Shown: piece after piece, positions 1-64,000 of the stretch
How the letters are laid out: each line of letters opens with the position of its first letter
How positions within the stretch are numbered: position 1 is the stretch's first letter
Source: an uncultured Prochlorococcus sp.
GTDB lineage: Bacteria; Cyanobacteriota; Cyanobacteriia; PCC-6307; Cyanobiaceae
NCBI GenBank assembly: GCA_902600475.1
Contig: CACKJM010000001.1
Span: 2,685-66,684, forward strand
DNA: 64,000 nucleotides
Reading direction: 5' to 3'
The notes under the pieces: generated by a model
Databases searched by the model: none
Told to the model about the DNA's origin: nothing
Seen by the model: the letters and a program-made list of their open reading frames with translations, nothing else
Translations under genes and position numbers: made by a program

Positions 1-197
1 CTGGAACATTTTTTGTCTTTTCTACCTTTTTAATTTTTTTATTTTTTTTATCATCAAATTTTTTGTTTTCTTTTTCTAAATTTATATCATTTTTATTTTC
101 TGGAACATTTTTTGTCTTTTCTACCTTTTTAATTTTTTTATTTTTTTTATCATCAAATTTTTTGTTTTCTTTTTCTAAATTTATATCGTTTTCATTT
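1..197. repeat. 99-bp tandem repeat (33 codons) in the lipoprotein gene
   Basis: Bases 1-88 are identical to 100-187 and the copies stay nearly identical to about 197, a period of 99 bp. The period is a multiple of three, so each unit adds 33 residues (pattern: acidic start, NLEKENKKFDD, then a Lys-rich block ending KNVPE). More copies may lie left of the window. Confidence 0.9.
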
Positions 198-346
198 ATT
201 AAGTTATTTTGTAAATCTTCATTTTTGCTTGTTTTTTCTAAATCATTAAAACTACTTTCAAGAAAATTTCCAATCCTCCCTCCAGAACATGATTGCAAGA
301 AAATTAAAAAAATTAATAAAAAAAATTCTTTTTTTTTAAAAATCAT
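1..346 (-). CDS. Repeat-containing putative lipoprotein, C-terminus outside window
   Basis: This minus-strand frame starts at ATG 344-346 and runs open to the left window edge, so the protein is partial. The N-terminus is a basic, hydrophobic signal followed by a lipobox-like stretch (FLQSCSGG), which predicts signal peptidase II processing and a lipidated cysteine near residue 20. After about 30 Asn/Glu-rich residues the chain becomes a charged Lys/Asp/Glu repeat, with one full 33-residue unit and a second unit cut by the edge. It lies 7 bp downstream of topA on the same strand. I do not recognise a family. The function is unknown, and a periplasmic or envelope-anchored low-complexity protein is inferred. 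Confidence 0.7.
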   Translation of the reverse strand, partial: MIFKKKEFFLLIFLIFLQSCSGGRIGNFLESSFNDLEKTSKNEDLQNNLINENDINLEKENKKFDDKKNKKIKKVEKTKNVPENKNDINLEKENKKFDDKKNKKIKKVEKTKNVP

Positions 347-353
347 ATTTTTT

Positions 354-2960
354 CTAACTTTTCTTTTTCTTGGTAGTTTTTTTATTACTAATCTTTGTTT
401 TTTTTAAAATTGAACCTTTTTTGTCTTTTAGTTTTTCTTCTAAAAGAGATACTGCATCATCTATAGTAAATTTTTCTATGTCAGTATCTTTGGCAATCGA
501 AACATTGGTTTTACCACATTTTAAATAGACCCCATATCTTCCATTTAATATTTGAATTTTTTCTTTAAATTCTTTCGGTTTTCCAAAGTCTTTAAGTACC
601 TCTTGACCACCTCTACCCATTTTTGGCATCGCAAGAATTTCTAATGCTCGTTCTATATCAACTGTAAAAACATCATCCTCTTTCTTTAAGGATCTGTTTT
701 CAGATTCATTTTCATTTTTAATCCATTTGATATACGGGCCAAATCTTCCTCTATCAGCCTCGACAACTCCTCCTTCAGGATGAACTCCTAACAATCTAGG
801 CAAACTTAAAAGTACAAGAGCCTCATCTAGAGTTAGATCATCAGTTTTCAACTCTTTTGGTAATGAAGCTCTTCTTGGTTTAGCTTTATCTTGATCATTA
901 TTTCCCAATTGTACGTAAGGTCCATAAGGGCCAAATCTTAAAAAGACTTTTTCCCCAGTTTTTGGATCAGTTCCAAGATCCGATGGGCCACTTAAAATTT
1001 GATCAACTTGCTTTATATCTAAATCTCCAGGAGTAATATCCATTGGAAGATTACCTTTCGCTTGAATTTCATTACCAGATTCATCAATTTTTGTACCCTC
1101 TAGCCAAGGTCCGTTGGAGCCTATTCTCACTACGCAAGGAAGGTCTTCGAAATCAACTTGTCTATAAGCTTTACCATCAATATCACCCTCTGTTTTCTGT
1201 ACCTTTACCTCCAAACCATTTTTACCTTTATAGAAAGTTTCGAGGTATGGCAGCCACTCAAGATTGCCTGAAGATATTTCATCCAATGAAGATTCCATTT
1301 TTGCAGTAAAAGTAGTATCAACCAGATCAGGAAAATGTTCTTCTAACAGAGCCGTAACAGCAAAAGCTGTAAACGTTGGAGCCAAGGTATTGGAAGATAT
1401 ATTCGCATAACCTCTATCAACTATGGTCCCAATAATGCTGGCATAGGTAGAAGGTCTTCCAATCCCTTCTTTTTCAAGAACTTTAACTAATGCGGCCTCT
1501 GTATATCTTGCAGGAGGTTTAGTTTCATGAAAAGTAGATTCCTTATTAGTAACATCAAGACATGCTCCAGTTGTTAAGTTTGGGAGAATAATTTCTTGTT
1601 GTTCAAGTGATGAACTTGGGTCATCACTTCCCTCGACATAAGCTCTGAAGAATCCTGCGAAATCAATACTTTTCCCGCTCGATTTAAATATTCCATCCCC
1701 TACGCTAATTTCAGCATTAATCATTGTTAGCCTAGCTTCAGCCATTTGACTAGCTACAGTTCTTTTCCAAATTAAATCGTAAAGTGATAAATCTCTACCA
1801 GTTAGATTAGTTTCCTTTGGTGTTTTAAATACCTCACCTGCAGGCCTAATAGCTTCGTGAGCTTCTTGAGCATTTCTTGCAGTTGAATTAAATTGTCTTG
1901 GTGAGTTAGATAAATATTCTTTTCCATACATAGAACTAACACATTCTCTAGCAGCTCTTGTGGCTTGTTCGGAGAGATGAACTGAATCAGTTCTCATATA
2001 CGTTATAAAACCTCTCTCATATAGCCCTTGTGCACATCTCATAGTTTCTCTTGCAGACAAACGAAGCTTCCTATTTGCTTCTTGTTGTAATGTGCTGGTT
2101 GTAAATGGAGGAACTGGCTTACGAGTGGATGGCTTTTTTTCGATTTTTGAGACTAACCAATCCTCAGAGGAAAAAGTCTTCAATAAGTCATTTACTTGTT
2201 CTTCTCCAATTATTAAGGATTTGTTCCCTTCTTTTAATTTACCGGTTTGTTCGTCGAAATCGGAACCGTTAGAAATTCGTTGACCGTTTAAACTGAATAA
2301 TTTAGTTTCGAAAGTTATATTATCTTTTACTAGGGAAGCTTTGATTCCCCAGTAACTAGCTTTTTTAAAGGATCTTCTTTCTCTCTCTCTTCTAACAAGA
2401 AGCCTCACAGAAACTGATTGAACCCGACCAGCAGATAATCTGGGGGCTACCTTCTTCCAAAGTAAAGGAGATAATTCATATCCAAAAAGCCTGTCCAAGA
2501 TTCTTCTGGTTTCTTGAGCCTGAACAAGTTCCATATCAATTTCTCTTGTTTGATCTAAAGCTTTATTAATTGCCTTTTTTGTAATTTCATGAAAAACCAT
2601 TCTCTTAGTTGGTATTTTAGGCTTCAGTATTTGCAGAAGATGCCAGCTAATACTCTCTCCCTCTCTATCTTCATCAGTTGCCAGTAATAGTTGGGTAGCG
2701 CCTTTCAAAGCATCTTTCAGCTCTTTAACAACCTTTTTCTTATCTTTAGGAACTATGTAAAGTGGTTCAAAATCTTCTGTTGTATTAACTCCTATCCTTG
2801 ACCATTTTTCCTTTTTAACCGCAGCAGGTATTTCAGCAGCTCCTTTTGGAAGATCTCTTACGTGTCCCATTGAAGCGAGAACTTCATAATTAGAAGGCAA
2901 AAACTTTCTTATGGTTTTTGCTTTGGTGGGACTTTCAACAATAACAAGTGTGTGATCCAA
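354..2960 (-). CDS. topA: DNA topoisomerase I
   Basis: Type IA topoisomerase that relaxes negative supercoils by passing one strand through a transient single-strand break. The TOPRIM domain opens with VIVESPTKAKTI and carries the metal-binding TDEDREGE motif. The catalytic tyrosine lies in FITYMRTDSVHLS, and SAGRVQSV is also conserved. The C-terminal third holds repeated glycine/tyrosine modules (FGPYVQLG, FGPYIKWI, GRYGVYLKCG) of the cyanobacterial topoisomerase C-terminal repeat type, and the protein ends in a Lys-rich tail. At 868 residues the length is normal for the family. It is transcribed divergently from ndhB, with 175 bp between them. Confidence 0.97.
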   Translation of the reverse strand: MDHTLVIVESPTKAKTIRKFLPSNYEVLASMGHVRDLPKGAAEIPAAVKKEKWSRIGVNTTEDFEPLYIVPKDKKKVVKELKDALKGATQLLLATDEDREGESISWHLLQILKPKIPTKRMVFHEITKKAINKALDQTREIDMELVQAQETRRILDRLFGYELSPLLWKKVAPRLSAGRVQSVSVRLLVRRERERRSFKKASYWGIKASLVKDNITFETKLFSLNGQRISNGSDFDEQTGKLKEGNKSLIIGEEQVNDLLKTFSSEDWLVSKIEKKPSTRKPVPPFTTSTLQQEANRKLRLSARETMRCAQGLYERGFITYMRTDSVHLSEQATRAARECVSSMYGKEYLSNSPRQFNSTARNAQEAHEAIRPAGEVFKTPKETNLTGRDLSLYDLIWKRTVASQMAEARLTMINAEISVGDGIFKSSGKSIDFAGFFRAYVEGSDDPSSSLEQQEIILPNLTTGACLDVTNKESTFHETKPPARYTEAALVKVLEKEGIGRPSTYASIIGTIVDRGYANISSNTLAPTFTAFAVTALLEEHFPDLVDTTFTAKMESSLDEISSGNLEWLPYLETFYKGKNGLEVKVQKTEGDIDGKAYRQVDFEDLPCVVRIGSNGPWLEGTKIDESGNEIQAKGNLPMDITPGDLDIKQVDQILSGPSDLGTDPKTGEKVFLRFGPYGPYVQLGNNDQDKAKPRRASLPKELKTDDLTLDEALVLLSLPRLLGVHPEGGVVEADRGRFGPYIKWIKNENESENRSLKKEDDVFTVDIERALEILAMPKMGRGGQEVLKDFGKPKEFKEKIQILNGRYGVYLKCGKTNVSIAKDTDIEKFTIDDAVSLLEEKLKDKKGSILKKTKISNKKTTKKKKS

Positions 2961-3135
2961 GGTTTATTTCAAAAATTGGTGTTTTTGTTCAGTTAGGGCA
3001 TATTATGATTATTTGAAGGTTTTTCAAGTAAATTCTTCTTAAAATTTCAAAAATCATACCCACAAATTATAATCAAGTTAAGATTAACTCTTAGACCCTT
3101 ACAATCAAACATCTAATTTAATCCAATTTAATAAA

Positions 3136-4656
3136 GTGCCCAACGAAATCTTTACAATTAATTTAAATGCTCAAGCCATTATTCCAGAGGCTTTTATTTT
3201 ATTAGGCATTGTTGGAACACTTCTTGTAGATTTAGCTGGAGAAAAAACTGCATCAAAATGGGCACCAATAATTTGCTATTTATCAATTGGCAGCTCTCTT
3301 GTTAGTTTGGCATTGCAATGGAGTAATCCTGTAGAAAGCGCATTCCTAGGGTCTTTTAATTCAGATAATTTGGCAATCGCATTTAGAGCAATAATTTCTT
3401 TATCAACTTTAGTATCTTTACTTATAAGCTGGCGATATACAGAACAAAGTGGTAGTCCTATTGGGGAGTTTGCTGCCATAGTTCTTTCGGCCACCCTTGG
3501 AGCAATGCTTTTGTGTGGATCTACTGACCTTATTAGTGTATTTATATCTTTGGAAACTTTATCTGTAGCAAGCTACTTACTTTCTGGTTACCTCAAGAGA
3601 GATCCAAGAAGTTCAGAGGCAGCCTTAAAATACCTCCTGGTTGGATCAGCTGCTGCTGCTGTCTATTTATATGGATCCTCTTTTCTTTATGGATTAAGTG
3701 GTTCAACAAACTTAGTGACAATAGGTTTAGAGATTATCAATAAGCCATCCTTCATTACCTCACTAGCTCTTGTATTTGTCTTATCAACAGTTGCATTTAA
3801 AATTGCTGCTGTTCCCTTTCATCAATGGACACCTGATGTATATGAGGGTTCACCTACACCCGTAGTAGCTTTTTTATCTGTCGGTTCGAAAACAGCAGGC
3901 TTTGCATTTGCGATAAGAATATTAAGCACAACTTTCTCTTCTTTTGACGAAGAATGGAAACTTTTATTTACCATTTTGGCCATATTGAGCATGGCTCTAG
4001 GAAATGTTGTAGCTCTAGCTCAAACCTCAATGAAAAGGATGCTAGCTTACAGTTCTATTGGACAAGCCGGATTTGTAATGATTGGAATAGTATCTGGCAC
4101 ACAAGATGGTTTATCAGCAGCAGTTTTATATTTGGCTGCATATTTATTCATGAATTTGGGTGCATTTTCTTGTGTAATACTTTTCTCACTAAGAACTGGT
4201 TCTGACAGAATTCTTGATTACTCAGGACTTTACCAAAAAGATCCTCTCATTACATTAGGCCTAAGCCTCTGTCTTCTATCTCTTGGAGGTTTACCTCCAA
4301 TGTTAGGATTTTTTGGAAAGATATACTTATTCTTTGCAGGTTGGGCAAATCATCAATATCTACTAGTAATAGTTGGTTTAGTAACTTCAGTTATATCTAT
4401 TTATTACTACATTTCAGTGATAAAAATGATGGTTGTTAAAGAACCACAGGAAGCTTCTGAAATAGTCAAATCATATCCTGAGATTAATTGGGGAATTGTA
4501 GGATTACCCCCCTTGAGAATTGCACTTTATACTTGCGTAGCAGTAACTGCTCTTGGAGGAATCCTTTCTAATCCTCTTTTTAAATTAGCTAACACAGCAG
4601 TTTCAGAAACTCCTTTCTTACAAGATATTATTGCTACAGCAAATAATATTTCCTAG
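3136..4656 (+). CDS. ndhB: NAD(P)H-quinone oxidoreductase subunit 2 (NdhB)
   Basis: Proton-pumping membrane subunit of the cyanobacterial NDH-1 complex in the thylakoid, which takes part in respiration, cyclic electron flow and CO2 uptake. The 506-residue chain is almost wholly hydrophobic, with about 14 predicted membrane segments. The antiporter-like core carries [20 protein letters not shown] and a mid-membrane lysine, as expected for the family. The start is GTG at 3136 ([13 protein letters not shown]), which gives the usual short N-terminus. The ABC ATPase gene follows 15 bp downstream. Confidence 0.96.
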
Positions 4657-4671
4657 AAGAATTCTTCAAAA

Positions 4672-5358
4672 ATGTATAAGAAAGTCGCGACTTTAGAGAA
4701 TATATCTAAAACCTATGGAAAAGACGATCTAACTGTTAAAGCCTTAGATAGCATAAACTTAGAAATTTATAAAGGTGATTATTTAGCTGTAATGGGAGCT
4801 AGTGGCTCAGGCAAAAGTACAGCTATGAATATTATTGGATGTCTAGATAGACCATCTGAAGGTATTTATAAATTAAATGACATTCCAGTTGAGAATTTAT
4901 CTGATGATGAGCTCGCGGAAATACGTAACCAAAAATTAGGCTTTGTTTTTCAACAATTTCATCTTCTTTCAGATGCAACTGCACTTGAAAACGTAACTTT
5001 GCCGATGATTTATGCTGGTATTGATCCTGAAAAGAGATTAGAGCGTGGTAAGACTGCCTTAAAAAAAGTTGGCCTTTCAGAAAGAATGAATAATCGTCCA
5101 AACCAATTATCCGGAGGTCAACAACAACGAGTAGCTATTGCGAGGGCTATTATCAATAACCCTGCAATTTTATTAGCAGACGAACCTACTGGAGCACTAG
5201 ATTCAAAAACCACTGAAGATGTATTAGATCTTTTTGACAAACTGCATGAATCTGGAATAACTATAGTTTTAGTTACCCATGAAGATGAAGTTGCAAATCG
5301 CGCAAAAAAAATAGCCAAATTTAAGGATGGAAAAATAGTTGATTTAAAAGTTAATTAA
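4672..5358 (+). CDS. ABC transporter ATP-binding protein, MacB/DevA/LolD type
   Basis: ATPase subunit of an exporter-type ABC system. All nucleotide-binding motifs are present: Walker A GASGSGKS near residue 42, Q-loop in FVFQQFHLL, signature LSGGQQQR, Walker B ILLADEP and the H-loop VTHED. The spacing and the N-terminal pattern (DLTVKALDSINLEI) fit the MacB/LolD/DevA branch, which usually works with FtsX-like permeases. No permease is adjacent; ndhB lies 15 bp upstream on the same strand. The substrate cannot be told. The following gene is convergent with only 2 bp between the stops. Confidence 0.9.
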   Translation: MYKKVATLENISKTYGKDDLTVKALDSINLEIYKGDYLAVMGASGSGKSTAMNIIGCLDRPSEGIYKLNDIPVENLSDDELAEIRNQKLGFVFQQFHLLSDATALENVTLPMIYAGIDPEKRLERGKTALKKVGLSERMNNRPNQLSGGQQQRVAIARAIINNPAILLADEPTGALDSKTTEDVLDLFDKLHESGITIVLVTHEDEVANRAKKIAKFKDGKIVDLKVN

Positions 5359-5360
5359 AT

Positions 5361-6110
5361 TCATAACCTTCTAATTACCTTCAGTTGAGTTTCATTTTCA
5401 ATTCTTAAATTCCCATTGAAATCAATATCTTTAATTTTCCACGTATGAGGACAATAACCACTAGGTAAAAAACTTTTACAAAGAAACTTATTTGCAGATT
5501 TAATCACATATTCTTTCTTCTTATTACATTCAATTGCATCATAAAAAGCTTTAAGAACTTTGGCTGTCCAATAATGTTGATTAATATTCTTAGTTTGAAG
5601 TACTTTTGATAATGAAACACCTTCTGATGGAGTGTAATTTAAAACATTCATGCCAATTCCTACTCTTACATAGATAATTTCTTTCCCTCTTGTTATCACC
5701 TTTGGTAAAAATCCAATCAACTTTTTTGAACCAAAAAAAATATCATTTGGCCATTTCAAACAAACATTTATATTCTCTTGTCTAAGCATTTCACATAACT
5801 TAATTCCTAAAGACAAATTAAATATTTGACATGCAAATTCTTTTGAAAATATTGGGTAAGCTGCACTTAACCAAATCCCGCCTTTTGGAGAAACCCAAGT
5901 TTTTGAGTTTTGGCCAACCCCTGAGAACTGTTCTCTTGCAATTACCGCTACTGGCTGATTTTTCTTTATTTGAGAATATCCAAGCAAGTTTGTTAGCTCA
6001 TTTTCGGTACTTTTACATTTTATTTTATAGAGAAGTCTCCAAGTTGGATATTGACCCTGAATTTTTTTTAAGTAAAAAACTGTCTTAGATGCAGATCCAA
6101 TAACTTTCAC
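5361..6110 (-). CDS. birA: Biotin--[acetyl-CoA-carboxylase] ligase
   Basis: Attaches biotin to the carrier protein of acetyl-CoA carboxylase via biotinyl-AMP. The catalytic core is visible, with the KWPND motif at about residues 119-123 and a glycine-rich biotinyl-AMP loop at about 62-72. There is no N-terminal helix-turn-helix, so this is a ligase without a repressor domain. The loop reads FSGVGQNSKTW, where the classical family has GRGRxGRxW, so the arginine-rich part is divergent. The start is GTG at 6110. At 249 residues it is typical of the short class. Confidence 0.88.
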   Translation of the reverse strand: MKVIGSASKTVFYLKKIQGQYPTWRLLYKIKCKSTENELTNLLGYSQIKKNQPVAVIAREQFSGVGQNSKTWVSPKGGIWLSAAYPIFSKEFACQIFNLSLGIKLCEMLRQENINVCLKWPNDIFFGSKKLIGFLPKVITRGKEIIYVRVGIGMNVLNYTPSEGVSLSKVLQTKNINQHYWTAKVLKAFYDAIECNKKKEYVIKSANKFLCKSFLPSGYCPHTWKIKDIDFNGNLRIENETQLKVIRRL

Positions 6111-6185
6111 AAATTCTTTATTAAAACAACGAGCATCTTTTGGAAGATTAGATTAACTTTAGTCTTAATAAGTAAATTTTACAAA

Positions 6186-6671
6186 TTGGACAAAAAGTAT
6201 TTGCCAATAGTGAATAGAAGGAATCCGCATCCATTAAAGAATTGTCTTGATAATTTCAAAAAATCATGGGGAGACTTAGATAAACTTTCTAAAATTAACG
6301 AAAACTGGAAGAACTTAATCGGATTAGAACTATTTAAAGAATGCAAACCATTAAATATTGAAAAAAAAATACTTACTATTGCAGTAAATCATCCACAGTG
6401 GCGCCAAGCTTTAATCTATAACAAGCATAAATTAAAAGAGAGAATCGAGAAAATTGGAATAACTTTGAATGAAATAAAAATAATACAAAATTATGAAATT
6501 AAGAATAAAAATATCAAATCTACTAATGCAAAAATAGTTTGGGCAAATCATCCAAGCAGAATCCATCAAAATAATATGTGCTTTTGTACTCTCTGTAATT
6601 CCCCTACTCCTGAGGGCGAAATCAAAAGATGGGGAAAGTGTTCTTTTTGTTGGAGAAAAATAAATAACTAA
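6186..6671 (+). CDS. DUF721 (DciA-like) protein with C-terminal Cys4 motif
   Basis: The central region (about residues 20-100, with the pattern WxxLIGxEL and HPQWRQAL) matches the DUF721 family, whose best studied member DciA helps load the replicative helicase DnaB. The far C-terminus adds a compact zinc-ribbon-like module: Cys134-x2-Cys137, a 14-residue loop, then Cys152-x2-Cys155. The start is TTG at 6186, as no better ATG lies upstream in frame. It is convergent with menG, with stops 5 bp apart. A helicase-loading role is inference from the family; the zinc module is seen in the sequence. Confidence 0.8.
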   Translation: MDKKYLPIVNRRNPHPLKNCLDNFKKSWGDLDKLSKINENWKNLIGLELFKECKPLNIEKKILTIAVNHPQWRQALIYNKHKLKERIEKIGITLNEIKIIQNYEIKNKNIKSTNAKIVWANHPSRIHQNNMCFCTLCNSPTPEGEIKRWGKCSFCWRKINN

Positions 6672-6676
6672 ATTCT

Positions 6677-7378
6677 TTATTTAGTTAAAATTAGTATTCC
6701 CATTTGCCCCCCCAAAATTGTTCTATATTCAGCTTTTTTAAATCCAACTTTCTTAGCAATATTTATAAGCTCATTTTTATTTGGGAAAATACTAATACTT
6801 TTTTCAATATATGCGTATTCTGAAACCAAATTAAAAAGCCGCGAAATGGTTACTACAATCAATCTCAAATAAATTTTCTGAAAAATATTGGATAAAGAAT
6901 TTCTTTTTGAGTGATTAAAATCCAAAAATCCTGCTCTTCCCTTATCCTTTAAAAGATCAAAAACTTTTTTTATTCCTTCTTCAACATTATTCAAGTTTCT
7001 AAGTCCATATGACATGCAAATCCCATCAAATCTTTTTGAATAATCATTAATTTCTAATACATCATTAATTTCCCACTTAATAAATTTATTTTTTTTAAGC
7101 TCTGATTTTTTTTTTGCAATGTTTAAGATATCCTCTGCGCTGTCAACCCCAGTAATTGAACCCCTTGGACTAACTCTCTCAGAAATTAAGAATGCTAAAT
7201 CTCCAGTTCCACAGCATAAATCAGCCCAATCTTCACCATTTAAAGGTTCCAATAAATTAACTAATTTCCTTTTCCATAATCTGTGCAGTCCAAAACTTAA
7301 TAGATTATTTAAAAAGTCATATTTATAAGAAATCTTATTAAAAATATTTTTGACTTCGATAGGTTTTGTGAATTTCAT
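6677..7378 (-). CDS. menG: Demethylphylloquinone/2-phytyl-1,4-naphthoquinone methyltransferase (UbiE/MenG family)
   Basis: SAM-dependent C-methyltransferase that performs the last ring methylation of phylloquinone, the photosystem I electron carrier. Family motifs are clear: YDFLNNLLSFGLHRLWKR near the N-terminus, the SAM-binding ADLCCGTGDLAF, and MSYGLRNL. At 233 residues the length is normal. It follows hisF on the same strand with a 45-bp gap. The plastoquinone/phylloquinone assignment rests on the cyanobacterial context, since the UbiE family also includes ubiquinone enzymes. Confidence 0.92.
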   Translation of the reverse strand: MKFTKPIEVKNIFNKISYKYDFLNNLLSFGLHRLWKRKLVNLLEPLNGEDWADLCCGTGDLAFLISERVSPRGSITGVDSAEDILNIAKKKSELKKNKFIKWEINDVLEINDYSKRFDGICMSYGLRNLNNVEEGIKKVFDLLKDKGRAGFLDFNHSKRNSLSNIFQKIYLRLIVVTISRLFNLVSEYAYIEKSISIFPNKNELINIAKKVGFKKAEYRTILGGQMGILILTK

Positions 7379-7423
7379 TTTTAAATTTTTAACTTATTTC
7401 TTATTGGTATTAAATTAAATTTT

Positions 7424-8194
7424 TTATTCATATGGTCTTATTGGAAGTTTTTTTTCAAGGAGGAAAGTCTTTATTTCTCTTAAAGAAAGTTTCTTATCAT
7501 GAAGTAACGATGCTAGAAGTGCGGCAGATGCCCTACCTTCATTGAAAACATCATAGATATCTTCTAAACAGCCTGCTCCTCCAGATGCAATCACTGGAAT
7601 ATGTACAATATTGGCAACAGATTCAGTCAAATGTAAATCATATCCATTCTGCGTGCCATCACCATCCATTGAAGTAAGCAAAATTTCCCCTGCACCTAAC
7701 TCCTCAACTTTCTTTGCCCAACTTAATACATCTATTCCAGTATTTTCTCTCCCTCCTTTTACATATACCTCCCATTCATCAGTCTTATTAACTTTTCTTT
7801 TAGCATCAATTGCTATCACAATGCATTGATTGCCAAATTCTCTAGAACTTTTAGAAATTAAATCTGGATTTCTAACTGCTGAAGAATTCAAACTTACTTT
7901 ATCCGCTCCAGCTCTTAAAAGATCATTAATTGAAGAAACAGAATCTATTCCTCCACCTACCGTAAATGGGATTTTTACTGATTTCGCGGTTCTAGAGACA
8001 AGGTCAATTAATGTATTTCTATTTTCTACACTAGCTCTAATATCTAAGAATACTAATTCATCTGCGCCCTCATCAGAATACCTACAAGCCAATTCAACAG
8101 GATCGCCTGAGTCTCTCAAGTTAACAAAATTTACACCTTTAACCACTCTGCCATGGGCGACATCTAAACAAGGAATTAAACGAAGAGCTACCAT
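7424..8194 (-). CDS. hisF: Imidazole glycerol phosphate synthase cyclase subunit
   Basis: Forms imidazole glycerol phosphate and AICAR from PRFAR, using ammonia from HisH, in histidine synthesis. The (beta/alpha)8 barrel shows both catalytic aspartates, in [14 protein letters not shown] at the N-terminus and in VIAIDAKR mid-protein, and the phosphate-binding loops TVGGGI and ASGGAG. At 256 residues it is full length. The gene starts at ATG 8194 and is divergent from the DUF2862/chlG operon, 59 bp away. hisH is not in the window. Confidence 0.97.
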
Positions 8195-8253
8195 TTTAGT
8201 AAAAATTGTCCAAATGCTGTTAATCTTGCATAATAGCTTCCATTTTACCTCTT

Positions 8254-8478
8254 ATGGCTGAAACAAAATTATTACCCAAAATCGGTAGTAAAATCAAAAT
8301 TAACATTAACAAAGTAAAAGACAGACTACCAGCTAAATTAATTGATCAAATATCCTCTAATCCTAAAGCCGTAATAACAGGCTATAAAATGACAGACGGC
8401 AGAAGTATTGGAATCACTGCAAAATTTCAGAATGGTGAGCAAAACTGGTTTTTCCCAGAGGAAATTGAGAAAGGGTAA
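8254..8478 (+). CDS. DUF2862 family small protein
   Basis: A 74-residue soluble protein matching the DUF2862 family of cyanobacteria, with an SH3-like pattern (PKIGSKIKINI near the start, GYKMTDGRSIGI and the ending NWFFPEEIE). It lies 8 bp upstream of chlG in the same direction, so the two are probably co-transcribed. The function is unknown. A link to chlorophyll or thylakoid assembly is suggested only by this neighbour. Confidence 0.85.
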   Translation: MAETKLLPKIGSKIKININKVKDRLPAKLIDQISSNPKAVITGYKMTDGRSIGITAKFQNGEQNWFFPEEIEKG

Positions 8479-8486
8479 AGAGTAAA

Positions 8487-9434
8487 GTGAATGATCCAAA
8501 ACAACTATTAGGAATTAAGGGTGCCTCTGAAACTTCAAGTATATGGAAACTTCGTATACAGTTAATGAAGCCAATTACATGGATCCCCTTGATATGGGGT
8601 GTTATTTGTGGAGCAGCTGCGAGTGGTAATTTTACATGGACATTTAGCAATGTTTTAGCTTCACTAGCATGCATGTTAATGAGTGGGCCACTTTTGGCAG
8701 GTTATACACAAACCATAAATGATTTTTTCGATAAGGAAATTGATGCAATTAACGAACCAAATAGACCTATTCCTTCTGGAAAAATTTCAATTAAAGATGT
8801 AAAAATTCAAATTTGGGTATTACTTATTGCAGGCCTAATAGTTGCTTATCTATTAGATTTATATGCTAAACATAACTTTCCCTCCGTCTTACTTTTAGCA
8901 TTAGGAGGATCTTTTGTTAGTTATATATATTCTGCTCCACCTCTTAAATTAAAGCAAAATGGTTGGCTTGGGAATTATGCACTAGGTGCATCATATATAG
9001 CTTTACCTTGGTGGGCAGGACAAGCTTTGTTTGGGAAATTAACTGTTGTCACGGCTTTACTAACACTTGCCTATAGCCTCTCTGGACTTGGTATTGCTGT
9101 TATTAATGATTTCAAAAGCGTTGAAGGAGACTCAAAACTAGGATTGAATTCTTTACCAGTAGTATTTGGAATTAAAAATGCAAGTAGAATAAGTGCAGGA
9201 CTGATTGACATTTTTCAATTAGCAATGGTCGTAGTATTAGTTATTATTGGTCAACATTTGGCGTCCGTAATTTTGGTTTTATTGGTTATTCCACAAATTA
9301 CATTTCAAGATATGTGGTTACTGAGAGATCCTCTAAAGTTTGATGTCAAATATCAAGCAAGTGCCCAACCTTTTCTTATAACTGGAATGTTAGTTACGGC
9401 TTTAGCGATAGGACATAGTTTTTTAGTGGCTTAA
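8487..9434 (+). CDS. chlG: Chlorophyll synthase
   Basis: Membrane prenyltransferase that esterifies (divinyl-)chlorophyllide a with phytyl or geranylgeranyl diphosphate. The signature NDFFDKEIDAINEPNRPIPSG gives the first Mg-diphosphate aspartate site, and the second is in VINDFKSVEGD. About nine membrane segments follow the UbiA-family layout, and 315 residues is the expected length. The start is GTG at 8487, 8 bp after DUF2862; the PBP gene begins one base after its stop, so an operon is likely. Confidence 0.96.
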   Translation: MNDPKQLLGIKGASETSSIWKLRIQLMKPITWIPLIWGVICGAAASGNFTWTFSNVLASLACMLMSGPLLAGYTQTINDFFDKEIDAINEPNRPIPSGKISIKDVKIQIWVLLIAGLIVAYLLDLYAKHNFPSVLLLALGGSFVSYIYSAPPLKLKQNGWLGNYALGASYIALPWWAGQALFGKLTVVTALLTLAYSLSGLGIAVINDFKSVEGDSKLGLNSLPVVFGIKNASRISAGLIDIFQLAMVVVLVIIGQHLASVILVLLVIPQITFQDMWLLRDPLKFDVKYQASAQPFLITGMLVTALAIGHSFLVA

Positions 9435-9435
9435 G

Positions 9436-11205
9436 GTGCAAAAGATTAAACCCAAATCTTTTGTTTTAATAATTCCAATATTAATTTTTTCTGGAATATC
9501 TTTTTATTTTTTTAGTCTAATATTTACTACGTTAAAATTTGACGTATCTAAAAATAAAAAGTTTCAGGGAACCAAATATTCTTATGTAATATCATCTTCT
9601 GATAATAAGATACTAAGCAAATTAAGCCGCAAATTTGAAATAGATAATAGTTATCATAAAATTCCATTTTTTCTTAAACATTCTTTTATATCTTCTGAGG
9701 ATAAAAGATTTTATAAACATAATGGAATAGATTTAAAAAGTATTTCTCGTGCCATTATTCAAAATATCAGAAGTGGTTATGTTAAAGAGGGAGGAAGTAC
9801 GATTACACAACAAGTTGCTAGATTACTTTTGCTAAATAATGATTTAAGTTTTCAAAGAAAAATCAAAGAAATATTTATATCACTCATACTGGAATTTAGA
9901 TATGATAAAAATCAAATTTTAAAATTATATTTAAATAATATTTATCTAGGATCAGGAGCATACGGGGTAGACGAGGCTGCCCAAGTTTATTTTGGAAAAT
10001 TTATAGAGGAATTGACATTATCAGAGATCGCATTAATTGCAGGATTAGCTCCAGCTCCATCAATTTATTCACCTTATCAAAATTTAGAACTAGCTATTAA
10101 AAATAGAAATAAAGTTCTTGAATCAATGTATGTTGATGGATATATTTCTCTTGCAAATAAGAATAAGGGTATTAAAGAAAAAATAAAGTTAAATTATCAA
10201 ACAGCTGATAATTTTTTAGATGATAAATTATTAATAAAATTTATTCTTCAGGAAACAGATAAAAAAATTGGAAGTAAAAATGATTATAAGTTTTTAAGAA
10301 TTAAATCTTCTATCAACAAAGATTGGCAAGAAAAAGGTCAAAAAATATCAAGATATGCAGGGCCTAAAGAACTTGAATTTGGTCTGTTATCTATCGAATC
10401 AAATACAGGACTAATCAGGACAATGATAACCAGCAAAAATCCATCATTTAATGAATACAATAGAGTGATTTCATCTGTAAGACCTTTAGGTTCTACTTTT
10501 AAAATAATCCCTTATGCTGCTGCATTAATAGAAGGAATAAAATTAAGCGACAAATTTGAAGACGTACCAATATGCTGGGAAAGTTATTGCCCAAAAAATT
10601 TTTCAGAAGAATATAGAGGTTCAATATCTTTGATTGAATCATTTAAAAGTTCATCAAATATCGTTCCAATATCAATAACAAAAAAAATTGGCTTAAAAAA
10701 TATTATTAATTTAGCTAATTCATTTGGACTAGGTTACGAGCAGCAGTTTGAGGAATTCCCATCATTAGCTATTGGCGCCTACGGAGATAATCTTTTAAAC
10801 ATCACAAATGCATATTCTGCAATAAACAATAATGGGAAGATTCAAAGCCCTGAAATCATAGAAAAAATAGAATCATTTAAAAAACAACCCATTTGGGAAA
10901 ATAAATCTATTTCCAAGAAAATATTAGATTTAAAAATAAACAAGAAAATGAATAAACTTCTTGAAAAATCTGTAAAAGAAGGCACTTCAAAAGCAGCCTC
11001 TATAAAAGGAAAGAAAATTTTTGGGAAAACAGGAACATCTGATGGAAATAAAGATCTCTGGTTTATTGGTTCCATTGATAATCTTACAACAGGGATCTGG
11101 ATAGGTTACGACGATAATAAGAAATCTGAATTATCTAGTGGGAACGCAGCTTATTTATGGAAGAAGTTCATATCTGAAATTTATAAAATTCCAATTAAAA
11201 AATAA
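9436..11205 (+). CDS. Class A penicillin-binding protein (bifunctional transglycosylase/transpeptidase)
   Basis: Peptidoglycan polymerase and crosslinker anchored by one N-terminal membrane segment (about residues 8-28). The GT51 domain shows SSEDKRFYKHNG with its catalytic glutamate and EGGSTITQQVARLLLL. The transpeptidase domain has the serine motif STFK, SSSN and the KTGTSDG box. At 589 residues it is short for the class, without large C-terminal additions. The start is GTG at 9436, one base after the chlG stop. Which ponA/mrc type it represents cannot be decided here. Confidence 0.93.
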   Translation: MQKIKPKSFVLIIPILIFSGISFYFFSLIFTTLKFDVSKNKKFQGTKYSYVISSSDNKILSKLSRKFEIDNSYHKIPFFLKHSFISSEDKRFYKHNGIDLKSISRAIIQNIRSGYVKEGGSTITQQVARLLLLNNDLSFQRKIKEIFISLILEFRYDKNQILKLYLNNIYLGSGAYGVDEAAQVYFGKFIEELTLSEIALIAGLAPAPSIYSPYQNLELAIKNRNKVLESMYVDGYISLANKNKGIKEKIKLNYQTADNFLDDKLLIKFILQETDKKIGSKNDYKFLRIKSSINKDWQEKGQKISRYAGPKELEFGLLSIESNTGLIRTMITSKNPSFNEYNRVISSVRPLGSTFKIIPYAAALIEGIKLSDKFEDVPICWESYCPKNFSEEYRGSISLIESFKSSSNIVPISITKKIGLKNIINLANSFGLGYEQQFEEFPSLAIGAYGDNLLNITNAYSAINNNGKIQSPEIIEKIESFKKQPIWENKSISKKILDLKINKKMNKLLEKSVKEGTSKAASIKGKKIFGKTGTSDGNKDLWFIGSIDNLTTGIWIGYDDNKKSELSSGNAAYLWKKFISEIYKIPIKK

Positions 11206-11214
11206 ATTATATTT

Positions 11215-12531
11215 TTAAGATTTATAAGAAATTATTGCAGAATAAAATCCATCACCAGGATAATCCAAGCTAGGTAAAATTTGCTTTTGGCTAACCAATT
11301 TTAAAGTTTTGTTTTTTTCAATAAATCTTTCAATTAATAGATTATTTTCATCAGGACAAATAGTACAAGTTGAATAAACTAAAGTGCCATCCTTTTTCAA
11401 AAGAGGGAAAATACTCTCCAAAAGTTTTTCCTGTAATAAAGTTAAAGATTTTATTTTTTCTTTACTTAAAGACCATCTAGAATCTGGATTCCTGGAAAGG
11501 GTTCCAATGCCTGAACATGGAGCATCTAATAAAATCTTATCAAAATAAGATATAAACTTAGGATTTAATTCAGTCAAACTCCTAGCATCAGCCTTAAGGG
11601 TATTAACAGATTTCAAATTTAACCTTTCTAAATTTGATTGCAGTATTTTCAATCTTTTTGCTGATCTATCTACGGCAATGATTTCAGCACTATCATTTGT
11701 TAATTCTGCAAGGTGGGTAGACTTACTTCCTGGAGCTGCACAAGCATCTAAAATCTTTTCACCTTCTTTTGGATTTAAAAGAGGTGCTATCCACTGAGAA
11801 GATCTATCTTGAATTGTCCAAAGTCCATCACTATACCCTGGTAACTTTTTTATAGATCTTGGATTAGATTTTAAAGTAATTCCATTATGTAAATCATTAA
11901 TAATTTCAGCATCAATATTATTTTCATGAAGTACTTTCAAAAAGTTATCTAAATTAGTTTTTAATTGGTTAATTCTCAAATCAATTGATGGTTTTTTATT
12001 AAATGCCTTAATGATATTTTCACCCTCGCTAATGCCGACCCATTTATAAAGATCCTTTACAAGCCATAATGGAAATGATTCAAGATATGAAATTCTTTCT
12101 TTTCTATCAGAAGATAATTCCGGAAAGATTTTTTGTTCCAATTTTCTTGATGCATTTCTCAATATCGCATTAACAGTTCCCGCTAAACCATTTAAATCTG
12201 TTTTTTTAGCTACTTCTACAGTGGTAGAAATAGCAGCAGGAAATGGAATTTTATCCATTTTCAATAGTTGATACAAACCTATATGTAGAAGCCATCTTAA
12301 CTTTGGAGGCTGCTTTTTATGAGTAATTTTTGATGTATGATCCGTCCAAAGATCAAGAAATTTTCTATACCTTATGCATCCAAAAGATAATTCCGTAATA
12401 AAAGCTATATCAAGAGGATTAAATTGATAATTTTTTAAAACCTTTTCAAGAGCATGATCAGAAAAATCACCAGAACTAACTTTTAATAAAATTTCCCAAG
12501 CTGCCTTTCTTTGTAAATATCCTATGCTCAA
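11215..12531 (-). CDS. rsmB: 16S rRNA (cytosine-967-C5)-methyltransferase
   Basis: RsmB/Sun family enzyme. The N-terminal ~140 residues form a NusB-like RNA-binding domain (RKAAWEIL, TELSFGCIRYRKFLD). The C-terminal Rossmann domain binds SAM at LDACAAPGSKSTHLAEL. The two cysteines of the m5C mechanism are in LDAPCSGIGT and YSTCTICPDEN. The start is TTG at 12531. It is convergent with the PBP gene, 9 bp between stops. Confidence 0.94.
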   Translation of the reverse strand: MSIGYLQRKAAWEILLKVSSGDFSDHALEKVLKNYQFNPLDIAFITELSFGCIRYRKFLDLWTDHTSKITHKKQPPKLRWLLHIGLYQLLKMDKIPFPAAISTTVEVAKKTDLNGLAGTVNAILRNASRKLEQKIFPELSSDRKERISYLESFPLWLVKDLYKWVGISEGENIIKAFNKKPSIDLRINQLKTNLDNFLKVLHENNIDAEIINDLHNGITLKSNPRSIKKLPGYSDGLWTIQDRSSQWIAPLLNPKEGEKILDACAAPGSKSTHLAELTNDSAEIIAVDRSAKRLKILQSNLERLNLKSVNTLKADARSLTELNPKFISYFDKILLDAPCSGIGTLSRNPDSRWSLSKEKIKSLTLLQEKLLESIFPLLKKDGTLVYSTCTICPDENNLLIERFIEKNKTLKLVSQKQILPSLDYPGDGFYSAIISYKS

Positions 12532-12582
12532 AATATAATTTATTTTTTAAATATAACTTTAATATACAAAAAATTCAAAAAT

Positions 12583-12726
12583 TTAAACTACTTTTTCAAT
12601 TGCAGAATTAAACCAAATAAAACCTAAGATAGAAATAAGTGAAAGATTAAATCCTAAAAAAAGAAATATATTTAAAGAATGGATTCTTTCCCGAAAAAAT
12701 ATTTTTTTCTCTTTTTGATACTTCAT
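12583..12726 (-). CDS. Small single-pass membrane protein (47 aa)
   Basis: ATG 12724-12726 to TAA 12583. The protein has a basic N-terminus (KYQKEKK), one hydrophobic segment of about 22 residues (FLFLGFNLSLISILGFIWF) and a short tail. It lies 51 bp upstream of rsmB and 19 bp downstream of another small gene on the same strand. No family is recognised. Basic-then-hydrophobic design and position in a same-strand run support a real gene, but the short length leaves doubt. Confidence 0.55.
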   Translation of the reverse strand: MKYQKEKKIFFRERIHSLNIFLFLGFNLSLISILGFIWFNSAIEKVV

Positions 12727-12745
12727 TATTAAAATAAAAACTTAT

Positions 12746-12925
12746 TCAGGATTTCAAACGGCAACCAATATTGATAGATCCTGCATCAAGCATTCTGCCT
12801 AATTTAATTGCTATGGATTCCTCCAGCCTAGTGAAATTAGATTGATGGGTAGTTATCCAATCTAATTCAGAAAAAGTGATAATTCCCGTCGAATTACTTT
12901 TTAAAAAAAGTGTTCCAATTTCCAT
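12746..12925 (-). CDS. Small conserved-looking protein (59 aa)
   Basis: ATG 12923-12925 to TGA 12746. Soluble sequence beginning MEIGTLFLKSNSTGIITFSE, with an amphipathic stretch LEESIAIKLGRMLDAGSI and a single cysteine near the end. The second half looks like one folded helix-turn unit, and the amino-acid composition is normal rather than the Lys/Asn/Phe mix of random AT-rich frames. The function is unknown. I recall similar small proteins in marine picocyanobacteria but cannot name a family. Confidence 0.6.
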   Translation of the reverse strand: MEIGTLFLKSNSTGIITFSELDWITTHQSNFTRLEESIAIKLGRMLDAGSINIGCRLKS

Positions 12926-13030
12926 TAGATAAATCTAATTTTTCCTAAATTAACATCCGTACTTAATATTTCTTCATAACATAATATTCTTTTAATTTTT
13001 CAAAAACAAATGTAGGTTATTACTCTTAAT

Positions 13031-14521
13031 TTATTGAATATCTCTTAAAAATTTATCGGCCATTTTTAAGTGATTTTTTAATTTTTCCTCAGACATTTTA
13101 TCAAGATTTCTCGTTAACATTGCCAGACGATATTGCTTTCTAAAAAAGCTTTCATTATCTTTAATAAATTTCCAAAATAAGCCATCCCATATTTCACACC
13201 ATGGGCCACTTTTGAAATTAGACATTTTCTTTACATAATTAGAGCTTGATATATATGGCTTTGTTGAAAAGATACCTCCATCACTAAACTGACTCATTCC
13301 GTAAACATTTGGGACCATAACCCAATCATAGGAATCAATAAACATTTCCATAAACCATTTATAAACTTGGTTGGGGTGAATTCTACATAGAAGCATAAAG
13401 TTGCCAACAATCATTAGCCGCTCAATATGATGACAATAACCAAATTTAATAATATTTTTTATAACAACGTCTACTGGTTCAATTCCTGTATTTCCTTGAT
13501 AAAAAGATTTTGGAATTGGCTTATCTACAAAATTCCAAAAATTACTATTTCGCATCTTTGTTCCGTACTTTTTATAGACGAGGCAAATAAATTCTCTCCA
13601 TCCAATAATTTGACGAATAAAACCCTCTAAAGAGTTAATAGGAACATTATTATTTTTTGCAAAAAGTAATGCTTTATTTACTACTTCATCTGGGGTTAAT
13701 AAGCCGCTATTTAAAAGAGGAGAAAGTAAACTGTGCCATAAAAAAGAATTTTCTTTAGAAATAGCATCCTCATAATCTCCAAATAAGAAAAATCTATGTT
13801 TAAAAAAATCATTTAACCATGCATCTGCCTCTTCAAAATTAGTTGGATATAAAAAGTTGTTACTTTCTCCAATAAACTCAATATCAAAATTGGCTAATGA
13901 CTTTTCTGCATTAACTACAAATTTATTTTTTTGTAATTTAGGTGTATCGGGTATATTTATTTTTTTTGGTAATTTTTTTCTGTTCATTTCATCGAAACTC
14001 CATTTACCACCTTCAGGTGTATCATCAGGATTAACTAATATCTTTTGGCTCTTTCTTTGATTCTCATAAAATCTCCCCATAAGAGGTTTTTTTGTATTTG
14101 ATGCAAATAAATCTTTTAAATCTTCACTGCTCATAAACATAGGAGAAGGCAAAATATTTAAAGCTAAATTATTACTTTCAACAAAATTATTAATCCTCTT
14201 CATTATTAAAAAATCATGAGGGTCAATGAGATTTATTTTCTGATATTTATTTTTAATAAGTTCCGATAAGTGATCAACTGTAGAAACATTATTCTTGTTT
14301 TCTATATATAAAACTTTAAAGCCAGATATTTCTAAATAATTTTTATAAGCGAGCATAGATGCTCTATGAAAAACTAACTTATTTTTATGGTTAATTAATT
14401 TATGAAATTTATCATTTCCAAAAAATAATGAGTCTTCCAAAATCAAAACTTCACAATTTATTTTTAAGATTGGGCTTTCTCTAAAAAGTTGATTGGGGAA
14501 AATAATTGATATTTGTTTCAT
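13031..14521 (-). CDS. Cryptochrome/photolyase-related protein (COG3046, FeS-BCP/CryB branch)
   Basis: Flavoprotein of the bacterial cryptochrome/photolyase branch related to (6-4) photolyases. Family landmarks are QLFRESP near the N-terminus, [39 protein letters not shown] and the C-terminal [14 protein letters not shown]. At 496 residues the length is normal. The segment before GPWC, where Fe-S members carry a CxxC pair, is short (KKMSNFKSG) and has no cysteines. Only isolated cysteines remain, near residues 312, 362, 379 and 441, so a [4Fe-4S] cluster is doubtful. It heads nothing but closes an operon with three small genes upstream. Light-driven DNA repair is likely but not proven. Confidence 0.88.
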
Positions 14522-14649
14522 CTTTGCGACTTCCTGTTACTGCATCTTTTTGAACAGTAGATAACATCATCCCAACAGTTTTTCCATTTTTTACGCCACT
14601 CAAATGGCCTATTGCAAACAGGACAAGTTTTAGTAGAAAGATTTTTCAA
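14518..14649 (-). CDS. DUF2256 zinc-ribbon-like small protein (43 aa)
   Basis: TTG 14647-14649 to TGA 14518. The short chain has four cysteines in two CxxC-like pairs ([11 protein letters not shown] and [10 protein letters not shown]) around a conserved [11 protein letters not shown], the hallmark of DUF2256. Its stop overlaps the photolyase start (ATGA), so the two are translationally coupled. DUF2256 genes are commonly found next to this photolyase branch. The function is unknown, and metal binding is inferred from the cysteines. Confidence 0.85.
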
Positions 14650-14652
14650 AAT

Positions 14653-14889
14653 TTATAATTTTCTTTTATGAGTAGATTTAAATCTAGTTGAATCTTTAAG
14701 GGCCATATGTTTTGTATTTCTTCCCGAAACTCTCTTTCTCCAGACTTTGAAAGATTTGGGTTTAAGATTTTGACGCATAATTTTTATCGCATCTTCCTCT
14801 TTTAAACCAAATTGATACTCGATAGCTTCAAAGGGTGTTCTATCTTCCCAACACATTTCTATTATTCTATCTATATCTATACTTTCCAT
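14653..14889 (-). CDS. TIGR03643/DUF2805 family protein
   Basis: 78 residues. The opening IDIDRIIEMCWEDRTPFEAI, followed by FGLKEEDAIKIMR and FKVWRKRVSGRNTKH, is diagnostic of the TIGR03643 (DUF2805) family. It looks like a small helix-turn-helix protein with a basic tail. It lies 3 bp upstream of DUF2256 and 2 bp downstream of the DCC gene, in one operon with the photolyase. The role is unknown; DNA binding is a guess from charge and helical pattern. Confidence 0.88.
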   Translation of the reverse strand: MESIDIDRIIEMCWEDRTPFEAIEYQFGLKEEDAIKIMRQNLKPKSFKVWRKRVSGRNTKHMALKDSTRFKSTHKRKL

Positions 14890-14891
14890 TT

Positions 14892-15296
14892 TTATTGTTC
14901 ACATTGTGAGGTACAAAGTTTTTCAATATCGGATCTACCTGTAATTTGAAGTCTATATTTTGCCCAATATCTGTAAACCAATCTCAATAATGGAGATAAG
15001 AGCTTAATCTTCAAGGGATAATAAACCCAACCTAAACCAACTAATTCATAAGAATATGCAAGTACATCTAGTCCCCTAATAATTTCACCATTTTCAATAA
15101 TCCCATGCAGGTTTGACATAGCTTCTGAATATGAGATGTCATTAAAAAGACTTTGATCATAATCCTTACTATTAATATCTATAAATGCAATTTGATTTAA
15201 GGTATCTCTTTTTTTAAGAAAATTTGTTTCCCTCAAACAAAGTGGACAACCACCATCGAATAAAAAAGTTATTTTATTTTTCATATTTTTATTCAA
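14892..15296 (-). CDS. DCC-family thiol-disulfide oxidoreductase (DUF393)
   Basis: 134 residues with the DUF393 signature DGGCPLCLRE close to the N-terminus, giving a thioredoxin-like CxxC. The later part (LHGIIENGEIIRGLDVLAYSY) also fits. It is the first gene of the run DCC-DUF2805-DUF2256-photolyase on the minus strand, with 2-3 bp gaps. A redox or cofactor-related role for the photolyase-like protein is possible but is inference from synteny. Confidence 0.88.
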   Translation of the reverse strand: MNKNMKNKITFLFDGGCPLCLRETNFLKKRDTLNQIAFIDINSKDYDQSLFNDISYSEAMSNLHGIIENGEIIRGLDVLAYSYELVGLGWVYYPLKIKLLSPLLRLVYRYWAKYRLQITGRSDIEKLCTSQCEQ

Positions 15297-15418
15297 ATAT
15301 AGAAATTAAATAACTTTTTTGTGGAATAAAAAATTTTTTTTAGAGTACAAGCTTTATAAAGCCTTAATAATTGCCAGTTCTAATTTAGTGAAATTATATT
15401 ATCTTATTAATTAATAAG

Positions 15419-15444
15419 CCATTGATCAAGGGATACATCAATGG
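15419..15444. terminator. Inverted repeat downstream of the 67-aa gene
   Basis: CCATTGAT (15419-15426) and ATCAATGG (15437-15444) pair perfectly around a 10-base loop. It lies 17 bp past the stop of the minus-strand gene at 15462. There is no clean T-run on either side, so it may be a weak terminator or another RNA or DNA structure. Confidence 0.4.
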
Positions 15445-15461
15445 TTTAAAACTACTTATGA

Positions 15462-15665
15462 TCAGTCATCTAGAAGATGAACTCCTTCTCCTACGTCAGG
15501 AGTAAATTTACAATATTTTTCAAAAATAAGTCCAACACCTCGCATTTTTTCTCCTAATTCATCGTTAAATTTATTCCATTCTTCCGATTCACGATCAGGT
15601 AAATCCCACCCTTGTTTTTCTACCATACTTGTTATTAATGTATAGTCCCATTCTATGTATGCCAT
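15462..15665 (-). CDS. Hypothetical small acidic protein (67 aa)
   Basis: ATG at 15665. Acidic soluble protein with MAYIEWDYTLITSMVEKQGW at the start and FEKYCKFTPDVGEGVHLLD at the end. There are no membrane segments or recognised motif. It stands alone between the DCC operon and divergently transcribed trmH. The balanced composition with three tryptophans suggests a real folded protein. Function unknown. Confidence 0.7.
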   Translation of the reverse strand: MAYIEWDYTLITSMVEKQGWDLPDRESEEWNKFNDELGEKMRGVGLIFEKYCKFTPDVGEGVHLLDD

Positions 15666-15762
15666 TTAGTTAATTTAAACTACCAAAATATTATAAACCA
15701 AGAGATTTAATAGGTAATCAATATTTTTTGAATATAATTTATAAAGTGTGGAAAAATTATAA

Positions 15763-16434
15763 ATGTCAATTTTGCCGAGAAGATTTGAACGAATCAAAAA
15801 TGTTTTAGATTGCAGAATGAAAAACTTGACTGTTTTAGTTGAGGATGTCAATAAACCACATAATTTATCTGCGATATTAAGAACATGTGACGCGGCAGGA
15901 GTTTTCGAAGCAAATTTTATTAGCAAAACGAATGCCGTTAAGACTTTTAATAGTACAGCTCAAGGAAGTCAAAAATGGGTAAAACTGAATAATCATGAAA
16001 ACACTATCACTGCAATATCTGATTTAAAGAATAAGGGCTTTAAATTATATGGAACGACTCTTAATAGTGAATCAGTAGATTATAGAAATTTTGATTATTC
16101 TCAAAATACGTGTTTTGTTTTAGGAGCAGAAAAATGGGGACTAAGTAATGAACTTATATCAATGGTTGATCAATCAATTTTTATACCTATGAGAGGTATG
16201 GTTCAATCCCTGAATGTTTCAGTTGCTGCTTCTATATTATTATTTGAAGCCGTTCGCCAAAGAAAAAATAAAGGTATATTGCCCGCTAATGGAGAAGGGT
16301 TAAATATGGATGAATATCAAAAAACACTTTTTGAATGGTGTTACCCAGAATTAGCTGCGGTGTATAAAAAATCAGCTAAAGAATATCCAAAGTTGAATGA
16401 TCAAGGAGAACTTGATCCAGTTACAGATAACTAA
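15763..16434 (+). CDS. trmH: tRNA (guanosine-18-2'-O)-methyltransferase
   Basis: SPOUT-class RNA methyltransferase that methylates G18 in the tRNA D-loop. Three motifs are clear: motif 1 NKPHNLSAILRTCDAAG, motif 2 LGAEKWGLSNEL and motif 3 MVQSLNVSVAASILLFEAVRQR, which together form the knotted SAM site. The C-terminal extension (DEYQKTLFEWCYPELA) is typical of TrmH rather than RlmB. The length of 223 residues fits. It is convergent with the permease gene (2 bp between stops). Confidence 0.94.
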   Translation: MSILPRRFERIKNVLDCRMKNLTVLVEDVNKPHNLSAILRTCDAAGVFEANFISKTNAVKTFNSTAQGSQKWVKLNNHENTITAISDLKNKGFKLYGTTLNSESVDYRNFDYSQNTCFVLGAEKWGLSNELISMVDQSIFIPMRGMVQSLNVSVAASILLFEAVRQRKNKGILPANGEGLNMDEYQKTLFEWCYPELAAVYKKSAKEYPKLNDQGELDPVTDN

Positions 16435-16436
16435 AT

Positions 16437-17282
16437 TTATTCAGAATTTTGACTATCAAAAATTTCTTCAAGGTCCTCTCCTATAAAAGAAAGACCTAAA
16501 ACTAAAAAAAACATTGCCAAACCTGGGAACAAAGCCGTCCACCAGATACCTGTAGGTAAAGCGGCAAGAGCCAGATTTAAATCACTTCCCCACTCTGGAA
16601 CATCCGCAGGAACGCCAAGGCCTAAAAATCCTAAACTTCCTAATACCAAAACAGCATCTGCAGCATTTAGGGTAAGCAGAATAGGCAATGGTGTTATTAC
16701 ATTTGGGAGAATATATTTAAAAATAATTTTTTTAACATCAGCTCCTGCAACTTGAGCTGCCTCAACATAAGTTTCGGATTTAACCAATATTGTCTGATTT
16801 CTGATTAATCTAAAATATTGAGGAGAGTAAACAATACACAATGCCAAAGCCGCGTTAAGGATACCCTTACCCAATACAAAAGCCACAACAACTGAAAGTA
16901 AAATTACAGGTATTGAAAAAATAGTATCCATTATTAGTGATAAGCATTTATCAAAAAAACCACCAAAATATCCACTTAATAATCCCAATGGCAAACCCAA
17001 ACTTAATGAAAAAAGAATAGCTAAGAATACAACTTCTATCGCTAATGATGATCCTTGCAAAGTTCTTAAGCAAACATCTCTTCCTAATCTATCTGTGCCA
17101 CAAAAATGATTAAGAGAAGGAGGGGCAAAGATATCATTGCTCAACATTGAAAATGAATAGCCAAAAAAATTATTGGCCTCTAAAAATTTCATTATTAAAA
17201 CAACAAGAAGATAAAAAAGTACAATTAAAAATCCAGCTTTTCTGATATTTGCGCCGACACGATTAAATGAGTTAATATCCAA
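16437..17282 (-). CDS. Peptide/nickel-type ABC transporter permease (OppC/DppC family)
   Basis: 281-residue inner-membrane permease with about six membrane segments. The cytoplasmic EAA loop (YVEAAQVAGADVKKIIFKYILPN) and the family motif HFCGTDRLGRDVCLR near residue 58 place it with OppC/DppC. The start is TTG at 17282. No binding protein, partner permease or ATPase is adjacent, so the rest of the transporter must be encoded elsewhere or be missing. The substrate is unknown. Confidence 0.88.
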   Translation of the reverse strand: MDINSFNRVGANIRKAGFLIVLFYLLVVLIMKFLEANNFFGYSFSMLSNDIFAPPSLNHFCGTDRLGRDVCLRTLQGSSLAIEVVFLAILFSLSLGLPLGLLSGYFGGFFDKCLSLIMDTIFSIPVILLSVVVAFVLGKGILNAALALCIVYSPQYFRLIRNQTILVKSETYVEAAQVAGADVKKIIFKYILPNVITPLPILLTLNAADAVLVLGSLGFLGLGVPADVPEWGSDLNLALAALPTGIWWTALFPGLAMFFLVLGLSFIGEDLEEIFDSQNSE

Positions 17283-17361
17283 AATCTTTTTTTAAAGATA
17301 TAAATGAAATATACCCAATTCTTTTAAAAATAAATAGCTATAAATTTTAAATTAAAAGAAA

Positions 17362-19170
17362 TTACTGGTTTAATTTCAAGACTGCCATAAAAGCTTCTTG
17401 AGGGACTTCAACTTTACCCATTGCCTTCATCCTCTTTTTACCTTTGGCTTGTTTCTTTAAAAGTTTCTTTTTCCTAGAAATATCCCCGCCATAACATTTA
17501 GATAAAACATCTTTTCGCAAAGCACTTATGCTTTCACTTGCAATAATCCTGCTACCGATTGATGCTTGAATAGGTATTTTAAATTGTTGTTTTGGAATAA
17601 GTTCTTTTAATTTCTCAACTAAACTTCTGCCAATTCCATAAGCCTTATCTTTATGAACAATAGAAGTTAATGGATCTGCTCTTTCTGAATTTATTAGAAC
17701 ATCTAATCTAACAAGGTCATTTTTTCTATAACCAATCAAATGATATTCCATTGATGCATACCCTTGGGTTCTACTTTTCATTTGATCAAAGAAATCTGTA
17801 ACAACTTCTGCTAATGGAATTTCATAAATCAAGGTAACTCGATCAGTTGTTATGTATTTCATATCTATGAATACTCCCCTTCTTTCCTGACATAAACCCA
17901 TCAATGTTCCATTAAATTCATTAGGAGCATAAATTTCCATTTTCACATAAGGCTCTTCTATTGATTCTCTAAGTTGTGGATCAGGAATTGTAGAGGGATT
18001 ATCAATAAAGATATGTTCCTGCTGATTTAAATTAACTTTATAAATAACTGATGGTGCCGTTACGATTAGATCCAAGTCATATTCTCTTTCTAATCTTTCT
18101 TGAACAATCTCCATATGAAGAAGTCCTAGGAATCCACACCTAAATCCGAATCCCATTGCGCTACTGGTTTCGGGCTCATATTTTAAAGCCGCATCAGATA
18201 ATTGTAATTTTTCTAGTGATACTCTTAAATCTGGAAATTGATCAGCATCAGTCGGGAATAAGCCACAAAAAACCATAGGATTTGCTGTCTTATATCCAGG
18301 TAAAGGATCATTGGCAGGTGAATTTAAAAGAGTAATCGTATCTCCCACTCTCGCATCAGCAACTGATTTTATAGAAGCAGCTAAATAACCAACTTCTCCT
18401 GCATGTAATTCATCAACTTGCTGCTGATCAGGCGCCATTATTCCTATCTCATCTAGTTCATAATTTTTCTTACTTGCCATTAATAATATTTTTTCTCTCT
18501 TATTTAGAGACCCAGATATCACCCTGAAATAAACAATAACTCCCCTGTACGGATCATAATAAGAATCAAAAATCAGTGCCTTTGTAGGTAGTTTAATTTC
18601 ATCTTGAGGAGGAGGAACTCTTCTTACGATTGCTTCCAAAATATCTTTAATACCAACTCCAGTTTTTGCTGAACAATTTATTGCATTAGATGTATCAAGT
18701 CCAATAATTTCCTCTATTTCTTGTTTTATTTTTTCAGCATCAGCGCCTGGTAAATCAACTTTATTTAAAACAGGAATTATTTCAAGATTATTTTCTAAGG
18801 CAAGATAAACATTAGCTAAGGTTTGAGCTTCTACTCCTTGACTTGCATCAACAACAAGTAAGGCGCCTTCACAAGCTTGAAGAGATCTACTAACCTCATA
18901 AGAGAAATCAACATGCCCTGGAGTATCTATTAAGTTCAAAACATATTCTTGGGAATCGTCAGCTTTATATTTCATCCTAGCGGCCTGTAACTTTATAGTA
19001 ATTCCTCTCTCTCTTTCAAGATCCATACTGTCCAAAAATTGTTCTTGCATATCCCTTTGCTGCACAGTACCAGTATCTTGAAGCAACCTATCTGCAAGGG
19101 TAGATTTACCATGGTCAATATGAGCGATTATGCAGAAATTTCTAATTTTTGAAACCGATATATCAGTCAT
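17362..19170 (-). CDS. lepA: Elongation factor 4 (LepA)
   Basis: Ribosome-associated translational GTPase that back-translocates or rescues stalled ribosomes. The GTPase motifs are complete: [29 protein letters not shown] and NKVDLPGA. The EF-G-like domains follow, then the LepA-specific C-terminal domain ending [27 protein letters not shown]. The length of 602 residues is standard. ATG start at 19170. Confidence 0.98.
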
Positions 19171-19225
19171 ATAGAAAGAAAAATTCTCCTCTTATTACAT
19201 CTTGATTAATATTAGCTAATTAGAA

Positions 19226-20722
19226 TTATGGATGGAAACCGAAAATGGAATTATTTCTTTTTTTTATTTCTTTTATGAAGGCAGTGTAATTTTCAGAGAC
19301 TGATAGTTCTGGATAAATTAAGTCATTTATTTTTTTCTGAAGATTATTATTATCGTTTAAAAATAAAACAGATTTTTTTAGAACCTCAACCATAATTGAA
19401 ACTGCAGTACTTGCTCCCGGAGAGGCTCCCAATAAAGCAGATAATGATCCATCTGATGAATTTACAATCTCCGTTCCAAATTTCAAAGAACCACCACCTT
19501 CAGTTTTTTTAATTATTTGGACTCTTTGACCAGCATTCTTTAAATACCAATCAGAAGGATTAGCTGATGGCATCATATTCTTTAAATTCTCAACTCTTGA
19601 GTTATGGTTCTTTAATGATTGTGATATTAGGTAATTAATTAAATCGTTGTTCTTGAAACCAACGTCTAACATAGAAAAAATATTATTCTTTTTAATTGAA
19701 CTAAATAAGTCAAAGTATGAACTTTGTTTTAGAAATTTCGTTGTAAATCCAGCAAAAGGTCCATATAAAAGAAGTTTTTTATTATCAATCCATCTAGTGT
19801 CTAAATGAGGCACAGACATTGGTGGGGATCCAATATCAGCTTTACCATAAACTTTTGAATTATGTTTTTCTGTTAAATCTTTTTTCTCGCAAATAAGCCA
19901 TTTCCCACTAACAGGAAATCCACCATAACTTTTTGCTTCTGGAATTTTTGATTTTTGTAAATAATTAATTGTTTTTCCACCAGCACCAAGAAAAACGTAG
20001 CCAGTTGTAATTGAATTTTTTCTACCTTCAGAACTGATTTCTAGTTCCCATTGTTTTTTATCAATTTTCTTTAAATCTACTAATTCTGTTTTGTATCTAA
20101 TTTCAACATTTTTGTTTAAAGAAACTAATGACAAATACTCTTTAGTTAAAGCCTCAAAATTAATATCAGTTCCTCTACCTATTCTTGTAGCAGCAATTTG
20201 AGTAGATGGATTTCTATCTTTTGTTATTAGAGGAGCCCATGATGAAATTTCATCAAAAGATGTAGAAAATTCCATATCGAAAAATTCAGGATTTTCGGTC
20301 ATTTTCTGAAATCTTTTTTTTAAAAAAGCAATATTATCCTGACCAGACACAAAGCTAATATGAGGAATAAATTTTAGAAACTTCTTAATATCAATTTTCC
20401 CTGCTTCATACAATGAGGCCCATAAAGACATGGATGTTTCAAAAGAACGATTTATTGAGAGCGCTTTATCAATTTTTAGATTTCCTTTTTCATCTAAAGG
20501 GGTATAGTTTAATTCGCAATTAGCCGCATGACCTGTACCTGCATTATTAAAAGCACCAGAACTTTCACTTCCTGGAGCATTTAACTTTTCTATAATAAGG
20601 AACTTTATATCTGGTAAAACTTCTGAAATTAGTAGGGCTAAAGTACTACTCATTATCCCTGCTCCTACTAAGACTGCGTCAAAGTAGCTATTGTCATTAG
20701 TGGGATTTTTAGATGAAGTCAC
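19226..20722 (-). CDS. mqo: Malate:quinone oxidoreductase
   Basis: FAD-dependent peripheral membrane enzyme oxidising malate to oxaloacetate with reduction of quinone. The N-terminal dinucleotide fold [16 protein letters not shown], the [14 protein letters not shown] segment and the C-terminal [11 protein letters not shown] are typical. At 498 residues the length is normal. The start is GTG at 20722. It is divergent from the NifU-like gene, with a 70-bp gap. Confidence 0.95.
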
Positions 20723-20792
20723 AACAGAAAATTATCTTTTTTGCAATTAATCAAATTTCTTTCTAGGCTTATTATAAAGTTAATCCAAAATT

Positions 20793-21038
20793 ATGAGTAC
20801 TGAAACACTCTCGCTGACAAACGAAAATGTAGAAAAAGTCCTTGACGAGCTAAGACCTTTTTTAATTTCTGATGGAGGTAATGTAGAGATTGCAGAAATA
20901 GATGGTCCAATTGTCAAAGTCAGACTTCAAGGAGCATGTGGTAGTTGCCCAAGTAGCACTATGACTCTAAAAATGGGTATTGAAAGAAAGTTAAAAGAAA
21001 TGATTCCTGAAATAAGCGAAGTTGTCCAGGTTTTATAA
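20793..21038 (+). CDS. NifU-like Fe-S scaffold protein (Nfu domain)
   Basis: 81-residue stand-alone Nfu domain, which assembles and passes on Fe-S clusters, in cyanobacteria including those for photosystem I. The cluster-binding CxxC is in [16 protein letters not shown]. The preceding [14 protein letters not shown] is also conserved. The length equals that of cyanobacterial NfuA proteins. ATG at 20793. Confidence 0.93.
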
Positions 21039-21061
21039 AAATTTTTAACTGAAATATTATA

Positions 21062-21319
21062 TTATTTAGTTTTTAATTCCTTCAACAAAGATGATTCCAT
21101 ATCAAGGCAATCAATTGGAAGTCCTTGACCAATAGCAATTAAAAGAGGAGCAAGAATACCTAAAGTAAAAACTAAATTTGATTGGCTTACATCATATTTA
21201 CTCAAAGTAAAAGTTATCAAATAAATAATTGAAAAATAAGCATGTAGTGAAAAAAATTCTTTAGGCTTTAACACCGGCCACCTTAAAGTATTTCCCAAGA
21301 AATATAAAAAACCTGTCAT
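21062..21319 (-). CDS. Hypothetical membrane protein (85 aa)
   Basis: Two or three hydrophobic stretches (around residues 1-14, 25-42 and 49-65) suggest a small integral membrane protein. The pattern LGNTLRWPVLKPKEFFSL is distinctive but I cannot assign it to a named family. Convergent with the Nfu gene, 23 bp between stops. Function unknown. Confidence 0.7.
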   Translation of the reverse strand: MTGFLYFLGNTLRWPVLKPKEFFSLHAYFSIIYLITFTLSKYDVSQSNLVFTLGILAPLLIAIGQGLPIDCLDMESSLLKELKTK

Positions 21320-21445
21320 AGATAAATAATTACATGAAGATTAAACCAAATATAAACATAAACCTTTTAAGAGACTATTTATAAAAAAATTTACCTAAGA
21401 TAATAATTAAAAAAACATTAAATCTTCATTTCTATTTGTAAAAGC

Positions 21446-21475
21446 TAGACATACCCAGAGAAATACGCTTATAAT
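21446..21475 (+). promoter_or_regulatory. Putative sigma-70-type promoter of the riboswitch gene
   Basis: A TATAAT box sits at 21470-21475 with a weak -35 match TAGACA at 21446-21451 (18-bp spacer). Transcription would begin near 21482, giving a leader of about 90 nt that starts with a small hairpin (GTAGC/GCTAC, 21482-21495) just ahead of the riboswitch. Confidence 0.55.
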
Positions 21476-21499
21476 TATTTTGTAGCAATCGCTACTTTT

Positions 21500-21554
21500 C
21501 GTTCACCCTCATTGAGGGCGCAGTTCGAGTCATACCATGGAACGGGGGATGGCC
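21500..21554 (+). promoter_or_regulatory. Glutamine riboswitch (Downstream-peptide motif class)
   Basis: P1 is formed by CGTTC (21500-21504) and GAACG (21540-21544). P2 is CCCTC (21506-21510) with GAGGG (21514-21518). A CCAT at 21535-21538 can pair with ATGG further down (pseudoknot position). Around them lies the conserved core GGGCGCAGTTCGAGTCATACC. This is the layout of the Downstream-peptide/glnA glutamine-binding RNAs, which in marine cyanobacteria precede very short genes. It is followed at 21573 by a 57-codon DUF4278 gene, as expected. The assignment is from recalled consensus, not a covariance search. Confidence 0.82.
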
Positions 21555-21572
21555 GTGTTGTCACATCGAAAC

Positions 21573-21746
21573 ATGACTACTTTAACTTACAGAGGTAAAA
21601 ACTACGTTCAAAACAAAGAAGCTGCTAAAAAGCAACTTGTTGAACTTACCTACAGAAGAAACGTATACACCAACAGAATGGATGACGCTTCTTCAAGTAA
21701 TGAAAAAGCTGAATTAAATTACAGAGGTGTTAATTACACTAAATAA
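21573..21746 (+). CDS. DUF4278 small protein, PirA-like
   Basis: 57 residues made almost wholly of three short repeats: LTYRGKNY, LTYRRNVY and LNYRGVNY, the DUF4278 signature. The Synechocystis DUF4278 protein PirA binds PII and controls arginine synthesis, so a nitrogen-signalling role is a fair inference, especially with a glutamine riboswitch upstream. I chose ATG 21573 rather than the in-frame ATG at 21537, because the earlier one lies inside the riboswitch and the added codons (CGG GGG GCC) are atypical for this genome. A strong terminator follows. Confidence 0.85.
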   Translation: MTTLTYRGKNYVQNKEAAKKQLVELTYRRNVYTNRMDDASSSNEKAELNYRGVNYTK

Positions 21747-21762
21747 TTTAATTAAACAAATT

Positions 21763-21790
21763 AAAAGCCCCTTAAAAGGGGCTTTTTTTT
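21763..21790 (+). terminator. Rho-independent terminator of the DUF4278 gene
   Basis: AAAAGCCCC (21763-21771) pairs with GGGGCTTTT (21778-21786) around a 6-base loop, and the T-run extends to 21790. It begins 16 bp after the stop codon. Strong GC stem in a very AT-rich background. Confidence 0.93.
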
Positions 21791-21820
21791 GGCTATATTT
21801 ATCAAGAATCCTATAAAAAT

Positions 21821-22615
21821 ATGTCTGAAAGTTGCTGTAATACAAACACATCTAATAAAGCATCTAATCAATTCGATCATAAAGATGCGATTCAAGAAAG
21901 ATATGGTTCAGCCGCACTAGAAAAAGAAAGTTGTCTTTGTACACCAGTTGGGTTTAATCCCGTTTTACTTGAAGCAATTCCTCAAGAGGTTATAGAAAGA
22001 GACTATGGATGTGGTGATCCAACAAAATATGTTAAAAAAAATGATATAGTCTTAGACCTTGGGAGTGGTAGCGGCAAAAATGCTTTTATTTGTGCCCAAA
22101 TTGTTGGGAAAGAAGGGAAAGTTATTGGAGTGGATCAGAATCCTGATATGCTTTCTTTATCTAGATCAGCTTCTAAAGAAGTTACAAAAAATATAGGTTT
22201 CAACAATACAGAATTTCTAGAAGGTTCAATTGAAAAACTTGATGAATTAGATAAAGATTTAAGTCCATTAATTGCCGACAAATCAGTTGATATTATTTTA
22301 AGTAATTGCGTTTTAAACTTGGTAAGTCCAGAATCTAGAAATAACCTTCTAAGAAACATAAAAAGAGTTTTAAACGATAATGGAAGAATTGCAATTAGCG
22401 ATATTGTCTCTAACAAAAAAGTTCCTTTAAGATTGCAAAATGATCATGATCTATGGACAGGATGTATTAGTGGAGCATGGTATGAACCAGACTTTATAAG
22501 TGACTTTAAAGAACTAGGATTTAAAAATTTAGAATTTGCAGAAAGGAGTGCTGAACCTTGGAAAGTAATTGAGGATATAGAATTTAGAACAGTAACTTTA
22601 GTAGGCAATATTTAA
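21821..22615 (+). CDS. ArsM-like SAM-dependent methyltransferase
   Basis: 264 residues. The SAM fold is marked by VLDLGSGSGKNAF and VIGVDQNPDML. Cysteines at the positions used by arsenite methyltransferase ArsM are all present: CLC near residue 40, RDYGCGDP, LSNCVLNL and WTGCISGAW. The N-terminus also has SCCN. This supports methylation of trivalent arsenic as the likely reaction, though an orphan member with another thiophilic substrate cannot be excluded. It lacks the longer C-terminal part of some ArsM proteins. A class V aminotransferase gene follows 36 bp downstream. Confidence 0.72.
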   Translation: MSESCCNTNTSNKASNQFDHKDAIQERYGSAALEKESCLCTPVGFNPVLLEAIPQEVIERDYGCGDPTKYVKKNDIVLDLGSGSGKNAFICAQIVGKEGKVIGVDQNPDMLSLSRSASKEVTKNIGFNNTEFLEGSIEKLDELDKDLSPLIADKSVDIILSNCVLNLVSPESRNNLLRNIKRVLNDNGRIAISDIVSNKKVPLRLQNDHDLWTGCISGAWYEPDFISDFKELGFKNLEFAERSAEPWKVIEDIEFRTVTLVGNI

Positions 22616-22651
22616 AAAATTCAAGAGTTTAAAAATATAACTTAAATTTCC

Positions 22652-23833
22652 ATGAGAAATAATCTAAGAGATCAAATACCGGCATTAAAAAATAAGTATT
22701 ATTTCAACTATGGAGGTCAAGGACCATTACCAAAATCTTCTTTAGAAGCCATAGTTAAAACGTGGGAAATTATCCAAGATTTAGGACCATTTACTAATAA
22801 TATGTGGCCTTTTATTTACAAAGAAATATTGACCACAAAAAGGATCATTGCACAAAAATTAGGTGTAAATTCAAAGAATGTAGCTTTAACCGAGAATATC
22901 TCTTCCGGTATGATTTTGCCCTTTTGGGGAATAAAAGTAGAAGAGGGAGAAGAGCTGTTAATAAGTGACTGTGAACATCCAGGAGTAGTAGCTGCAAGTC
23001 GAGAATTTTGTAGAAGAAATAAATTAATATTCAAAATTTTGCCGATCCAAAAACTTAACAATCTAAACGACGAAAATATAATTTTAGAGATTTTGAAAAA
23101 TCTAAATAGTAAGACTAAGATACTAATTATTTCTCATATCTTATGGAACTTTGGATATAAAATTCCTTTAAAACAAATTTCTATCGAATTAAAAAATAAT
23201 CGAGCAGATTCTTATTTACTTGTTGATGGTGCTCAAACCTTTGGGCACATAAATATTGAAAAAGAAGTTTTTTATTCTGATTTATATTCAATCACTTCGC
23301 ATAAATGGGCATGTGGACCAGAAGGACTTGGAGCCATTTATATCTCAGATAAATTTATTCATGAAACAGATCCAACAATAATTGGTTGGAAATCATTAAA
23401 AAAAGAACAAGGCATTTATGAGCCTTCAGATAATCTTTTTCATGATGATGCGAGGAAGTTTGAAGTAGCTACATCTTGCATTCCTTTACTCGCAGGGCTT
23501 CGTAATTCTATAGATCTTTTGGATAAAGACTGCCATGAAAAAGAAAAAAGCGAATATATCAAAAGATTAAGTGAGAAACTTTGGGATAAATTAAATCAAT
23601 TAAAGGGTGTTGAATTAGTTTTAGAAAAAAAGTACTTAAATGGGATAGTTAGTTTTAATATCGAAAATATTAAGGATAAGGATAAATTTGTAAATAAACT
23701 TGGAGAAAAGAAAATTTGGATTAGGGTTTTAGAAGATCCAAAATGGTTTAGAGCATGCGTACATCAAATGACTACAGAAGCTGAGATTAATTTACTTTCT
23801 GAAGAAATTAAAAAATTACCAGGGTATTTCTGA
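22652..23833 (+). CDS. Class V aminotransferase / cysteine desulfurase-like PLP enzyme
   Basis: 393 residues of the fold type I class V family. The PLP lysine is in ITSHKWACGPEGLGAIY, preceded by the aspartate motif LLVDGAQTFGHI. The N-terminal FNYGGQGPLP is also typical. There is no clear desulfurase active-site cysteine loop, so the substrate is open (cysteine desulfurase, isopenicillin epimerase-like or kynureninase-like). It follows the ArsM-like gene and overlaps the convergent SDR gene by 18 bp. Confidence 0.85.
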   Translation: MRNNLRDQIPALKNKYYFNYGGQGPLPKSSLEAIVKTWEIIQDLGPFTNNMWPFIYKEILTTKRIIAQKLGVNSKNVALTENISSGMILPFWGIKVEEGEELLISDCEHPGVVAASREFCRRNKLIFKILPIQKLNNLNDENIILEILKNLNSKTKILIISHILWNFGYKIPLKQISIELKNNRADSYLLVDGAQTFGHINIEKEVFYSDLYSITSHKWACGPEGLGAIYISDKFIHETDPTIIGWKSLKKEQGIYEPSDNLFHDDARKFEVATSCIPLLAGLRNSIDLLDKDCHEKEKSEYIKRLSEKLWDKLNQLKGVELVLEKKYLNGIVSFNIENIKDKDKFVNKLGEKKIWIRVLEDPKWFRACVHQMTTEAEINLLSEEIKKLPGYF

Positions 23834-24520
23834 GCTATCCCAAGCAATAAATTTTCCAGTAGATTCTGAGGATTGATTTTTAATAATATTGATCAAAAAT
23901 TGGGAGGATTTTTCTTTACTAAATAATTTATGTTCTGGAACAAATTTATGAAAAGGTCTAGATAAATCAGTATCTACTGTTCCTGGATGAAGCAATGTGA
24001 TAGTAGCCTTTGGGAAACGTCTAGCCCATTCAATACTTAAAGATTTAAAAAACTGATTTTGCGCAGATTTTGCAGCTCTATATGAATACCAACCTCCAGT
24101 TTGATTATCTCCAATGCTACCAACTCTTGCACTTATACTTGCAAAATTAAAATCCAAATCTTTTGGTATAAATTCTTCAATCGCTTTAGCTAATAAAATA
24201 GGAGAAAAGGCGTTTATTGAAAAACTTTCCATCATATTTTTTTTATCAAGATGTTGTAATCTTTTTTCTGGTTGAAGAGAATCACTATGAAGTCTACCTG
24301 TAGCATTAACAACTAGCCTTAATTTTAAAGGGTGATTTGATATTTTATTTTTCAACTGCAAAAGGGATTGAGAATCCTCTATATCTAATTCCCAAAAAGA
24401 ATTAAATTCACTTTTTCTTCCGCACAAAACAACTTCTAAATCTTTTTCACTTTCACTCAGATCTTTAGCTATTTGGGTTCCAATTCCACCTGCTCCTACA
24501 ACTAAGGCTAAGCCTTTCAT
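23816..24520 (-). CDS. Short-chain dehydrogenase/reductase
   Basis: 234-residue SDR enzyme. The N-terminal LVVGAGGIGTQIA is the NAD(P)-binding glycine motif, and the active site has Ser in SISARVGSIGD and Tyr-Lys in YSYRAAKSAQNQFF. The later LLHPGTVDTDLS is standard for the family. The substrate is unknown. Its 3' end overlaps the convergent aminotransferase gene. It follows murE on the same strand with an 82-bp gap. Confidence 0.88.
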   Translation of the reverse strand: MKGLALVVGAGGIGTQIAKDLSESEKDLEVVLCGRKSEFNSFWELDIEDSQSLLQLKNKISNHPLKLRLVVNATGRLHSDSLQPEKRLQHLDKKNMMESFSINAFSPILLAKAIEEFIPKDLDFNFASISARVGSIGDNQTGGWYSYRAAKSAQNQFFKSLSIEWARRFPKATITLLHPGTVDTDLSRPFHKFVPEHKLFSKEKSSQFLINIIKNQSSESTGKFIAWDSSEIPW

Positions 24521-24602
24521 TTTATTAAAAATAACTCAATCAATTCTAAGAAACTTTTCTTGTGATTTGCGTAAAGATCTTTCTTATTTAATTAGGAAAT
24601 TT

Positions 24603-26138
24603 TTATTGAGATTTTCTTTTTTCTCTTAAGAATTTATAAGCTATTTTTCTATCATCAAAATTAATAACTTTATCATTGAGAATTTGGTAATCTTCATGTC
24701 CTTTTCCTGCAATTAAAACAATATCTTCTTTATTGGCAAATTTAATAGATTTATTTATTGCTTTAAATCTATCAATCTCAATTGTTATTTTTTCTCTTTT
24801 TTTTATACCCATCAAAATATCATTTACTATCTTTTGGGGTTCTTCTGATCTTGGATTATCTGAAGTTATAAAAAGTTGATCAGAAAACTCTTCAGCTATT
24901 GATCCCATTAAAGGCCTTTTACCAAGATCTCGATCTCCTCCACACCCAAAAACAGTAATGAGTTTTCCCTTACAAAGTTTTTTAATTGATTGCAAAACTT
25001 TTTTCAATCCATCAGGCGTGTGGGCATAATCAACAATTACTGTTGGAAGTGATCTTGAAATGTCATCATTATCAATTTCTATTTTCTCCATTCGTCCAGG
25101 AGCACCAGGGAAAGATTGTATTAACTTTGATAGATCTTTTAAAGAAAAATTAAGTTTATACAAAATTGTTATTGCTTGAATCGCATTCATTAAATTAAAT
25201 TCTCCAACAAGTGGAACAAAAAGTTGAATTTTTTCCTTGGGTGTATGAAAAATGCAGGTTGAGCCATTTTCAGTAAATTTTTTATCTGTTACGAAAAAAA
25301 AATCATGATTTTTAAATTCACTTTCAGTAATCTTTGTAGATACTAATGAAGATCTTTTTTCAAGATCAGACGATAATTTAGATATCCAAGGGTCATCGTG
25401 ATTTAATACAGAAATTCCATCCTTTTCTATTAAATAAGGTGGGAAAAACAATTTTCTTTTTGTTTGAAAATAAGATTCCATATCTGAGTGATAATCAAGA
25501 TGATCTTGAGTTAAATTAGTAAAAATAGCCGCCTCAAATTCGCATCCTGATATCCTCTTTTGAGCAATAGAATGAGAACTTACCTCTAATATCGCGAATT
25601 CAGATTCTGCCTCAACAGCAGCATTTAATTTCTTTTGAAGTTTATCGGCGAAATCAGTTGTATGAGAAGCCACTTCTGAGAAGCCAGGCCATCTATTAAA
25701 CAAGGTCCCAAATAATGCAGTCTTTTTCCCTAATTTTTGTAAAAGATATTCCAATAAGAAAGTAATTGTCGTTTTTCCATTTGTTCCAGTAACACCAATA
25801 AGTTTAAGTTTTCTTGAAGGCCTATTCCAAAACTCAGCGACAATTTGACCAAAAATATAATCTAAATTATCCTCAATAACCAAAATCCTTTCTCGATCAA
25901 TAGATCCAATTTCCTCTTTTGCAGTAGACCCAATAATGGCAGCCTCCGCGCCATTTTCAATTGCCTCAATACAAAATTTTCCTCCATCAACATTTAAACC
26001 AGGCATTCCTAAAAATAAAGTTCCTTTTTGTACTTCTTTAGAGTTAAAAGAAATATTATTGATTTCTTGATCAATAAGATTTGATGAAGGAATAATTCCT
26101 ACCAAATCTAAAAGTTTAAATAATTTTATAGATCTCAT
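24603..26138 (-). CDS. murE: UDP-N-acetylmuramoyl-L-alanyl-D-glutamate--2,6-diaminopimelate ligase
   Basis: Cytoplasmic Mur ligase that adds the third amino acid to the peptidoglycan precursor. The ATP-binding site is GVTGTNGKTTITF near residue 119. The central domain shows ILEVSSHSIAQKR, and the C-terminal domain carries TSDNPRSEEP; the DNPR motif marks specificity for meso-diaminopimelate. At 511 residues it is full length. It is followed upstream by the glutaredoxin-like gene 9 bp away, giving a run yidD-grx-murE. Confidence 0.96.
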   Translation of the reverse strand: MRSIKLFKLLDLVGIIPSSNLIDQEINNISFNSKEVQKGTLFLGMPGLNVDGGKFCIEAIENGAEAAIIGSTAKEEIGSIDRERILVIEDNLDYIFGQIVAEFWNRPSRKLKLIGVTGTNGKTTITFLLEYLLQKLGKKTALFGTLFNRWPGFSEVASHTTDFADKLQKKLNAAVEAESEFAILEVSSHSIAQKRISGCEFEAAIFTNLTQDHLDYHSDMESYFQTKRKLFFPPYLIEKDGISVLNHDDPWISKLSSDLEKRSSLVSTKITESEFKNHDFFFVTDKKFTENGSTCIFHTPKEKIQLFVPLVGEFNLMNAIQAITILYKLNFSLKDLSKLIQSFPGAPGRMEKIEIDNDDISRSLPTVIVDYAHTPDGLKKVLQSIKKLCKGKLITVFGCGGDRDLGKRPLMGSIAEEFSDQLFITSDNPRSEEPQKIVNDILMGIKKREKITIEIDRFKAINKSIKFANKEDIVLIAGKGHEDYQILNDKVINFDDRKIAYKFLREKRKSQ

Positions 26139-26147
26139 ATAAAAAAA

Positions 26148-26450
26148 TTATTTCTCCAGAATGGTACTAATATTTTTTTGAAACCAATTCTTTAATTGAC
26201 CATCTTTTAATCTTGGAGAAATGCGAGGCAATTCTATGATCTCCTCGGACCTAATTCTTTTAACAGCAATTACAGGTACTTCATAATCATATTTTTTATA
26301 TTTATCTTTATATAAATCGACCCTATCAATATCAATTTCTTTAAGCTCTTCTAGATTAGGAAATAACTCATTAAGATTTATTTTTGCCAGTTTGTTTTTT
26401 AATGAATCACAAAGGCAACATCCCTGCCTAACAAAAATAAATATTTTCAT
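26148..26450 (-). CDS. Glutaredoxin-like protein (DUF836 type)
   Basis: 100 residues with a thioredoxin fold start, VRQGCCLCDSLKNKL, giving the CxxC at about residues 11-14, and a cis-Pro region VPVIAVK. The pattern fits the glutaredoxin-like/DUF836 family. It lies 4 bp downstream of yidD and 9 bp upstream of murE on the same strand. Redox partner unknown. Confidence 0.87.
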   Translation of the reverse strand: MKIFIFVRQGCCLCDSLKNKLAKINLNELFPNLEELKEIDIDRVDLYKDKYKKYDYEVPVIAVKRIRSEEIIELPRISPRLKDGQLKNWFQKNISTILEK

Positions 26451-26454
26451 TCAT

Positions 26455-26691
26455 TTAGTCAGGCACAGGGTCACATCCACAGGGAGTTAAAGGATGACAT
26501 CTGCTTAATCTTTTTAAAGTTAACCACCCTCCCTTCCAAGGACCATGTCTAGTAATTGCCTCATATCCATAAGAGCTGCAACTTGGAATAAATCTGCATC
26601 TTGGTCCAAAAAAAGGAGAAAACCACTTTTGATAAAACGAAATCATAAAAAGAAGTATAGAAGTAATTGATTTATTAATAGTTTTGAACAC
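26455..26691 (-). CDS. yidD: Membrane protein insertion efficiency factor YidD
   Basis: 78 residues. The conserved block [19 protein letters not shown], then [18 protein letters not shown] and the final CGCDPVP, is diagnostic of YidD, which helps the YidC insertase. One amphipathic membrane segment lies near the N-terminus. The start is GTG at 26691. It heads the yidD-grx-murE run and is divergent from rpsD. Confidence 0.95.
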
Positions 26692-26786
26692 TTTAATGAT
26701 GTAAAATAATATTCCTAGTAGTAATTAGTTTAATTGAATTTAATCAATTATCCAATTTATTGCAATTTTCTATTTAATTTAAAATT

Positions 26787-27395
26787 ATGTCAAGATACCG
26801 CGGCCCCAGATTAAGGGTTACGCGTCGCTTGGGAGAACTACCAGGTCTCACCAGGAAAGCTTCAAAGAAGTCTAATCCTCCAGGTCAGCACGGCCAAGCC
26901 CGTCGCAAGCGATCAGAATATGCAATTCGTCTAGAAGAAAAGCAGAAACTTAGGTTTAATTATGGAGTTTCTGAAAAACAACTAGTACGTTATGTAAAAA
27001 AAGCTAGAGCTCAAGAAGGATCTACAGGTACTAACTTACTAAGACTTTTAGAAAACAGACTTGATAATGTTTGTTTTAGATTAGGTTTTGGAGGTACCAT
27101 TCCAGGCTCAAGACAATTAGTAAATCATGGCCATGTAACCGTTAATGGGAAGGTTCTTGATATTGCTGGTTATCAATGCAAATCAGGCGATGTAATCGGA
27201 ATTAAAGAAAACAAAGCAAGCAAAAAACTTGTAGAAGGTAATATAGAATTCCCTGGCTTAGCAAATGTCCCACCTCATCTTGATTTAGACAAGCCTAAAT
27301 TAACGGGAAAAATAAATGGGAAATGCGATAGAGAGTGGGTGGCTCTTGAAATAAACGAACTACTAGTTGTTGAATATTATTCAAGAAAAGTTTAA
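26787..27395 (+). CDS. rpsD: 30S ribosomal protein S4
   Basis: Primary 16S rRNA-binding protein of the small subunit. The start [21 protein letters not shown] is the cyanobacterial/plastid form, and the S4 RNA-binding domain includes [11 protein letters not shown] and [15 protein letters not shown]. At 202 residues the length is standard. The gene has visibly higher GC at its 5' end than its neighbours, as expected for a highly expressed gene. A terminator hairpin follows. Confidence 0.98.
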
Positions 27396-27415
27396 TACTA
27401 CTTTTCTTTGGATTA

Positions 27416-27448
27416 TTAAATCTCTCATTTTTTAAAAGAGAGATTTAA
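27416..27448 (+). terminator. Terminator hairpin after rpsD
   Basis: TTAAATCTCTC (27416-27426) pairs with GAGAGATTTAA (27438-27448), an 11-bp perfect stem with an 11-base loop. It is 20 bp past the rpsD stop. The T-run after it is weak, so it may act partly as an mRNA 3' stabiliser. Confidence 0.75.
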
Positions 27449-27471
27449 TTTAATTCTTATTTTTAAAAATA

Positions 27472-28635
27472 ATGGGAAATAAGGAAAATAATATAAAAAA
27501 GCCAGGTTTTAAGACCTTATCTATTCACCATGGGGAAACATTTGCAGAAGAAACTGGATGCGTTATGCCTCCTATTTTTTCTACATCTACTTTCAAACAT
27601 GGAAATAAAGATAATTTCGACTACACCAGATCAGGCAATCCAAACTTTAGAATTCTAGAAAACATCCTTAAATCAATAGAAGATTCTAAATACTGTACAG
27701 TTTTTGGATCTGGAATTAGCGCGGTAACTGCAATTTCATCAACACTAAAATCAGGTGACAAGATACTCTGCGAGTCAAATCTCTATGGTTGTACAGTGAG
27801 GATGTTCGAAAAAGTTTTCAAGAAATTTGGACTAGAAGTTTTATACACAGATTTTACAAGCGAAAATAATATCAAAAAGATTGCAAACTTCGAGCCAACC
27901 CTGATATGGCTAGAAAGTCCAACTAATCCACTTTTGAAGGTACTCGATATTAAGGCAATTTGTGATGAAGCGAATAAACTCGAAATACCAGTAGTTGTAG
28001 ACAATACATTTTCTACAGCGCTTATTCAAAAACCATTGGATCTTGGTGCAACACTATCGGTTGTAAGTACCACAAAATTCATTAATGGACATAGTGACGC
28101 ACTTGGCGGAGCAGTACTGACAAATAATGAGGAATGGAATAGTAAGATGCTTTTCTCTCAAAAAGCTCTCGGGCTTCAACCATCTCCTTTTGATAGTTGG
28201 CTCATTACGAGAGGAGTAAAAACTCTTCCTTTAAGAATCGAACAACAAACTAAAAGTGCAGAATTTATTTCTGAAGAATTAGGTAATCATAAAATTATTA
28301 ATAAAGTAATTTACCCTTTCAATCAAGAACATCCGCAATTTAATTTAGCAAAATCGCAAATGAAATCTGGAGGTTCAATGATCACCCTAAAATTAAATTT
28401 AAATAAAGAGGATACTTTTAAATTTTGCAAATCTCTCAAATATTTCTCTCTAGCAGAAAGCCTTGGAGGAGTTGAAAGTTTAATTTGTCACCCTGCAACG
28501 ATGACTCATGCTTCTGTTGATGACAAAACAAAAAATCTACTAGGGATAGATGATACTCTTGTAAGATTATCAATTGGATGTGAAGATACAAACGATTTAA
28601 TCTCGGACATTTTATTTGCCTTAAATAAATTTTGA
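27472..28635 (+). CDS. Cys/Met metabolism PLP enzyme (cystathionine gamma-synthase-like)
   Basis: 387 residues. The PLP lysine is in VVSTTKFINGHSDALGG, and the family segments VFGSGISAVTAI, WLESPTNPLLKVLDI and the C-terminal ESLICHPATMTHAS are all present. The enzyme joins activated homoserine with cysteine or sulfide, or cleaves such products. ATG at 27472. A second family member starts 3 bp after its stop and cysK follows, so this is a sulfur amino acid cluster. The exact reaction cannot be fixed by sequence. Confidence 0.9.
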   Translation: MGNKENNIKKPGFKTLSIHHGETFAEETGCVMPPIFSTSTFKHGNKDNFDYTRSGNPNFRILENILKSIEDSKYCTVFGSGISAVTAISSTLKSGDKILCESNLYGCTVRMFEKVFKKFGLEVLYTDFTSENNIKKIANFEPTLIWLESPTNPLLKVLDIKAICDEANKLEIPVVVDNTFSTALIQKPLDLGATLSVVSTTKFINGHSDALGGAVLTNNEEWNSKMLFSQKALGLQPSPFDSWLITRGVKTLPLRIEQQTKSAEFISEELGNHKIINKVIYPFNQEHPQFNLAKSQMKSGGSMITLKLNLNKEDTFKFCKSLKYFSLAESLGGVESLICHPATMTHASVDDKTKNLLGIDDTLVRLSIGCEDTNDLISDILFALNKF

Positions 28636-28638
28636 AAA

Positions 28639-30108
28639 TTGAGAGATTTACTTAAAAAACCTATATGGAAAAATGTAGAGTTGGGATATGCAATTCCTGA
28701 TAGTATTCATGCCGTTTCTGTAGCATTACCAACTTGGAATGATGTAATAAATTACGAAGAAAAAGATCAAGAATGCATGAATTTATTGAAGTCCATTTAC
28801 CCACGATTCGGGCTAAACCCCATAGTGAAAAGATTATGCGAAAAAGTAAAAAAGCAAAATTACTACAACAATAAAAGTATCTGGCCATATCCGAATGAAA
28901 GTATAGCTTTTAAAGCTAAAAAATACATTGATAGAAATACTTCTGAACAATTCTCATTAATAGAAAAAAGAGATAATTTAGCTTTCTTAATAACTGAAAA
29001 AGAAGGAAGTATTTATGCAAAATATTTTTGGCAACATACTGGTCTTGGTCTATCTTCAAGAGCTGCCGCTGTAGAACTAGGTCTTGAAGATTGCCCTCCA
29101 AAATCTTACGTAAATGAATGTTCTCAAAGAATAAAAAATAGAATTTCTAAATCTACAAATATTGACCCTAATGATATTAACTTAACTTCATCTGGAATGT
29201 CTGCATTGCATACATCATTAGAAATCATATATAAATTATTTCCAGCTAAACCAACACTCCAAGTTGGTTTTCCATATGTAGATGTTCTTAAATTACCAAT
29301 GAAAATCTTTCACGGAGCAAAGTTAATTACAGAAGAAAATTGCGCGGATATTGAATTAGAAATCAAAAGAATAAATCCATCAGCATTAATTATTGAACTT
29401 CCAAGTAATCCAATGCTCAAATGTGTAAACATAAAAAAAATTTCAAAAATTGCAAAAAAGCTAAATATTCCGTTAATTGTTGACGATACAATTGGTTCGA
29501 ATTTAAATATAAATTCCATAGAACATGCAGATATAGTTTTTACTTCACTTACAAAAATTTTTTCAGGTAGTGGAGATATTCTTGCAGGATCATTAATACT
29601 AAATCCAAAAAGCAAATGGATTGATCAGTTTAGAAATGCATTAAATGAGATTAATATTCCAATACTTTCCGATGGAGATATAGTTTATCTAGAGAAAGTT
29701 AGTAGAGATGTAAATCAAAGAGTTTTTGAACAAAATAAAGCATGTTTAGAATTAAAAAAAAGATTAGAGACTCATAGCGAGATTAAAAATATTTTCCATC
29801 CTGAAAATTGTCCAAATTTTAATTCTTTACTTAATTCTGATGGAGGATACGGCTGCTTATTATCGTTTGAATTAAATGGAGGATTGAACAAAGCAAAAAA
29901 ATTTTATGATTCTCTAAAAGTATCTAAAGGACCTAGTTTAGGTACAAAATTTACTCTAGTTTGTCCTTATGTTTTACTAGCTCATTATGACGAGTTGGAT
30001 TGGGCTGAAAGTTTTGGTATACCCACGCACCTTATTAGAGTATCAGTTGGATTAGAAGACCAAGATCACTTATGGAAATCCTTTTCTGAAGCACTAAATA
30101 ATTTCTAA
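28639..30108 (+). CDS. Second cystathionine gamma-synthase-like PLP enzyme, N-terminally extended
   Basis: 489 residues, about 100 longer than the preceding paralogue. The PLP lysine is in FTSLTKIFSGSGDILAGS and the aspartate is in PLIVDDTIGSN. The first ~120 residues (VELGYAIPDSIHAVSVALPTW, SIYPRFGLNP) are not part of the usual fold and resemble the extension in MET2/STR-type or fungal cystathionine gamma-synthases. TTG start at 28639, 3 bp after the first gene, so coupling is likely. Its relation to the shorter enzyme (separate reaction versus redundancy) is open. Confidence 0.86.
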   Translation: MRDLLKKPIWKNVELGYAIPDSIHAVSVALPTWNDVINYEEKDQECMNLLKSIYPRFGLNPIVKRLCEKVKKQNYYNNKSIWPYPNESIAFKAKKYIDRNTSEQFSLIEKRDNLAFLITEKEGSIYAKYFWQHTGLGLSSRAAAVELGLEDCPPKSYVNECSQRIKNRISKSTNIDPNDINLTSSGMSALHTSLEIIYKLFPAKPTLQVGFPYVDVLKLPMKIFHGAKLITEENCADIELEIKRINPSALIIELPSNPMLKCVNIKKISKIAKKLNIPLIVDDTIGSNLNINSIEHADIVFTSLTKIFSGSGDILAGSLILNPKSKWIDQFRNALNEINIPILSDGDIVYLEKVSRDVNQRVFEQNKACLELKKRLETHSEIKNIFHPENCPNFNSLLNSDGGYGCLLSFELNGGLNKAKKFYDSLKVSKGPSLGTKFTLVCPYVLLAHYDELDWAESFGIPTHLIRVSVGLEDQDHLWKSFSEALNNF

Positions 30109-30192
30109 ATTCCTAGTATTTACCGTATAGAAACTTTTATACTCTTTTTCTGAATAATAGTTAGTATTAATATATATTTTCTCAACATATAA

Positions 30193-31179
30193 ATGGCAAA
30201 AATTTATGAGGACAACAGTTTTGCTATTGGAAACACTCCATTAGTAAAATTAAAATCAGTTACTAAAAACGCGAAAGCTACAGTACTTGCAAAAATTGAA
30301 GGTAGAAACCCCGCTTATAGTGTCAAATGTAGAATTGGCGCAAACATGATCTGGGATGCAGAGAAAAGTGGGAAACTTACAAAAGACAAAACTATTGTTG
30401 AACCAACTTCTGGAAATACAGGAATTGCTCTAGCTTTTACTGCTTCAGCAAGAGGTTATAAACTCATCCTTACAATGCCAGAATCCATGTCAATTGAAAG
30501 AAGAAGGGTTATGGCAGTGTTAGGTGCTGAAATTGTTTTAACAGAAGCATCTAAAGGTATGCCTGGAGCAATAGCTAAGGCTAAAGAAATTGCAGAAAGT
30601 AATCCTTCTCAATATTTCATGCCAGGTCAATTTGATAATCCAGCAAACCCTGAAATTCATTTCAAAACTACTGGGCCAGAAATCTGGGATGATTGCGATG
30701 GTGAAATTGATGTCTTAGTTGCAGGGGTAGGAACTGGCGGCACAATTACAGGAGTTTCAAGATACATTAAGCAAGAAAAGGGCAAAAATATTACTTCTGT
30801 AGCTGTAGAACCATCACATAGTCCTGTTATTACACAGACAATGAATGGAGAAGAGGTTAAATCTGGACCACATAAAATTCAAGGAATTGGAGCAGGATTT
30901 ATTCCCAAGAACCTTGACTTGTCAATTGTTGATAAGGTTGAACAAGTAACAAATGACGAGTCCATCGAAATGGCTCTTAGATTAGCAAAAGAAGAAGGTC
31001 TATTAGTCGGAATATCTTGTGGAGCTGCTGCTGCTGCTGCTGTTAGATTAGCTGAACAAGATGAATATGCAGGAAAAACTATTGTAGTTGTTCTACCTGA
31101 TTTAGCAGAGAGATATTTATCATCAATTATGTTTACTGAAGTTCCAAGCGGAATCATTCAAGAACCAGTCAAAGCCTAA
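30193..31179 (+). CDS. cysK: Cysteine synthase A (O-acetylserine sulfhydrylase)
   Basis: Makes cysteine from O-acetylserine and sulfide with PLP. The PLP lysine is in [17 protein letters not shown], the substrate loop is [13 protein letters not shown], and the phosphate-binding GTGGTITG is intact. At 328 residues it is normal for CysK. ATG at 30193. Its end overlaps the convergent queA by 11 bp. It completes the sulfur amino acid cluster with the two upstream genes. Confidence 0.96.
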
Positions 31180-32305
31180 ATCTATTTTTCTCCAGTAATG
31201 AATCTGGTGAAATATACATCGCATCGCCATAAGAGAAAAATCTAAATTTTTCTTTTATGGCTTTTTTATACAAATCTAATAATCTTTCTCTACCAATCAT
31301 TGCACTAACTAAAAGTAATAATGAACTTTTAGGAAGATGAAAATTAGTTAATAATCCATCAACTACCTTAAATTTGTAACCTGGCTTAATTACTAAATCC
31401 ACGTACTTCGCTATGGGAATATAGTCATTAATTTCATGAGAATAACAACTTTCAAGAGCTCTCACGCTAGTTGTCCCAATAGCAATTATTCTTCTATCTG
31501 TTTTCTTAATTTTTTTTATTTCCTCCACTACTTCCTTATTAACACTTACCCATTCTTTATGAAGTTTTAAGTTACTTAAATCTTCTTGATCAATTGGTTT
31601 GAATGTTCCATAACCCACGTGCAAAGTTATCGGTAAGATTATTACTCCTTTTTTTTTTAGATTGGAAATAAGACTTTTGCTTAAGTGTAAACCAGCTGTT
31701 GGTGCAGCAACTGCCCCCGGATTAGTTGCATACTCAGTTTGATAACTTTTCTCATGAAAAGATTCTTCTTCGGAATTTTTTATATAAGGAGGGAGTGGGA
31801 TTTCCCCGTATTTATCAAGAAGGTCATTCATTGAATTGAGACAAGTTATATTTTCTGGAAATTTAATAAATCTCCCTCCAGTTTCTTCATCAACCCCATC
31901 AACAATCAAATTTATATCTTCTTCTAAATGAGATTTTAATTTTAATTTTATATTTATTTTTAACTTTTTCGCCGGCTTTGCCAAACATAACCAAACACAT
32001 TCATGGGATCTTTCTAAAACTAATAATTCGACTAATGTCTTATTTTCTAATTCAACCTTTAACCTAGCTTTCATTACTTTAGTATTGTTTACAACTACAA
32101 GATCGCCTTCTCTAAATTCATCTAAAAGATTCTTGGTAAATTTATTAGTTAAGCAGTCTTCTTCTAAAACACTATTTCTAACTATCATTAATCTTGATTC
32201 ATGCCTAATTTCAGAAGGTTTACTAGCAATTAATGAAGGATCAAGTAAATAATCATAAGATTCAAGCCTATAATCTCTTTCTTCTTTATTAATTTGATAA
32301 ATCAA
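31169..32305 (-). CDS. queA: S-adenosylmethionine:tRNA ribosyltransferase-isomerase
   Basis: Transfers the ribosyl part of SAM to preQ1 in tRNA during queuosine synthesis. Family motifs include [15 protein letters not shown] near the start, [40 protein letters not shown] and ALESC. 378 residues. The best start by length is TTG at 32305, so a slightly shorter form is possible. Lies 6 bp downstream of the E2 gene on the same strand. Confidence 0.95.
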
Positions 32306-32311
32306 TTAAAT

Positions 32312-33679
32312 TTAAGATACAAGTGTCTCTGGCTCATTTTCAATCAGGTAAGCCAAGTCTTTCAAGAATGAAGCACCATCAGCTCCATAGATCACTCTGT
32401 GATCAGCTGTAAGATTTACTTGCATTATTTTTTTAACAGATATTGAACCATCACTATTTGCTACAACAGTTGGTTTCGATGATGCTATCGCTAAGATCGC
32501 ACCAGTTCCTGGGGGAAGTATTGCGTCAAATCTATCAACACCAAACATACCAAGGTTAGATAGGGTAAATGTTCCCGTTGAGTATTCATCTGGTTCTAAT
32601 TGCTTAGATCTCGATCTTGTTACGAGATCTTTCCATTCCCTAGATAATTCAAATAAATCAGTATTGCATGGTTCTTTTAATACTGGAGTTATTAGTCCCC
32701 CATCTTCCATTGCAACAGCAACAGCAATATTTATATTTTCTGGATAAGAAATTCCATTTTCTGAAAAGCTTGAGTTAACTTGAGGATGTTTCTTTAGTGT
32801 CTTTGCAACTGCCTTCACAAGTAAAGCAGTCATAGTAACTCCGTTCTGTTTTACCTTTTTGTAGAAATTATCTAATTTATCTGTATTTATAGAGTAGCCC
32901 ACTCTAAAACATGGAACATCTAAACTAGATTCCATATTTTTATTTACCGCTTTTTGAAGAGTATTAAATTGAACTGTTTCTCCAGGATTACCAAAACTAT
33001 TTCCTGAAGTTTCTGGTTTTCTTTCAACTCCCAAATTTGCACCAGGAATACTTGCAGGAGAACCACCTTCTCCTATCCATGGGATAGAAACAGGTTGGCC
33101 ATTAGCTTTTAAAATATCATCGGCTTGAATCCTTCCGTGAGGGCCAGATCCATGAACCTTTGCTAAATCAACACCCATTTGAGAGGCTAGTTTTTTAGCT
33201 CTTGGAGATGCAATTATCCTCGAAGAAACATTACTTGTTGCGGCATTAATTTGATCGACATTAAAAGATGGGACAGGCTTTTCACTCTTTAAGACAACTT
33301 TTTCAGCTTCTTTCTTGATATTTTCAGTCTGGACTACTGGTTTTTCTTCTGTTTTATTGCTTACCAATTCAAGTTGGTCTGAAGTTGAGACTTCAGTTTG
33401 ATTTCCTTTATTTTGTTCTTGGACAGAAGCTATCTCATCCTCATTTTCAACAATGAGACCAATAGTTTCTCCAACAGGTGCAGTGCTGCCGGCTGGCATT
33501 AAAACAGCAGCAAGATATCCATCTTGAAAAGATTCAACATCCATATCTGCCTTATCAGATTCAACAACCAAGACAGATTCTCCTCTTTCAACCTTATCTC
33601 CAGGATTTTTCAACCATTCCACAATCTTGCCCTCCGTCATCGTAGAACTCAAGGCAGGCATAAATATTTCGTGAGACAT
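32312..33679 (-). CDS. Dihydrolipoamide acetyltransferase, E2 of pyruvate dehydrogenase
   Basis: Core acetyltransferase of the pyruvate dehydrogenase complex. A single lipoyl domain has its lysine at about residue 43 (VESDKADMDVES), then a Glu/Lys/Val-rich linker, a peripheral-subunit-binding domain (SPRAKKLASQMGVDLAKV), a second linker and the catalytic domain. The active-site motif reads DHRVIYGADG, with Tyr where many bacterial E2 proteins have Asp; I recall the same change in plastid and other cyanobacterial E2 proteins. 455 residues, ATG at 33679. queA lies just downstream. Confidence 0.94.
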   Translation of the reverse strand: MSHEIFMPALSSTMTEGKIVEWLKNPGDKVERGESVLVVESDKADMDVESFQDGYLAAVLMPAGSTAPVGETIGLIVENEDEIASVQEQNKGNQTEVSTSDQLELVSNKTEEKPVVQTENIKKEAEKVVLKSEKPVPSFNVDQINAATSNVSSRIIASPRAKKLASQMGVDLAKVHGSGPHGRIQADDILKANGQPVSIPWIGEGGSPASIPGANLGVERKPETSGNSFGNPGETVQFNTLQKAVNKNMESSLDVPCFRVGYSINTDKLDNFYKKVKQNGVTMTALLVKAVAKTLKKHPQVNSSFSENGISYPENINIAVAVAMEDGGLITPVLKEPCNTDLFELSREWKDLVTRSRSKQLEPDEYSTGTFTLSNLGMFGVDRFDAILPPGTGAILAIASSKPTVVANSDGSISVKKIMQVNLTADHRVIYGADGASFLKDLAYLIENEPETLVS

Positions 33680-33899
33680 AGGAAATTAGTTATAGCAATG
33701 GTTTTCAAGGACTGTCTACCAAAGTGTCTACAATTTATGAGGTTAGACGCCTTTTAAACACTTGTTATTATTATACGAAATCATGTTCTCAGTGGAAACT
33801 CTTAAAACTTAAGAAAGTAATAATTTAGATCGATTAGAATTTAAAACTTTTCGCCAATTCAGATTTACTTATTTTTATCAAAAATACTAAATATTCTCT

Positions 33900-34343
33900 T
33901 TAATTATTATTTATAGATTGAATAACTCCATCTTTAACAGTTATCGAGACTTGCATTTTTTCAATAAGATTGTCGCCAACAGTGACATCACAAAAACTAT
34001 CCACTTGTCCTTGATCAACAATTTCATCCATTTTTAATTCGCGAACTTGACTCTGTTGTTGAAGTAGATTTCTTTTTTGTTCTTCAATTTCATTTCGTTT
34101 TGCTGCGACTTGTTGTTGCACCTGACTAACCTGTTCTTGAACTCTTGGATCTAGAGGATTAACCGATTGGGATCTAATATTATTTACTATTTGCTGCCCC
34201 TCCTGCTCAAGTTGAGATAATTGCTGGTCAATGTTTGAAATTGCTTTACTTAATTCTTTTTCAGCATCTTCCTTCCAAGTTGGAGTAACTACAGCTTTAA
34301 TAGCTATTGAGCGCTTTATAGATATTGAGTTTTTTGTTTCCAT
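33900..34343 (-). CDS. YlqD-family coiled-coil protein
   Basis: 147 residues. A long Gln/Glu-rich coiled coil (about residues 25-100, rich in QQ and EEQ steps) is followed by a small C-terminal domain with GDNLIEKMQVSITVKDGVI. The opening VVTPTWKEDAEKEL and the overall layout fit the YlqD family. Function unknown. It lies in a same-strand run with the acyl-activating enzyme. A 220-bp spacer with no gene separates it from the E2 gene. Confidence 0.82.
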   Translation of the reverse strand: METKNSISIKRSIAIKAVVTPTWKEDAEKELSKAISNIDQQLSQLEQEGQQIVNNIRSQSVNPLDPRVQEQVSQVQQQVAAKRNEIEEQKRNLLQQQSQVRELKMDEIVDQGQVDSFCDVTVGDNLIEKMQVSITVKDGVIQSINNN

Positions 34344-34381
34344 AAAAAATTAAATTACCTTTTCAATATAGGAAGAACAAA

Positions 34382-36325
34382 TCAATTTTTCTTACTAAAT
34401 TTCTGTTCATACATATTTTCTATTTGTAATGAATATTTTTTTTCTATTTCTTTTCTTTTTTGTTTAAGAGTTTGTGTTAACAACCCATTTTCTAAAGTAA
34501 AGGCATCAACAAAATAACAATCTAATATTTGTTCTTCTGATCTTGCTCCTAATCGACTTTTAAGCAAATTATTAATTTGTGATTTAAAGAATATACCAAT
34601 ATTCTTATCCAGGTTTAATTTTGATAGGTCTTCTTCCAAAAACTTGTTTTTAACTAATTCGACATTAGGCACCACAAGGGCAGTTAAACATTTCTTATCT
34701 TGTCCTACTAGTTGAATTTGATTAATAAACTCAGAACTAAGGATTTCGGTCTCTAGCGGGTTCGGTTCTATATTTTCACCACTTGATAACACTATCGTAT
34801 CCTTGGCTCTTCCTGTTATAAAAAGGGAACCATTTGGTATTAGAAAACCTAAATCACCAGTATCAAACCAACCATCCTTGGATAAAACATCTTTTGTAGC
34901 TAATTCATTATTAAGATAACCTTTCATTACTTGTGGCCCCTTAACAAGAATTTTTCCGACTTCTCTGAACTTCAGAATCTTTTTTTTATCATCATTCACT
35001 ATTTTGATTTCAGTAAATGAAAGAGGCTGCCCGGATGATCCTCTAACATTTAATTCTCTTCTTCTACAAGTTAATACTGGACTAGTTTCTGTAAGTCCAT
35101 ATCCCACCAAAACATCTACACCTAAAGATTCAAAAAAAAGATCCACATGTTCTGGCAATGCACCTCCGCCGTTAATGGGAAATTTTAGTTTTTCTCCGCA
35201 TAGTTGTCTAAGAATATTCGGCCATAAAAATATTGTCGACAATTTATGTAAAGGATATCTGCTTATCACAGAACCCAGTAAGGGGATTTTTGATTTAAAA
35301 GTTATTTGATTGATATCAAAATTTCTTATCTTTCTTAAACTTCTTTTAAAAACTGAACTATTATTTATCAAAAACTTAATAAGTTTTTGCTTCTTGGAAG
35401 GCATTTTTTTCAACGCCTGAAAAAAACCATCATGTATTGCCTCCCAAAGTCTTGGTACAGTGGCCATTACAACAGGTTTTATTTGTGTAATATCATCTTT
35501 CAGAAATTTTGGAATTGTATAGTACTGAGAACAACCACATGAAAAAAAGAAGTATTCAGCACTCCTCTCATAAGAATGCCAGATAGGTAATACACTTAAT
35601 ACAGAGGTCCCAGGCTCTGGATCAGCGATGTAGGCTAAATTGATTATTTGATGTAAAAAATTTGCATGTGTCAAGGGAACACCTTTAGGTTTTCCTGTTG
35701 TCCCAGAAGTGTAAAGAATAGTAGCTATGTCATCAATTTCTGGATTGAATTTTTCAAGATTATTATCTTGAGAATTTTCTTTTTCTACCGAACTTATAAA
35801 TTTACTCCAACTTATTAAACTTTCAAATTGTTCATCTTCTAAATTGATAATAAATTTCAGTCTTTTTTTTAATTCGTCTTTGTTGTTTAACTTTAGCCAA
35901 ATCTCCTTAGACTGGACTATAAGACCTACTGAATTAGAATGCTCAATAATATAGTCCAATTCTACTGAAGGAGAATTAATACCTCTCACTGCATTTATAG
36001 CTCCTAAACGCATTAAGCCTTGATCAACTACTAACCATCTTGGAGAATTTTCAGATATTAAAGTGACCACATCCCCTTTTACTAAGCCATAATTTTTAAA
36101 AGAGAAAGAGACTTTTGTTATTAAATCAGCCAGCTCAGAATAAGAAAATTTTTCTTTGTATTTCCCTCTTAAATCGCAAACAGCTAAAGTATCACCACAT
36201 TTAATTTTTAATTCTTCCCAAATTTGATCTATATGATTAAGGTTCTTGATAAAATCTCTATTTTTGACAAATTTATCTTTTTTAGAAAAAGGCTTGGCTG
36301 AAGGCCAGTATGCTAAATCGCCCAT
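34382..36325 (-). CDS. AMP-forming fatty acyl-CoA/acyl-ACP synthetase
   Basis: Adenylate-forming enzyme of the long-chain acyl-CoA/acyl-ACP synthetase family; in cyanobacteria the orthologue Aas recycles free fatty acids to acyl-ACP. The AMP motif is ILYTSGTTGKPKGVPLTH, then GYGLTETSPVLTCRR and the hinge DTGDLGFLIPNGSLFITGRAKD. 647 residues. It starts 28 bp downstream of lipB and ends 38 bp before the YlqD gene. Aas identity is inferred from lineage. Confidence 0.92.
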   Translation of the reverse strand: MGDLAYWPSAKPFSKKDKFVKNRDFIKNLNHIDQIWEELKIKCGDTLAVCDLRGKYKEKFSYSELADLITKVSFSFKNYGLVKGDVVTLISENSPRWLVVDQGLMRLGAINAVRGINSPSVELDYIIEHSNSVGLIVQSKEIWLKLNNKDELKKRLKFIINLEDEQFESLISWSKFISSVEKENSQDNNLEKFNPEIDDIATILYTSGTTGKPKGVPLTHANFLHQIINLAYIADPEPGTSVLSVLPIWHSYERSAEYFFFSCGCSQYYTIPKFLKDDITQIKPVVMATVPRLWEAIHDGFFQALKKMPSKKQKLIKFLINNSSVFKRSLRKIRNFDINQITFKSKIPLLGSVISRYPLHKLSTIFLWPNILRQLCGEKLKFPINGGGALPEHVDLFFESLGVDVLVGYGLTETSPVLTCRRRELNVRGSSGQPLSFTEIKIVNDDKKKILKFREVGKILVKGPQVMKGYLNNELATKDVLSKDGWFDTGDLGFLIPNGSLFITGRAKDTIVLSSGENIEPNPLETEILSSEFINQIQLVGQDKKCLTALVVPNVELVKNKFLEEDLSKLNLDKNIGIFFKSQINNLLKSRLGARSEEQILDCYFVDAFTLENGLLTQTLKQKRKEIEKKYSLQIENMYEQKFSKKN

Positions 36326-36352
36326 ATTAGATTGATTTTGAAATTTTAATTT

Positions 36353-37003
36353 CTATTTTGATACAAAATCAAAATTAAATTCTTCCTGAATTATTTTTTT
36401 AACAATTCTCTTGACTTCTTGAATATTTAAATTTTTGTTGTAATCAATCATATTTGCCATAAGACAATTGTCTATTCCGCAAGGAACAATTTTATTAAAG
36501 TTTTCTAATTCGCAGTCAACATTGATTGAAAATCCATTTATTGTAATCCATCTTTTACAACCAATTCCAATTGATGCGATTTTCTTATTTCCTATCCAAA
36601 CACCAGTGAATCCCTTTCTTGAATGACAATCTATATGAAAAGTTCCAAGAATTTTTATAATAATTTCTTCAATTTTTCTTAAATACCAATTTAAATCTTT
36701 ATTAAAATTTTTCAAATCTAAAACCAAGTAAGTTACTAATTGTCCAGGCATATGACAAGTAACCTCGCCACCTCTATTAATCTTAAAAACATCATATTTT
36801 TCATCATCCAAAGAAAATAGTAAATTATCGTAATTAGATCCTCTACCTAACGTATAGCAGAGTTGATGCTCCCCTATCCAAATAAAATCAGGATTAGAAT
36901 TATCTAAAATCAATGCCTCTTGATATTCTTTTTGTAATTTATAAACATCATTAAAAGAAGAAATATTATCAGGTTGTTTAATTATTGCTGTTCTATTATC
37001 CAT
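36353..37003 (-). CDS. lipB: Lipoyl(octanoyl) transferase
   Basis: Moves octanoyl groups from ACP to lipoyl domains such as that of the E2 protein encoded nearby. Key segments are [21 protein letters not shown], the lysine in [10 protein letters not shown] and the catalytic cysteine in [10 protein letters not shown]. 216 residues, ATG at 37003. Divergent from hpf. Confidence 0.94.
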
Positions 37004-37047
37004 ATTTAAGTAGATTTAAAAAGTAAGTAAATATTTTTAGATTTGTT

Positions 37048-37632
37048 ATGAAAATTTTAATCCATGGAAAGAATCTTGAGCTCACTGGAGCATTAAAAGA
37101 ATATACTGAGGCAAAGATAGAAAAAGCTACGCATCACTATAAGGATATCGTTAAAGAAGCCGACATACACCTTTCAATAGAAAAGAACCCAAGAGTCTCT
37201 TTCCAAACTGCAGAAGTTACTATTTTTGCAAATGGTACCGTTATTAGAGCTGAAGAAAAAACTGAAAATCTATACTCAAGTATTGATTTAGTTTCAAATA
37301 AACTTTGTAGAAAATTACGCAAATACAAAGAAAGAAATAATAAAACAACTCATAACAATCAATTTAAAAATAGAGAGTCATTACCAATTGAAAGTATGGA
37401 ATCAAGATTTTTAGATGAAGCTTTACTTAAAAAAGGAATCGAAGCAAGTCTGCCTGAGCCATCTATAAAAAATAAATACTTTGAGATGAATCCGATTTCA
37501 TCAGAAGAAGCGAGAAAACAATTAGATCTCATTGATCATGATTTTTACGTTTTTCGAAACAAGAAAAATAATGAACTTCAAGTTATATACAAGAGGAATC
37601 ATGGAGGTTATGGACTGATTCAATCTAAATAA
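37048..37632 (+). CDS. hpf: Ribosome hibernation promoting factor, long form
   Basis: 194 residues. The N-terminal S30AE domain (KILIHGKNLELTGALKEYTEAKIEKATHH) binds between ribosomal subunits, and a C-terminal dimerisation domain (FEMNPISSEEARKQLDLIDHDFYVFRN) marks the long form that makes 100S dimers. It corresponds to the light-repressed LrtA of cyanobacteria. ATG at 37048. deoC-like gene follows after 7 bp. Confidence 0.95.
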   Translation: MKILIHGKNLELTGALKEYTEAKIEKATHHYKDIVKEADIHLSIEKNPRVSFQTAEVTIFANGTVIRAEEKTENLYSSIDLVSNKLCRKLRKYKERNNKTTHNNQFKNRESLPIESMESRFLDEALLKKGIEASLPEPSIKNKYFEMNPISSEEARKQLDLIDHDFYVFRNKKNNELQVIYKRNHGGYGLIQSK

Positions 37633-37639
37633 GTTTTAA

Positions 37640-38296
37640 ATGCCTAATATTGAATATGAATTAAACGAAAAAATTCATGCCATAATTATTAACCCGTATT
37701 TAACCTGGGAAGATTTCTGCGCGAATTGCGATTTAATAAAAAAATACAATATCAAGAATATTTCTACTTCGCTGAATTATTTGGCTGATTTCAAAGACAC
37801 TTTGGGTAATTACAGCACAAATATAAACGCACTCATTTCTTACCCTTTAGCAGATTTACCATTTACCTTTATTGAAGAATTAGTTAATTTTGCAAAAGAT
37901 AAAGGTGCAAACGGCATTGAATATATCCCAAACTTTATCAAGTTATCTAAAAGAAACTTAGAAACTTTCGCTGCTGAAATTGAGCAGGTGAAGTTATCTG
38001 GATTACCAGTTTCAATAATAATAAATAAATCAAAACTACAAAAAGAAGTTTTGTACAATGCGATAGAAATATCTTTGGAATTAGGAATAAAAAATTTTCA
38101 ATTAGGGGATGGGTTTGGGCCTCCTATTACATTGAATGAAGTAGCTGAAATCCTAAAAATAATAGGTTCCCAAAATCAAATCAAAGTTGTAGGTGGTATA
38201 AAAACATTGCCACAAGTTATTGATTTGTTTGATAATGGAATTAGTTGCGTTGGAACTTCTAATTTTTGTGAGATTTTCCAAGAAGTAAAAATTTAA
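37640..38296 (+). CDS. Deoxyribose-phosphate aldolase-like protein, altered active site
   Basis: 218 residues of the DeoC fold, with GIEYIPNFIKLSKRN, NFQLGDGFGPP and IKVVGGIKTLPQVIDLF lining up with the DERA core. The Schiff-base lysine expected in the IKTSTGF loop aligns with Gln154, and the catalytic aspartate of the first motif aligns with Glu94. The second lysine (Lys182) is kept. So the family match is clear but the classical aldolase mechanism looks impossible. It lies between hpf and recO (recO starts one base after its stop). Confidence 0.85.
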   Translation: MPNIEYELNEKIHAIIINPYLTWEDFCANCDLIKKYNIKNISTSLNYLADFKDTLGNYSTNINALISYPLADLPFTFIEELVNFAKDKGANGIEYIPNFIKLSKRNLETFAAEIEQVKLSGLPVSIIINKSKLQKEVLYNAIEISLELGIKNFQLGDGFGPPITLNEVAEILKIIGSQNQIKVVGGIKTLPQVIDLFDNGISCVGTSNFCEIFQEVKI

Positions 38297-39082
38297 ATGT
38301 CTGGTTCTGGTGAGTGTAGACTAGAGGGTCTCTGTATTAAAGCTTCTCCATTAGGCGAGAATGATAGATTAATAACTATTCTTACTGATGAGCAAGGGAT
38401 TGTTCGATTAGCGGTACCTGGTGCTAGACGTCCTAAAAGTAGTCTTGCCGCAGCTACTCCATTAACATATTTAAGTCTGCAAATTTTTGGGAAAAGAAAT
38501 CTTAAATCTGTACGTCAAATTAAAATATTAAAAAGTTATTCTGGTCTAGGGAAAAATATTGAATGTCTTGCAGCCGCGCAAGCAATAACTGAATTAACTT
38601 TTTTATTAGTAGGTAATAATGATAAGCAACAAAACTATTTATCTTGTGTTCTTGCACATCTTGATAGGATTTATTTGTATGAAGAATCTAAAGAAGAAGA
38701 TATTAAAATGCTCTCAATGAGTATTCAATCTTTAATTCATCTATTAGCAATTGGAGGTATAAATTTACCAATTCATCATTGCTGTAAAACTGGTGAAACT
38801 ATTATTCCTCCTTTAGGAAATTGGGAATGGAGTTGTTATTATTTGCCAAGTGAAGGGTTTTCGTCAATTGAAGATCCTCAAAGTAATCTACAAATAAATG
38901 CATCTGAAGTTGCTCTATTACAAAGACTTCTTTTCCCCGAATTACCAATAAAATCTAATGGAGAGTTATTGGGACCTAAAAAAGTCTGGCTTAAAATATT
39001 ATTTATTATTGAGACTTGGATCTCTGCTCAACTAGAGAAAGATCTATCTTCACTAAAAATGTTGAGAGAAATATATAGTTAA
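38297..39082 (+). CDS. recO: DNA repair protein RecO
   Basis: Mediator of RecF-pathway recombination that loads RecA on SSB-coated DNA. The N-terminal OB-fold is seen in LCIKASPLGENDRLITILTDEQG and VPGARRPKSSLA, followed by the helical part with a histidine/cysteine-rich segment HHCCKTGE that may bind metal. 261 residues. ATG at 38297, immediately after the deoC-like stop, so translation is probably coupled. Confidence 0.92.
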   Translation: MSGSGECRLEGLCIKASPLGENDRLITILTDEQGIVRLAVPGARRPKSSLAAATPLTYLSLQIFGKRNLKSVRQIKILKSYSGLGKNIECLAAAQAITELTFLLVGNNDKQQNYLSCVLAHLDRIYLYEESKEEDIKMLSMSIQSLIHLLAIGGINLPIHHCCKTGETIIPPLGNWEWSCYYLPSEGFSSIEDPQSNLQINASEVALLQRLLFPELPIKSNGELLGPKKVWLKILFIIETWISAQLEKDLSSLKMLREIYS

Positions 39083-39167
39083 TATTTTCTTAAAGCATTA
39101 ATAAATTTAAAAATTATGATCATGGCGGCTCTGACTGTTAAGTTTATAAATAGTTAAATCAATTAAT

Positions 39168-40325
39168 GTGGTTCATATTGCCTGGTTGGGTAAAAAATCC
39201 CCTTTTTGCGGAAATGTAACTTACGGCAATTCAACTACTAAGGAATTGAAGGCAAGAGGACATAAAATTAGTTTTATTCATTTCGACAATCCCTCTAGTT
39301 TAAATTTATCAAAACCATTATTTCTTGCAAATGATCCTGATGTAAGTCTTCCATATTTAATTAAGTCCCAAGTTTATACAATACCCTCGCCAAGGGCAGA
39401 AAAAGAACTAAGGCTATCATTGGAAAGATTAAAACCTGACATAGTTCATGCAAGCCTAACTTTATCTCCTTTAGACTTTAGGCTTCCAGAGCTTTGTAAT
39501 AAAATTAATGTTCCTCTTATAGGAACATTTCATCCACCATTTGATGCAAAAAATAGAAATCTAACTGCGAGCACTCAACAATTAACTTATCAACTTTATG
39601 CTCCCTCTTTAGCAAAGTTCGATAAAATAATTATTTTTTCTGAACCTCAAAAACATGTTCTTGAGAAATTAGGAGTACCTAAAGAAAAACTAATAATTAT
39701 TCCAAACGGCGTTGATGAAAATATTTGGAAACCTTTTTACGAAAAAAGTAAAAAATATGATCAGGTAAAAAACAAACTAGGAAATGAAAGAATCTTTTTA
39801 TATATGGGAAGGATTGCAAATGAGAAAAATATCGAGGCACTTTTACGTTCTTGGCGCCAAACAAAAACTCAAAATTGCAAATTAGTTATTGTTGGGGATG
39901 GACCAATGAAGCCAACACTTGAAAATAGTTTTTCTAACCTTGGTAATGAGAAATTAATTTGGTGGGGTGCCGAATTAGATTTAGAAACTAGGATAGCAAT
40001 AATGCAAATAGCAGAAGTATTTTTCTTACCAAGCTTAGTAGAAGGTTTATCATTATCACTTTTAGAGGCAATGTCTGCTGGTACTGCTTGTGTAGCTACA
40101 GATGCTGGAGCTGATGGTGAAGTTTTAGATAACGGAGCAGGAATAGTAATTTCAACTGATAATGTGGCTGTACAATTAAAAACTATAATCCCAATTCTTA
40201 TAGAACACCCTTCATTTACAAAAGATCTTGGAGAAAAAGCTAGAGAACGTATACTTGAGAGATACACAATTACTAAAAATATAAATTCACTTGAAAAAGT
40301 TTATATGAACTTTAAAGATAATTGA
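39168..40325 (+). CDS. GT4-family glycosyltransferase
   Basis: 385 residues with the GT-B fold. An N-terminal acceptor half (GNVTYGNSTTKELKARGH) is followed by a nucleotide-sugar half with FLYMGRIANEKN and the E-x7-E motif in SLVEGLSLSLLEAMSAG. GTG start at 39168, which gives the usual short N-terminus. The acceptor is unknown; glycolipid or envelope sugar synthesis is possible. Convergent with proC, 5 bp apart. Confidence 0.9.
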   Translation: MVHIAWLGKKSPFCGNVTYGNSTTKELKARGHKISFIHFDNPSSLNLSKPLFLANDPDVSLPYLIKSQVYTIPSPRAEKELRLSLERLKPDIVHASLTLSPLDFRLPELCNKINVPLIGTFHPPFDAKNRNLTASTQQLTYQLYAPSLAKFDKIIIFSEPQKHVLEKLGVPKEKLIIIPNGVDENIWKPFYEKSKKYDQVKNKLGNERIFLYMGRIANEKNIEALLRSWRQTKTQNCKLVIVGDGPMKPTLENSFSNLGNEKLIWWGAELDLETRIAIMQIAEVFFLPSLVEGLSLSLLEAMSAGTACVATDAGADGEVLDNGAGIVISTDNVAVQLKTIIPILIEHPSFTKDLGEKARERILERYTITKNINSLEKVYMNFKDN

Positions 40326-40330
40326 AAAAC

Positions 40331-41143
40331 CTAACGAAACTCTTTACTTCGATTACAAGCTGAAACTATTGATTCAATTAATGCTGACCTTACACTCTTT
40401 TTTTCTAAAACCCTTAAAGCAGAGATAGTTGTTCCACCTGGAGAGGTTACTAAATTTTTAAGCTCAGAAGTAGTAAGTTTCTTTTCCTTTATTAGAAAAA
40501 TAGTCCCTAGTATCATTTCCATAACAAGTTCCTCTGAATTTTTTTTTGGTAATCCCCCGCTTAATCCTCCATCACTCAATGCTTCTATAATTAAAGCAAT
40601 AATTGCAGGACCTGATGAAGTTAAAGCTAAAAATATATCAAGGTAATCTTCAGTAAATTCATAAATTTTACTACTATTTTCAAATAATTTTTTTGTAAAT
40701 TGTTTCTGATCTTCTGTAATTTCTTCTCCCCAAGAAATCCCTGTTAAACCTTTTCCAATAGTTATTGGAATATTTGTCACCACCCTCACACATTTATGAT
40801 TAGGAAACTTTTGAGCAAGTCTATTTATTGAAACCCCGGCAAGAATAGAAACTATTAAATTGTCCTTGTTTTTTATATGATGGACCTCACTTATATCATT
40901 AAATTGTTGAGGTTTTATCGAAAGAAGTTTATATTGACAATCCCAAATTATTTTTGACTCTTTAGAACCTGATTTATAAACGTTTATATTATGTTTATAA
41001 TTTTTTTTTATTTTTTCTAAACTTTTTTCTGTATTTACTACACAAAAAACATTCTCTGGTTGAATTAATTTTTTATCTAATAGAGGGGTTATTATAGCCT
41101 TTGCAATATTTCCAAAACCAATAATCGCAATTTTATCAGTCAC
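40331..41143 (-). CDS. proC: Pyrroline-5-carboxylate reductase
   Basis: Last step of proline synthesis. The N-terminal NADPH motif IIGFGNIAKAII, VSILAGVSINRL and the C-terminal LTSSGPAIIALIIEAL with VTSPGGTTISAL are standard. 270 residues, GTG start at 41143. It lies 7 bp downstream of sepF at the end of a long minus-strand run from der. Confidence 0.95.
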   Translation of the reverse strand: MTDKIAIIGFGNIAKAIITPLLDKKLIQPENVFCVVNTEKSLEKIKKNYKHNINVYKSGSKESKIIWDCQYKLLSIKPQQFNDISEVHHIKNKDNLIVSILAGVSINRLAQKFPNHKCVRVVTNIPITIGKGLTGISWGEEITEDQKQFTKKLFENSSKIYEFTEDYLDIFLALTSSGPAIIALIIEALSDGGLSGGLPKKNSEELVMEMILGTIFLIKEKKLTTSELKNLVTSPGGTTISALRVLEKKSVRSALIESIVSACNRSKEFR

Positions 41144-41150
41144 AGATTAA

Positions 41151-41717
41151 TCATGAAAAAGCACTTAATTTGGAATTACCCCATGCTGGTTCGGGGGCAG
41201 TGCTATTTTCAAAACTAAATTGTGGTGATTTTTTCTCAGTCACATTCGAAGGAGTAGCTTCTTCTGGGAGGGAACTAGTTACGTTTACGCAACTAGGAGC
41301 AAAAAGAAAAATGCTTTCGCCCACTCTCTCTTGGTGTCCATCAATCGCATAGGTCCCACCAGCGATAAAATCTACTGCTCTTTGAGCTTGATCGGGATCC
41401 ATCATAGTTAAATTAAGAATTACAGTTTTTCTTTCTCTTAATGCTTGAATAGCTTGAGGCATCTCATCGAAACTTCTTGGTTCCATTAAGCTTACTTCTG
41501 AAGATGAATTTGATATCCCAGGCATTCCAACAACTTTTGATGATCTATTGTTATTCATAAATTCGAATGGATTTGAATTAGCAAGTACATTAGAGTTTTT
41601 ATGATTTTGTTTAAAATCATTGAATTCATCTCCTGAAGCATAATCTAAATCATCAAAATCATCATCGAGATACTCATCCCCTGCAACAACTGCCTTTAAT
41701 CTAGAAAGAAGTGACAC
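41151..41717 (-). CDS. sepF: Cell division protein SepF
   Basis: FtsZ-associated septum protein. The conserved domain contains [41 protein letters not shown]. The N-terminus [14 protein letters not shown] is the amphipathic membrane-binding helix, and a low-complexity linker rich in Asp/Asn follows. 188 residues, GTG start. Position after pipX-pipY and before proC is the common cyanobacterial order. Confidence 0.95.
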
Positions 41718-41867
41718 CTTTTAAATCCTCTTGAAATTGATTACTAAGGTTTAAAAACCTTAAGTAATAAATTCATTTTTCAAATGAATAAACTACCTAT
41801 ACTTAAATAACGTTAGTTGAACTTTACTGCAAGTTTATAGATAAGATTTTTATAAAAAAATAACTAA

Positions 41868-42503
41868 TTAGGATCTTCCTCCAAAAATCAATGATCCTAA
41901 TCTTAACCAAGTTGATCCAGCGTCAATAGCTTCCTCCCAGTCACCTGACATCCCCATGGAGCAATCTGGTAGTTGGAGAGAATCAGCGAGAGCACGACAT
42001 TTTTTGAACAACCCTGAATTTTCTTTAGAGCTAAGTCCTTTAGGATTAATAGTCATCAAACCGGTTAATGAAATATTTTTTAATTCTTTAATTTCTCTCC
42101 ATTTCAATACTAATACTTCAGGTCTAAAACCTCCTTTAGTAGGGTCATCACTCAACTTAACCTGCAACATAATTAATGGATTTCTCTTCTCTTCACGTGA
42201 AATATTAGAAATCTTTTGCAACTTTTCAAAGGAATCTACTGAATGAATATATTTAAAATTTTGAACTATTTTTCTTATTTTATTACTTTGTATTCTTCCA
42301 ATAAAATGCCAATTTATTTGTTTAAGATCCTTTAAGGTTAATTGTTTTTCAAACGCCTCTTGAACCTTACTTTCACCAAAATCGTTCTGACCTATATTTT
42401 GAATAGTTTTGATTTCTTGACTTTTAAATCCTTTACTTACCGCAAGAATATTTACATTTGATGGTATTTTATTTTTTATTTTTAAATAATTTTCAGGGTT
42501 CAC
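41868..42503 (-). CDS. pipY: PLP-binding protein PipY (YggS/PLPBP family)
   Basis: Single-domain alanine-racemase-fold PLP protein involved in vitamin B6 and amino acid homeostasis. The PLP lysine is in ILAVSKGFKSQEI, with NDFGESKVQEA, WHFIGRIQSNK and GMSGDWEEAIDAGSTWLRLGS. 211 residues, GTG start. It sits 3 bp downstream of pipX; this pair is conserved in cyanobacteria and PipX and PipY are functionally linked. Confidence 0.95.
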   Translation of the reverse strand: MNPENYLKIKNKIPSNVNILAVSKGFKSQEIKTIQNIGQNDFGESKVQEAFEKQLTLKDLKQINWHFIGRIQSNKIRKIVQNFKYIHSVDSFEKLQKISNISREEKRNPLIMLQVKLSDDPTKGGFRPEVLVLKWREIKELKNISLTGLMTINPKGLSSKENSGLFKKCRALADSLQLPDCSMGMSGDWEEAIDAGSTWLRLGSLIFGGRS

Positions 42504-42506
42504 CTT

Positions 42507-42773
42507 TTATAAGAAAGTTTGCGTAAATAAATTTTCCCATTTAGATAGTTCTTCAGATCCCTTTCTCCTAGCTTTTTGAAGATTTAATTCAGCCTGATTA
42601 CGGGCATCAAGATAAGGTATAACTTCAAAAAAAACTTCTCTCTGTCGAACTTCTACCAAGAAAAACATTTTTTGGGCATACAAAGTCGCATAAATATCTC
42701 TCCCATCATTTCCAGGAGAAACTTGGTATAACATGCCAAATGTTGGATGGTTTAAATAACGCTCAGAACTCAA
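42507..42773 (-). CDS. pipX: PII-interacting protein X (NtcA co-activator)
   Basis: 88 residues. The Tudor-like N-terminal domain SSERYLNHPTFGMLYQVSP and the helices QAELNLQKARRKGSEEL identify PipX, which binds PII when nitrogen is ample and NtcA-2-oxoglutarate when nitrogen is poor. TTG start at 42773. Followed by pipY and preceded by ecfT/der. With the riboswitch-PirA-like gene at 21.5 kb it makes two nitrogen-signalling genes in the window. Confidence 0.96.
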   Translation of the reverse strand: MSSERYLNHPTFGMLYQVSPGNDGRDIYATLYAQKMFFLVEVRQREVFFEVIPYLDARNQAELNLQKARRKGSEELSKWENLFTQTFL

Positions 42774-42791
42774 ACCTAAATATTTTGTTAT

Positions 42792-43706
42792 TTATAATGC
42801 ACCATACAGTTTTCTTAGAAAAATTGCTATGCAAATAAAACAAATCGATAATGTATTAACAATTACATTGAGAGATTTTGAAGGATAAAGAGTTCTAAAT
42901 CTGTTGGTTTTTAAAATAATTTTTTTCTTTGAGAGTAATGATTCTGCTCCATGATCAATTCTCAGTAATATATTTTGAAATAACCTTTCCACTAAGATTA
43001 ATAAAACATTAAAGGATTTCTTTAATCCTAAATTTCGAAAATTTATTGATCTAACTGACACTGATTTAATGATATTTTGAAGTTCTTCCTGCACTAGAGG
43101 AATAAAACGTAATGCAATTAACAACTGAAAAAGCCACTTACCTGTTGGCAATCCAATCTTTCTTAATGGATACATAAACCAACTTAATCCCCATACAATG
43201 TCTTCCTGCAATGTAGTTAAAAGCATCAAATTAACACTATGAATAACGGTAAATATCAAAGTGGAGGTTTTTATTCCTAGTTCAAAAGCTTTTCTTGATA
43301 AGTTGTAGGGACCAAAATTTAAAAACCATATCTTCTGCGATGGAATTTGCAAAATATTCCATTCTTTTTGGCTTTCCAGTACTACTTGCAACTCATTGGG
43401 ATTTCTTAAGTAGCCATCAAGAGATTGAATATCGGACGAGGCAAGTATTGATATACATCCAATTAATAGTGACAAACAGGAAAGAAAAAATAATGAACGC
43501 CACCATACTCTAGATGGTAATAAACTTAAAAAAGTAATTAATATTAAAAAACCAACTAAACTCAATCTCCATATTGGACCTGCCCAAATTGGAGTGATTA
43601 AAAATATCATTACCATAATTATTTTTAATCTACTATCTATAATTCTTAGCCAACTTCTATTACCATGAACGTATTGACCAACAGAAAATTTGGTTAGCAA
43701 ATTCAT
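42792..43706 (-). CDS. Energy-coupling factor transporter transmembrane protein (CbiQ/EcfT family)
   Basis: 304 residues with five to six membrane segments. The coupling helices are represented by ALRFIPLVQEELQNIIKSVSVRSI and LVERLFQNILLRIDHGAESL. It is the scaffold that links an ECF ATPase to a substrate-binding S component, usually for vitamins or metals. No ATPase or S component is adjacent. The ATG overlaps the der stop (TAATG). Confidence 0.87.
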   Translation of the reverse strand: MNLLTKFSVGQYVHGNRSWLRIIDSRLKIIMVMIFLITPIWAGPIWRLSLVGFLILITFLSLLPSRVWWRSLFFLSCLSLLIGCISILASSDIQSLDGYLRNPNELQVVLESQKEWNILQIPSQKIWFLNFGPYNLSRKAFELGIKTSTLIFTVIHSVNLMLLTTLQEDIVWGLSWFMYPLRKIGLPTGKWLFQLLIALRFIPLVQEELQNIIKSVSVRSINFRNLGLKKSFNVLLILVERLFQNILLRIDHGAESLLSKKKIILKTNRFRTLYPSKSLNVIVNTLSICFICIAIFLRKLYGAL

Positions 43707-45079
43707 TAATCTTTTTGAATTAACTCAATATTTTCTCTTTCAACTTCTTTGCTTAAAGCTCTTTGTTGTTTTCCTCTCCAAAGTAAAATAAGAGGTGTGC
43801 CTTCAAAGCCTAAATTTACTCTAATTTGTTTTTCAATATATCTTCTATAAGTTATTCCGAATAATTTAGGGTCATTTACAAAAAGAGTAAAAGTGGGGGG
43901 TTTGTTCTTTACTTGAGTACCGTAATAAAGCCTACCTTGCTTGCCGCTTCTCTTCGTTGGAGGACTTTTCCAACTGATTGATTCTTTAAGTACTTCATTA
44001 ACTACAGATGTTGTAACTCTTCTTCTATGTTGAGCTACAGCATTAAGAGCATGCTCAAAAATATTATCAACTCTTTGACCAGTTAGGGCAGATATAAAAA
44101 TCATTTTTGACCAGTGTAAAAAATAAAGTTTAGATCTAAGTTCTTTTTCTACTTGATAAATTGTTGAACTATTTTTTTCTACAAGATCCCATTTATTAAC
44201 AACAATTATACAAGCTCTGCCTTGTTCTTCTATGCGCCCAGCCAGCTTCTGGTCTTGATCAGTTACTCCGTCAACCGCATCTATAACTAAGACACAAACA
44301 TCACTTCTATCTATAGATTTAAAAGCCCTATTAATACCAAAGAATTCGGTGCCATATTTAACATTTTTCTTTCTTCTAATCCCTGCAGTATCAATAATTT
44401 TCCAATGATTATCACCTTTTTTAATAAGCGTATCTATTGAATCAGTTGTTGTACCACTAATATGACTAACTATTGCTCTTTTTTCTCCACAGATTGAATT
44501 TAACAAACTAGATTTACCAACATTAGGCCTACCAATAATTGCCATCATTATCTTTTCTTCATCATCCTGGATATTATTTTCAGGAAGTTCACTAATAACG
44601 AGATCTAAAAGATCTCCAGTACCTGAACCATGAATAGCCGAAACAGGGTTAGGTTCCCCCAATCCTAATTTCCAGAACTCTGAAGCTAGGGATATTCCTA
44701 GAGTACTAGATTCGCATTTGTTAACAGCAACAATTGTTTTACAGCTAGAGTTTCTTAACCATTTTGCTATTGATAAATCACCATCAGTAACGCCTTGATT
44801 CCCATCTACCACCAGTAACGCTAATGAAGCCTCCTCTAGAGCCAAGAAAACTTGTGTCCTTATCTCTGGGAGAAATTCACTATCATCATCAAAAACTAAA
44901 CCTCCAGTATCAACTATTTGAAACTCCTTACCTCCCCAAGAAGCATTTTGATAAGTTCTATCTCTTGTAACACCGGGTTTATCAAATACTATTGCATCAT
45001 TACTTTGACAAAGACGATTCACCAAGGTGGATTTACCAACATTTGGTCTTCCAATGATCGCAATTGTTGGAAGAATCAA
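43706..45079 (-). CDS. der: GTPase Der (EngA)
   Basis: Tandem GTPase of 50S ribosome assembly. Two G domains are seen: [16 protein letters not shown] at the start and [16 protein letters not shown] near residue 181, each with NKxD and DTxG motifs, followed by the C-terminal KH-like domain. 457 residues. TTG start at 45079. It heads the run der-ecfT-pipX-pipY-sepF-proC. Confidence 0.97.
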
Positions 45080-45152
45080 TTCTTATCTCCAAAGTAAGTT
45101 GTTCCTATTACAACTATACCGTTAATAGAATCATTTACCTTGGTAAAAAAAT

Positions 45153-45638
45153 TTATTTGATTTCTGGATCACCAAAATGGCCTATTGCTGGATTAACTGG
45201 CGGTGAACTAGGACTTGGCATTATTCCACTATCTTTTGAAAAACATTTATTTTCAATCGCCCAATAAATCAACCAATTTACTGCCGTCGCTCTTCTAGTT
45301 CTTCTTGGATAGAGTTCATTAATCTTATAACCTTTAAAATTAAGAAAATTTTTCAATTCCTGTTTATAGTCTTTTGGAATTGATCGAGTCAAATGTACTG
45401 AAGCTGGTCGCTCTGCAATGATTTGAGGAGCTTTTTCAAATTTTTCTGACCAATAGTTTGGAGTTAATGTACTAGAAATCCAACTACTTAATGTTGTTTC
45501 TCTAGTATAAAAAAGTCTTTCCCAAACTAATTCACAAACAAATACATCACTTACCTTATCTTCAAGGATAAGAAATAATATTTTTTTACATATTGGCCAT
45601 GTAAATTTATTTTCAATGAATTTTACTTTTTTATGCAT
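45153..45638 (-). CDS. DUF1823 family protein
   Basis: 161 residues. The pattern LVWERLFYTRETTLSSWIS, then ERPASVHLTRSIPKDYKQELKNFLNF and RRTRRATAVNWLIYW fits the DUF1823 family found in cyanobacteria and plastids. No enzymatic motif is visible. Its ATG overlaps the cobI stop (TAATG), so it is coupled to cobI. Function unknown. Confidence 0.85.
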   Translation of the reverse strand: MHKKVKFIENKFTWPICKKILFLILEDKVSDVFVCELVWERLFYTRETTLSSWISSTLTPNYWSEKFEKAPQIIAERPASVHLTRSIPKDYKQELKNFLNFKGYKINELYPRRTRRATAVNWLIYWAIENKCFSKDSGIMPSPSSPPVNPAIGHFGDPEIK

Positions 45639-46393
45639 TAATCGAACCTTATCAAAATCAAAGAAAAATAAGGCATAACGTCCTTATTATATTGTGATGC
45701 ATATTGAATAATTTGATCAGGCGTACCAACACTCAAAGCAATTAATGATTTTTTGATAATATCCTCTTTTTTTAAAGTTTCCCTAACTAAATTCCATCGT
45801 TTCCCAATTTTCATAATAGCCAAGACCGTTTTATTTTCTCTACTTTCCCTAATTAGGGATGTTAATTCAGAATTGGAAGAGGGGCACTCTTTGATTATTA
45901 AAGTCTCGCCTTTTTTTACTAAGTCAAAATCATTCAAAGCTGCTGTTGCTGATAGAGAAGAAATACCAGGTATGGTTTTTGTAATGATTTCTGGATAATT
46001 ATGCTTTATAATCCTCAAAATATTAGAAGAACTCGCAAATATTGAGGTATCTCCTAGGCAAAGTAAAACAACTGATTCACCGTTTTTTATAAATTTCACA
46101 ATTTTTTCTACTGCGTTAGACCATATTTCATCAGGATCAAAATCCCTCCTAGCCATTGGAAAGATGATTGGTATATTTTTTTTAAATTTGGTGTATTTCT
46201 TGACTATTTCTGCAGCGAAACTCTTTTTATTATCATCTGATATTGGAAAAACTATAACTTTCGATTTTTTTATTGCATCCACAGCAGCTATTGTTAAAAG
46301 TGATGGATCTCCAGGGCCTACACCAACGATGGTGAATGTTGGCAAATCAGTTTTGTATCGATTAAGTAAACTTAAAAAATTGTTTATTATCAT
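45638..46393 (-). CDS. cobI: Precorrin-2 C20-methyltransferase
   Basis: SAM-dependent tetrapyrrole methylase of the (pseudo)cobalamin pathway. TIVGVGPGDPSLLTIAAVDAI, FPMARRDF, VVLLCLGDTSIF and PGISSLSATAAL are characteristic. 251 residues, ATG. Lies between miaE and the DUF1823 gene on the minus strand. Confidence 0.94.
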   Translation of the reverse strand: MIINNFLSLLNRYKTDLPTFTIVGVGPGDPSLLTIAAVDAIKKSKVIVFPISDDNKKSFAAEIVKKYTKFKKNIPIIFPMARRDFDPDEIWSNAVEKIVKFIKNGESVVLLCLGDTSIFASSSNILRIIKHNYPEIITKTIPGISSLSATAALNDFDLVKKGETLIIKECPSSNSELTSLIRESRENKTVLAIMKIGKRWNLVRETLKKEDIIKKSLIALSVGTPDQIIQYASQYNKDVMPYFSLILIRFD

Positions 46394-46409
46394 TTTTATT
46401 TTATTAACT

Positions 46410-47018
46410 TTAGCTATGTACCCTTGGCATCATAAAAGTTTCAGCTAGTATCGCTGACTCAATTTCAGACAATTCCTCTAACCTTGCGAAAGTTTGATTT
46501 TTAGAGAATTTAGTTTGCGCTAGTTTCCAGTAAACTCCAAAATGTCTTGCCTCACTCTCAAGCAGAGACTGGTAAAGGGATTTAAAGGATTTATCTTCAG
46601 AATTCAGAGCAAGCAAACTTAGTCTTTCATGACTTCTTGCTTCAATGAGTCCTGCAATCAAGAAACTATCTAGCATCCTATGAGGTTCTTCTTTTCTTAT
46701 ATTTTTAGATAATTCAGCTCCATATGGAGGTGGTTTTAAGGACTTAAGAGAATGACCAAGATCCTTTAAAAAATGAAGTATTTTTTCAAAATGCTCTAAT
46801 TCCTCTCTCGCTATTGGACTTAGAACTTCTGCCAGATTTGGTTCTGATGGATATCTAAACATCAATTGAATAGCTACTCCTGCTGCTTTTCTTTCACAAT
46901 GAGCATGGTCAATCAAAATATCTATTGGATTAGATAATGCAAGTTTGATCCAAACATCTGAGGTAAATGACGATATGTATTTAATATGAGAAGTGGGCCT
47001 TTTAAAATCGACTAGCAT
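46410..47018 (-). CDS. miaE: tRNA-(ms[2]io[6]A)-hydroxylase
   Basis: Di-iron ferritin-like enzyme acting on the modified adenosine next to the anticodon. Conserved Glu/His residues appear in HAHCERKAAGVAIQL, REELEHFEKIL, GLIEARSHERLS and ESEARHFGVYW. 202 residues. ATG adjacent to the aroQ stop in the preceding gene. Confidence 0.92.
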   Translation of the reverse strand: MLVDFKRPTSHIKYISSFTSDVWIKLALSNPIDILIDHAHCERKAAGVAIQLMFRYPSEPNLAEVLSPIAREELEHFEKILHFLKDLGHSLKSLKPPPYGAELSKNIRKEEPHRMLDSFLIAGLIEARSHERLSLLALNSEDKSFKSLYQSLLESEARHFGVYWKLAQTKFSKNQTFARLEELSEIESAILAETFMMPRVHS

Positions 47019-47459
47019 TTAATCTTTGGTACTTAAATATGCAATGATTCCTTCAAAAGCTAAGGAATAACTTGATATGCCGAATCCACTAATAATGCCT
47101 ATAGCTTTATCTGTAAGAAAAGATTCTTTTCGAAAATCTTCTCTACTAAAAATATTTGAAATATGTAACTCTACAAATGGAATTTTTGATCCAATTAAAG
47201 CATCACGAATAGAAATCGAGGTATGAGTAAAAGCGCCAGCATTTATAAGAATACCTTGGATACTTTTTACAGACTCCTGAATTTTATCTACTATTTCTCC
47301 TTCGTGATTACTTTGAAAACATTGCAGATTAATACTTTTTTCTTTAGCAACTTTAGTTAAATCTTTTTCTAAATCACTCAATGTTTTATTACCATATATT
47401 TCAGGTTCTCTAGTGCCCAAAAGATTTAGATTGGGTCCATTTATTAATAAAATATTCAT
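47019..47459 (-). CDS. aroQ: 3-dehydroquinate dehydratase, type II
   Basis: Shikimate pathway enzyme. The start is placed at ATG 47457-47459 ([20 protein letters not shown]), as this matches the family N-terminus; an upstream frame extension with Phe/Trp-rich residues is discarded, and an ATG one codon earlier is equally possible. The catalytic region [29 protein letters not shown] and [14 protein letters not shown] is intact. 146 residues. Last core gene before the tRNA pair. Confidence 0.94.
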
Positions 47460-47561
47460 CATCAATAATGACTTATCTTTACAAATGCTATCTAGAAAGA
47501 AACAAAAAAACCAAAACAATTTCACACAAAGTGTCCATTAACTGATAAGTTCAAATAGTGG

Positions 47562-47629
47562 GGGTCGGTGCCCGAGTGGTTAAAGGGGGCGGACTGTAAA
47601 TCCGCTGGCTCTGCCTACGTTGGTTCAAA

Positions 47630-47643
<14 letters not shown>
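47562..47643 (+). tRNA. tRNA-Tyr (anticodon GUA)
   Basis: Acceptor GGGTCGG pairs with CCGGCCC, anticodon loop ACTGTAAAT gives GUA, and a class II variable arm (CTGGCTCTGCCTACG) precedes the T loop GGTTCAAATCC. 82 nt. Its last 14 bases are repeated at the right end of the element. Confidence 0.95.
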
Positions 47644-47725
<82 letters not shown>

Positions 47726-47783
47726 CTCGCGGGATAGCTTGGTATCAGTGAGATAACCACTATCGCACAAAGAAATTATTCAG

Positions 47784-47820
47784 AAGTGGACGTCCGTTTT
47801 CGGGTCCACTTTTCTGTTTT
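47784..47820. terminator. Strong hairpin between tRNA-Thr and the recombinase
   Basis: AAGTGGAC (47784-47791) pairs with GTCCACTT (47804-47811) with an inner CCG/CGG pair, and a T-rich tail follows to 47820. It would end transcription from the tRNA pair before the recombinase gene. In the short stretch before it (47732-47765), GATAG and CTATC flank TTGGT...AACCA, a possible recombinase arm site. Confidence 0.75.
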
Positions 47821-47865
47821 AAAGTCAGATATCTGAAGGTGTATCACACAAACGATGACACCGAA

Positions 47866-48831
47866 ATGGCAACAATCAGAAGAAGCGGAAGCGGCTGGCA
47901 GGTCCTTATCAGAAGGAAGAATTATGTAGGCCCGAGGTCCAGAACTTTTCTTTCCAGAGATCTGGCCCAATCCTGGGCAGATGCAGTTGAAGAGAGAACA
48001 AAAAAGGTTTTCTTGGATATCCCAATCACCTTGGGAGAGGCAATCAATGACTATATAAATGGTCCGCTGCTGCTGCACCGCAGTGCGGAAAATGAAAAAT
48101 ATCCTCTCAGGGTTACAGCGGAAAGCTGGCTTGGAGATATTCCACTAATTAATTTGCAGATAAAGCACTTTGCAGTCTGGAGAGATGAACGATTACTGAA
48201 GGTGAAACCAAATACAGTTATGCGGGAACTGAGAATTCTGCGTGTATTAATTGACTGGGTACGAGATGAAAGAGGAGTGGAAATAAAAGATAACCCCGCA
48301 AGGCACCTGAGAGTGAGAGGAACGGGAGATGCTAGAGCTCCATTTTTCACTGATCAAGATGAGAAAAAACTTTTATATGAATTATCTCAGATGTCCAACC
48401 CAAATCATCTGAGACTCGCAAAGCTTGCACTGGCAACTAGCTTCCGCCGCTCGGAACTTCTGAGCCTGACCTGGAGAAATATAGATCTCAAGAAAAGAAT
48501 AATCTATATGTATAGAAAGAATTGTGCCGCAACAGATTATTCTTCTGCGCCTAGACTTATTCCTCTTCCGTGTAAAGCCAAAAAGATTCTGGATGAATTA
48601 TCGGAAAGGCAAGGAAAAATTATTGATCTGACAACAGGTGCCGCCAGGCATGGATTTGATAAAGCCAGAAAAAGGGCTCGGCTTGAAACTCTCAGATTTC
48701 ATGATCTAAGGCATATTGCCATAAGCAGAATGTGGAGTTCAGGAATGAATGCTCTGGAGATAAGTGCATGCAGTGGACACAGAGATATAAAAATGTTGAT
48801 GAGATACAGTCACTATCAATTAAGTTTTTAA
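47866..48831 (+). CDS. Tyrosine recombinase / integrase
   Basis: 321 residues from ATG 47866, chosen because MATIRRSGSGWQV is the standard integrase start; a GTG nine codons earlier is possible. The N-terminal part holds an arm-binding and a core-binding region. The catalytic domain has the first Arg in ATSFRRSELLSL, the H-x-x-R box in FHDLRHIAISR, the second His in SGHRDIKML and the nucleophilic Tyr in RYSHYQ. Codons are visibly richer in G and C than in neighbours (for example in the GSGWQVL region), a sign of a different history. It is the likely enzyme for the flanking direct repeats. Confidence 0.94.
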   Translation: MATIRRSGSGWQVLIRRKNYVGPRSRTFLSRDLAQSWADAVEERTKKVFLDIPITLGEAINDYINGPLLLHRSAENEKYPLRVTAESWLGDIPLINLQIKHFAVWRDERLLKVKPNTVMRELRILRVLIDWVRDERGVEIKDNPARHLRVRGTGDARAPFFTDQDEKKLLYELSQMSNPNHLRLAKLALATSFRRSELLSLTWRNIDLKKRIIYMYRKNCAATDYSSAPRLIPLPCKAKKILDELSERQGKIIDLTTGAARHGFDKARKRARLETLRFHDLRHIAISRMWSSGMNALEISACSGHRDIKMLMRYSHYQLSF

Positions 48832-48841
48832 ATTAATAACT

Positions 48842-48855
48842 CCCCCCTTGGGGGG
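48842..48855. terminator. C6/G6 inverted repeat after the recombinase
   Basis: CCCCCC (48842-48847) and GGGGGG (48850-48855) lie 10 bp past the recombinase stop. The hairpin would be strong but no T-run follows on either strand, so terminator function is uncertain. Confidence 0.45.
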
Positions 48856-48906
48856 TATAAAAAGGGATTAGACGTATAAAACTAAAAAGGATTTTTAGAT
48901 AAAAAT

Positions 48907-49065
48907 TCAAGATTTTTTGAATAAATTCTGTATTACATAAATATCATCTGCATTAGGATATTTTTGCTTAAAGACTTTAATGGCATGATCTGGAGAGATC
49001 GCCAAAAGAGTAACCTTTATTCTGTATTTATCATCTACCAAACCTGATATGTGGAAGTTCTTCAT
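48907..49065 (-). CDS. Small hypothetical protein (52 aa)
   Basis: ATG 49063-49065 to TGA 48907. The chain (KNFHISGLVDDKYRIKVTLLAISP...) has a beta-rich start and a helix DHAIKVFKQKYPNADDIYVI, and the composition is that of a folded protein. It lies 21 bp downstream of the 151-aa membrane protein gene on the same strand. No family recognised. Confidence 0.6.
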   Translation of the reverse strand: MKNFHISGLVDDKYRIKVTLLAISPDHAIKVFKQKYPNADDIYVIQNLFKKS

Positions 49066-49086
49066 TTAAAAACTCTTTTAAAAATT

Positions 49087-49542
49087 TTATCTTTCCGAAC
49101 CATTTACCCAGCCACCTGATCTACATTTTCCTGGATGATTTATGTCATAGCTATCGCACCAATAGCTATTTGCTGCAAATATAACTTTGCTATTAATTCT
49201 TCTAGCTCCACCATTAATAGGCATATAATGAATACCTTTTTTTACATTCAATTCTTCTGAGCAAAAGAAATCAGGACCGCACATCGCATAAGCAACTCCA
49301 TCTCTATTTAAATAAAGTATTGCTGCTGAGCCTGAATTTCTCCAATAAGGTATGCCTGGCAAACCAATATCTTCCGCTTTTTTATGATGACGGGCAACTC
49401 TAGTTTTATTAGATTCAAAAACATATTTCCATTCTACCTTTGGCAAACATACCAATAGAATCCAAAAAATAATTGGCCCATACAACACTCCAACTAAAGG
49501 CCAAAGTCCAATTTTTTTCCCTTTATTTTTATTGAAAGACAT
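49087..49542 (-). CDS. Hypothetical single-pass membrane protein (151 aa)
   Basis: Basic N-terminus (NKNKGKK), one membrane segment at about residues 13-32 (LWPLVGVLYGPIIFWILLV), then an outside-facing domain with several cysteines (MCGPDFFCSEEL, YWCDSY, GKCRSGGW) suited to disulfides. It is divergent from the secreted 355-aa gene with 152 bp between. No family recognised. Confidence 0.75.
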   Translation of the reverse strand: MSFNKNKGKKIGLWPLVGVLYGPIIFWILLVCLPKVEWKYVFESNKTRVARHHKKAEDIGLPGIPYWRNSGSAAILYLNRDGVAYAMCGPDFFCSEELNVKKGIHYMPINGGARRINSKVIFAANSYWCDSYDINHPGKCRSGGWVNGSER

Positions 49543-49694
49543 ATCAAAATAATTAGTGTTTGTTTTTTATGTCATAAATCACAAAATAAAAATTAGCTAC
49601 CCCTAAAAGCGTTTTTTAAATAAAGATGTTTCACTTACAAAAAGAGGATATATTTAGCAAAATAAATTTCGCAAAATTTAAAACAATTTCCTAA

Positions 49695-50762
49695 ATGATT
49701 TTTAAATTACTGATAGTTTTCGTTTTATCTTCTATTCCTCTTTCAATAAAAACAGAAACAAAAATTCCTATAAGACAAACTTGTGATGAAAAAAAATATA
49801 ATCAAAACTATAAATACTATGAAATGCAAGAAGCTTATGACTTCGGAAGAAAGATACAGACTTTATTGGCCAAAAAAGATCTAAAAGGTATTTACAAAAT
49901 AGTTTTAATTGATGAACTAAAAAATGGACCAAGAAAAGCATATTTAAGAAGTAAAAGTTTCGATCAAATATTCCCAAAAGAATGGGTATCAAAAATTACT
50001 ACAAGTAAGATTCCCTGCAATTCATTAGGATGGCGAGGATTCCAATTAGCAGATGGTTTAATTTGGTATGATTTAACTCCATCAGGTAAATGGTCTATTC
50101 AATCAATTAACGGGGTAAATCAAGAAAACTTTGAAGATAATAATATTGTGGGTTGGAGAACTAAAAAAGGACTAATATCTCCAACTTGCTTCCCAACCTT
50201 TGGTCATTTTGAAAATACTAAAATAAATTTGTATTCAGAGAAATTCAAAATTAAAGACAAAATTAAATTTAAAACTAGTCCTGGGAAATATATTGGCAAA
50301 ACAATCCCTATTAATTATCAAATTGAACATCCAACTCACATAAGAGGAAAAAATAATTATGTTTATTCATTGACAACAAATTTAAATGATTGCTTTAAAT
50401 GGTCTCTTCAAAATGGATTTGGAAAGAAGAAATCAGAAAAATATGAATTAGTTGCATTTAATAATTTTATTTATCTGAAAAATCGATATGAAAAAAATAA
50501 AAAATATGATCATTACAAACCACATTACAAAATACTTAAAAAAATAGATTTAAAAACATGCAATAAATTAGCTAAACAATTAACTAATAAATGTAAGGAA
50601 GCATATTTAATTAGTATTGGGTATCAATCAGGAGGAACTATTGGATGGTTAGGAGGCTATTATATTTTTGGGTTAATTGAAGAAAAAAATAATGAATATA
50701 TTGTTCCATTAAAATTTTTTAACCTGAAAAATTTAGCCTTGAATTTTTTAGAAAAAAATTAA
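49695..50762 (+). CDS. Hypothetical secreted protein (355 aa)
   Basis: The N-terminus is a hydrophobic signal (FKLLIVFVLSSIPLSIKTET), so export is likely. The mature chain is Lys/Asn/Tyr-rich with cysteines at about residues 29, 113, 176, 247, 301 and 310. There are no recognised motifs. It is convergent with the large helicase gene, 18 bp between stops. Composition is the same AT-rich type as the helicase gene, so both may have arrived together. Confidence 0.75.
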   Translation: MIFKLLIVFVLSSIPLSIKTETKIPIRQTCDEKKYNQNYKYYEMQEAYDFGRKIQTLLAKKDLKGIYKIVLIDELKNGPRKAYLRSKSFDQIFPKEWVSKITTSKIPCNSLGWRGFQLADGLIWYDLTPSGKWSIQSINGVNQENFEDNNIVGWRTKKGLISPTCFPTFGHFENTKINLYSEKFKIKDKIKFKTSPGKYIGKTIPINYQIEHPTHIRGKNNYVYSLTTNLNDCFKWSLQNGFGKKKSEKYELVAFNNFIYLKNRYEKNKKYDHYKPHYKILKKIDLKTCNKLAKQLTNKCKEAYLISIGYQSGGTIGWLGGYYIFGLIEEKNNEYIVPLKFFNLKNLALNFLEKN

Positions 50763-50780
50763 AAAATTTAAAATTTTAAT

Positions 50781-53700
50781 TTATAAATTATATTCATCTA
50801 GTGCTTGTTTAATTGCAATTAAAGCTATTTCAATTTCTTGCTCTTTATTTTTAAACCATTCTCGGGACCATATTCTATGAAATTTCCATCCTAATCTTTC
50901 GAGATGACTTTGTCTTATTCGGTCCCTATCTCTTGCAGTATCAGATGAATGATATGTAGCTCCATCAGCCTCAATTGCCAAAATATATTTACCTTTTTCT
51001 TTAGGATGTTGCACCGCAAAATCAAGCCTATATCCAGACACGCCATATTGTGGAACAAGTCCTATTCCTCTATCAATTAATGCATCATATATATCCTGTT
51101 CGAATGCATTCATTGGAACCGATTCTATTGATAAATCGCCTAGATCAGTTCCTCCACTTTTTACATATCTCAAATATTGAATAAAAGCCTTTTTACTTAC
51201 TTGATTTAATTGATTATCATCATATTTATATGGATCAATTGTAGAAATAATTTCAATTCTTTTTCTGGCTCTTGTAATTGCTACGTTTAATCTTCTAAGA
51301 CCAAAGAATTTTGGATTATCTAAATTAATAGGACCAAAATTCTGACGTAATTTATCAGCACTATTTGGTCCATATCCGGTTGATAGAAAAATAACATCTC
51401 TTTCATCTCCTTGAATAGTTTCCAAATGACGAATAATAAATTTCTCCTCTGGTCGATCATCAGGACTTATTGAAAAATCTTCATCTCCTGTTTGTTTTCG
51501 ATATTCTTTTTCTAATCTTCTTGCATGCTCAGCACCAAAAGCAATTACAGCTAAACTTTCATTTGGCTTTGTTTTTAAATGATTTATAGATAATTCAATA
51601 GTTTTTCTACATTCAGCCTCCGGAGACTTACCACTAATCTCGTTAAAATCGCCTTCAACTTGATGATATATAAATGGCGGATTTGATGAAACCGATGGAG
51701 CAGTAATTAATTTCTTTTGATAAAGTTCTGGATGACAATTAGAAAAAGATATTAATCTTTCATCTTCAGAACGATAATGCCATAAAAGTTTTTTAGTTCC
51801 ATAAACAGGAGGTAAAGCCTCCTTTACTGCATCAAGCAATGATTCAGTTTCGTCAACCGCACTAAATCCATCATCATCATCATCAACGCTATTTGCAACT
51901 GCATTTGCATCATTACCAGTAGCGAAGAATGCTGTTGAAGTAGGTGACAATTGCTTGGAATCTCCAGCAACTATAGTTTGTTTCCCCCTTAGAATTGAAG
52001 TAATGGCATCATATGGAACGATCTGACTAGCTTCATCAAAAATCACTACATCAAAAAAAGGTTCTGAAGAGGGCATTACTTTAGAAACAACTAAAGGACT
52101 CATAGCCCAGCAGGGCTTTAGCTTTTTTGCTACGTTTGATACTTTCTCAAATAACTCTCTTGCAGGTTTAAACTTCCTAGACCTAGCTAATTCTTGCCTT
52201 AAAATTTGAGTCTCGCTCGGATTATTATTTAATGAATCAAAAGCATTATTATCTAAAATTGTACTTATCCTGACGAAAGATTTTTCTATATGCTCTGAAT
52301 CATCCTTTCTGAATTCATCAACAATATCATCAAGATAATCTCTATTAAAAATTGAAAGTGAAGGACTTTCAATTCTCATTAATTCTTCTACTGAATCACA
52401 CCAACCAAGAGTAACTCTTTGAAAAATTCTGGAGTGTGAAAATCCATTTTGAAAATCTTTTAAAATATTTTCGAATAAATTATCTTGTGACAGGCCTAAG
52501 TCAAGCAATTCATTTAGAAGCTCGTTAATTTTTATAAGATTAGGAATTAATTCTCTATTTTTCTGAAGTATTTCATTGGTTTTTCTTATTTTCTCAATAC
52601 TTGAATTTTGGTTTAATTCCTTATCCAAGAAATTGTTCAACTGGGATAAATTTTCTTTTAATAAATTGATCACTTCAAAAATATTATTTGATGAATTTAT
52701 AATTTTGATTTTTTCTAATTCTAGATTTTTCTTAATATCCAGAATTCTTAAACCATTAAAAATATTTTCATAGTTTTTTTCTTTTTCTTTAAATATTATT
52801 TTTTTAAAAATCGATAGTAAATCTCGATATGATTTATCACGGAGAAAAAAGTACCATCTAAATATAAAATTTTTCCTAAAAATATTTCTTAAATAATTAA
52901 TTTTTTCTTTTTCAAGAATAAAATCTTTACTCAAATCTAAAATTTGATTAGACAAAACTTCTGAAACTGAATTTTCAATTTTATATATTTTCTCTAATGA
53001 ATCAGTATTTGATTCATTGGTTTCATTTTGGAATTGTCTCCATTTATAAATTTCTAAAATATTTTTTTTAATATTATCTATTGAAATATAAATTTTTTGA
53101 ATATGAGAAGGAGTCCTTATTTTTGATTCTAGGAATGATAATCTCATAGGAAAACTTTCATCTACAAAAATATCTAAAGATAATCTAGATAATTCTGCTA
53201 ATAAAGTTTCTAGCTTTTTTAAAGATTCAGGATTCAGATTATCAATTTCTTGATCAGTTATATCATGAGCAAAATCATTATTTTTTTTTGCTTTAATCGC
53301 AAGATTCAAAACATCAAGATAAGAAGAATTCCAAATATTTTTTTTGCTTTTCATTGCTTTACTTCTTGAAACAAGAATATCTCTCGATCTAGTTAAATTA
53401 TTATTCTCTTGAACTCTTCTTTTTCGATAGCTCAATATACTTTCAAGTTGTTGTCTAAATGATTCTGCCGGTCTTTTTATAAAGGTATCTATGGAATGCA
53501 AATCTAAAAAATAATCTTCCAGTCCAACCTTATTAATCCTTTTTTTTACAGCATCAATAGCTGCTCTTTTTTCTGCGACGAACAGAACACTTTTACCTTG
53601 TGCTATCAAGCTAGAAATTAAATTTGTAATTGTTTGACTTTTACCTGTCCCTGGGGGTCCTTCAATTACAAGATTTTGTCCTTTTAGAGCAGAATTTATA

Positions 53701-55109
53701 GCAAATTCTTGGCTTGAGTCTGCATCAAGAACAAGAAATTCATTCGCAGGAGGAATATAATCTGGTTCATTGATATCAACATCCTTAATATCATCTCTAA
53801 GCTTTCTCATAGAATTTCTATCTCCAGCTAATGCCGTAATTAATAAATTATTCATCAAAGCATCGCCAGCAGACAAAATATCTTTAACCATTGGAAATTT
53901 TAAATAACGCAAGTTTTTCATTGCATAACCCTCTTCTATTTCGAATTCAAGGTCTTTTGAAATTTCTTCTAGCAAATATCCTCTTACCATTTCTTCTCCT
54001 TCAAGCTGAGCCAATTTCAATAAATCATCACTAATTTCTTCACCCATTCTTCTATTCAAATGAAGTACTAAAGCAGGGTTAACTTCAGGCTCCATATTCT
54101 TTATTGAAAAAGTAATATTCTTTATTCTTTTTTCTTTCGGATTATCAATAGATAATTTGTAGTAAAGCAAGGGGGAATATGCATTACTAACCATTTCAGA
54201 TTTCCAGATTGCAAAGCCAGATATAAGACTAAAAACCTCTATTCCATACTGCTCATAATTATCAATAGCTTCTTTTACAGAACCTTTAATATTTCCCTCA
54301 GCTTCAAGATCCTCTAAATCGGAAACACTTACTGAATCTCCATTTAAAAGAGATTCAACTATTTCATCAGATGGGATATAGGAAGTAGTTTTTGTTTGTC
54401 TAAAACTTATCAAGTCATTTCTTCCAGACAAATCTACTAGTTCGTCTGCCCAAGATTTTATTTTTTCAAATACATTTTTTTCTTGATCTGTATAGTTTTT
54501 AGATAGAGAGTCATCATTATTTTCTTTTTGATCTTCATTTTGCGAAGTATTATTTTTTAATTTGTAAACTAAATAGTCTTTAATTGAAGAGAAGCCAGCA
54601 GGAATAATAATTTCCCTTGATTTAACTTTAGGTTTATCAAGATCATTCACATCATCTTCAATTTCACTATATTCACTTGGCTTAGTTTCTTTAAATTCTT
54701 CTGTAGGATTAATTTTTTCATCATTAGTTTTCTCTTTTATTGGTTTAGAAATATTTTTAAAATCTGAAATCGGTTTATCTTCTCTCTTAGTCCTTAAATT
54801 TGATTGAAAAGATGATCTAAATTTCATCTCATCTGCCTTTCTCGATTGAATACTATCTGATTCTTCTGATGATTTATCTAATAAACTCTTCTTACTTTTT
54901 TCCTCATAAGATAAGGTCTCTAAACATATATTTATTTTTTCTCTTATTATTTGAAGTTTTTTAATTGAATTAGCTTTTTTTCTAAAACTAATTTCCTCTT
55001 TTAAATAAATAAGCTGTCTTTTATTTTTCTGCCTTATGAGTGATTCACCAATACTAATTAGTTCACTATTTGAATTTCTAAAATAAGGTCTTATTTTATT
55101 CTCATCCAT
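50781..55109 (-). CDS. DUF4011-SF1 helicase-Vsr-like nuclease protein (Hhe-type candidate defence protein)
   Basis: 1442 residues. Region 1-210 is charged and partly coiled-coil. DUF4011 starts near residue 220 (WADELVDLSGRNDLISFR). Helicase motif I is GPPGTGKSQTITN near 485. A long coiled-coil insert runs about 560-970. The second ATPase half follows: VIFDEASQIVPY near 1024, VAGDSKQLSPT, WHYRSEDERLI, QGDERDVIFLS near 1235 and LNVAITRARKR near 1280. The C-terminus is a PD-(D/E)xK/Vsr-like domain (RLDFAV, AIEADGATYHSS, RDRIRQSHLERLGW) near 1360-1420. This domain order equals that of the anti-phage protein Hhe reported by Gao and colleagues. Phage defence is inferred, not shown. Confidence 0.9.
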   Translation of the reverse strand: MDENKIRPYFRNSNSELISIGESLIRQKNKRQLIYLKEEISFRKKANSIKKLQIIREKINICLETLSYEEKSKKSLLDKSSEESDSIQSRKADEMKFRSSFQSNLRTKREDKPISDFKNISKPIKEKTNDEKINPTEEFKETKPSEYSEIEDDVNDLDKPKVKSREIIIPAGFSSIKDYLVYKLKNNTSQNEDQKENNDDSLSKNYTDQEKNVFEKIKSWADELVDLSGRNDLISFRQTKTTSYIPSDEIVESLLNGDSVSVSDLEDLEAEGNIKGSVKEAIDNYEQYGIEVFSLISGFAIWKSEMVSNAYSPLLYYKLSIDNPKEKRIKNITFSIKNMEPEVNPALVLHLNRRMGEEISDDLLKLAQLEGEEMVRGYLLEEISKDLEFEIEEGYAMKNLRYLKFPMVKDILSAGDALMNNLLITALAGDRNSMRKLRDDIKDVDINEPDYIPPANEFLVLDADSSQEFAINSALKGQNLVIEGPPGTGKSQTITNLISSLIAQGKSVLFVAEKRAAIDAVKKRINKVGLEDYFLDLHSIDTFIKRPAESFRQQLESILSYRKRRVQENNNLTRSRDILVSRSKAMKSKKNIWNSSYLDVLNLAIKAKKNNDFAHDITDQEIDNLNPESLKKLETLLAELSRLSLDIFVDESFPMRLSFLESKIRTPSHIQKIYISIDNIKKNILEIYKWRQFQNETNESNTDSLEKIYKIENSVSEVLSNQILDLSKDFILEKEKINYLRNIFRKNFIFRWYFFLRDKSYRDLLSIFKKIIFKEKEKNYENIFNGLRILDIKKNLELEKIKIINSSNNIFEVINLLKENLSQLNNFLDKELNQNSSIEKIRKTNEILQKNRELIPNLIKINELLNELLDLGLSQDNLFENILKDFQNGFSHSRIFQRVTLGWCDSVEELMRIESPSLSIFNRDYLDDIVDEFRKDDSEHIEKSFVRISTILDNNAFDSLNNNPSETQILRQELARSRKFKPARELFEKVSNVAKKLKPCWAMSPLVVSKVMPSSEPFFDVVIFDEASQIVPYDAITSILRGKQTIVAGDSKQLSPTSTAFFATGNDANAVANSVDDDDDGFSAVDETESLLDAVKEALPPVYGTKKLLWHYRSEDERLISFSNCHPELYQKKLITAPSVSSNPPFIYHQVEGDFNEISGKSPEAECRKTIELSINHLKTKPNESLAVIAFGAEHARRLEKEYRKQTGDEDFSISPDDRPEEKFIIRHLETIQGDERDVIFLSTGYGPNSADKLRQNFGPINLDNPKFFGLRRLNVAITRARKRIEIISTIDPYKYDDNQLNQVSKKAFIQYLRYVKSGGTDLGDLSIESVPMNAFEQDIYDALIDRGIGLVPQYGVSGYRLDFAVQHPKEKGKYILAIEADGATYHSSDTARDRDRIRQSHLERLGWKFHRIWSREWFKNKEQEIEIALIAIKQALDEYNL

Positions 55110-55509
55110 TTATAGAAAACAAATTTTTTTGTTTTATTATTATTGAATCTACAATATTTATCAACTTCAGAGTACGAATTGTCAAAAACTTTTAAAGGAT
55201 AAAGTATTAGTCAAAACATACTAATACTCAACCTTTAGGGACCTACATACAGTACGTGCATTATGTGTTTACACACATACCCACGTATCAAATAAAAGTA
55301 GTTTAGTTGTTGTTGAGAGTGTTTTATTTCAGTACTTACAATGATGATGTACACACATCCAGTAAGTAGTCCCCACTCAATTTCTTGTCTTTTCCGCCTT
55401 CTTCCTGTGTATTATGAAGGGGTTTCATAATCGATTGCAATAACTGGGATCTCAGAGATCAGCATTTTGTCTTAAATTCATATATATTTAACAAAGATTG
55501 TCTTCAGTG
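55110..55509. other. Gene-free 400-bp stretch with inverted repeats
   Basis: No credible gene. It holds TATGTGT/ACACATA (55262-55279, 4-base loop), GATGT/ACATC near 55350, and a 13-bp palindrome GATCTCAGAGATC (55448-55460) that lies 49 bp before the start of the next gene and recurs upstream of its paralogue at 59320. Confidence 0.7.
55448..55460. promoter_or_regulatory. Palindrome upstream of the 63-aa gene
   Basis: GATCTC-A-GAGATC, followed by AGCATTTT. It lies exactly 49 bp before the ATG at 55510; at the paralogue, GATCT-GGT-AGATC (59258-59270), also followed by AGCATTTT, lies exactly 49 bp before ATG 59320. The palindrome survives although the centre changed. Operator or RNA hairpin. 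Confidence 0.6.
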
Positions 55510-55701
55510 ATGCCACTATCGTCATACAGGATGCATAGGATTTATCTCGCAGCGACCATGAATTATGGTCTGGGTTCTGATGATCCAGAGGAGTTAGCCT
55601 ACTACAACAAAATCAGAAAAGAGATGGATGATATGAAAAAAGAACCAGTTAAAAAAGGGATACCCCTTAATTGGGATACCCACAAAGGAATGGATAAATG
55701 A
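55510..55701 (+). CDS. Small paralogous protein, copy inside the element (63 aa)
   Basis: ATG 55510 chosen over an upstream TTG because the paralogue at 59320 begins at the same place. The core RMHRIYLAATMNYGL is identical in the two copies, then DDPEELAYY and PLNWD. It is basic and soluble. Function unknown. A 31-codon membrane-like ORF overlaps its stop. Confidence 0.8.
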   Translation: MPLSSYRMHRIYLAATMNYGLGSDDPEELAYYNKIRKEMDDMKKEPVKKGIPLNWDTHKGMDK

Positions 55702-55793
55702 ATCTGAATACTTTTTTATTAATTGATGGGAGTCTGATGCTTATTGGTCTGCCTTTGCTGATGATTCTGAAAGGCAAAAAACAGACTCCCTGA
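55698..55793 (+). CDS. 31-aa membrane mini-protein overlapping the 63-aa gene
   Basis: ATG 55698 overlaps the upstream TGA (ATGA). It has one hydrophobic segment (SLMLIGLPLLMILKGKK) with a basic end. The same arrangement occurs at 59508 but with a frameshift. Coupling and conservation of the pair support a real gene. Confidence 0.6.
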   Translation: MNLNTFLLIDGSLMLIGLPLLMILKGKKQTP

Positions 55794-55797
55794 GTAT

Positions 55798-56580
55798 CTA
55801 CTTAACTGCGAAAGTCACTCCCATAACCGCAGTGATGTCTTTCTTGATAGTTGAAGTGTCATAAGAACCCCAACTACTTACCTTCGTGGAATTCGGTACT
55901 GTTATCTGAAAAACACCGGTATTCACTCTCTTTAAACCACCAACTTCAGATCCTGCCTCAAGAGCGATAGCTTCAGCCCTAACTCTTGCATCCTTTGCTG
56001 CCTTAGCAAGCATATCAACTCGTTTATCAGCCAGCTTTGAATAGGTGAATTCAGGACGGCTTGGTTTCACCCTTACCCCTTTCCCAAGCAATTCTGTTAT
56101 CTGACTATGAGTCTTCTGGATGTTATAAACATCCCTACTTTCAATCTCAATATTCTGATAAGTAATCCATTCAGTTCTAATGATTTCATTGGTCTTTGGA
56201 TGCTTGGTTTTATATTCACTGATACTCGCAGGTCCAAGATAAACATCCTGCTTTACACTGTCCTCAATTCCATTGGCTTTAAGGAAATTCATTGTCTTTT
56301 CCATTGACTCTTTATGCTTGGTAAATGAGTCAATCTGGGTTTGACCTGAGGTCTTTACCTGGACTGACCATTTTGCAATATCACTCTCGAAACTTTCAGT
56401 ACTTGCACCTGTAACAGTGATAGTATTCTCAACGGTTCTGAACCCTCTTACAAGGACCGTAGAGGCACCTATAAATCCTCCGAGAGATAAGACAGCCATT
56501 GCGAAAACAAGTGGCGGAGTGCGGCGTATAACGCCCAGAGAATCGCCCGGCAGCGACCTTAGTCTCTTAATAATTTTCAT
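55798..56580 (-). CDS. SIMPL-domain protein (DUF541)
   Basis: 260 residues. A basic N-terminus and one membrane segment (about 23-45, PLVFAMAVLSLGGFIGASTVL) anchor a periplasmic SIMPL domain (TVENTITVTGASTESFESD, SGQTQIDSF, ITVPNSTKVSSWGSYDTSTIKKDITAVMGVTF). The GC content is higher than in the neighbouring helicase gene. SIMPL proteins are of mostly unknown function, often envelope-related. No obvious operon partner. Confidence 0.88.
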   Translation of the reverse strand: MKIIKRLRSLPGDSLGVIRRTPPLVFAMAVLSLGGFIGASTVLVRGFRTVENTITVTGASTESFESDIAKWSVQVKTSGQTQIDSFTKHKESMEKTMNFLKANGIEDSVKQDVYLGPASISEYKTKHPKTNEIIRTEWITYQNIEIESRDVYNIQKTHSQITELLGKGVRVKPSRPEFTYSKLADKRVDMLAKAAKDARVRAEAIALEAGSEVGGLKRVNTGVFQITVPNSTKVSSWGSYDTSTIKKDITAVMGVTFAVK

Positions 56581-56823
56581 TGTCTATCAGTATGTGTGTA
56601 GGAGCTTTTTAACAGCTGAACCGAAAGAAAATATTAGAAAATCCCCTGACTTTTATCCCTTCAGTTCTATCTGGCCATTAATGGAAACATCCAACTCGGA
56701 TGTGCCAATTTTGGAGTCGGTTACTAATATTGACAAATGAAATAACGCTTCGCAAGAAGTATATTTGTATTACGAAAATGACTATAAAGAACTAGACAAA
56801 ATATTTAAATAAAATTCCCTTAT
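56581..56823. other. 243-bp spacer with no convincing gene
   Basis: Only a 19-codon frame (from about 56681) is open. Nothing identifiable. Marks the boundary between the higher-GC SIMPL gene and the run of small minus-strand genes up to 58855. Confidence 0.5.
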
Positions 56824-57375
56824 CTAATCCCAGCCATAAGGAAAAAACTTTCTGCATCCACCTGAATCAACAAAGAACCCTTCTGATGCATCAATAATAG
56901 TTTTCATTTCTTTTGATAATTTCTGTCTTCCATATTGTCCCTTCTCTGTAAAAGGAATTGAGTAGTAATAATTTTGAGAAAGTTGCGGCATCAATGCCCT
57001 AAATTTTCCAGATTTTCTATCTTCTTTTGAAGTCGCTCTTGCTAGTTGATTGCCAACAAAATTCATAAAATGTCCTGTACCTATTTCTTTTGTATTTTTT
57101 GTTCTTTCCTGATAGGTTTTTTCTTCGTTTAACAATTCAGGTGAATATGATCTTGCATTGTAATACTGACCTCCATATCCATTCCAGATACCCACATAGA
57201 AACCTAATGATGGTTTATTTTTATAATTTAGAGTTCCTATCCCACCAGCGGAACCAGTATATTTCAAAGTTATAGTTACATCTGGTTCAACTTCACTTGT
57301 AAGAGTACAAATTTCTTTAGCTATTACTGGAGAAGTAAAACCTAACAAAAGTGGCATTAATATTAGGCGTTTCAT
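56824..57375 (-). CDS. Hypothetical secreted protein (183 aa)
   Basis: Signal peptide MKRLILMPLLLGFTSPVIA ends at Ala19. The mature part contains YTGSAGGIGTLNYKNKPSLGFYVGIWNGYGGQYYNA and ends GGCRKFFPYGWD. Two cysteines may form a disulfide. Its ATG overlaps the stop of the 105-aa gene (ATGA), so they are coupled. The MKRL start is shared with the next gene and with mini-ORFs at 58059 and 58627. Confidence 0.75.
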   Translation of the reverse strand: MKRLILMPLLLGFTSPVIAKEICTLTSEVEPDVTITLKYTGSAGGIGTLNYKNKPSLGFYVGIWNGYGGQYYNARSYSPELLNEEKTYQERTKNTKEIGTGHFMNFVGNQLARATSKEDRKSGKFRALMPQLSQNYYYSIPFTEKGQYGRQKLSKEMKTIIDASEGFFVDSGGCRKFFPYGWD

Positions 57376-57689
57376 TTATCCTTTTTTACTTCAGGGAAAC
57401 AATCTGGAAAGATATCCAGGACTTTCCCAATAGCATTCATTTGATCTTCTTGTATGTTTTTTTTATTTCCATGAGCACGTTCATGGAGGTTTAGAGCAAA
57501 TCCCAACATATCTATTTTCTGTTTCATAGTTATGTGATTTCGATCTACTGCATAGCAGACAGAAAGAACTTGACCAAGCAATATTTTATTAGCTTCAATA
57601 TCACTCATTTCAGATGAAACTTTTTCATTGGCATTAAGAGCATTAGGTAATGCCAAGGAAACCAGCAGTGGTAGCAGTAGGCGTTTCAA
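57372..57689 (-). CDS. Hypothetical secreted protein (105 aa)
   Basis: TTG start at 57689, two bases after the stop of the DUF3764 gene. Signal peptide MKRLLLPLLVSLALPNALNA. The mature chain is helical (SEMSDIEANKILLGQVLSVCYAVDRNH) with two cysteines. Function unknown. First three residues match several island genes. Confidence 0.75.
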   Translation of the reverse strand: MKRLLLPLLVSLALPNALNANEKVSSEMSDIEANKILLGQVLSVCYAVDRNHITMKQKIDMLGFALNLHERAHGNKKNIQEDQMNAIGKVLDIFPDCFPEVKKDK

Positions 57690-57691
57690 AA

Positions 57692-57976
57692 TTAATCAGA
57701 AATCCAGCGGTTTATTATTGTCCCTTCATAAATATGACCCGATGCTTCGACTATTGGTTTGGTTTCTGGATTAACAAAGATGTCATAACAAGTATTTACT
57801 GGTCCTTGAAACATAACGGTTGCTCTTTTGGGGTCTTCCAGTGATTTGCCAATATAAAAAGTTTTTACTCCCATCTCCTTAAACATGGCCTGTTGTTCAG
57901 GAGCATTCATATGAGCCTCATATTCCTCAAAAGTATTGCTTAATTTGAAATCTAAAACAGTTGTTTCAATTGACAT
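57692..57976 (-). CDS. DUF3764 family protein (94 aa)
   Basis: Opens MSIETTVLDFKLSNTFEEYEAHM and contains the GHIYEGTII ending typical of DUF3764. It is a paralogue of the gene at 61582 (about one third identical). Small ABM-like fold with no catalytic residues known. A terminator-like hairpin lies immediately upstream of the ATG and a 15-bp near-palindrome 31 bp upstream. Confidence 0.82.
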   Translation of the reverse strand: MSIETTVLDFKLSNTFEEYEAHMNAPEQQAMFKEMGVKTFYIGKSLEDPKRATVMFQGPVNTCYDIFVNPETKPIVEASGHIYEGTIINRWISD

Positions 57977-58000
57977 AAAAAAAGGAGCTAATTGCCCCTT
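57977..58000 (-). promoter_or_regulatory. Terminator-like hairpin directly before the DUF3764 start
   Basis: Read on the minus strand: AAGGGGC, 5-base loop, GCTCCTT, then seven T reaching the ATG. The one non-Watson-Crick position is G-U on this strand but A-C on the plus strand, so it favours a minus-strand RNA. The gene at 61860 has the same unit. Confidence 0.7.
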
Positions 58001-58007
58001 AATTGTA

Positions 58008-58022
58008 GATCGACTGTCAATC
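58008..58022. repeat. 15-bp near-palindrome, copy a
   Basis: GATCGACTGTCAATC: arms GATCGAC and GTCAATC pair at six of seven positions around a central T. It lies 31 bp upstream of the DUF3764 start and 5 bp from the mini-ORF stop. Confidence 0.7.
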
Positions 58023-58026
58023 GTAT

Positions 58027-58059
58027 TTAATATAGCGGTGCAATTAGTAAGCGTTTCAT
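58027..58059 (-). CDS. 33-nt mini-ORF (MKRLLIAPLY)
   Basis: ATG overlaps the TGA of the 134-aa gene at 58056 (ATGA). Ten codons then TAA. It is 48/50 identical in DNA (58010-58059) to the mini-ORF region at 58578-58627. Whether it is translated or is a relic of a signal-peptide gene start is unknown. Confidence 0.45.
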   Translation of the reverse strand: MKRLLIAPLY

Positions 58060-58460
58060 CTAGGAAGTATTCTATTTAATTCGGGATATTCAATTCTTAA
58101 TTCTTCTATAAATGCATCAACGGTCTTTGATATCTCGTCAGTAGTATTCAAAATAGAATTTTTATATTTTAGATATTCGGAAACTTGAAATAATTTCATA
58201 GTTGATTTTGTTAAAAGTAATGTTGCAAGAGGAGATTTATCTGCCAATTTAGTTGAAGGAAAATATTTTATAGTTTCAGGATAAGTTTTTTCCATATCCT
58301 CAATATAGTCTTCTATCTTTTCATTTAATTCATCATATTTTGATGATAAAAACTTTTTGGTATTTAAATATTCAAAACCTGCGAATAAAAAACCAATAGG
58401 AAAACTTAAAAATAATATTGAAAGAGAAAGCCTAAGAAGATTTTGGGAAAATTTTTCCAT
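58056..58460 (-). CDS. Hypothetical protein with signal anchor (134 aa)
   Basis: Start ATG 58460 (MEKFSQNLLRL) preferred over a TTG four codons upstream. One membrane segment at about 10-32 (SLSILFLSFPIGFLFAGFEYL), followed by a helical, charged domain with EKIEDYIEDMEKTYPE. It contains two YPE/YPEL segments (YPETIKYFPS and YPELNRILPR) that suggest an internal repeat. No family recognised. Confidence 0.65.
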   Translation of the reverse strand: MEKFSQNLLRLSLSILFLSFPIGFLFAGFEYLNTKKFLSSKYDELNEKIEDYIEDMEKTYPETIKYFPSTKLADKSPLATLLLTKSTMKLFQVSEYLKYKNSILNTTDEISKTVDAFIEELRIEYPELNRILPR

Positions 58461-58575
58461 AGAAATAATCAATTAAATTTATTTAAAACATATCAAGGTT
58501 AAAAGTAAGTAAAGCATGTAATATTTTTGCTTTCTTCTTCCGATCTACTGAAATATTTAATTTTTATAATTTCTA

Positions 58576-58590
58576 TATCGACTGTCAATC
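58576..58590. repeat. 15-bp near-palindrome, copy b
   Basis: TATCGACTGTCAATC, one base from copy a. It starts the 50-bp block 58578-58627 that is 48/50 identical to 58010-58059. Confidence 0.7.
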
Positions 58591-58594
58591 GTAT

Positions 58595-58627
58595 TTAATA
58601 TAGCGGTACAAGTAGTAAGCGTTTCAT
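58595..58627 (-). CDS. 33-nt mini-ORF (MKRLLLVPLY)
   Basis: ATG directly follows the TAA of the TM2 gene (TAAATG). Ten codons then TAA. Paralogue of 58027-58059. Confidence 0.45.
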   Translation of the reverse strand: MKRLLLVPLY

Positions 58628-58855
58628 TTAATCATCTGCATCTTCAAATTCTCTTAGCAAACGAAAAGTTTTAGAAATAAATGGGAAAATCCATACCAAC
58701 AAACCTACTACTGTTATCAAAGCAACAAGAAAACCCAAAATTGCTAAGAATCCACCAGTTACATCTCCTTCGTAAAATCGATCAAGTCCAATTGGAGCAC
58801 CAACTCCTAAAAGGAAGAGTCTTGTTAGAGTTTGTTTTTCTTTTTTTCTCAACAT
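58628..58855 (-). CDS. TM2-domain small membrane protein (75 aa)
   Basis: Two hydrophobic segments with LLGVGAPIGLDRFYEGDVTGG between, close to the TM2 pattern (glycines and an acidic DRFY turn). Basic start LRKKEKQTLTR. It lies 30-35 bp downstream of a near-palindrome (copy c). Function unknown. Confidence 0.7.
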   Translation of the reverse strand: MLRKKEKQTLTRLFLLGVGAPIGLDRFYEGDVTGGFLAILGFLVALITVVGLLVWIFPFISKTFRLLREFEDADD

Positions 58856-58888
58856 AAATAAAAAAGATGGAACTACCTCTCAAGTTTA
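58856..58888 (-). promoter_or_regulatory. Weak terminator-like unit before the TM2 gene
   Basis: On the minus strand AGAGG, loop TAGTT, CC-A-TCT with one bulge, followed by TTTTTT just before the start codon region. Weaker than the units at 57977 and 61861, but in the same place relative to the ATG. Confidence 0.4.
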
Positions 58889-58903
58889 GATCGAATGTCA
58901 ATC
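58889..58903. repeat. 15-bp near-palindrome, copy c
   Basis: GATCGAATGTCAATC, two bases different from copy d within the core. It is 33 bp before the TM2 start codon. Confidence 0.65.
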
Positions 58904-58934
58904 AATAAAATTATCCCATAGCAGTAATATCATC
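58904..58934 (-). pseudogene. Possible 3' remnant of a DUF3303-type gene
   Basis: The minus-strand reading GCTATGGGATAATT (ending ..TAMG then stop) followed by ATTGATTGACA matches the end of the DUF3303 gene at 61913 (GCAATGGGATAATT, ..AAMG then stop) and its flank. Only the last few codons are alike; upstream the frame is closed. Likely a cassette boundary left from a lost gene. Confidence 0.4.
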
Positions 58935-59057
58935 TGAAAAAAGTGGATTAAAGAATAATTACAGCACTCCCTAAAAATAATTTGACACCTATAGATGGGC
59001 CGTCTAAATTTATTCTGCACACTTCAGAATCATTGTGCTGCAGGCAGTCTTGATTGG

Positions 59058-59153
<96 letters not shown>

Positions 59154-59257
59154 TGGCCAAAAGTATTGCTACGAGCAAAAGGTAAGTAGTAAAAAAGTAT
59201 AAATATTGTTTCTTTGATTCGACAGGGGATCCTTGCAGAATTGATCAATATAAATGG

Positions 59258-59270
59258 GATCTGGTAGATC
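59258..59270. promoter_or_regulatory. Palindrome upstream of the second 63-aa gene
   Basis: GATCT-GGT-AGATC followed by AGCATTTT, 49 bp before ATG 59320; see the twin at 55448-55460. Confidence 0.6.
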
Positions 59271-59319
59271 AGCATTTTATCCAAAATTCAGATGTATTTG
59301 ATAAAACTTGTATTTAGTA

Positions 59320-59511
59320 ATGTCACTATCGTTATACCGTATGCACAGAATTTATCTTGCAGCGACCATGAATTATGGTCTTGTTTCTAATGATCCCGAA
59401 GAGTTGGCCTACTACAAAAAAATCAGAAAAGAGATTGATGATGTGAAAAAAGAACCTTTCAAAAGAGGGATACCTATTAATTGGGATAAACCAGAAGAAA
59501 TACATAAATGA
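59320..59511 (+). CDS. Small paralogous protein, copy outside the element (63 aa)
   Basis: Same length and start as the copy at 55510; RMHRIYLAATMNYGL is identical, and the DNA upstream and downstream also aligns. It lies 166 bp beyond attR. Function unknown. Confidence 0.8.
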   Translation: MSLSLYRMHRIYLAATMNYGLVSNDPEELAYYKKIRKEIDDVKKEPFKRGIPINWDKPEEIHK

Positions 59512-59605
59512 ATCTAAATACTTTTTTTTATTAATTGATGGAAGTCTTATGATTATTGGTTTGCCTTTACTGATAATTTTTAAAGGGGAAAATAATCGAA
59601 ATTAA
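59508..59605 (+). pseudogene. Frameshifted copy of the 31-aa mini-protein gene
   Basis: It begins with the same ATGA overlap. A T-run of eight (six at 55698) brings a stop after eight codons; removing two bases restores an open frame alike to the intact copy (..LLIDGSL.., ..IGLPLL..) ending at TAA 59605. Loss of function or a real difference at a homopolymer, or a sequencing error. Confidence 0.6.
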
Positions 59606-59684
59606 ATGAGATTTTAACCATATTCAAATTCAATTGTTGATCCTTTATCCGTATAAGGGAGTTCCTCAAACCGTACATATTTAT

Positions 59685-59707
59685 TAGTCGGGTAGCTTGC
59701 CTGACTA
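59685..59707. promoter_or_regulatory. Hairpin leader of the 45-aa gene
   Basis: TAGTCGGG (59685-59692) pairs with CCTGACTA (59700-59707; one G-U) around TAGCTTG. The following leader to ATG 59739 is unusually mixed in base content for the region (GAACATGGTTGTAGTCGTC), which suggests a constrained RNA. No known riboswitch recognised. Confidence 0.5.
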
Positions 59708-59738
59708 GTTAGAACATGGTTGTAGTCGTCATTAGCAA

Positions 59739-59876
59739 ATGTCTACCAAATCCACCCTAAAAGAAGATCATAAATCTGAGATTGAAGAAAGATCAGAAGA
59801 AGAACTTCTTGAAGAAGAAATTAGGAATCAGCAAACATTGGATAGCTTTTTTGAATCCGATAAAAACTGGAGCTGA
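59739..59876 (+). CDS. Small acidic protein (45 aa)
   Basis: ATG 59739 to TGA 59876. Highly charged helix (EIEERSEEELLEEEIRNQQ) then LDSFFESDKNWS. It lies 27 bp upstream of the 61-aa gene on the same strand. Unknown function; a coiled-coil-like acidic protein. Confidence 0.6.
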   Translation: MSTKSTLKEDHKSEIEERSEEELLEEEIRNQQTLDSFFESDKNWS

Positions 59877-59903
59877 TCAAAACTTATTTATTAGGAGAAA
59901 GTT

Positions 59904-60089
59904 ATGAACTCAAAAAGATCACCATTCTCAATCTTGAATAAAGAGAGTAGAGAAATTGACTATGTCAAAGGAGTTTACAAGAGAAAAATTCAAGCTGAAA
60001 TTGAATCTTATAAAGATCCCGAAGATGAAGATAAGAGAGATACAATCCAAGCTCAAGATATATTGATGCTTGATAGGATCTCAATTTAG
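59904..60089 (+). CDS. Hypothetical small protein (61 aa)
   Basis: A good Shine-Dalgarno (AGGAGAAAG) lies just before ATG 59904. Charged soluble chain (SILNKESREIDYVKGVYKRKIQAEI). Convergent with the 100-aa gene, sharing four bases at the stops. Unknown function. Confidence 0.65.
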   Translation: MNSKRSPFSILNKESREIDYVKGVYKRKIQAEIESYKDPEDEDKRDTIQAQDILMLDRISI

Positions 60090-60388
60090 TTATTCTTTTT
60101 TTTCTTCTTCTTATCCTTTTTTTTCTTCTTTACCTTTTCATAAACCTCATCAGCCTTCTGTTCAATATTATCCAGCTTATTCGAAAGTTCCTTTAAAGTT
60201 TCTGCTTTTGCTTCTTTAACTAAAGTATTTTTTAACTCAATAATTTTAACAGGCTCTTCTTTAACTACAGTATCTTTTGTCTCTTCAGTTTTAATTCCAA
60301 ACTTACCTTTTATAAAATTGGCTATAAAAATAAGCACAGGTACATGGGCTAGACCACCTATTACTATTTTTGTTTCTGAATAAGGCAT
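60086..60388 (-). CDS. Hypothetical membrane-anchored Lys-rich protein (100 aa)
   Basis: N-terminal hydrophobic stretch (IVIGGLAHVPVLIFIANFI), then Glu/Lys-rich helix (ELSNKLDNIEQKADEVYEKVKKK) and a C-terminus of almost only lysine. Pattern of a membrane-tethered helical protein. Unknown function. Confidence 0.6.
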   Translation of the reverse strand: MPYSETKIVIGGLAHVPVLIFIANFIKGKFGIKTEETKDTVVKEEPVKIIELKNTLVKEAKAETLKELSNKLDNIEQKADEVYEKVKKKKKDKKKKKKNN

Positions 60389-60528
60389 TTAATAGTTAAA
60401 GTTCTGAGATATTTAAGCATAAATTTAATTTTTGAATTCGTTTTATTAAGCCAATAAATATTAGTAATCATTTCTTGATTCGTAGATCAAAAATCTTGCT
60501 ATTAATTAAGTAGAGACTTTTTTATTAA

Positions 60529-60618
60529 ATGCCATTAGACGTATTTCTAATGAACATGTGTGTTGTAGTTATAGTATTGCTTATCAGAAGAGAAATCAAA
60601 CTTAAGAAGGCGAGATAA
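60529..60618 (+). CDS. 29-aa membrane mini-protein
   Basis: MPLDVFLMNMCVVVIVLLIRREIKLKKAR: one hydrophobic segment and a basic tail. Three bases before the next ORF. Plausible, low certainty owing to size. Confidence 0.4.
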   Translation: MPLDVFLMNMCVVVIVLLIRREIKLKKAR

Positions 60619-60621
60619 ATT

Positions 60622-60741
60622 ATGAAAACACAAATTTTAAAAGAGCATTACATTCCAAATGTTCATGCTATTACTATTTTACTAATGCTTCTTCTATGTC
60701 TATGGTTACCTCTAGCACTCAGATTTTTATTAATAATTTAG
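60622..60741 (+). CDS. 39-aa membrane mini-protein
   Basis: ATG 60622 to TAG 60741, preceded by AAGGCGAG as a possible ribosome site. Hydrophobic segment HAITILLMLLLCLWLPLALRF. Adjacent to the 29-aa ORF in the same direction. Confidence 0.5.
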   Translation: MKTQILKEHYIPNVHAITILLMLLLCLWLPLALRFLLII

Positions 60742-60791
60742 TCGAATTAATTTAGTTAATACTTTTATCGTTTAACTTTAAAGACCTTTTT

Positions 60792-60941
60792 TTATGGGTA
60801 TAACTTTTTAATAGCTTCTTGTTGTTCTTGTTTTTTTATTTCTGCAGCATCATATACGGGACAAGTGTTCTGATTAAGTGATGAGAAAAAAGCACTTTTT
60901 TTAAAACGTTTGAATATAGGAGTCAATAGTAAACTTCTCAT
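60792..60941 (-). CDS. Small protein with MRSLLL start (49 aa)
   Basis: ATG 60939-60941 to TAA 60792. Begins MRSLLLTPIFKRFKK, similar to the MKRLLL/MKGLLF starts of this region; then CPVYDAAEIKKQEQQEAIKKLYP. It lies 21 bp after the stop of the DUF1651 gene in the same run. Unknown function. Confidence 0.55.
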   Translation of the reverse strand: MRSLLLTPIFKRFKKSAFFSSLNQNTCPVYDAAEIKKQEQQEAIKKLYP

Positions 60942-60962
60942 TTTTTGTATTTGCTAAATTGT

Positions 60963-61229
60963 TCAAACATACTTATCTCCCTCTTTTTTCCAAACTTCCT
61001 CAGTTTTCCTCCAACCATGCGAGATTAACCTTTCATAAATTTCTCTAGCTAAATCTATATCTACAGAAATTGTTGTTGTCATTAAAGGTGGTTCTTTTCC
61101 AAACAAACCAACAATTTTTCCAGTATCTACAAACATATACTCAAAAACACCATCTATGCTCTTATCGTTTTTTATAAACCTTTTTACTTCTGTTCTTTTT
61201 GGATTAATCAACCAATAAGATTTAGTCAT
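60963..61229 (-). CDS. DUF1651 family protein (88 aa)
   Basis: Opening WLINPKRTEVKRFIKN, KEPPLMTTTISVDIDLAREIYERLISHGWRKTEE is the DUF1651 pattern seen in many copies in Prochlorococcus and marine Synechococcus. Its ATG overlaps the stop of a 33-nt mini-ORF (TAATG). Function unknown. Confidence 0.82.
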   Translation of the reverse strand: MTKSYWLINPKRTEVKRFIKNDKSIDGVFEYMFVDTGKIVGLFGKEPPLMTTTISVDIDLAREIYERLISHGWRKTEEVWKKEGDKYV

Positions 61230-61261
61230 TAATTAGAAGGTATAAATAGTAAGCCTTTCAT
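61229..61261 (-). CDS. 33-nt mini-ORF bridging two genes (MKGLLFIPSN)
   Basis: Its ATG overlaps the TAA of the DUF3303-like gene at 61261 (TAATG) and its own TAA overlaps the ATG of the DUF1651 gene (TAATG). Exactly ten codons, the same size and same M-K-x-L-L start as the mini-ORFs at 58027 and 58595. Coupled re-initiation is the simplest reading. Confidence 0.45.
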   Translation of the reverse strand: MKGLLFIPSN

Positions 61262-61542
61262 TAACAATATAAAGCTACTGTTTGATCTAAATCTGCACAA
61301 GGTTCAATAGTAAATTCCAATAATTCTCTCCAAGGACTCCACTGTTTCCAAATAGTTTCTAAAGAATCAGCTTCTACAACAGAGTACCCATTGCCATGTT
61401 GAGGTAAGAAAATCCAAGATTGAACGTCATAACCTTCTGGTCTATTTTGTGGCCCTCCTTTGTAGTACCATTCTTTTAACATTTTTGATCCCTTGTCTTG
61501 GGCGTTTGCATCAGTAAATTTATAAGAAATTAAAAAAAGCAT
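61261..61542 (-). CDS. DUF3303-like small protein (93 aa)
   Basis: Contains MLKEWYYKGGPQNRPEGYDVQSWIFLPQHGNGYSVVEADS, matching DUF3303-type domains, and ends with three cysteines. Hydrophobic first residues may be a cleaved signal. It is related in layout to the gene at 61913. Confidence 0.7.
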   Translation of the reverse strand: MLFLISYKFTDANAQDKGSKMLKEWYYKGGPQNRPEGYDVQSWIFLPQHGNGYSVVEADSLETIWKQWSPWRELLEFTIEPCADLDQTVALYC

Positions 61543-61581
61543 AAATAAATAACAATATAAACTTATTTTAAGAGTCTAAAT

Positions 61582-61860
61582 TTAAAAGTAACTTGATATT
61601 ACAGTCGAATCATAAATATGACCTGCACTCTCAATTAATGGTTTAACTGCTGGATCTTCAAACATAGCTATTGATTTACCTTCTTCACCCTGTTCAATAA
61701 GAATTACACTGGTTGGATCTTCTTTCTTTACACCTTTATATAAGCAAACAATTCCACGTTCTTTATTCATTTGTATATTTTCTTGGCTGTCATAAACTGC
61801 AGCCCATTCCTCAAAAGGAACGCTTATTTTAAATGTAAAAACAGTAGTTTCAACAGACAT
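61582..61860 (-). CDS. DUF3764 family protein (92 aa)
   Basis: MSVETTVFTFKISVPFEEWAAV and the ending GHIYDSTVIS match DUF3764 and the paralogue at 57692. A perfect terminator-like hairpin lies directly before the ATG. Function unknown. Confidence 0.82.
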   Translation of the reverse strand: MSVETTVFTFKISVPFEEWAAVYDSQENIQMNKERGIVCLYKGVKKEDPTSVILIEQGEEGKSIAMFEDPAVKPLIESAGHIYDSTVISSYF

Positions 61861-61884
61861 AAAAAAAGGAGCTAGTTGCTCCTT
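61861..61884 (-). promoter_or_regulatory. Terminator-like hairpin directly before the DUF3764 start
   Basis: Minus strand: AAGGAGC, 5-base loop, GCTCCTT (7-bp perfect), then seven T reaching the ATG. The 3' arm resembles an anti-Shine-Dalgarno. Confidence 0.75.
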
Positions 61885-61890
61885 ATTCTA

Positions 61891-61905
61891 GATCGACTGT
61901 CAATC
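61891..61905. repeat. 15-bp near-palindrome, copy d
   Basis: GATCGACTGTCAATC, identical to copy a. It lies 30 bp upstream of the DUF3764 ATG and 7 bp past the DUF3303 stop. Confidence 0.7.
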
Positions 61906-61912
61906 AATTGAA

Positions 61913-62233
61913 TTATCCCATTGCTGCAACAGCATCAGCAACTTGTTTGTTTCTTTGAATAACCTCATCATCATTTAAAACAGCAGTGATATTCCAATCA
62001 AGACCAAATTTCGCTCTCCACACTCCAAAATGTTGAGATATTGCTAAGTGATTATCAGCCTTGAAAGTTACAAAAACCTCTCCTGTTTCTGGCGCATGGA
62101 ATCTACTTACCAATTCAAATCCATCAAAATTATCCATAGGTGCACCGGAAGCAATATATTGCTCAAACATCTTGTAACCTTCGGACTGAGAAATTCCGTC
62201 TGGAATAAGTCCATGAACGTGATAATAAGCCAT
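61913..62233 (-). CDS. DUF3303 family protein (106 aa)
   Basis: AYYHVHGLIPDGISQSEGYKMFEQYIASGAPM, then ETGEVFVTFKADNHLAISQHFGVWRAKFGLDW and a helix ending AAMG. Small ABM-like fold, no known active site. It precedes the DUF3764 gene in the same direction. Confidence 0.8.
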   Translation of the reverse strand: MAYYHVHGLIPDGISQSEGYKMFEQYIASGAPMDNFDGFELVSRFHAPETGEVFVTFKADNHLAISQHFGVWRAKFGLDWNITAVLNDDEVIQRNKQVADAVAAMG

Positions 62234-62404
62234 AAATAAAAATCATGAATGTAATTTCAATTTAAAAACCATATTTTAAAAAGCATTTAAATTATCTTTA
62301 AATTTAGATTTTTAAGCCTTTTTTAAATATGTATTCCCGCAAAAAAAATTTTATTTGGTATAGCATGTACCGTTTATAAATTTTTTTTTAGCTATTTATT
62401 GGCT

Positions 62405-62587
62405 ATGAGTTATTTTGCTGAACCTAACCATATTGAATATGATGCATGGTTCGATGAAAACATCGATCCAGTGGATCTTGTGAATTACTCAGATGAAAAG
62501 GAGTTCAGTGATTCGGTTCACTTTAAGTTCCACAAGATGTCCACTAGAAATTTAACGATTGGTTCATCTGATAATTTTCACTGGTAA
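62405..62587 (+). CDS. Hypothetical acidic protein (60 aa)
   Basis: ATG 62405 (an upstream TTG adds two residues). Acidic start MSYFAEPNHIEYDAWFDENIDPVDLVNYSD, then KFHKMSTRNL. Folded composition; unknown function. Confidence 0.6.
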   Translation: MSYFAEPNHIEYDAWFDENIDPVDLVNYSDEKEFSDSVHFKFHKMSTRNLTIGSSDNFHW

Positions 62588-62623
62588 GTAAAAGATTTTT
62601 AACTCCATAGATATTTATGAATC

Positions 62624-63001
62624 TTACGCAGAATATGTTCCATCACTTTCTCTTCTTGCCTTAGCTAATACAATTTCATCTACAACTTTTTCAATCATGT
62701 AAGCACTTTTTTTACCAAAGCATTTTTCTTTTTTAATGCTCTCAAAATCATATGGCATTAAATCATTATGTTCACAACAGTCGCATTTTATATCAATTTT
62801 CTTACCTCTGAAAACCTCCAAAGCTCTAGAAAAAATCCATTGCTGAACTGAGATACTTTCCCAGCTATCAAAATTCGACCATTCATCAAATTCCTTATTA
62901 AGGATGACTTTTAATCCATCAGCCTGATTTACATATACTAAGTATGAATCTTTTCTTGGTTCATCATTAATACCAATTGTTTTGACAGAATTTTGATTCA
63001 T
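62624..63001 (-). CDS. Hypothetical protein with Cys cluster (125 aa)
   Basis: Contains IKCDCCEHNDLMPY and a further KKEKCFGKKS, a possible metal site. WSNFDSWESISVQQWIF precedes it. No family recognised. ATG at 63001. Confidence 0.65.
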   Translation of the reverse strand: MNQNSVKTIGINDEPRKDSYLVYVNQADGLKVILNKEFDEWSNFDSWESISVQQWIFSRALEVFRGKKIDIKCDCCEHNDLMPYDFESIKKEKCFGKKSAYMIEKVVDEIVLAKARRESDGTYSA

Positions 63002-63071
63002 TAAATATAGGTTTATTGAGTAGCCTTATAAATCTAGAGGATAATTTCAAAAATATAAACAAAAAAATGTC

Positions 63072-63539
63072 TCAAATAAGTTCATTAATTGCTTTATCTA
63101 ATCTAGAAGTATGATTTGTATTTCTGAGTAATTCAAAATCCTTAAAATCAAATCCCGGGCCAACACAACAACTCACTAAAGTAAATTCGCCTGTACTTTT
63201 TGCAGCTTGCCAATATCCAGATGGGATCATTTCTACTGGATTATTGGAATCTAAAATTAAATTTCTCATTAACTTATTATCATTATCTAGGCACCATAAA
63301 TTCAAAGGATCACCCCTAAGATAAATCCAAATTTCATCTGCATTTTTTACTCTATGCCACGCACTTTTTGCATCTCTCTCCAAAAGATAATAAATTCCGG
63401 TAATAAAGTTTCTTCTTTGACCATCTTCTCTCGTTAGAGAACTATTACTCCTTACGATTTCTCTAAACCATCCACCTTCAGGATGACGAAATAAATTAAA
63501 TTGTTTAATTATTTCTAAACTTTTTTGATTAGGTTTCAC
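63072..63539 (-). CDS. Cupin DUF985 family protein (155 aa)
   Basis: HPEGGWFREIVRS, FITGIYYLLERDAKSAWHRVKNADEIWIYLRGDPL and TLVSCCVGPGFDFKDFELL form the cupin_5/DUF985 pattern with metal-type histidines. ATG at 63539 (GTG-type not excluded). Substrate unknown. Confidence 0.88.
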   Translation of the reverse strand: MKPNQKSLEIIKQFNLFRHPEGGWFREIVRSNSSLTREDGQRRNFITGIYYLLERDAKSAWHRVKNADEIWIYLRGDPLNLWCLDNDNKLMRNLILDSNNPVEMIPSGYWQAAKSTGEFTLVSCCVGPGFDFKDFELLRNTNHTSRLDKAINELI

Positions 63540-63622
63540 TTTACTAAAAATATTTTAAACATCATTATTACTAGCAGTAATAAATTGAAAATTACTTAAC
63601 TTTAAATGTAAGTTTTTAAAAC

Positions 63623-63766
63623 TTAAGCGCAAATAACTGATAAGTCTACAAAATTCTTATTTTCATCTGCTAGTTCAGTAATGATTCTATTGAGCCATTC
63701 AGAGGTCGTTTCACAATAGCCTACATTTAAAATTGTTTTTTGCTTTGCTATTTCTTCTTTATTCAT
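63623..63766 (-). CDS. Small protein (47 aa)
   Basis: ATG 63764-63766 to TAA 63623. Amphipathic chain NKEEIAKQKTILNVGYCETTSEWLNRIITELADENKNF. Unknown. The region between it and the cupin gene is short and empty. Confidence 0.5.
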   Translation of the reverse strand: MNKEEIAKQKTILNVGYCETTSEWLNRIITELADENKNFVDLSVICA

Positions 63767-63949
63767 AGTTAGAGTATTTTTACATAAAATTAGTCTTTAA
63801 TTAAATGTATGTGAATAAGTCTTAATTACTATCTATTTCAAAAAGTTGTATTTAATACATATTTTAGAAATGCTAGTAAATAAATAAAATTAAATCGTTG
63901 ACAAGAAAATCTATACAAGTAAAAGTAGAAAAAATTTATTATTTAACCT

Positions 63950-64000
63950 ATGAATAACATCAAAATAGAGGAATTGATGAAAGTAAGGTTCGATGGTATT
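63950..64000 (+). CDS. Partial ORF at right edge
   Basis: ATG 63950 opens 17 codons (NNIKIEELMKVRFDGI) and runs off the window. Too short to assign. Confidence 0.4.
   Translation, partial: MNNIKIEELMKVRFDGI

What the first reader, a model, noticed from the sequence alone, without database searches (positions are those of the whole stretch)
50781..55109. A complete Hhe-type (DUF4011-helicase-Vsr) protein as cargo of a tRNA-integrated Prochlorococcus-type element
One gene has, in order, DUF4011, a split SF1 helicase with a ~400-residue coiled-coil insert, and a Vsr/PD-(D/E)xK nuclease with its acidic and lysine-side residues visible (RLDFAV, EADGATYH). All helicase motifs I to VI appear intact. 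This is the domain order of the anti-phage Hhe protein. Prochlorococcus is known for few classical defence systems, so a mobile solo defence gene would be important. It stands alone: its neighbours on both sides have no enzymatic motif.
Basis: partly seen in the sequence, partly recalled or inferred. Interest (0 to 1): 0.85.

Follow-up and report, generated by a model that had tools for sequence, protein, structure and literature searches.

The report
Hhe-like defence gene on mobile element
A DNA element that jumps between Prochlorococcus cells, the ocean's commonest photosynthetic bacteria, carries one large helicase-nuclease gene of an anti-virus type, in a cargo slot where other strains carry quite different anti-virus systems, so it is very probably a transferable virus-defence gene.

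Summary
In detail: one intact 1,442-aa ORF (50781-55109, minus) with a split SF1B helicase (all motifs invariant in 20 relatives), a mostly helical insert of about 400 aa, and a C-terminal Vsr-type nuclease (predicted fold matches E. coli Vsr, Z 10.9). It lies in an 11.4-kb element bounded by perfect 96-bp tRNA-Thr repeats, with a tyrosine recombinase; complete genomes show the empty site. "Complete Hhe" is not supported. The protein scores far below the curated Hhe and ProA cut-offs, its DUF4011 region is sub-threshold, it is 470 aa shorter than a real Hhe, and a tree puts it outside the Hhe clade. It is a divergent cousin (closest model PDC-S37) with its own fast-evolving N-terminal module, which also heads two Mokosh-like helicase proteins. 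The strongest functional evidence is context. The same recombinase/tRNA-Thr element, in other species of the genus, carries Mza, DISARM, type I/II/IIG/IV restriction or OLD-type genes in the same slot (25 of 30 visible slots). The element moved whole into one relative (99.4-99.8% identical inside, 90-93% outside), and the gene was swapped onto another backbone in cultured strain MIT9302. Most likely: a mobile single-gene anti-phage helicase-nuclease. Activity is untested.

The parts
47630..47725 (+). left attachment repeat (96 bp): last nucleotides of tRNA-Tyr and spacer plus the tRNA-Thr(GGT) gene
   Evidence: perfect direct repeat with 59058-59153; tRNA calls; empty-site comparison
59058..59153 (+). 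right attachment repeat (96 bp) with a second complete tRNA-Thr(GGT)
   Evidence: a full 96-bp distal copy also in G172, G294, G213, G267, G042, G026, G295, with 95 bp in G024, degraded in G067 and G011, and a 51-bp remnant in MIT9302
47839..48831 (+). tyrosine recombinase / integrase of the element (330 aa)
   Evidence: PF00589 E 6e-19; matches of at least 200 aa in 31 of 266 genus genomes
49087..49542 (-). orfA, small protein with an apparent N-terminal membrane segment; recurs next to the recombinase with other cargoes
   Evidence: no family hit; found in L128, L131, L141 with other cargo
49695..50762 (+). orfB, 355 aa, apparent signal peptide, convergent to the helicase gene; moved together with it into MIT9302
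   Evidence: no family hit; distribution 16 of 266; co-moved with the helicase gene
50781..55109 (-). helicase-nuclease gene (1,442 aa) of the Hhe/ProA/PDC-S37 superfamily
54885..55109 (-). N-terminal module, residues 1-75, about 33% identical to orthologues whose catalytic domains are about 80% identical; shared with Mokosh-like helicase proteins of G131 and G162
54495..54884 (-). variable, low-complexity linker, residues 76-205
53790..54494 (-). diverged DUF4011 region, residues 206-440
   Evidence: sub-threshold PF13195; aligned to DUF4011 of relatives in A1
53430..53789 (-). RecA-like domain 1, first half with motif I (GPPGTGKS, 484-491), residues 441-560
52230..53429 (-). mostly helical insert, residues 561-960
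51135..52229 (-). helicase motifs II-VI, residues 961-1325
50784..51134 (-). Vsr/MTES_1575 nuclease, residues 1326-1442 (D1363, E1380, D1382, H1387)
55498..55701 (+). short hli-like ORF bordering the cargo slot (conserved in most elements)
   Evidence: identification as high-light-inducible-like is by sequence appearance only, no family scan
55798..56580 (-). SIMPL (DUF541) gene, conserved distal marker of the element
   Evidence: PF04402 E 4e-23
56824..58855 (-). distal small ORFs of the element, including DUF3764 (57692-57976)

Best explanation
It is a single-gene anti-phage helicase-nuclease, a divergent member of the Hhe/ProA/PDC-S37 superfamily, carried as one of many interchangeable defence cargoes by a tRNA-Thr-integrating, tycheposon-type element of Prochlorococcus. 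Proposed mechanism: the Upf1/Dna2-like SF1B motor loads on incoming or replicating phage DNA, moves along it using ATP, and the C-terminal Vsr-type nuclease nicks or cuts the DNA; the fast-evolving N-terminal module and helical insert probably set when or on what the protein acts. Shown here: the domains and conserved catalytic residues, the element and its ends, empty sites, horizontal transfer, and defence cargo in the same slot of other genomes. Inferred: anti-phage activity, DNA as substrate, direction of translocation, and the role of the N-terminal module.
For: Superfamily: PADLOC PDC-S37 E 8.6e-211 and Hhe E 9e-119; NCBIfam anti-phage ProA 686 bits, Hhe 535 bits. Catalysis: motifs invariant in 20 relatives; helicase model matches IGHMBP2/Upf1/Dna2, Z about 19; nuclease model matches I-Bth0305I Z 12.6, DUF559-type 3hrl Z 11.6, E. 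coli Vsr Z 10.9 with 2.4 A over 102 residues, 3hrl also by sequence, E 1.8e-4. Purifying selection. Slot: of 31 genomes with a recombinase match of at least 200 aa, 30 show cargo and 25 of those carry a recognised defence gene: Mza, DISARM DrmA/B, type I, II, IIG and IV restriction, PDC-M33 with a cytosine methylase, OLD-type, or this superfamily. Control: 44 window ORFs outside the element have no PADLOC hit at E <= 1e-30 (best 2e-29). Mobility: element 99.4-99.8% identical to AG-919-J11 (distal part 98.2%) with flanks at 93.3% and 89.7%; in MIT9302 the gene plus orfB is 98.3-98.8% identical while recombinase, orfA and flanks are 86-92%. Patchy presence, 12 of 266.
Against: No activity data for this subfamily. 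It fails the curated Hhe and ProA cut-offs. Upf1-like helicases often act on RNA, so the substrate is uncertain. Cyanopodovirus P-RSP2 was isolated on MIT9302 (PMC9860041), which carries a 98.8% identical gene, so protection is not universal. Five of 30 slots hold cargo not recognised as defence. Some relatives lie outside any recognisable element (L024, L028, L034, L095). The control counts genes, not comparable islands.
Confidence: 0.8

Rival explanations
1. Inter-element competition: the protein mainly protects its host from other mobile elements (plasmids, satellites, rival elements) rather than lytic phage.
For: It sits on a mobile element whose tRNA-Thr site is contested by different cargoes; relatives occur on hundreds of plasmids and in phage-like contigs.
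Against: Anti-phage and anti-element roles are not exclusive; restriction, Mza and DISARM cargoes of the same slot are known as anti-phage systems.
Confidence: 0.1
2. RNA-directed abortive defence: the Upf1-like motor and nuclease act on host or phage RNA and stop growth of the infected cell.
For: Closest solved helicases include the RNA helicases Upf1, IGHMBP2 and Sen1; RAP-domain RNA-associated proteins share the nuclease fold.
Against: Vsr and I-Bth0305I, the best catalytic matches, are DNA endonucleases, and the acidic and His residues are intact. Dna2, a DNA helicase-nuclease, matches equally well.
Confidence: 0.1
3. A DNA-repair or element-maintenance enzyme with no defence role.
For: Dna2-like motor and Vsr-like nuclease folds also serve repair.
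Against: Absent from 254 of 266 genus genomes; exchangeable with restriction systems in the same slot; the same recombinase/tRNA-Thr elements occur without it.
Confidence: 0.05
4. orfB (or orfA) is a necessary partner, so the unit is a two-gene system.
For: orfB is convergent with the gene, co-moved with it into MIT9302 and also lies beside the second helicase family.
Against: Seven genomes have orfB without either helicase at that place, and orthologues L023, L024, L025 and L028 lack it next to the helicase gene. orfA and orfB look membrane-bound or secreted.
Confidence: 0.12

Closest known systems
Hhe (NCBIfam NF042953, PADLOC PDLC02194; 'Gao Hhe' in PMC11291487)
   Same: Order DUF4011 region - split SF1 helicase with long insert - MTES_1575/Vsr nuclease; all motifs and nuclease residues shared
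   Different: 535 bits against a cut-off of 2000; DUF4011 sub-threshold; 1,442 against 1,911 aa; extra N-terminal module; outside the Hhe clade
PDC-S37 (PADLOC candidate, PDLC05009) and anti-phage ProA (NCBIfam NF058533)
   Same: Best models: 701 bits (S37) and 686 bits (ProA)
   Different: Below the ProA cut-off of 1500. PDC-S37 is a broad model that also matches the second, Hhe-clade Prochlorococcus protein at 893 bits
Second Prochlorococcus helicase family (G067, G257, G152, G033 and others, about 1,670 aa)
   Same: Same superfamily; in G067 it occupies the same element and slot
   Different: Groups with Hhe (support 0.99), clear DUF4011, no N-terminal module, about 25% overall identity
Mokosh (MkoA/MkoC-like helicase proteins of G131 and G162)
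   Same: Same N-terminal module of about 70 aa, then an SF1 helicase and a probable nuclease domain
   Different: Different helicase family and an apparently PLD-type instead of a Vsr-type nuclease
Tycheposons (Prochlorococcus tRNA-integrating elements; Hackl et al., not held, known here through PMC10872708 and PMC11389934)
   Same: tRNA-bounded, tyrosine recombinase, variable cargo, empty sites
   Different: Described there as mainly nutrient-uptake and nitrate cargo; here the cargo is mostly defence. Hallmark genes and recombinase clade not tested

Membership tests
Hhe | Curated NCBIfam cut-off (2000 bits) | tested here: not met
   534.8 bits
Hhe | N-terminal DUF4011 (PF13195) at gathering score | tested here: not met
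   13.8 bits, cut-off 22.2; annotated Klebsiella Hhe scores 129 bits
Hhe | Split SF1 helicase with intact motifs | tested here: met
Hhe | C-terminal MTES_1575/Vsr nuclease with active-site residues | tested here: met
Hhe | Falls in the same clade as annotated Hhe | tested here: not met
   FastTree on 602 columns, 20 sequences: Hhe groups with the second Prochlorococcus family (0.99); the window clade is separate. Unrooted, SH-like support
Hhe | Anti-phage activity | not testable with these tools
   needs experiment
ProA (NF058533) | Curated cut-off (1500 bits) | tested here: not met
   685.9 bits
PDC-S37 (PADLOC candidate) | Best-scoring PADLOC model with a strong match | tested here: met
   701 bits, E 8.6e-211; model is broad and the candidate itself is unverified
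Tycheposon | tRNA-integrated, direct repeats, tyrosine recombinase next to the tRNA, empty site in relatives | tested here: met
Tycheposon | Recombinase belongs to the tycheposon clade; other hallmark genes | not tested
   reference paper not held; no hallmark set available
Mokosh | Helicase matching Mko models strongly plus PLD nuclease | tested here: not met
   window protein has only weak MkoA/MkoC scores (60 and 47 bits) and a Vsr-type nuclease; only its N-terminal module is shared with Mokosh-like proteins

The most novel reading that the evidence does not exclude
Residues 1-75 are a swappable recognition module that Prochlorococcus uses to aim unrelated helicase-nuclease defence proteins (the Hhe-like one and Mokosh-like ones) at the same class of phage or DNA signal, and the tRNA-Thr element is a dedicated defence-exchange platform whose unclassified cargoes (L128, L133, L135, L142/L146) are new defence systems.
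Probability: 0.3. Interest if true: 0.8.

Novelty: new variant of a known kind. Interest (0 to 1): 0.62.

Why it matters
Prochlorococcus is reported to carry 0-1 restriction systems per genome, with many genomes lacking them (PMC8262939), and its tRNA elements are described mainly as nutrient-gene carriers (PMC10872708). Here one tRNA-Thr element family, present in about a tenth of sampled species of the genus, mostly carries defence systems that replace one another. That would make phage defence in the ocean's most abundant phototroph mobile and modular, and would tell experimenters where to look for it. The gene is present, 98.8% identical, in the cultured strain MIT9302, so the idea can be tested.

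Tried and rejected
Filing it as Hhe: rejected on score, missing DUF4011 threshold, length and tree. orfB as an obligatory partner: not supported, because it occurs without the helicase and orthologues occur without it. Relatives in viral contigs with the single-sequence query: none; with the profile, about 27 phage-like contigs encode relatives, most much longer, so the gene type also travels in phage-like DNA, but no Prochlorococcus orthologue was seen there. orfB and the recombinase in viral contigs: none and one distant hit. In the phage collection: one real relative. The G197 match of the N-terminal module was discarded: its ORF looks RecC-like, probably chance. The Hackl tycheposon paper is not held, and no paper was found for PDC-S37 or ProA. 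Weak PADLOC hits (E 1e-29 and above) were not counted as defence because core genes reach that level; genes of weaker score in the slot were counted only where another gene of the same element is strong.
Full report
What is there. The ORF at 50781-55109 (-) is intact, 1,442 aa. From the N terminus it has: a 75-residue module, a variable linker (76-205), a diverged DUF4011 region (206-440), the first RecA-like helicase half with motif I, a mostly helical insert of about 400 residues, motifs II-VI, and a Vsr/MTES_1575 nuclease that ends 15 residues before the stop.

Enzymatic integrity. In an alignment of 20 relatives, including annotated Hhe of Klebsiella and Vibrio plasmids, every helicase motif and the nuclease residues D1363, E1380, D1382, H1387, R1393 and D1396 are invariant. 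AlphaFold models, made from window and the search for related loci sequences only, give an SF1B helicase closest to IGHMBP2, Upf1 and Dna2 (Z about 19) and a nuclease closest to I-Bth0305I (Z 12.6), a DUF559-type protein (3hrl, Z 11.6) and E. coli Vsr (Z 10.9, 2.4 A, 102 residues). 3hrl is also found by sequence (E 1.8e-4). dN/dS is 0.04-0.10 in the catalytic domains but reaches 0.3-1.0 in the N-terminal module and linker between distant orthologues (NG86 on partly saturated dS, so only the contrast should be trusted).

Which family. PADLOC ranks PDC-S37 (701 bits) over Hhe (396), and NCBIfam ranks ProA (686, cut-off 1500) over Hhe (535, cut-off 2000). A tree of the conserved core puts the window protein with Prochlorococcus orthologues, then Dehalococcoidia, Cylindrospermopsis and Haloferax sequences, away from Hhe; the second Prochlorococcus family (about 1,670 aa) is the one that joins Hhe with support 0.99. 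It is a divergent cousin of Hhe, not a complete Hhe. What it works like is a separate matter: a helicase fused to a Vsr-type nuclease, as in Hhe, is the best working model.

The element. Perfect 96-bp repeats lie at 47630-47725 and 59058-59153, each with a complete tRNA-Thr(GGT), with a tyrosine recombinase just inside the left one. In complete genomes of the genus without the element, the sequence left of 47727 joins directly to sequence homologous to 59232 onward; 78 nt right of the right repeat have no counterpart. Several other elements of the family show the same distal repeat; MIT9302 keeps a 51-bp remnant and a recombinase with a stop codon.

Distribution and movement. The host genome is a draft of 47 contigs, 84% complete; all close relatives are Prochlorococcus. 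Orthologues of at least 48% identity occur in 12 of 266 genus genomes and the second family in 8; the tRNA site itself matched in 265 of 266, although some of those matches are short. Against AG-919-J11 the element is 99.4-99.8% identical over most of its length (distal part 98.2%) while its flanks are 93.3% and 89.7%, so the whole element moved recently. Against MIT9302 the gene and orfB are 98.3-98.8% identical but the recombinase is 86%, orfA 92% and the left flank 91%, so the gene-orfB block was exchanged between element backbones. In AG-436-C05 and AG-436-O11 the gene lies beside the same tRNA-Thr in the opposite orientation without the recombinase; other orthologues lie elsewhere.

The slot. 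Thirty-one genus genomes have a recombinase match of at least 200 aa, and in 30 the cargo is visible. Between recombinase and the hli-SIMPL marker, 25 carry at least one recognised defence gene: Mza with Vsr and a cytosine methylase; PDC-M33 with a methylase; DISARM DrmA/DrmB; type I, II, IIG and IV restriction; an OLD-type gene; or this superfamily. Some assignments are by blastp to a scanned neighbour rather than by direct scan. As a control, 44 window ORFs outside the element give no PADLOC hit at E <= 1e-30. This context is the strongest argument for a defence role.

N-terminal module. Residues 1-75 are about 33% identical to orthologues whose catalytic parts are about 80% identical. The same module (A5) heads two proteins of 1,138 and 1,155 aa, in G131 and G162, that match Mokosh models (E 3e-58, 4e-60) and end in a stretch that looks PLD-like by eye. 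In the single-sequence search those matches had E 9.6e-6 and 0.002 per genome; the much lower profile E-values include the two sequences in the model and are not independent. A shared sensor or adaptor is an inference.

Mechanism. Shown: domains, conserved active sites, mobility, defence context. Inferred: that the motor runs on phage DNA and the nuclease cuts it, and that the N-terminal module and insert regulate or aim it. P-RSP2 was isolated on MIT9302 (PMC9860041), so protection, if it exists, is not universal.

Limits. The genome set is one genome per species, often incomplete. The window's element was compared with related elements, not with other tRNA islands. Whether defence cargo on Prochlorococcus tRNA elements has already been reported could not be checked, because the primary tycheposon paper is not held.

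Noticed in passing
L105, L106, L098, L099, L104, L128-L147 (same tRNA-Thr/recombinase slot): Interchangeable defence cargoes: Mza, DISARM, type I/II/IIG/IV restriction, PDC-M33, OLD-type; a Vsr gene recurs at the hli-proximal edge of many of them.
   Followed up: yes
L142:7262-18818 and L146:6832-18447 (G177, G140): Unclassified cargo block (973, 399, 452, 363, 392 aa and others) in the defence slot of two species; candidate new system.
   Followed up: partly
L128:4018-16217 and L133:2072-14872 (G206, G215): Unclassified large proteins (1108/1208 aa) followed by TPR-rich proteins (1053/1274 aa) in the same slot; candidate new system.
   Followed up: partly
L135:1354-8995 (G267): Unclassified multi-gene cargo (576, 435, 357, 500, 289 aa) in the same slot.
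   Followed up: no
L218:2238-5654 (-) and L219:2163-5630 (-): Mokosh-like helicase proteins, apparently with a PLD-like C terminus, that share the 70-aa N-terminal module of the window protein.
   Followed up: yes
L155:6275-9814 (+) (G147): A third, MkoA-like helicase of 1,179 aa convergent with an orfB fragment, next to the same tRNA-Thr.
   Followed up: partly
window 49087-49542 (-), 49695-50762 (+): orfA and orfB, apparently membrane-bound and secreted, recur with several different cargoes and in other loci; function unknown.
   Followed up: partly
L148:13925-15274 (-), L150:7627-8976 (-), L153:11955-13304 (-): A different 449-aa protein lies directly beside tRNA-Thr in three genomes with orfA/orfB but without this recombinase; possibly another integrase (no PADLOC hit; not scanned otherwise).
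   Followed up: no
window 59154-59231: 78 nt right of the right repeat with no counterpart in empty sites; possibly a scar of an earlier insertion.
   Followed up: no
L026/L027 (AG-919-J11): orfB appears disrupted around residue 283 although the rest of the element is nearly identical to the window's.
   Followed up: no
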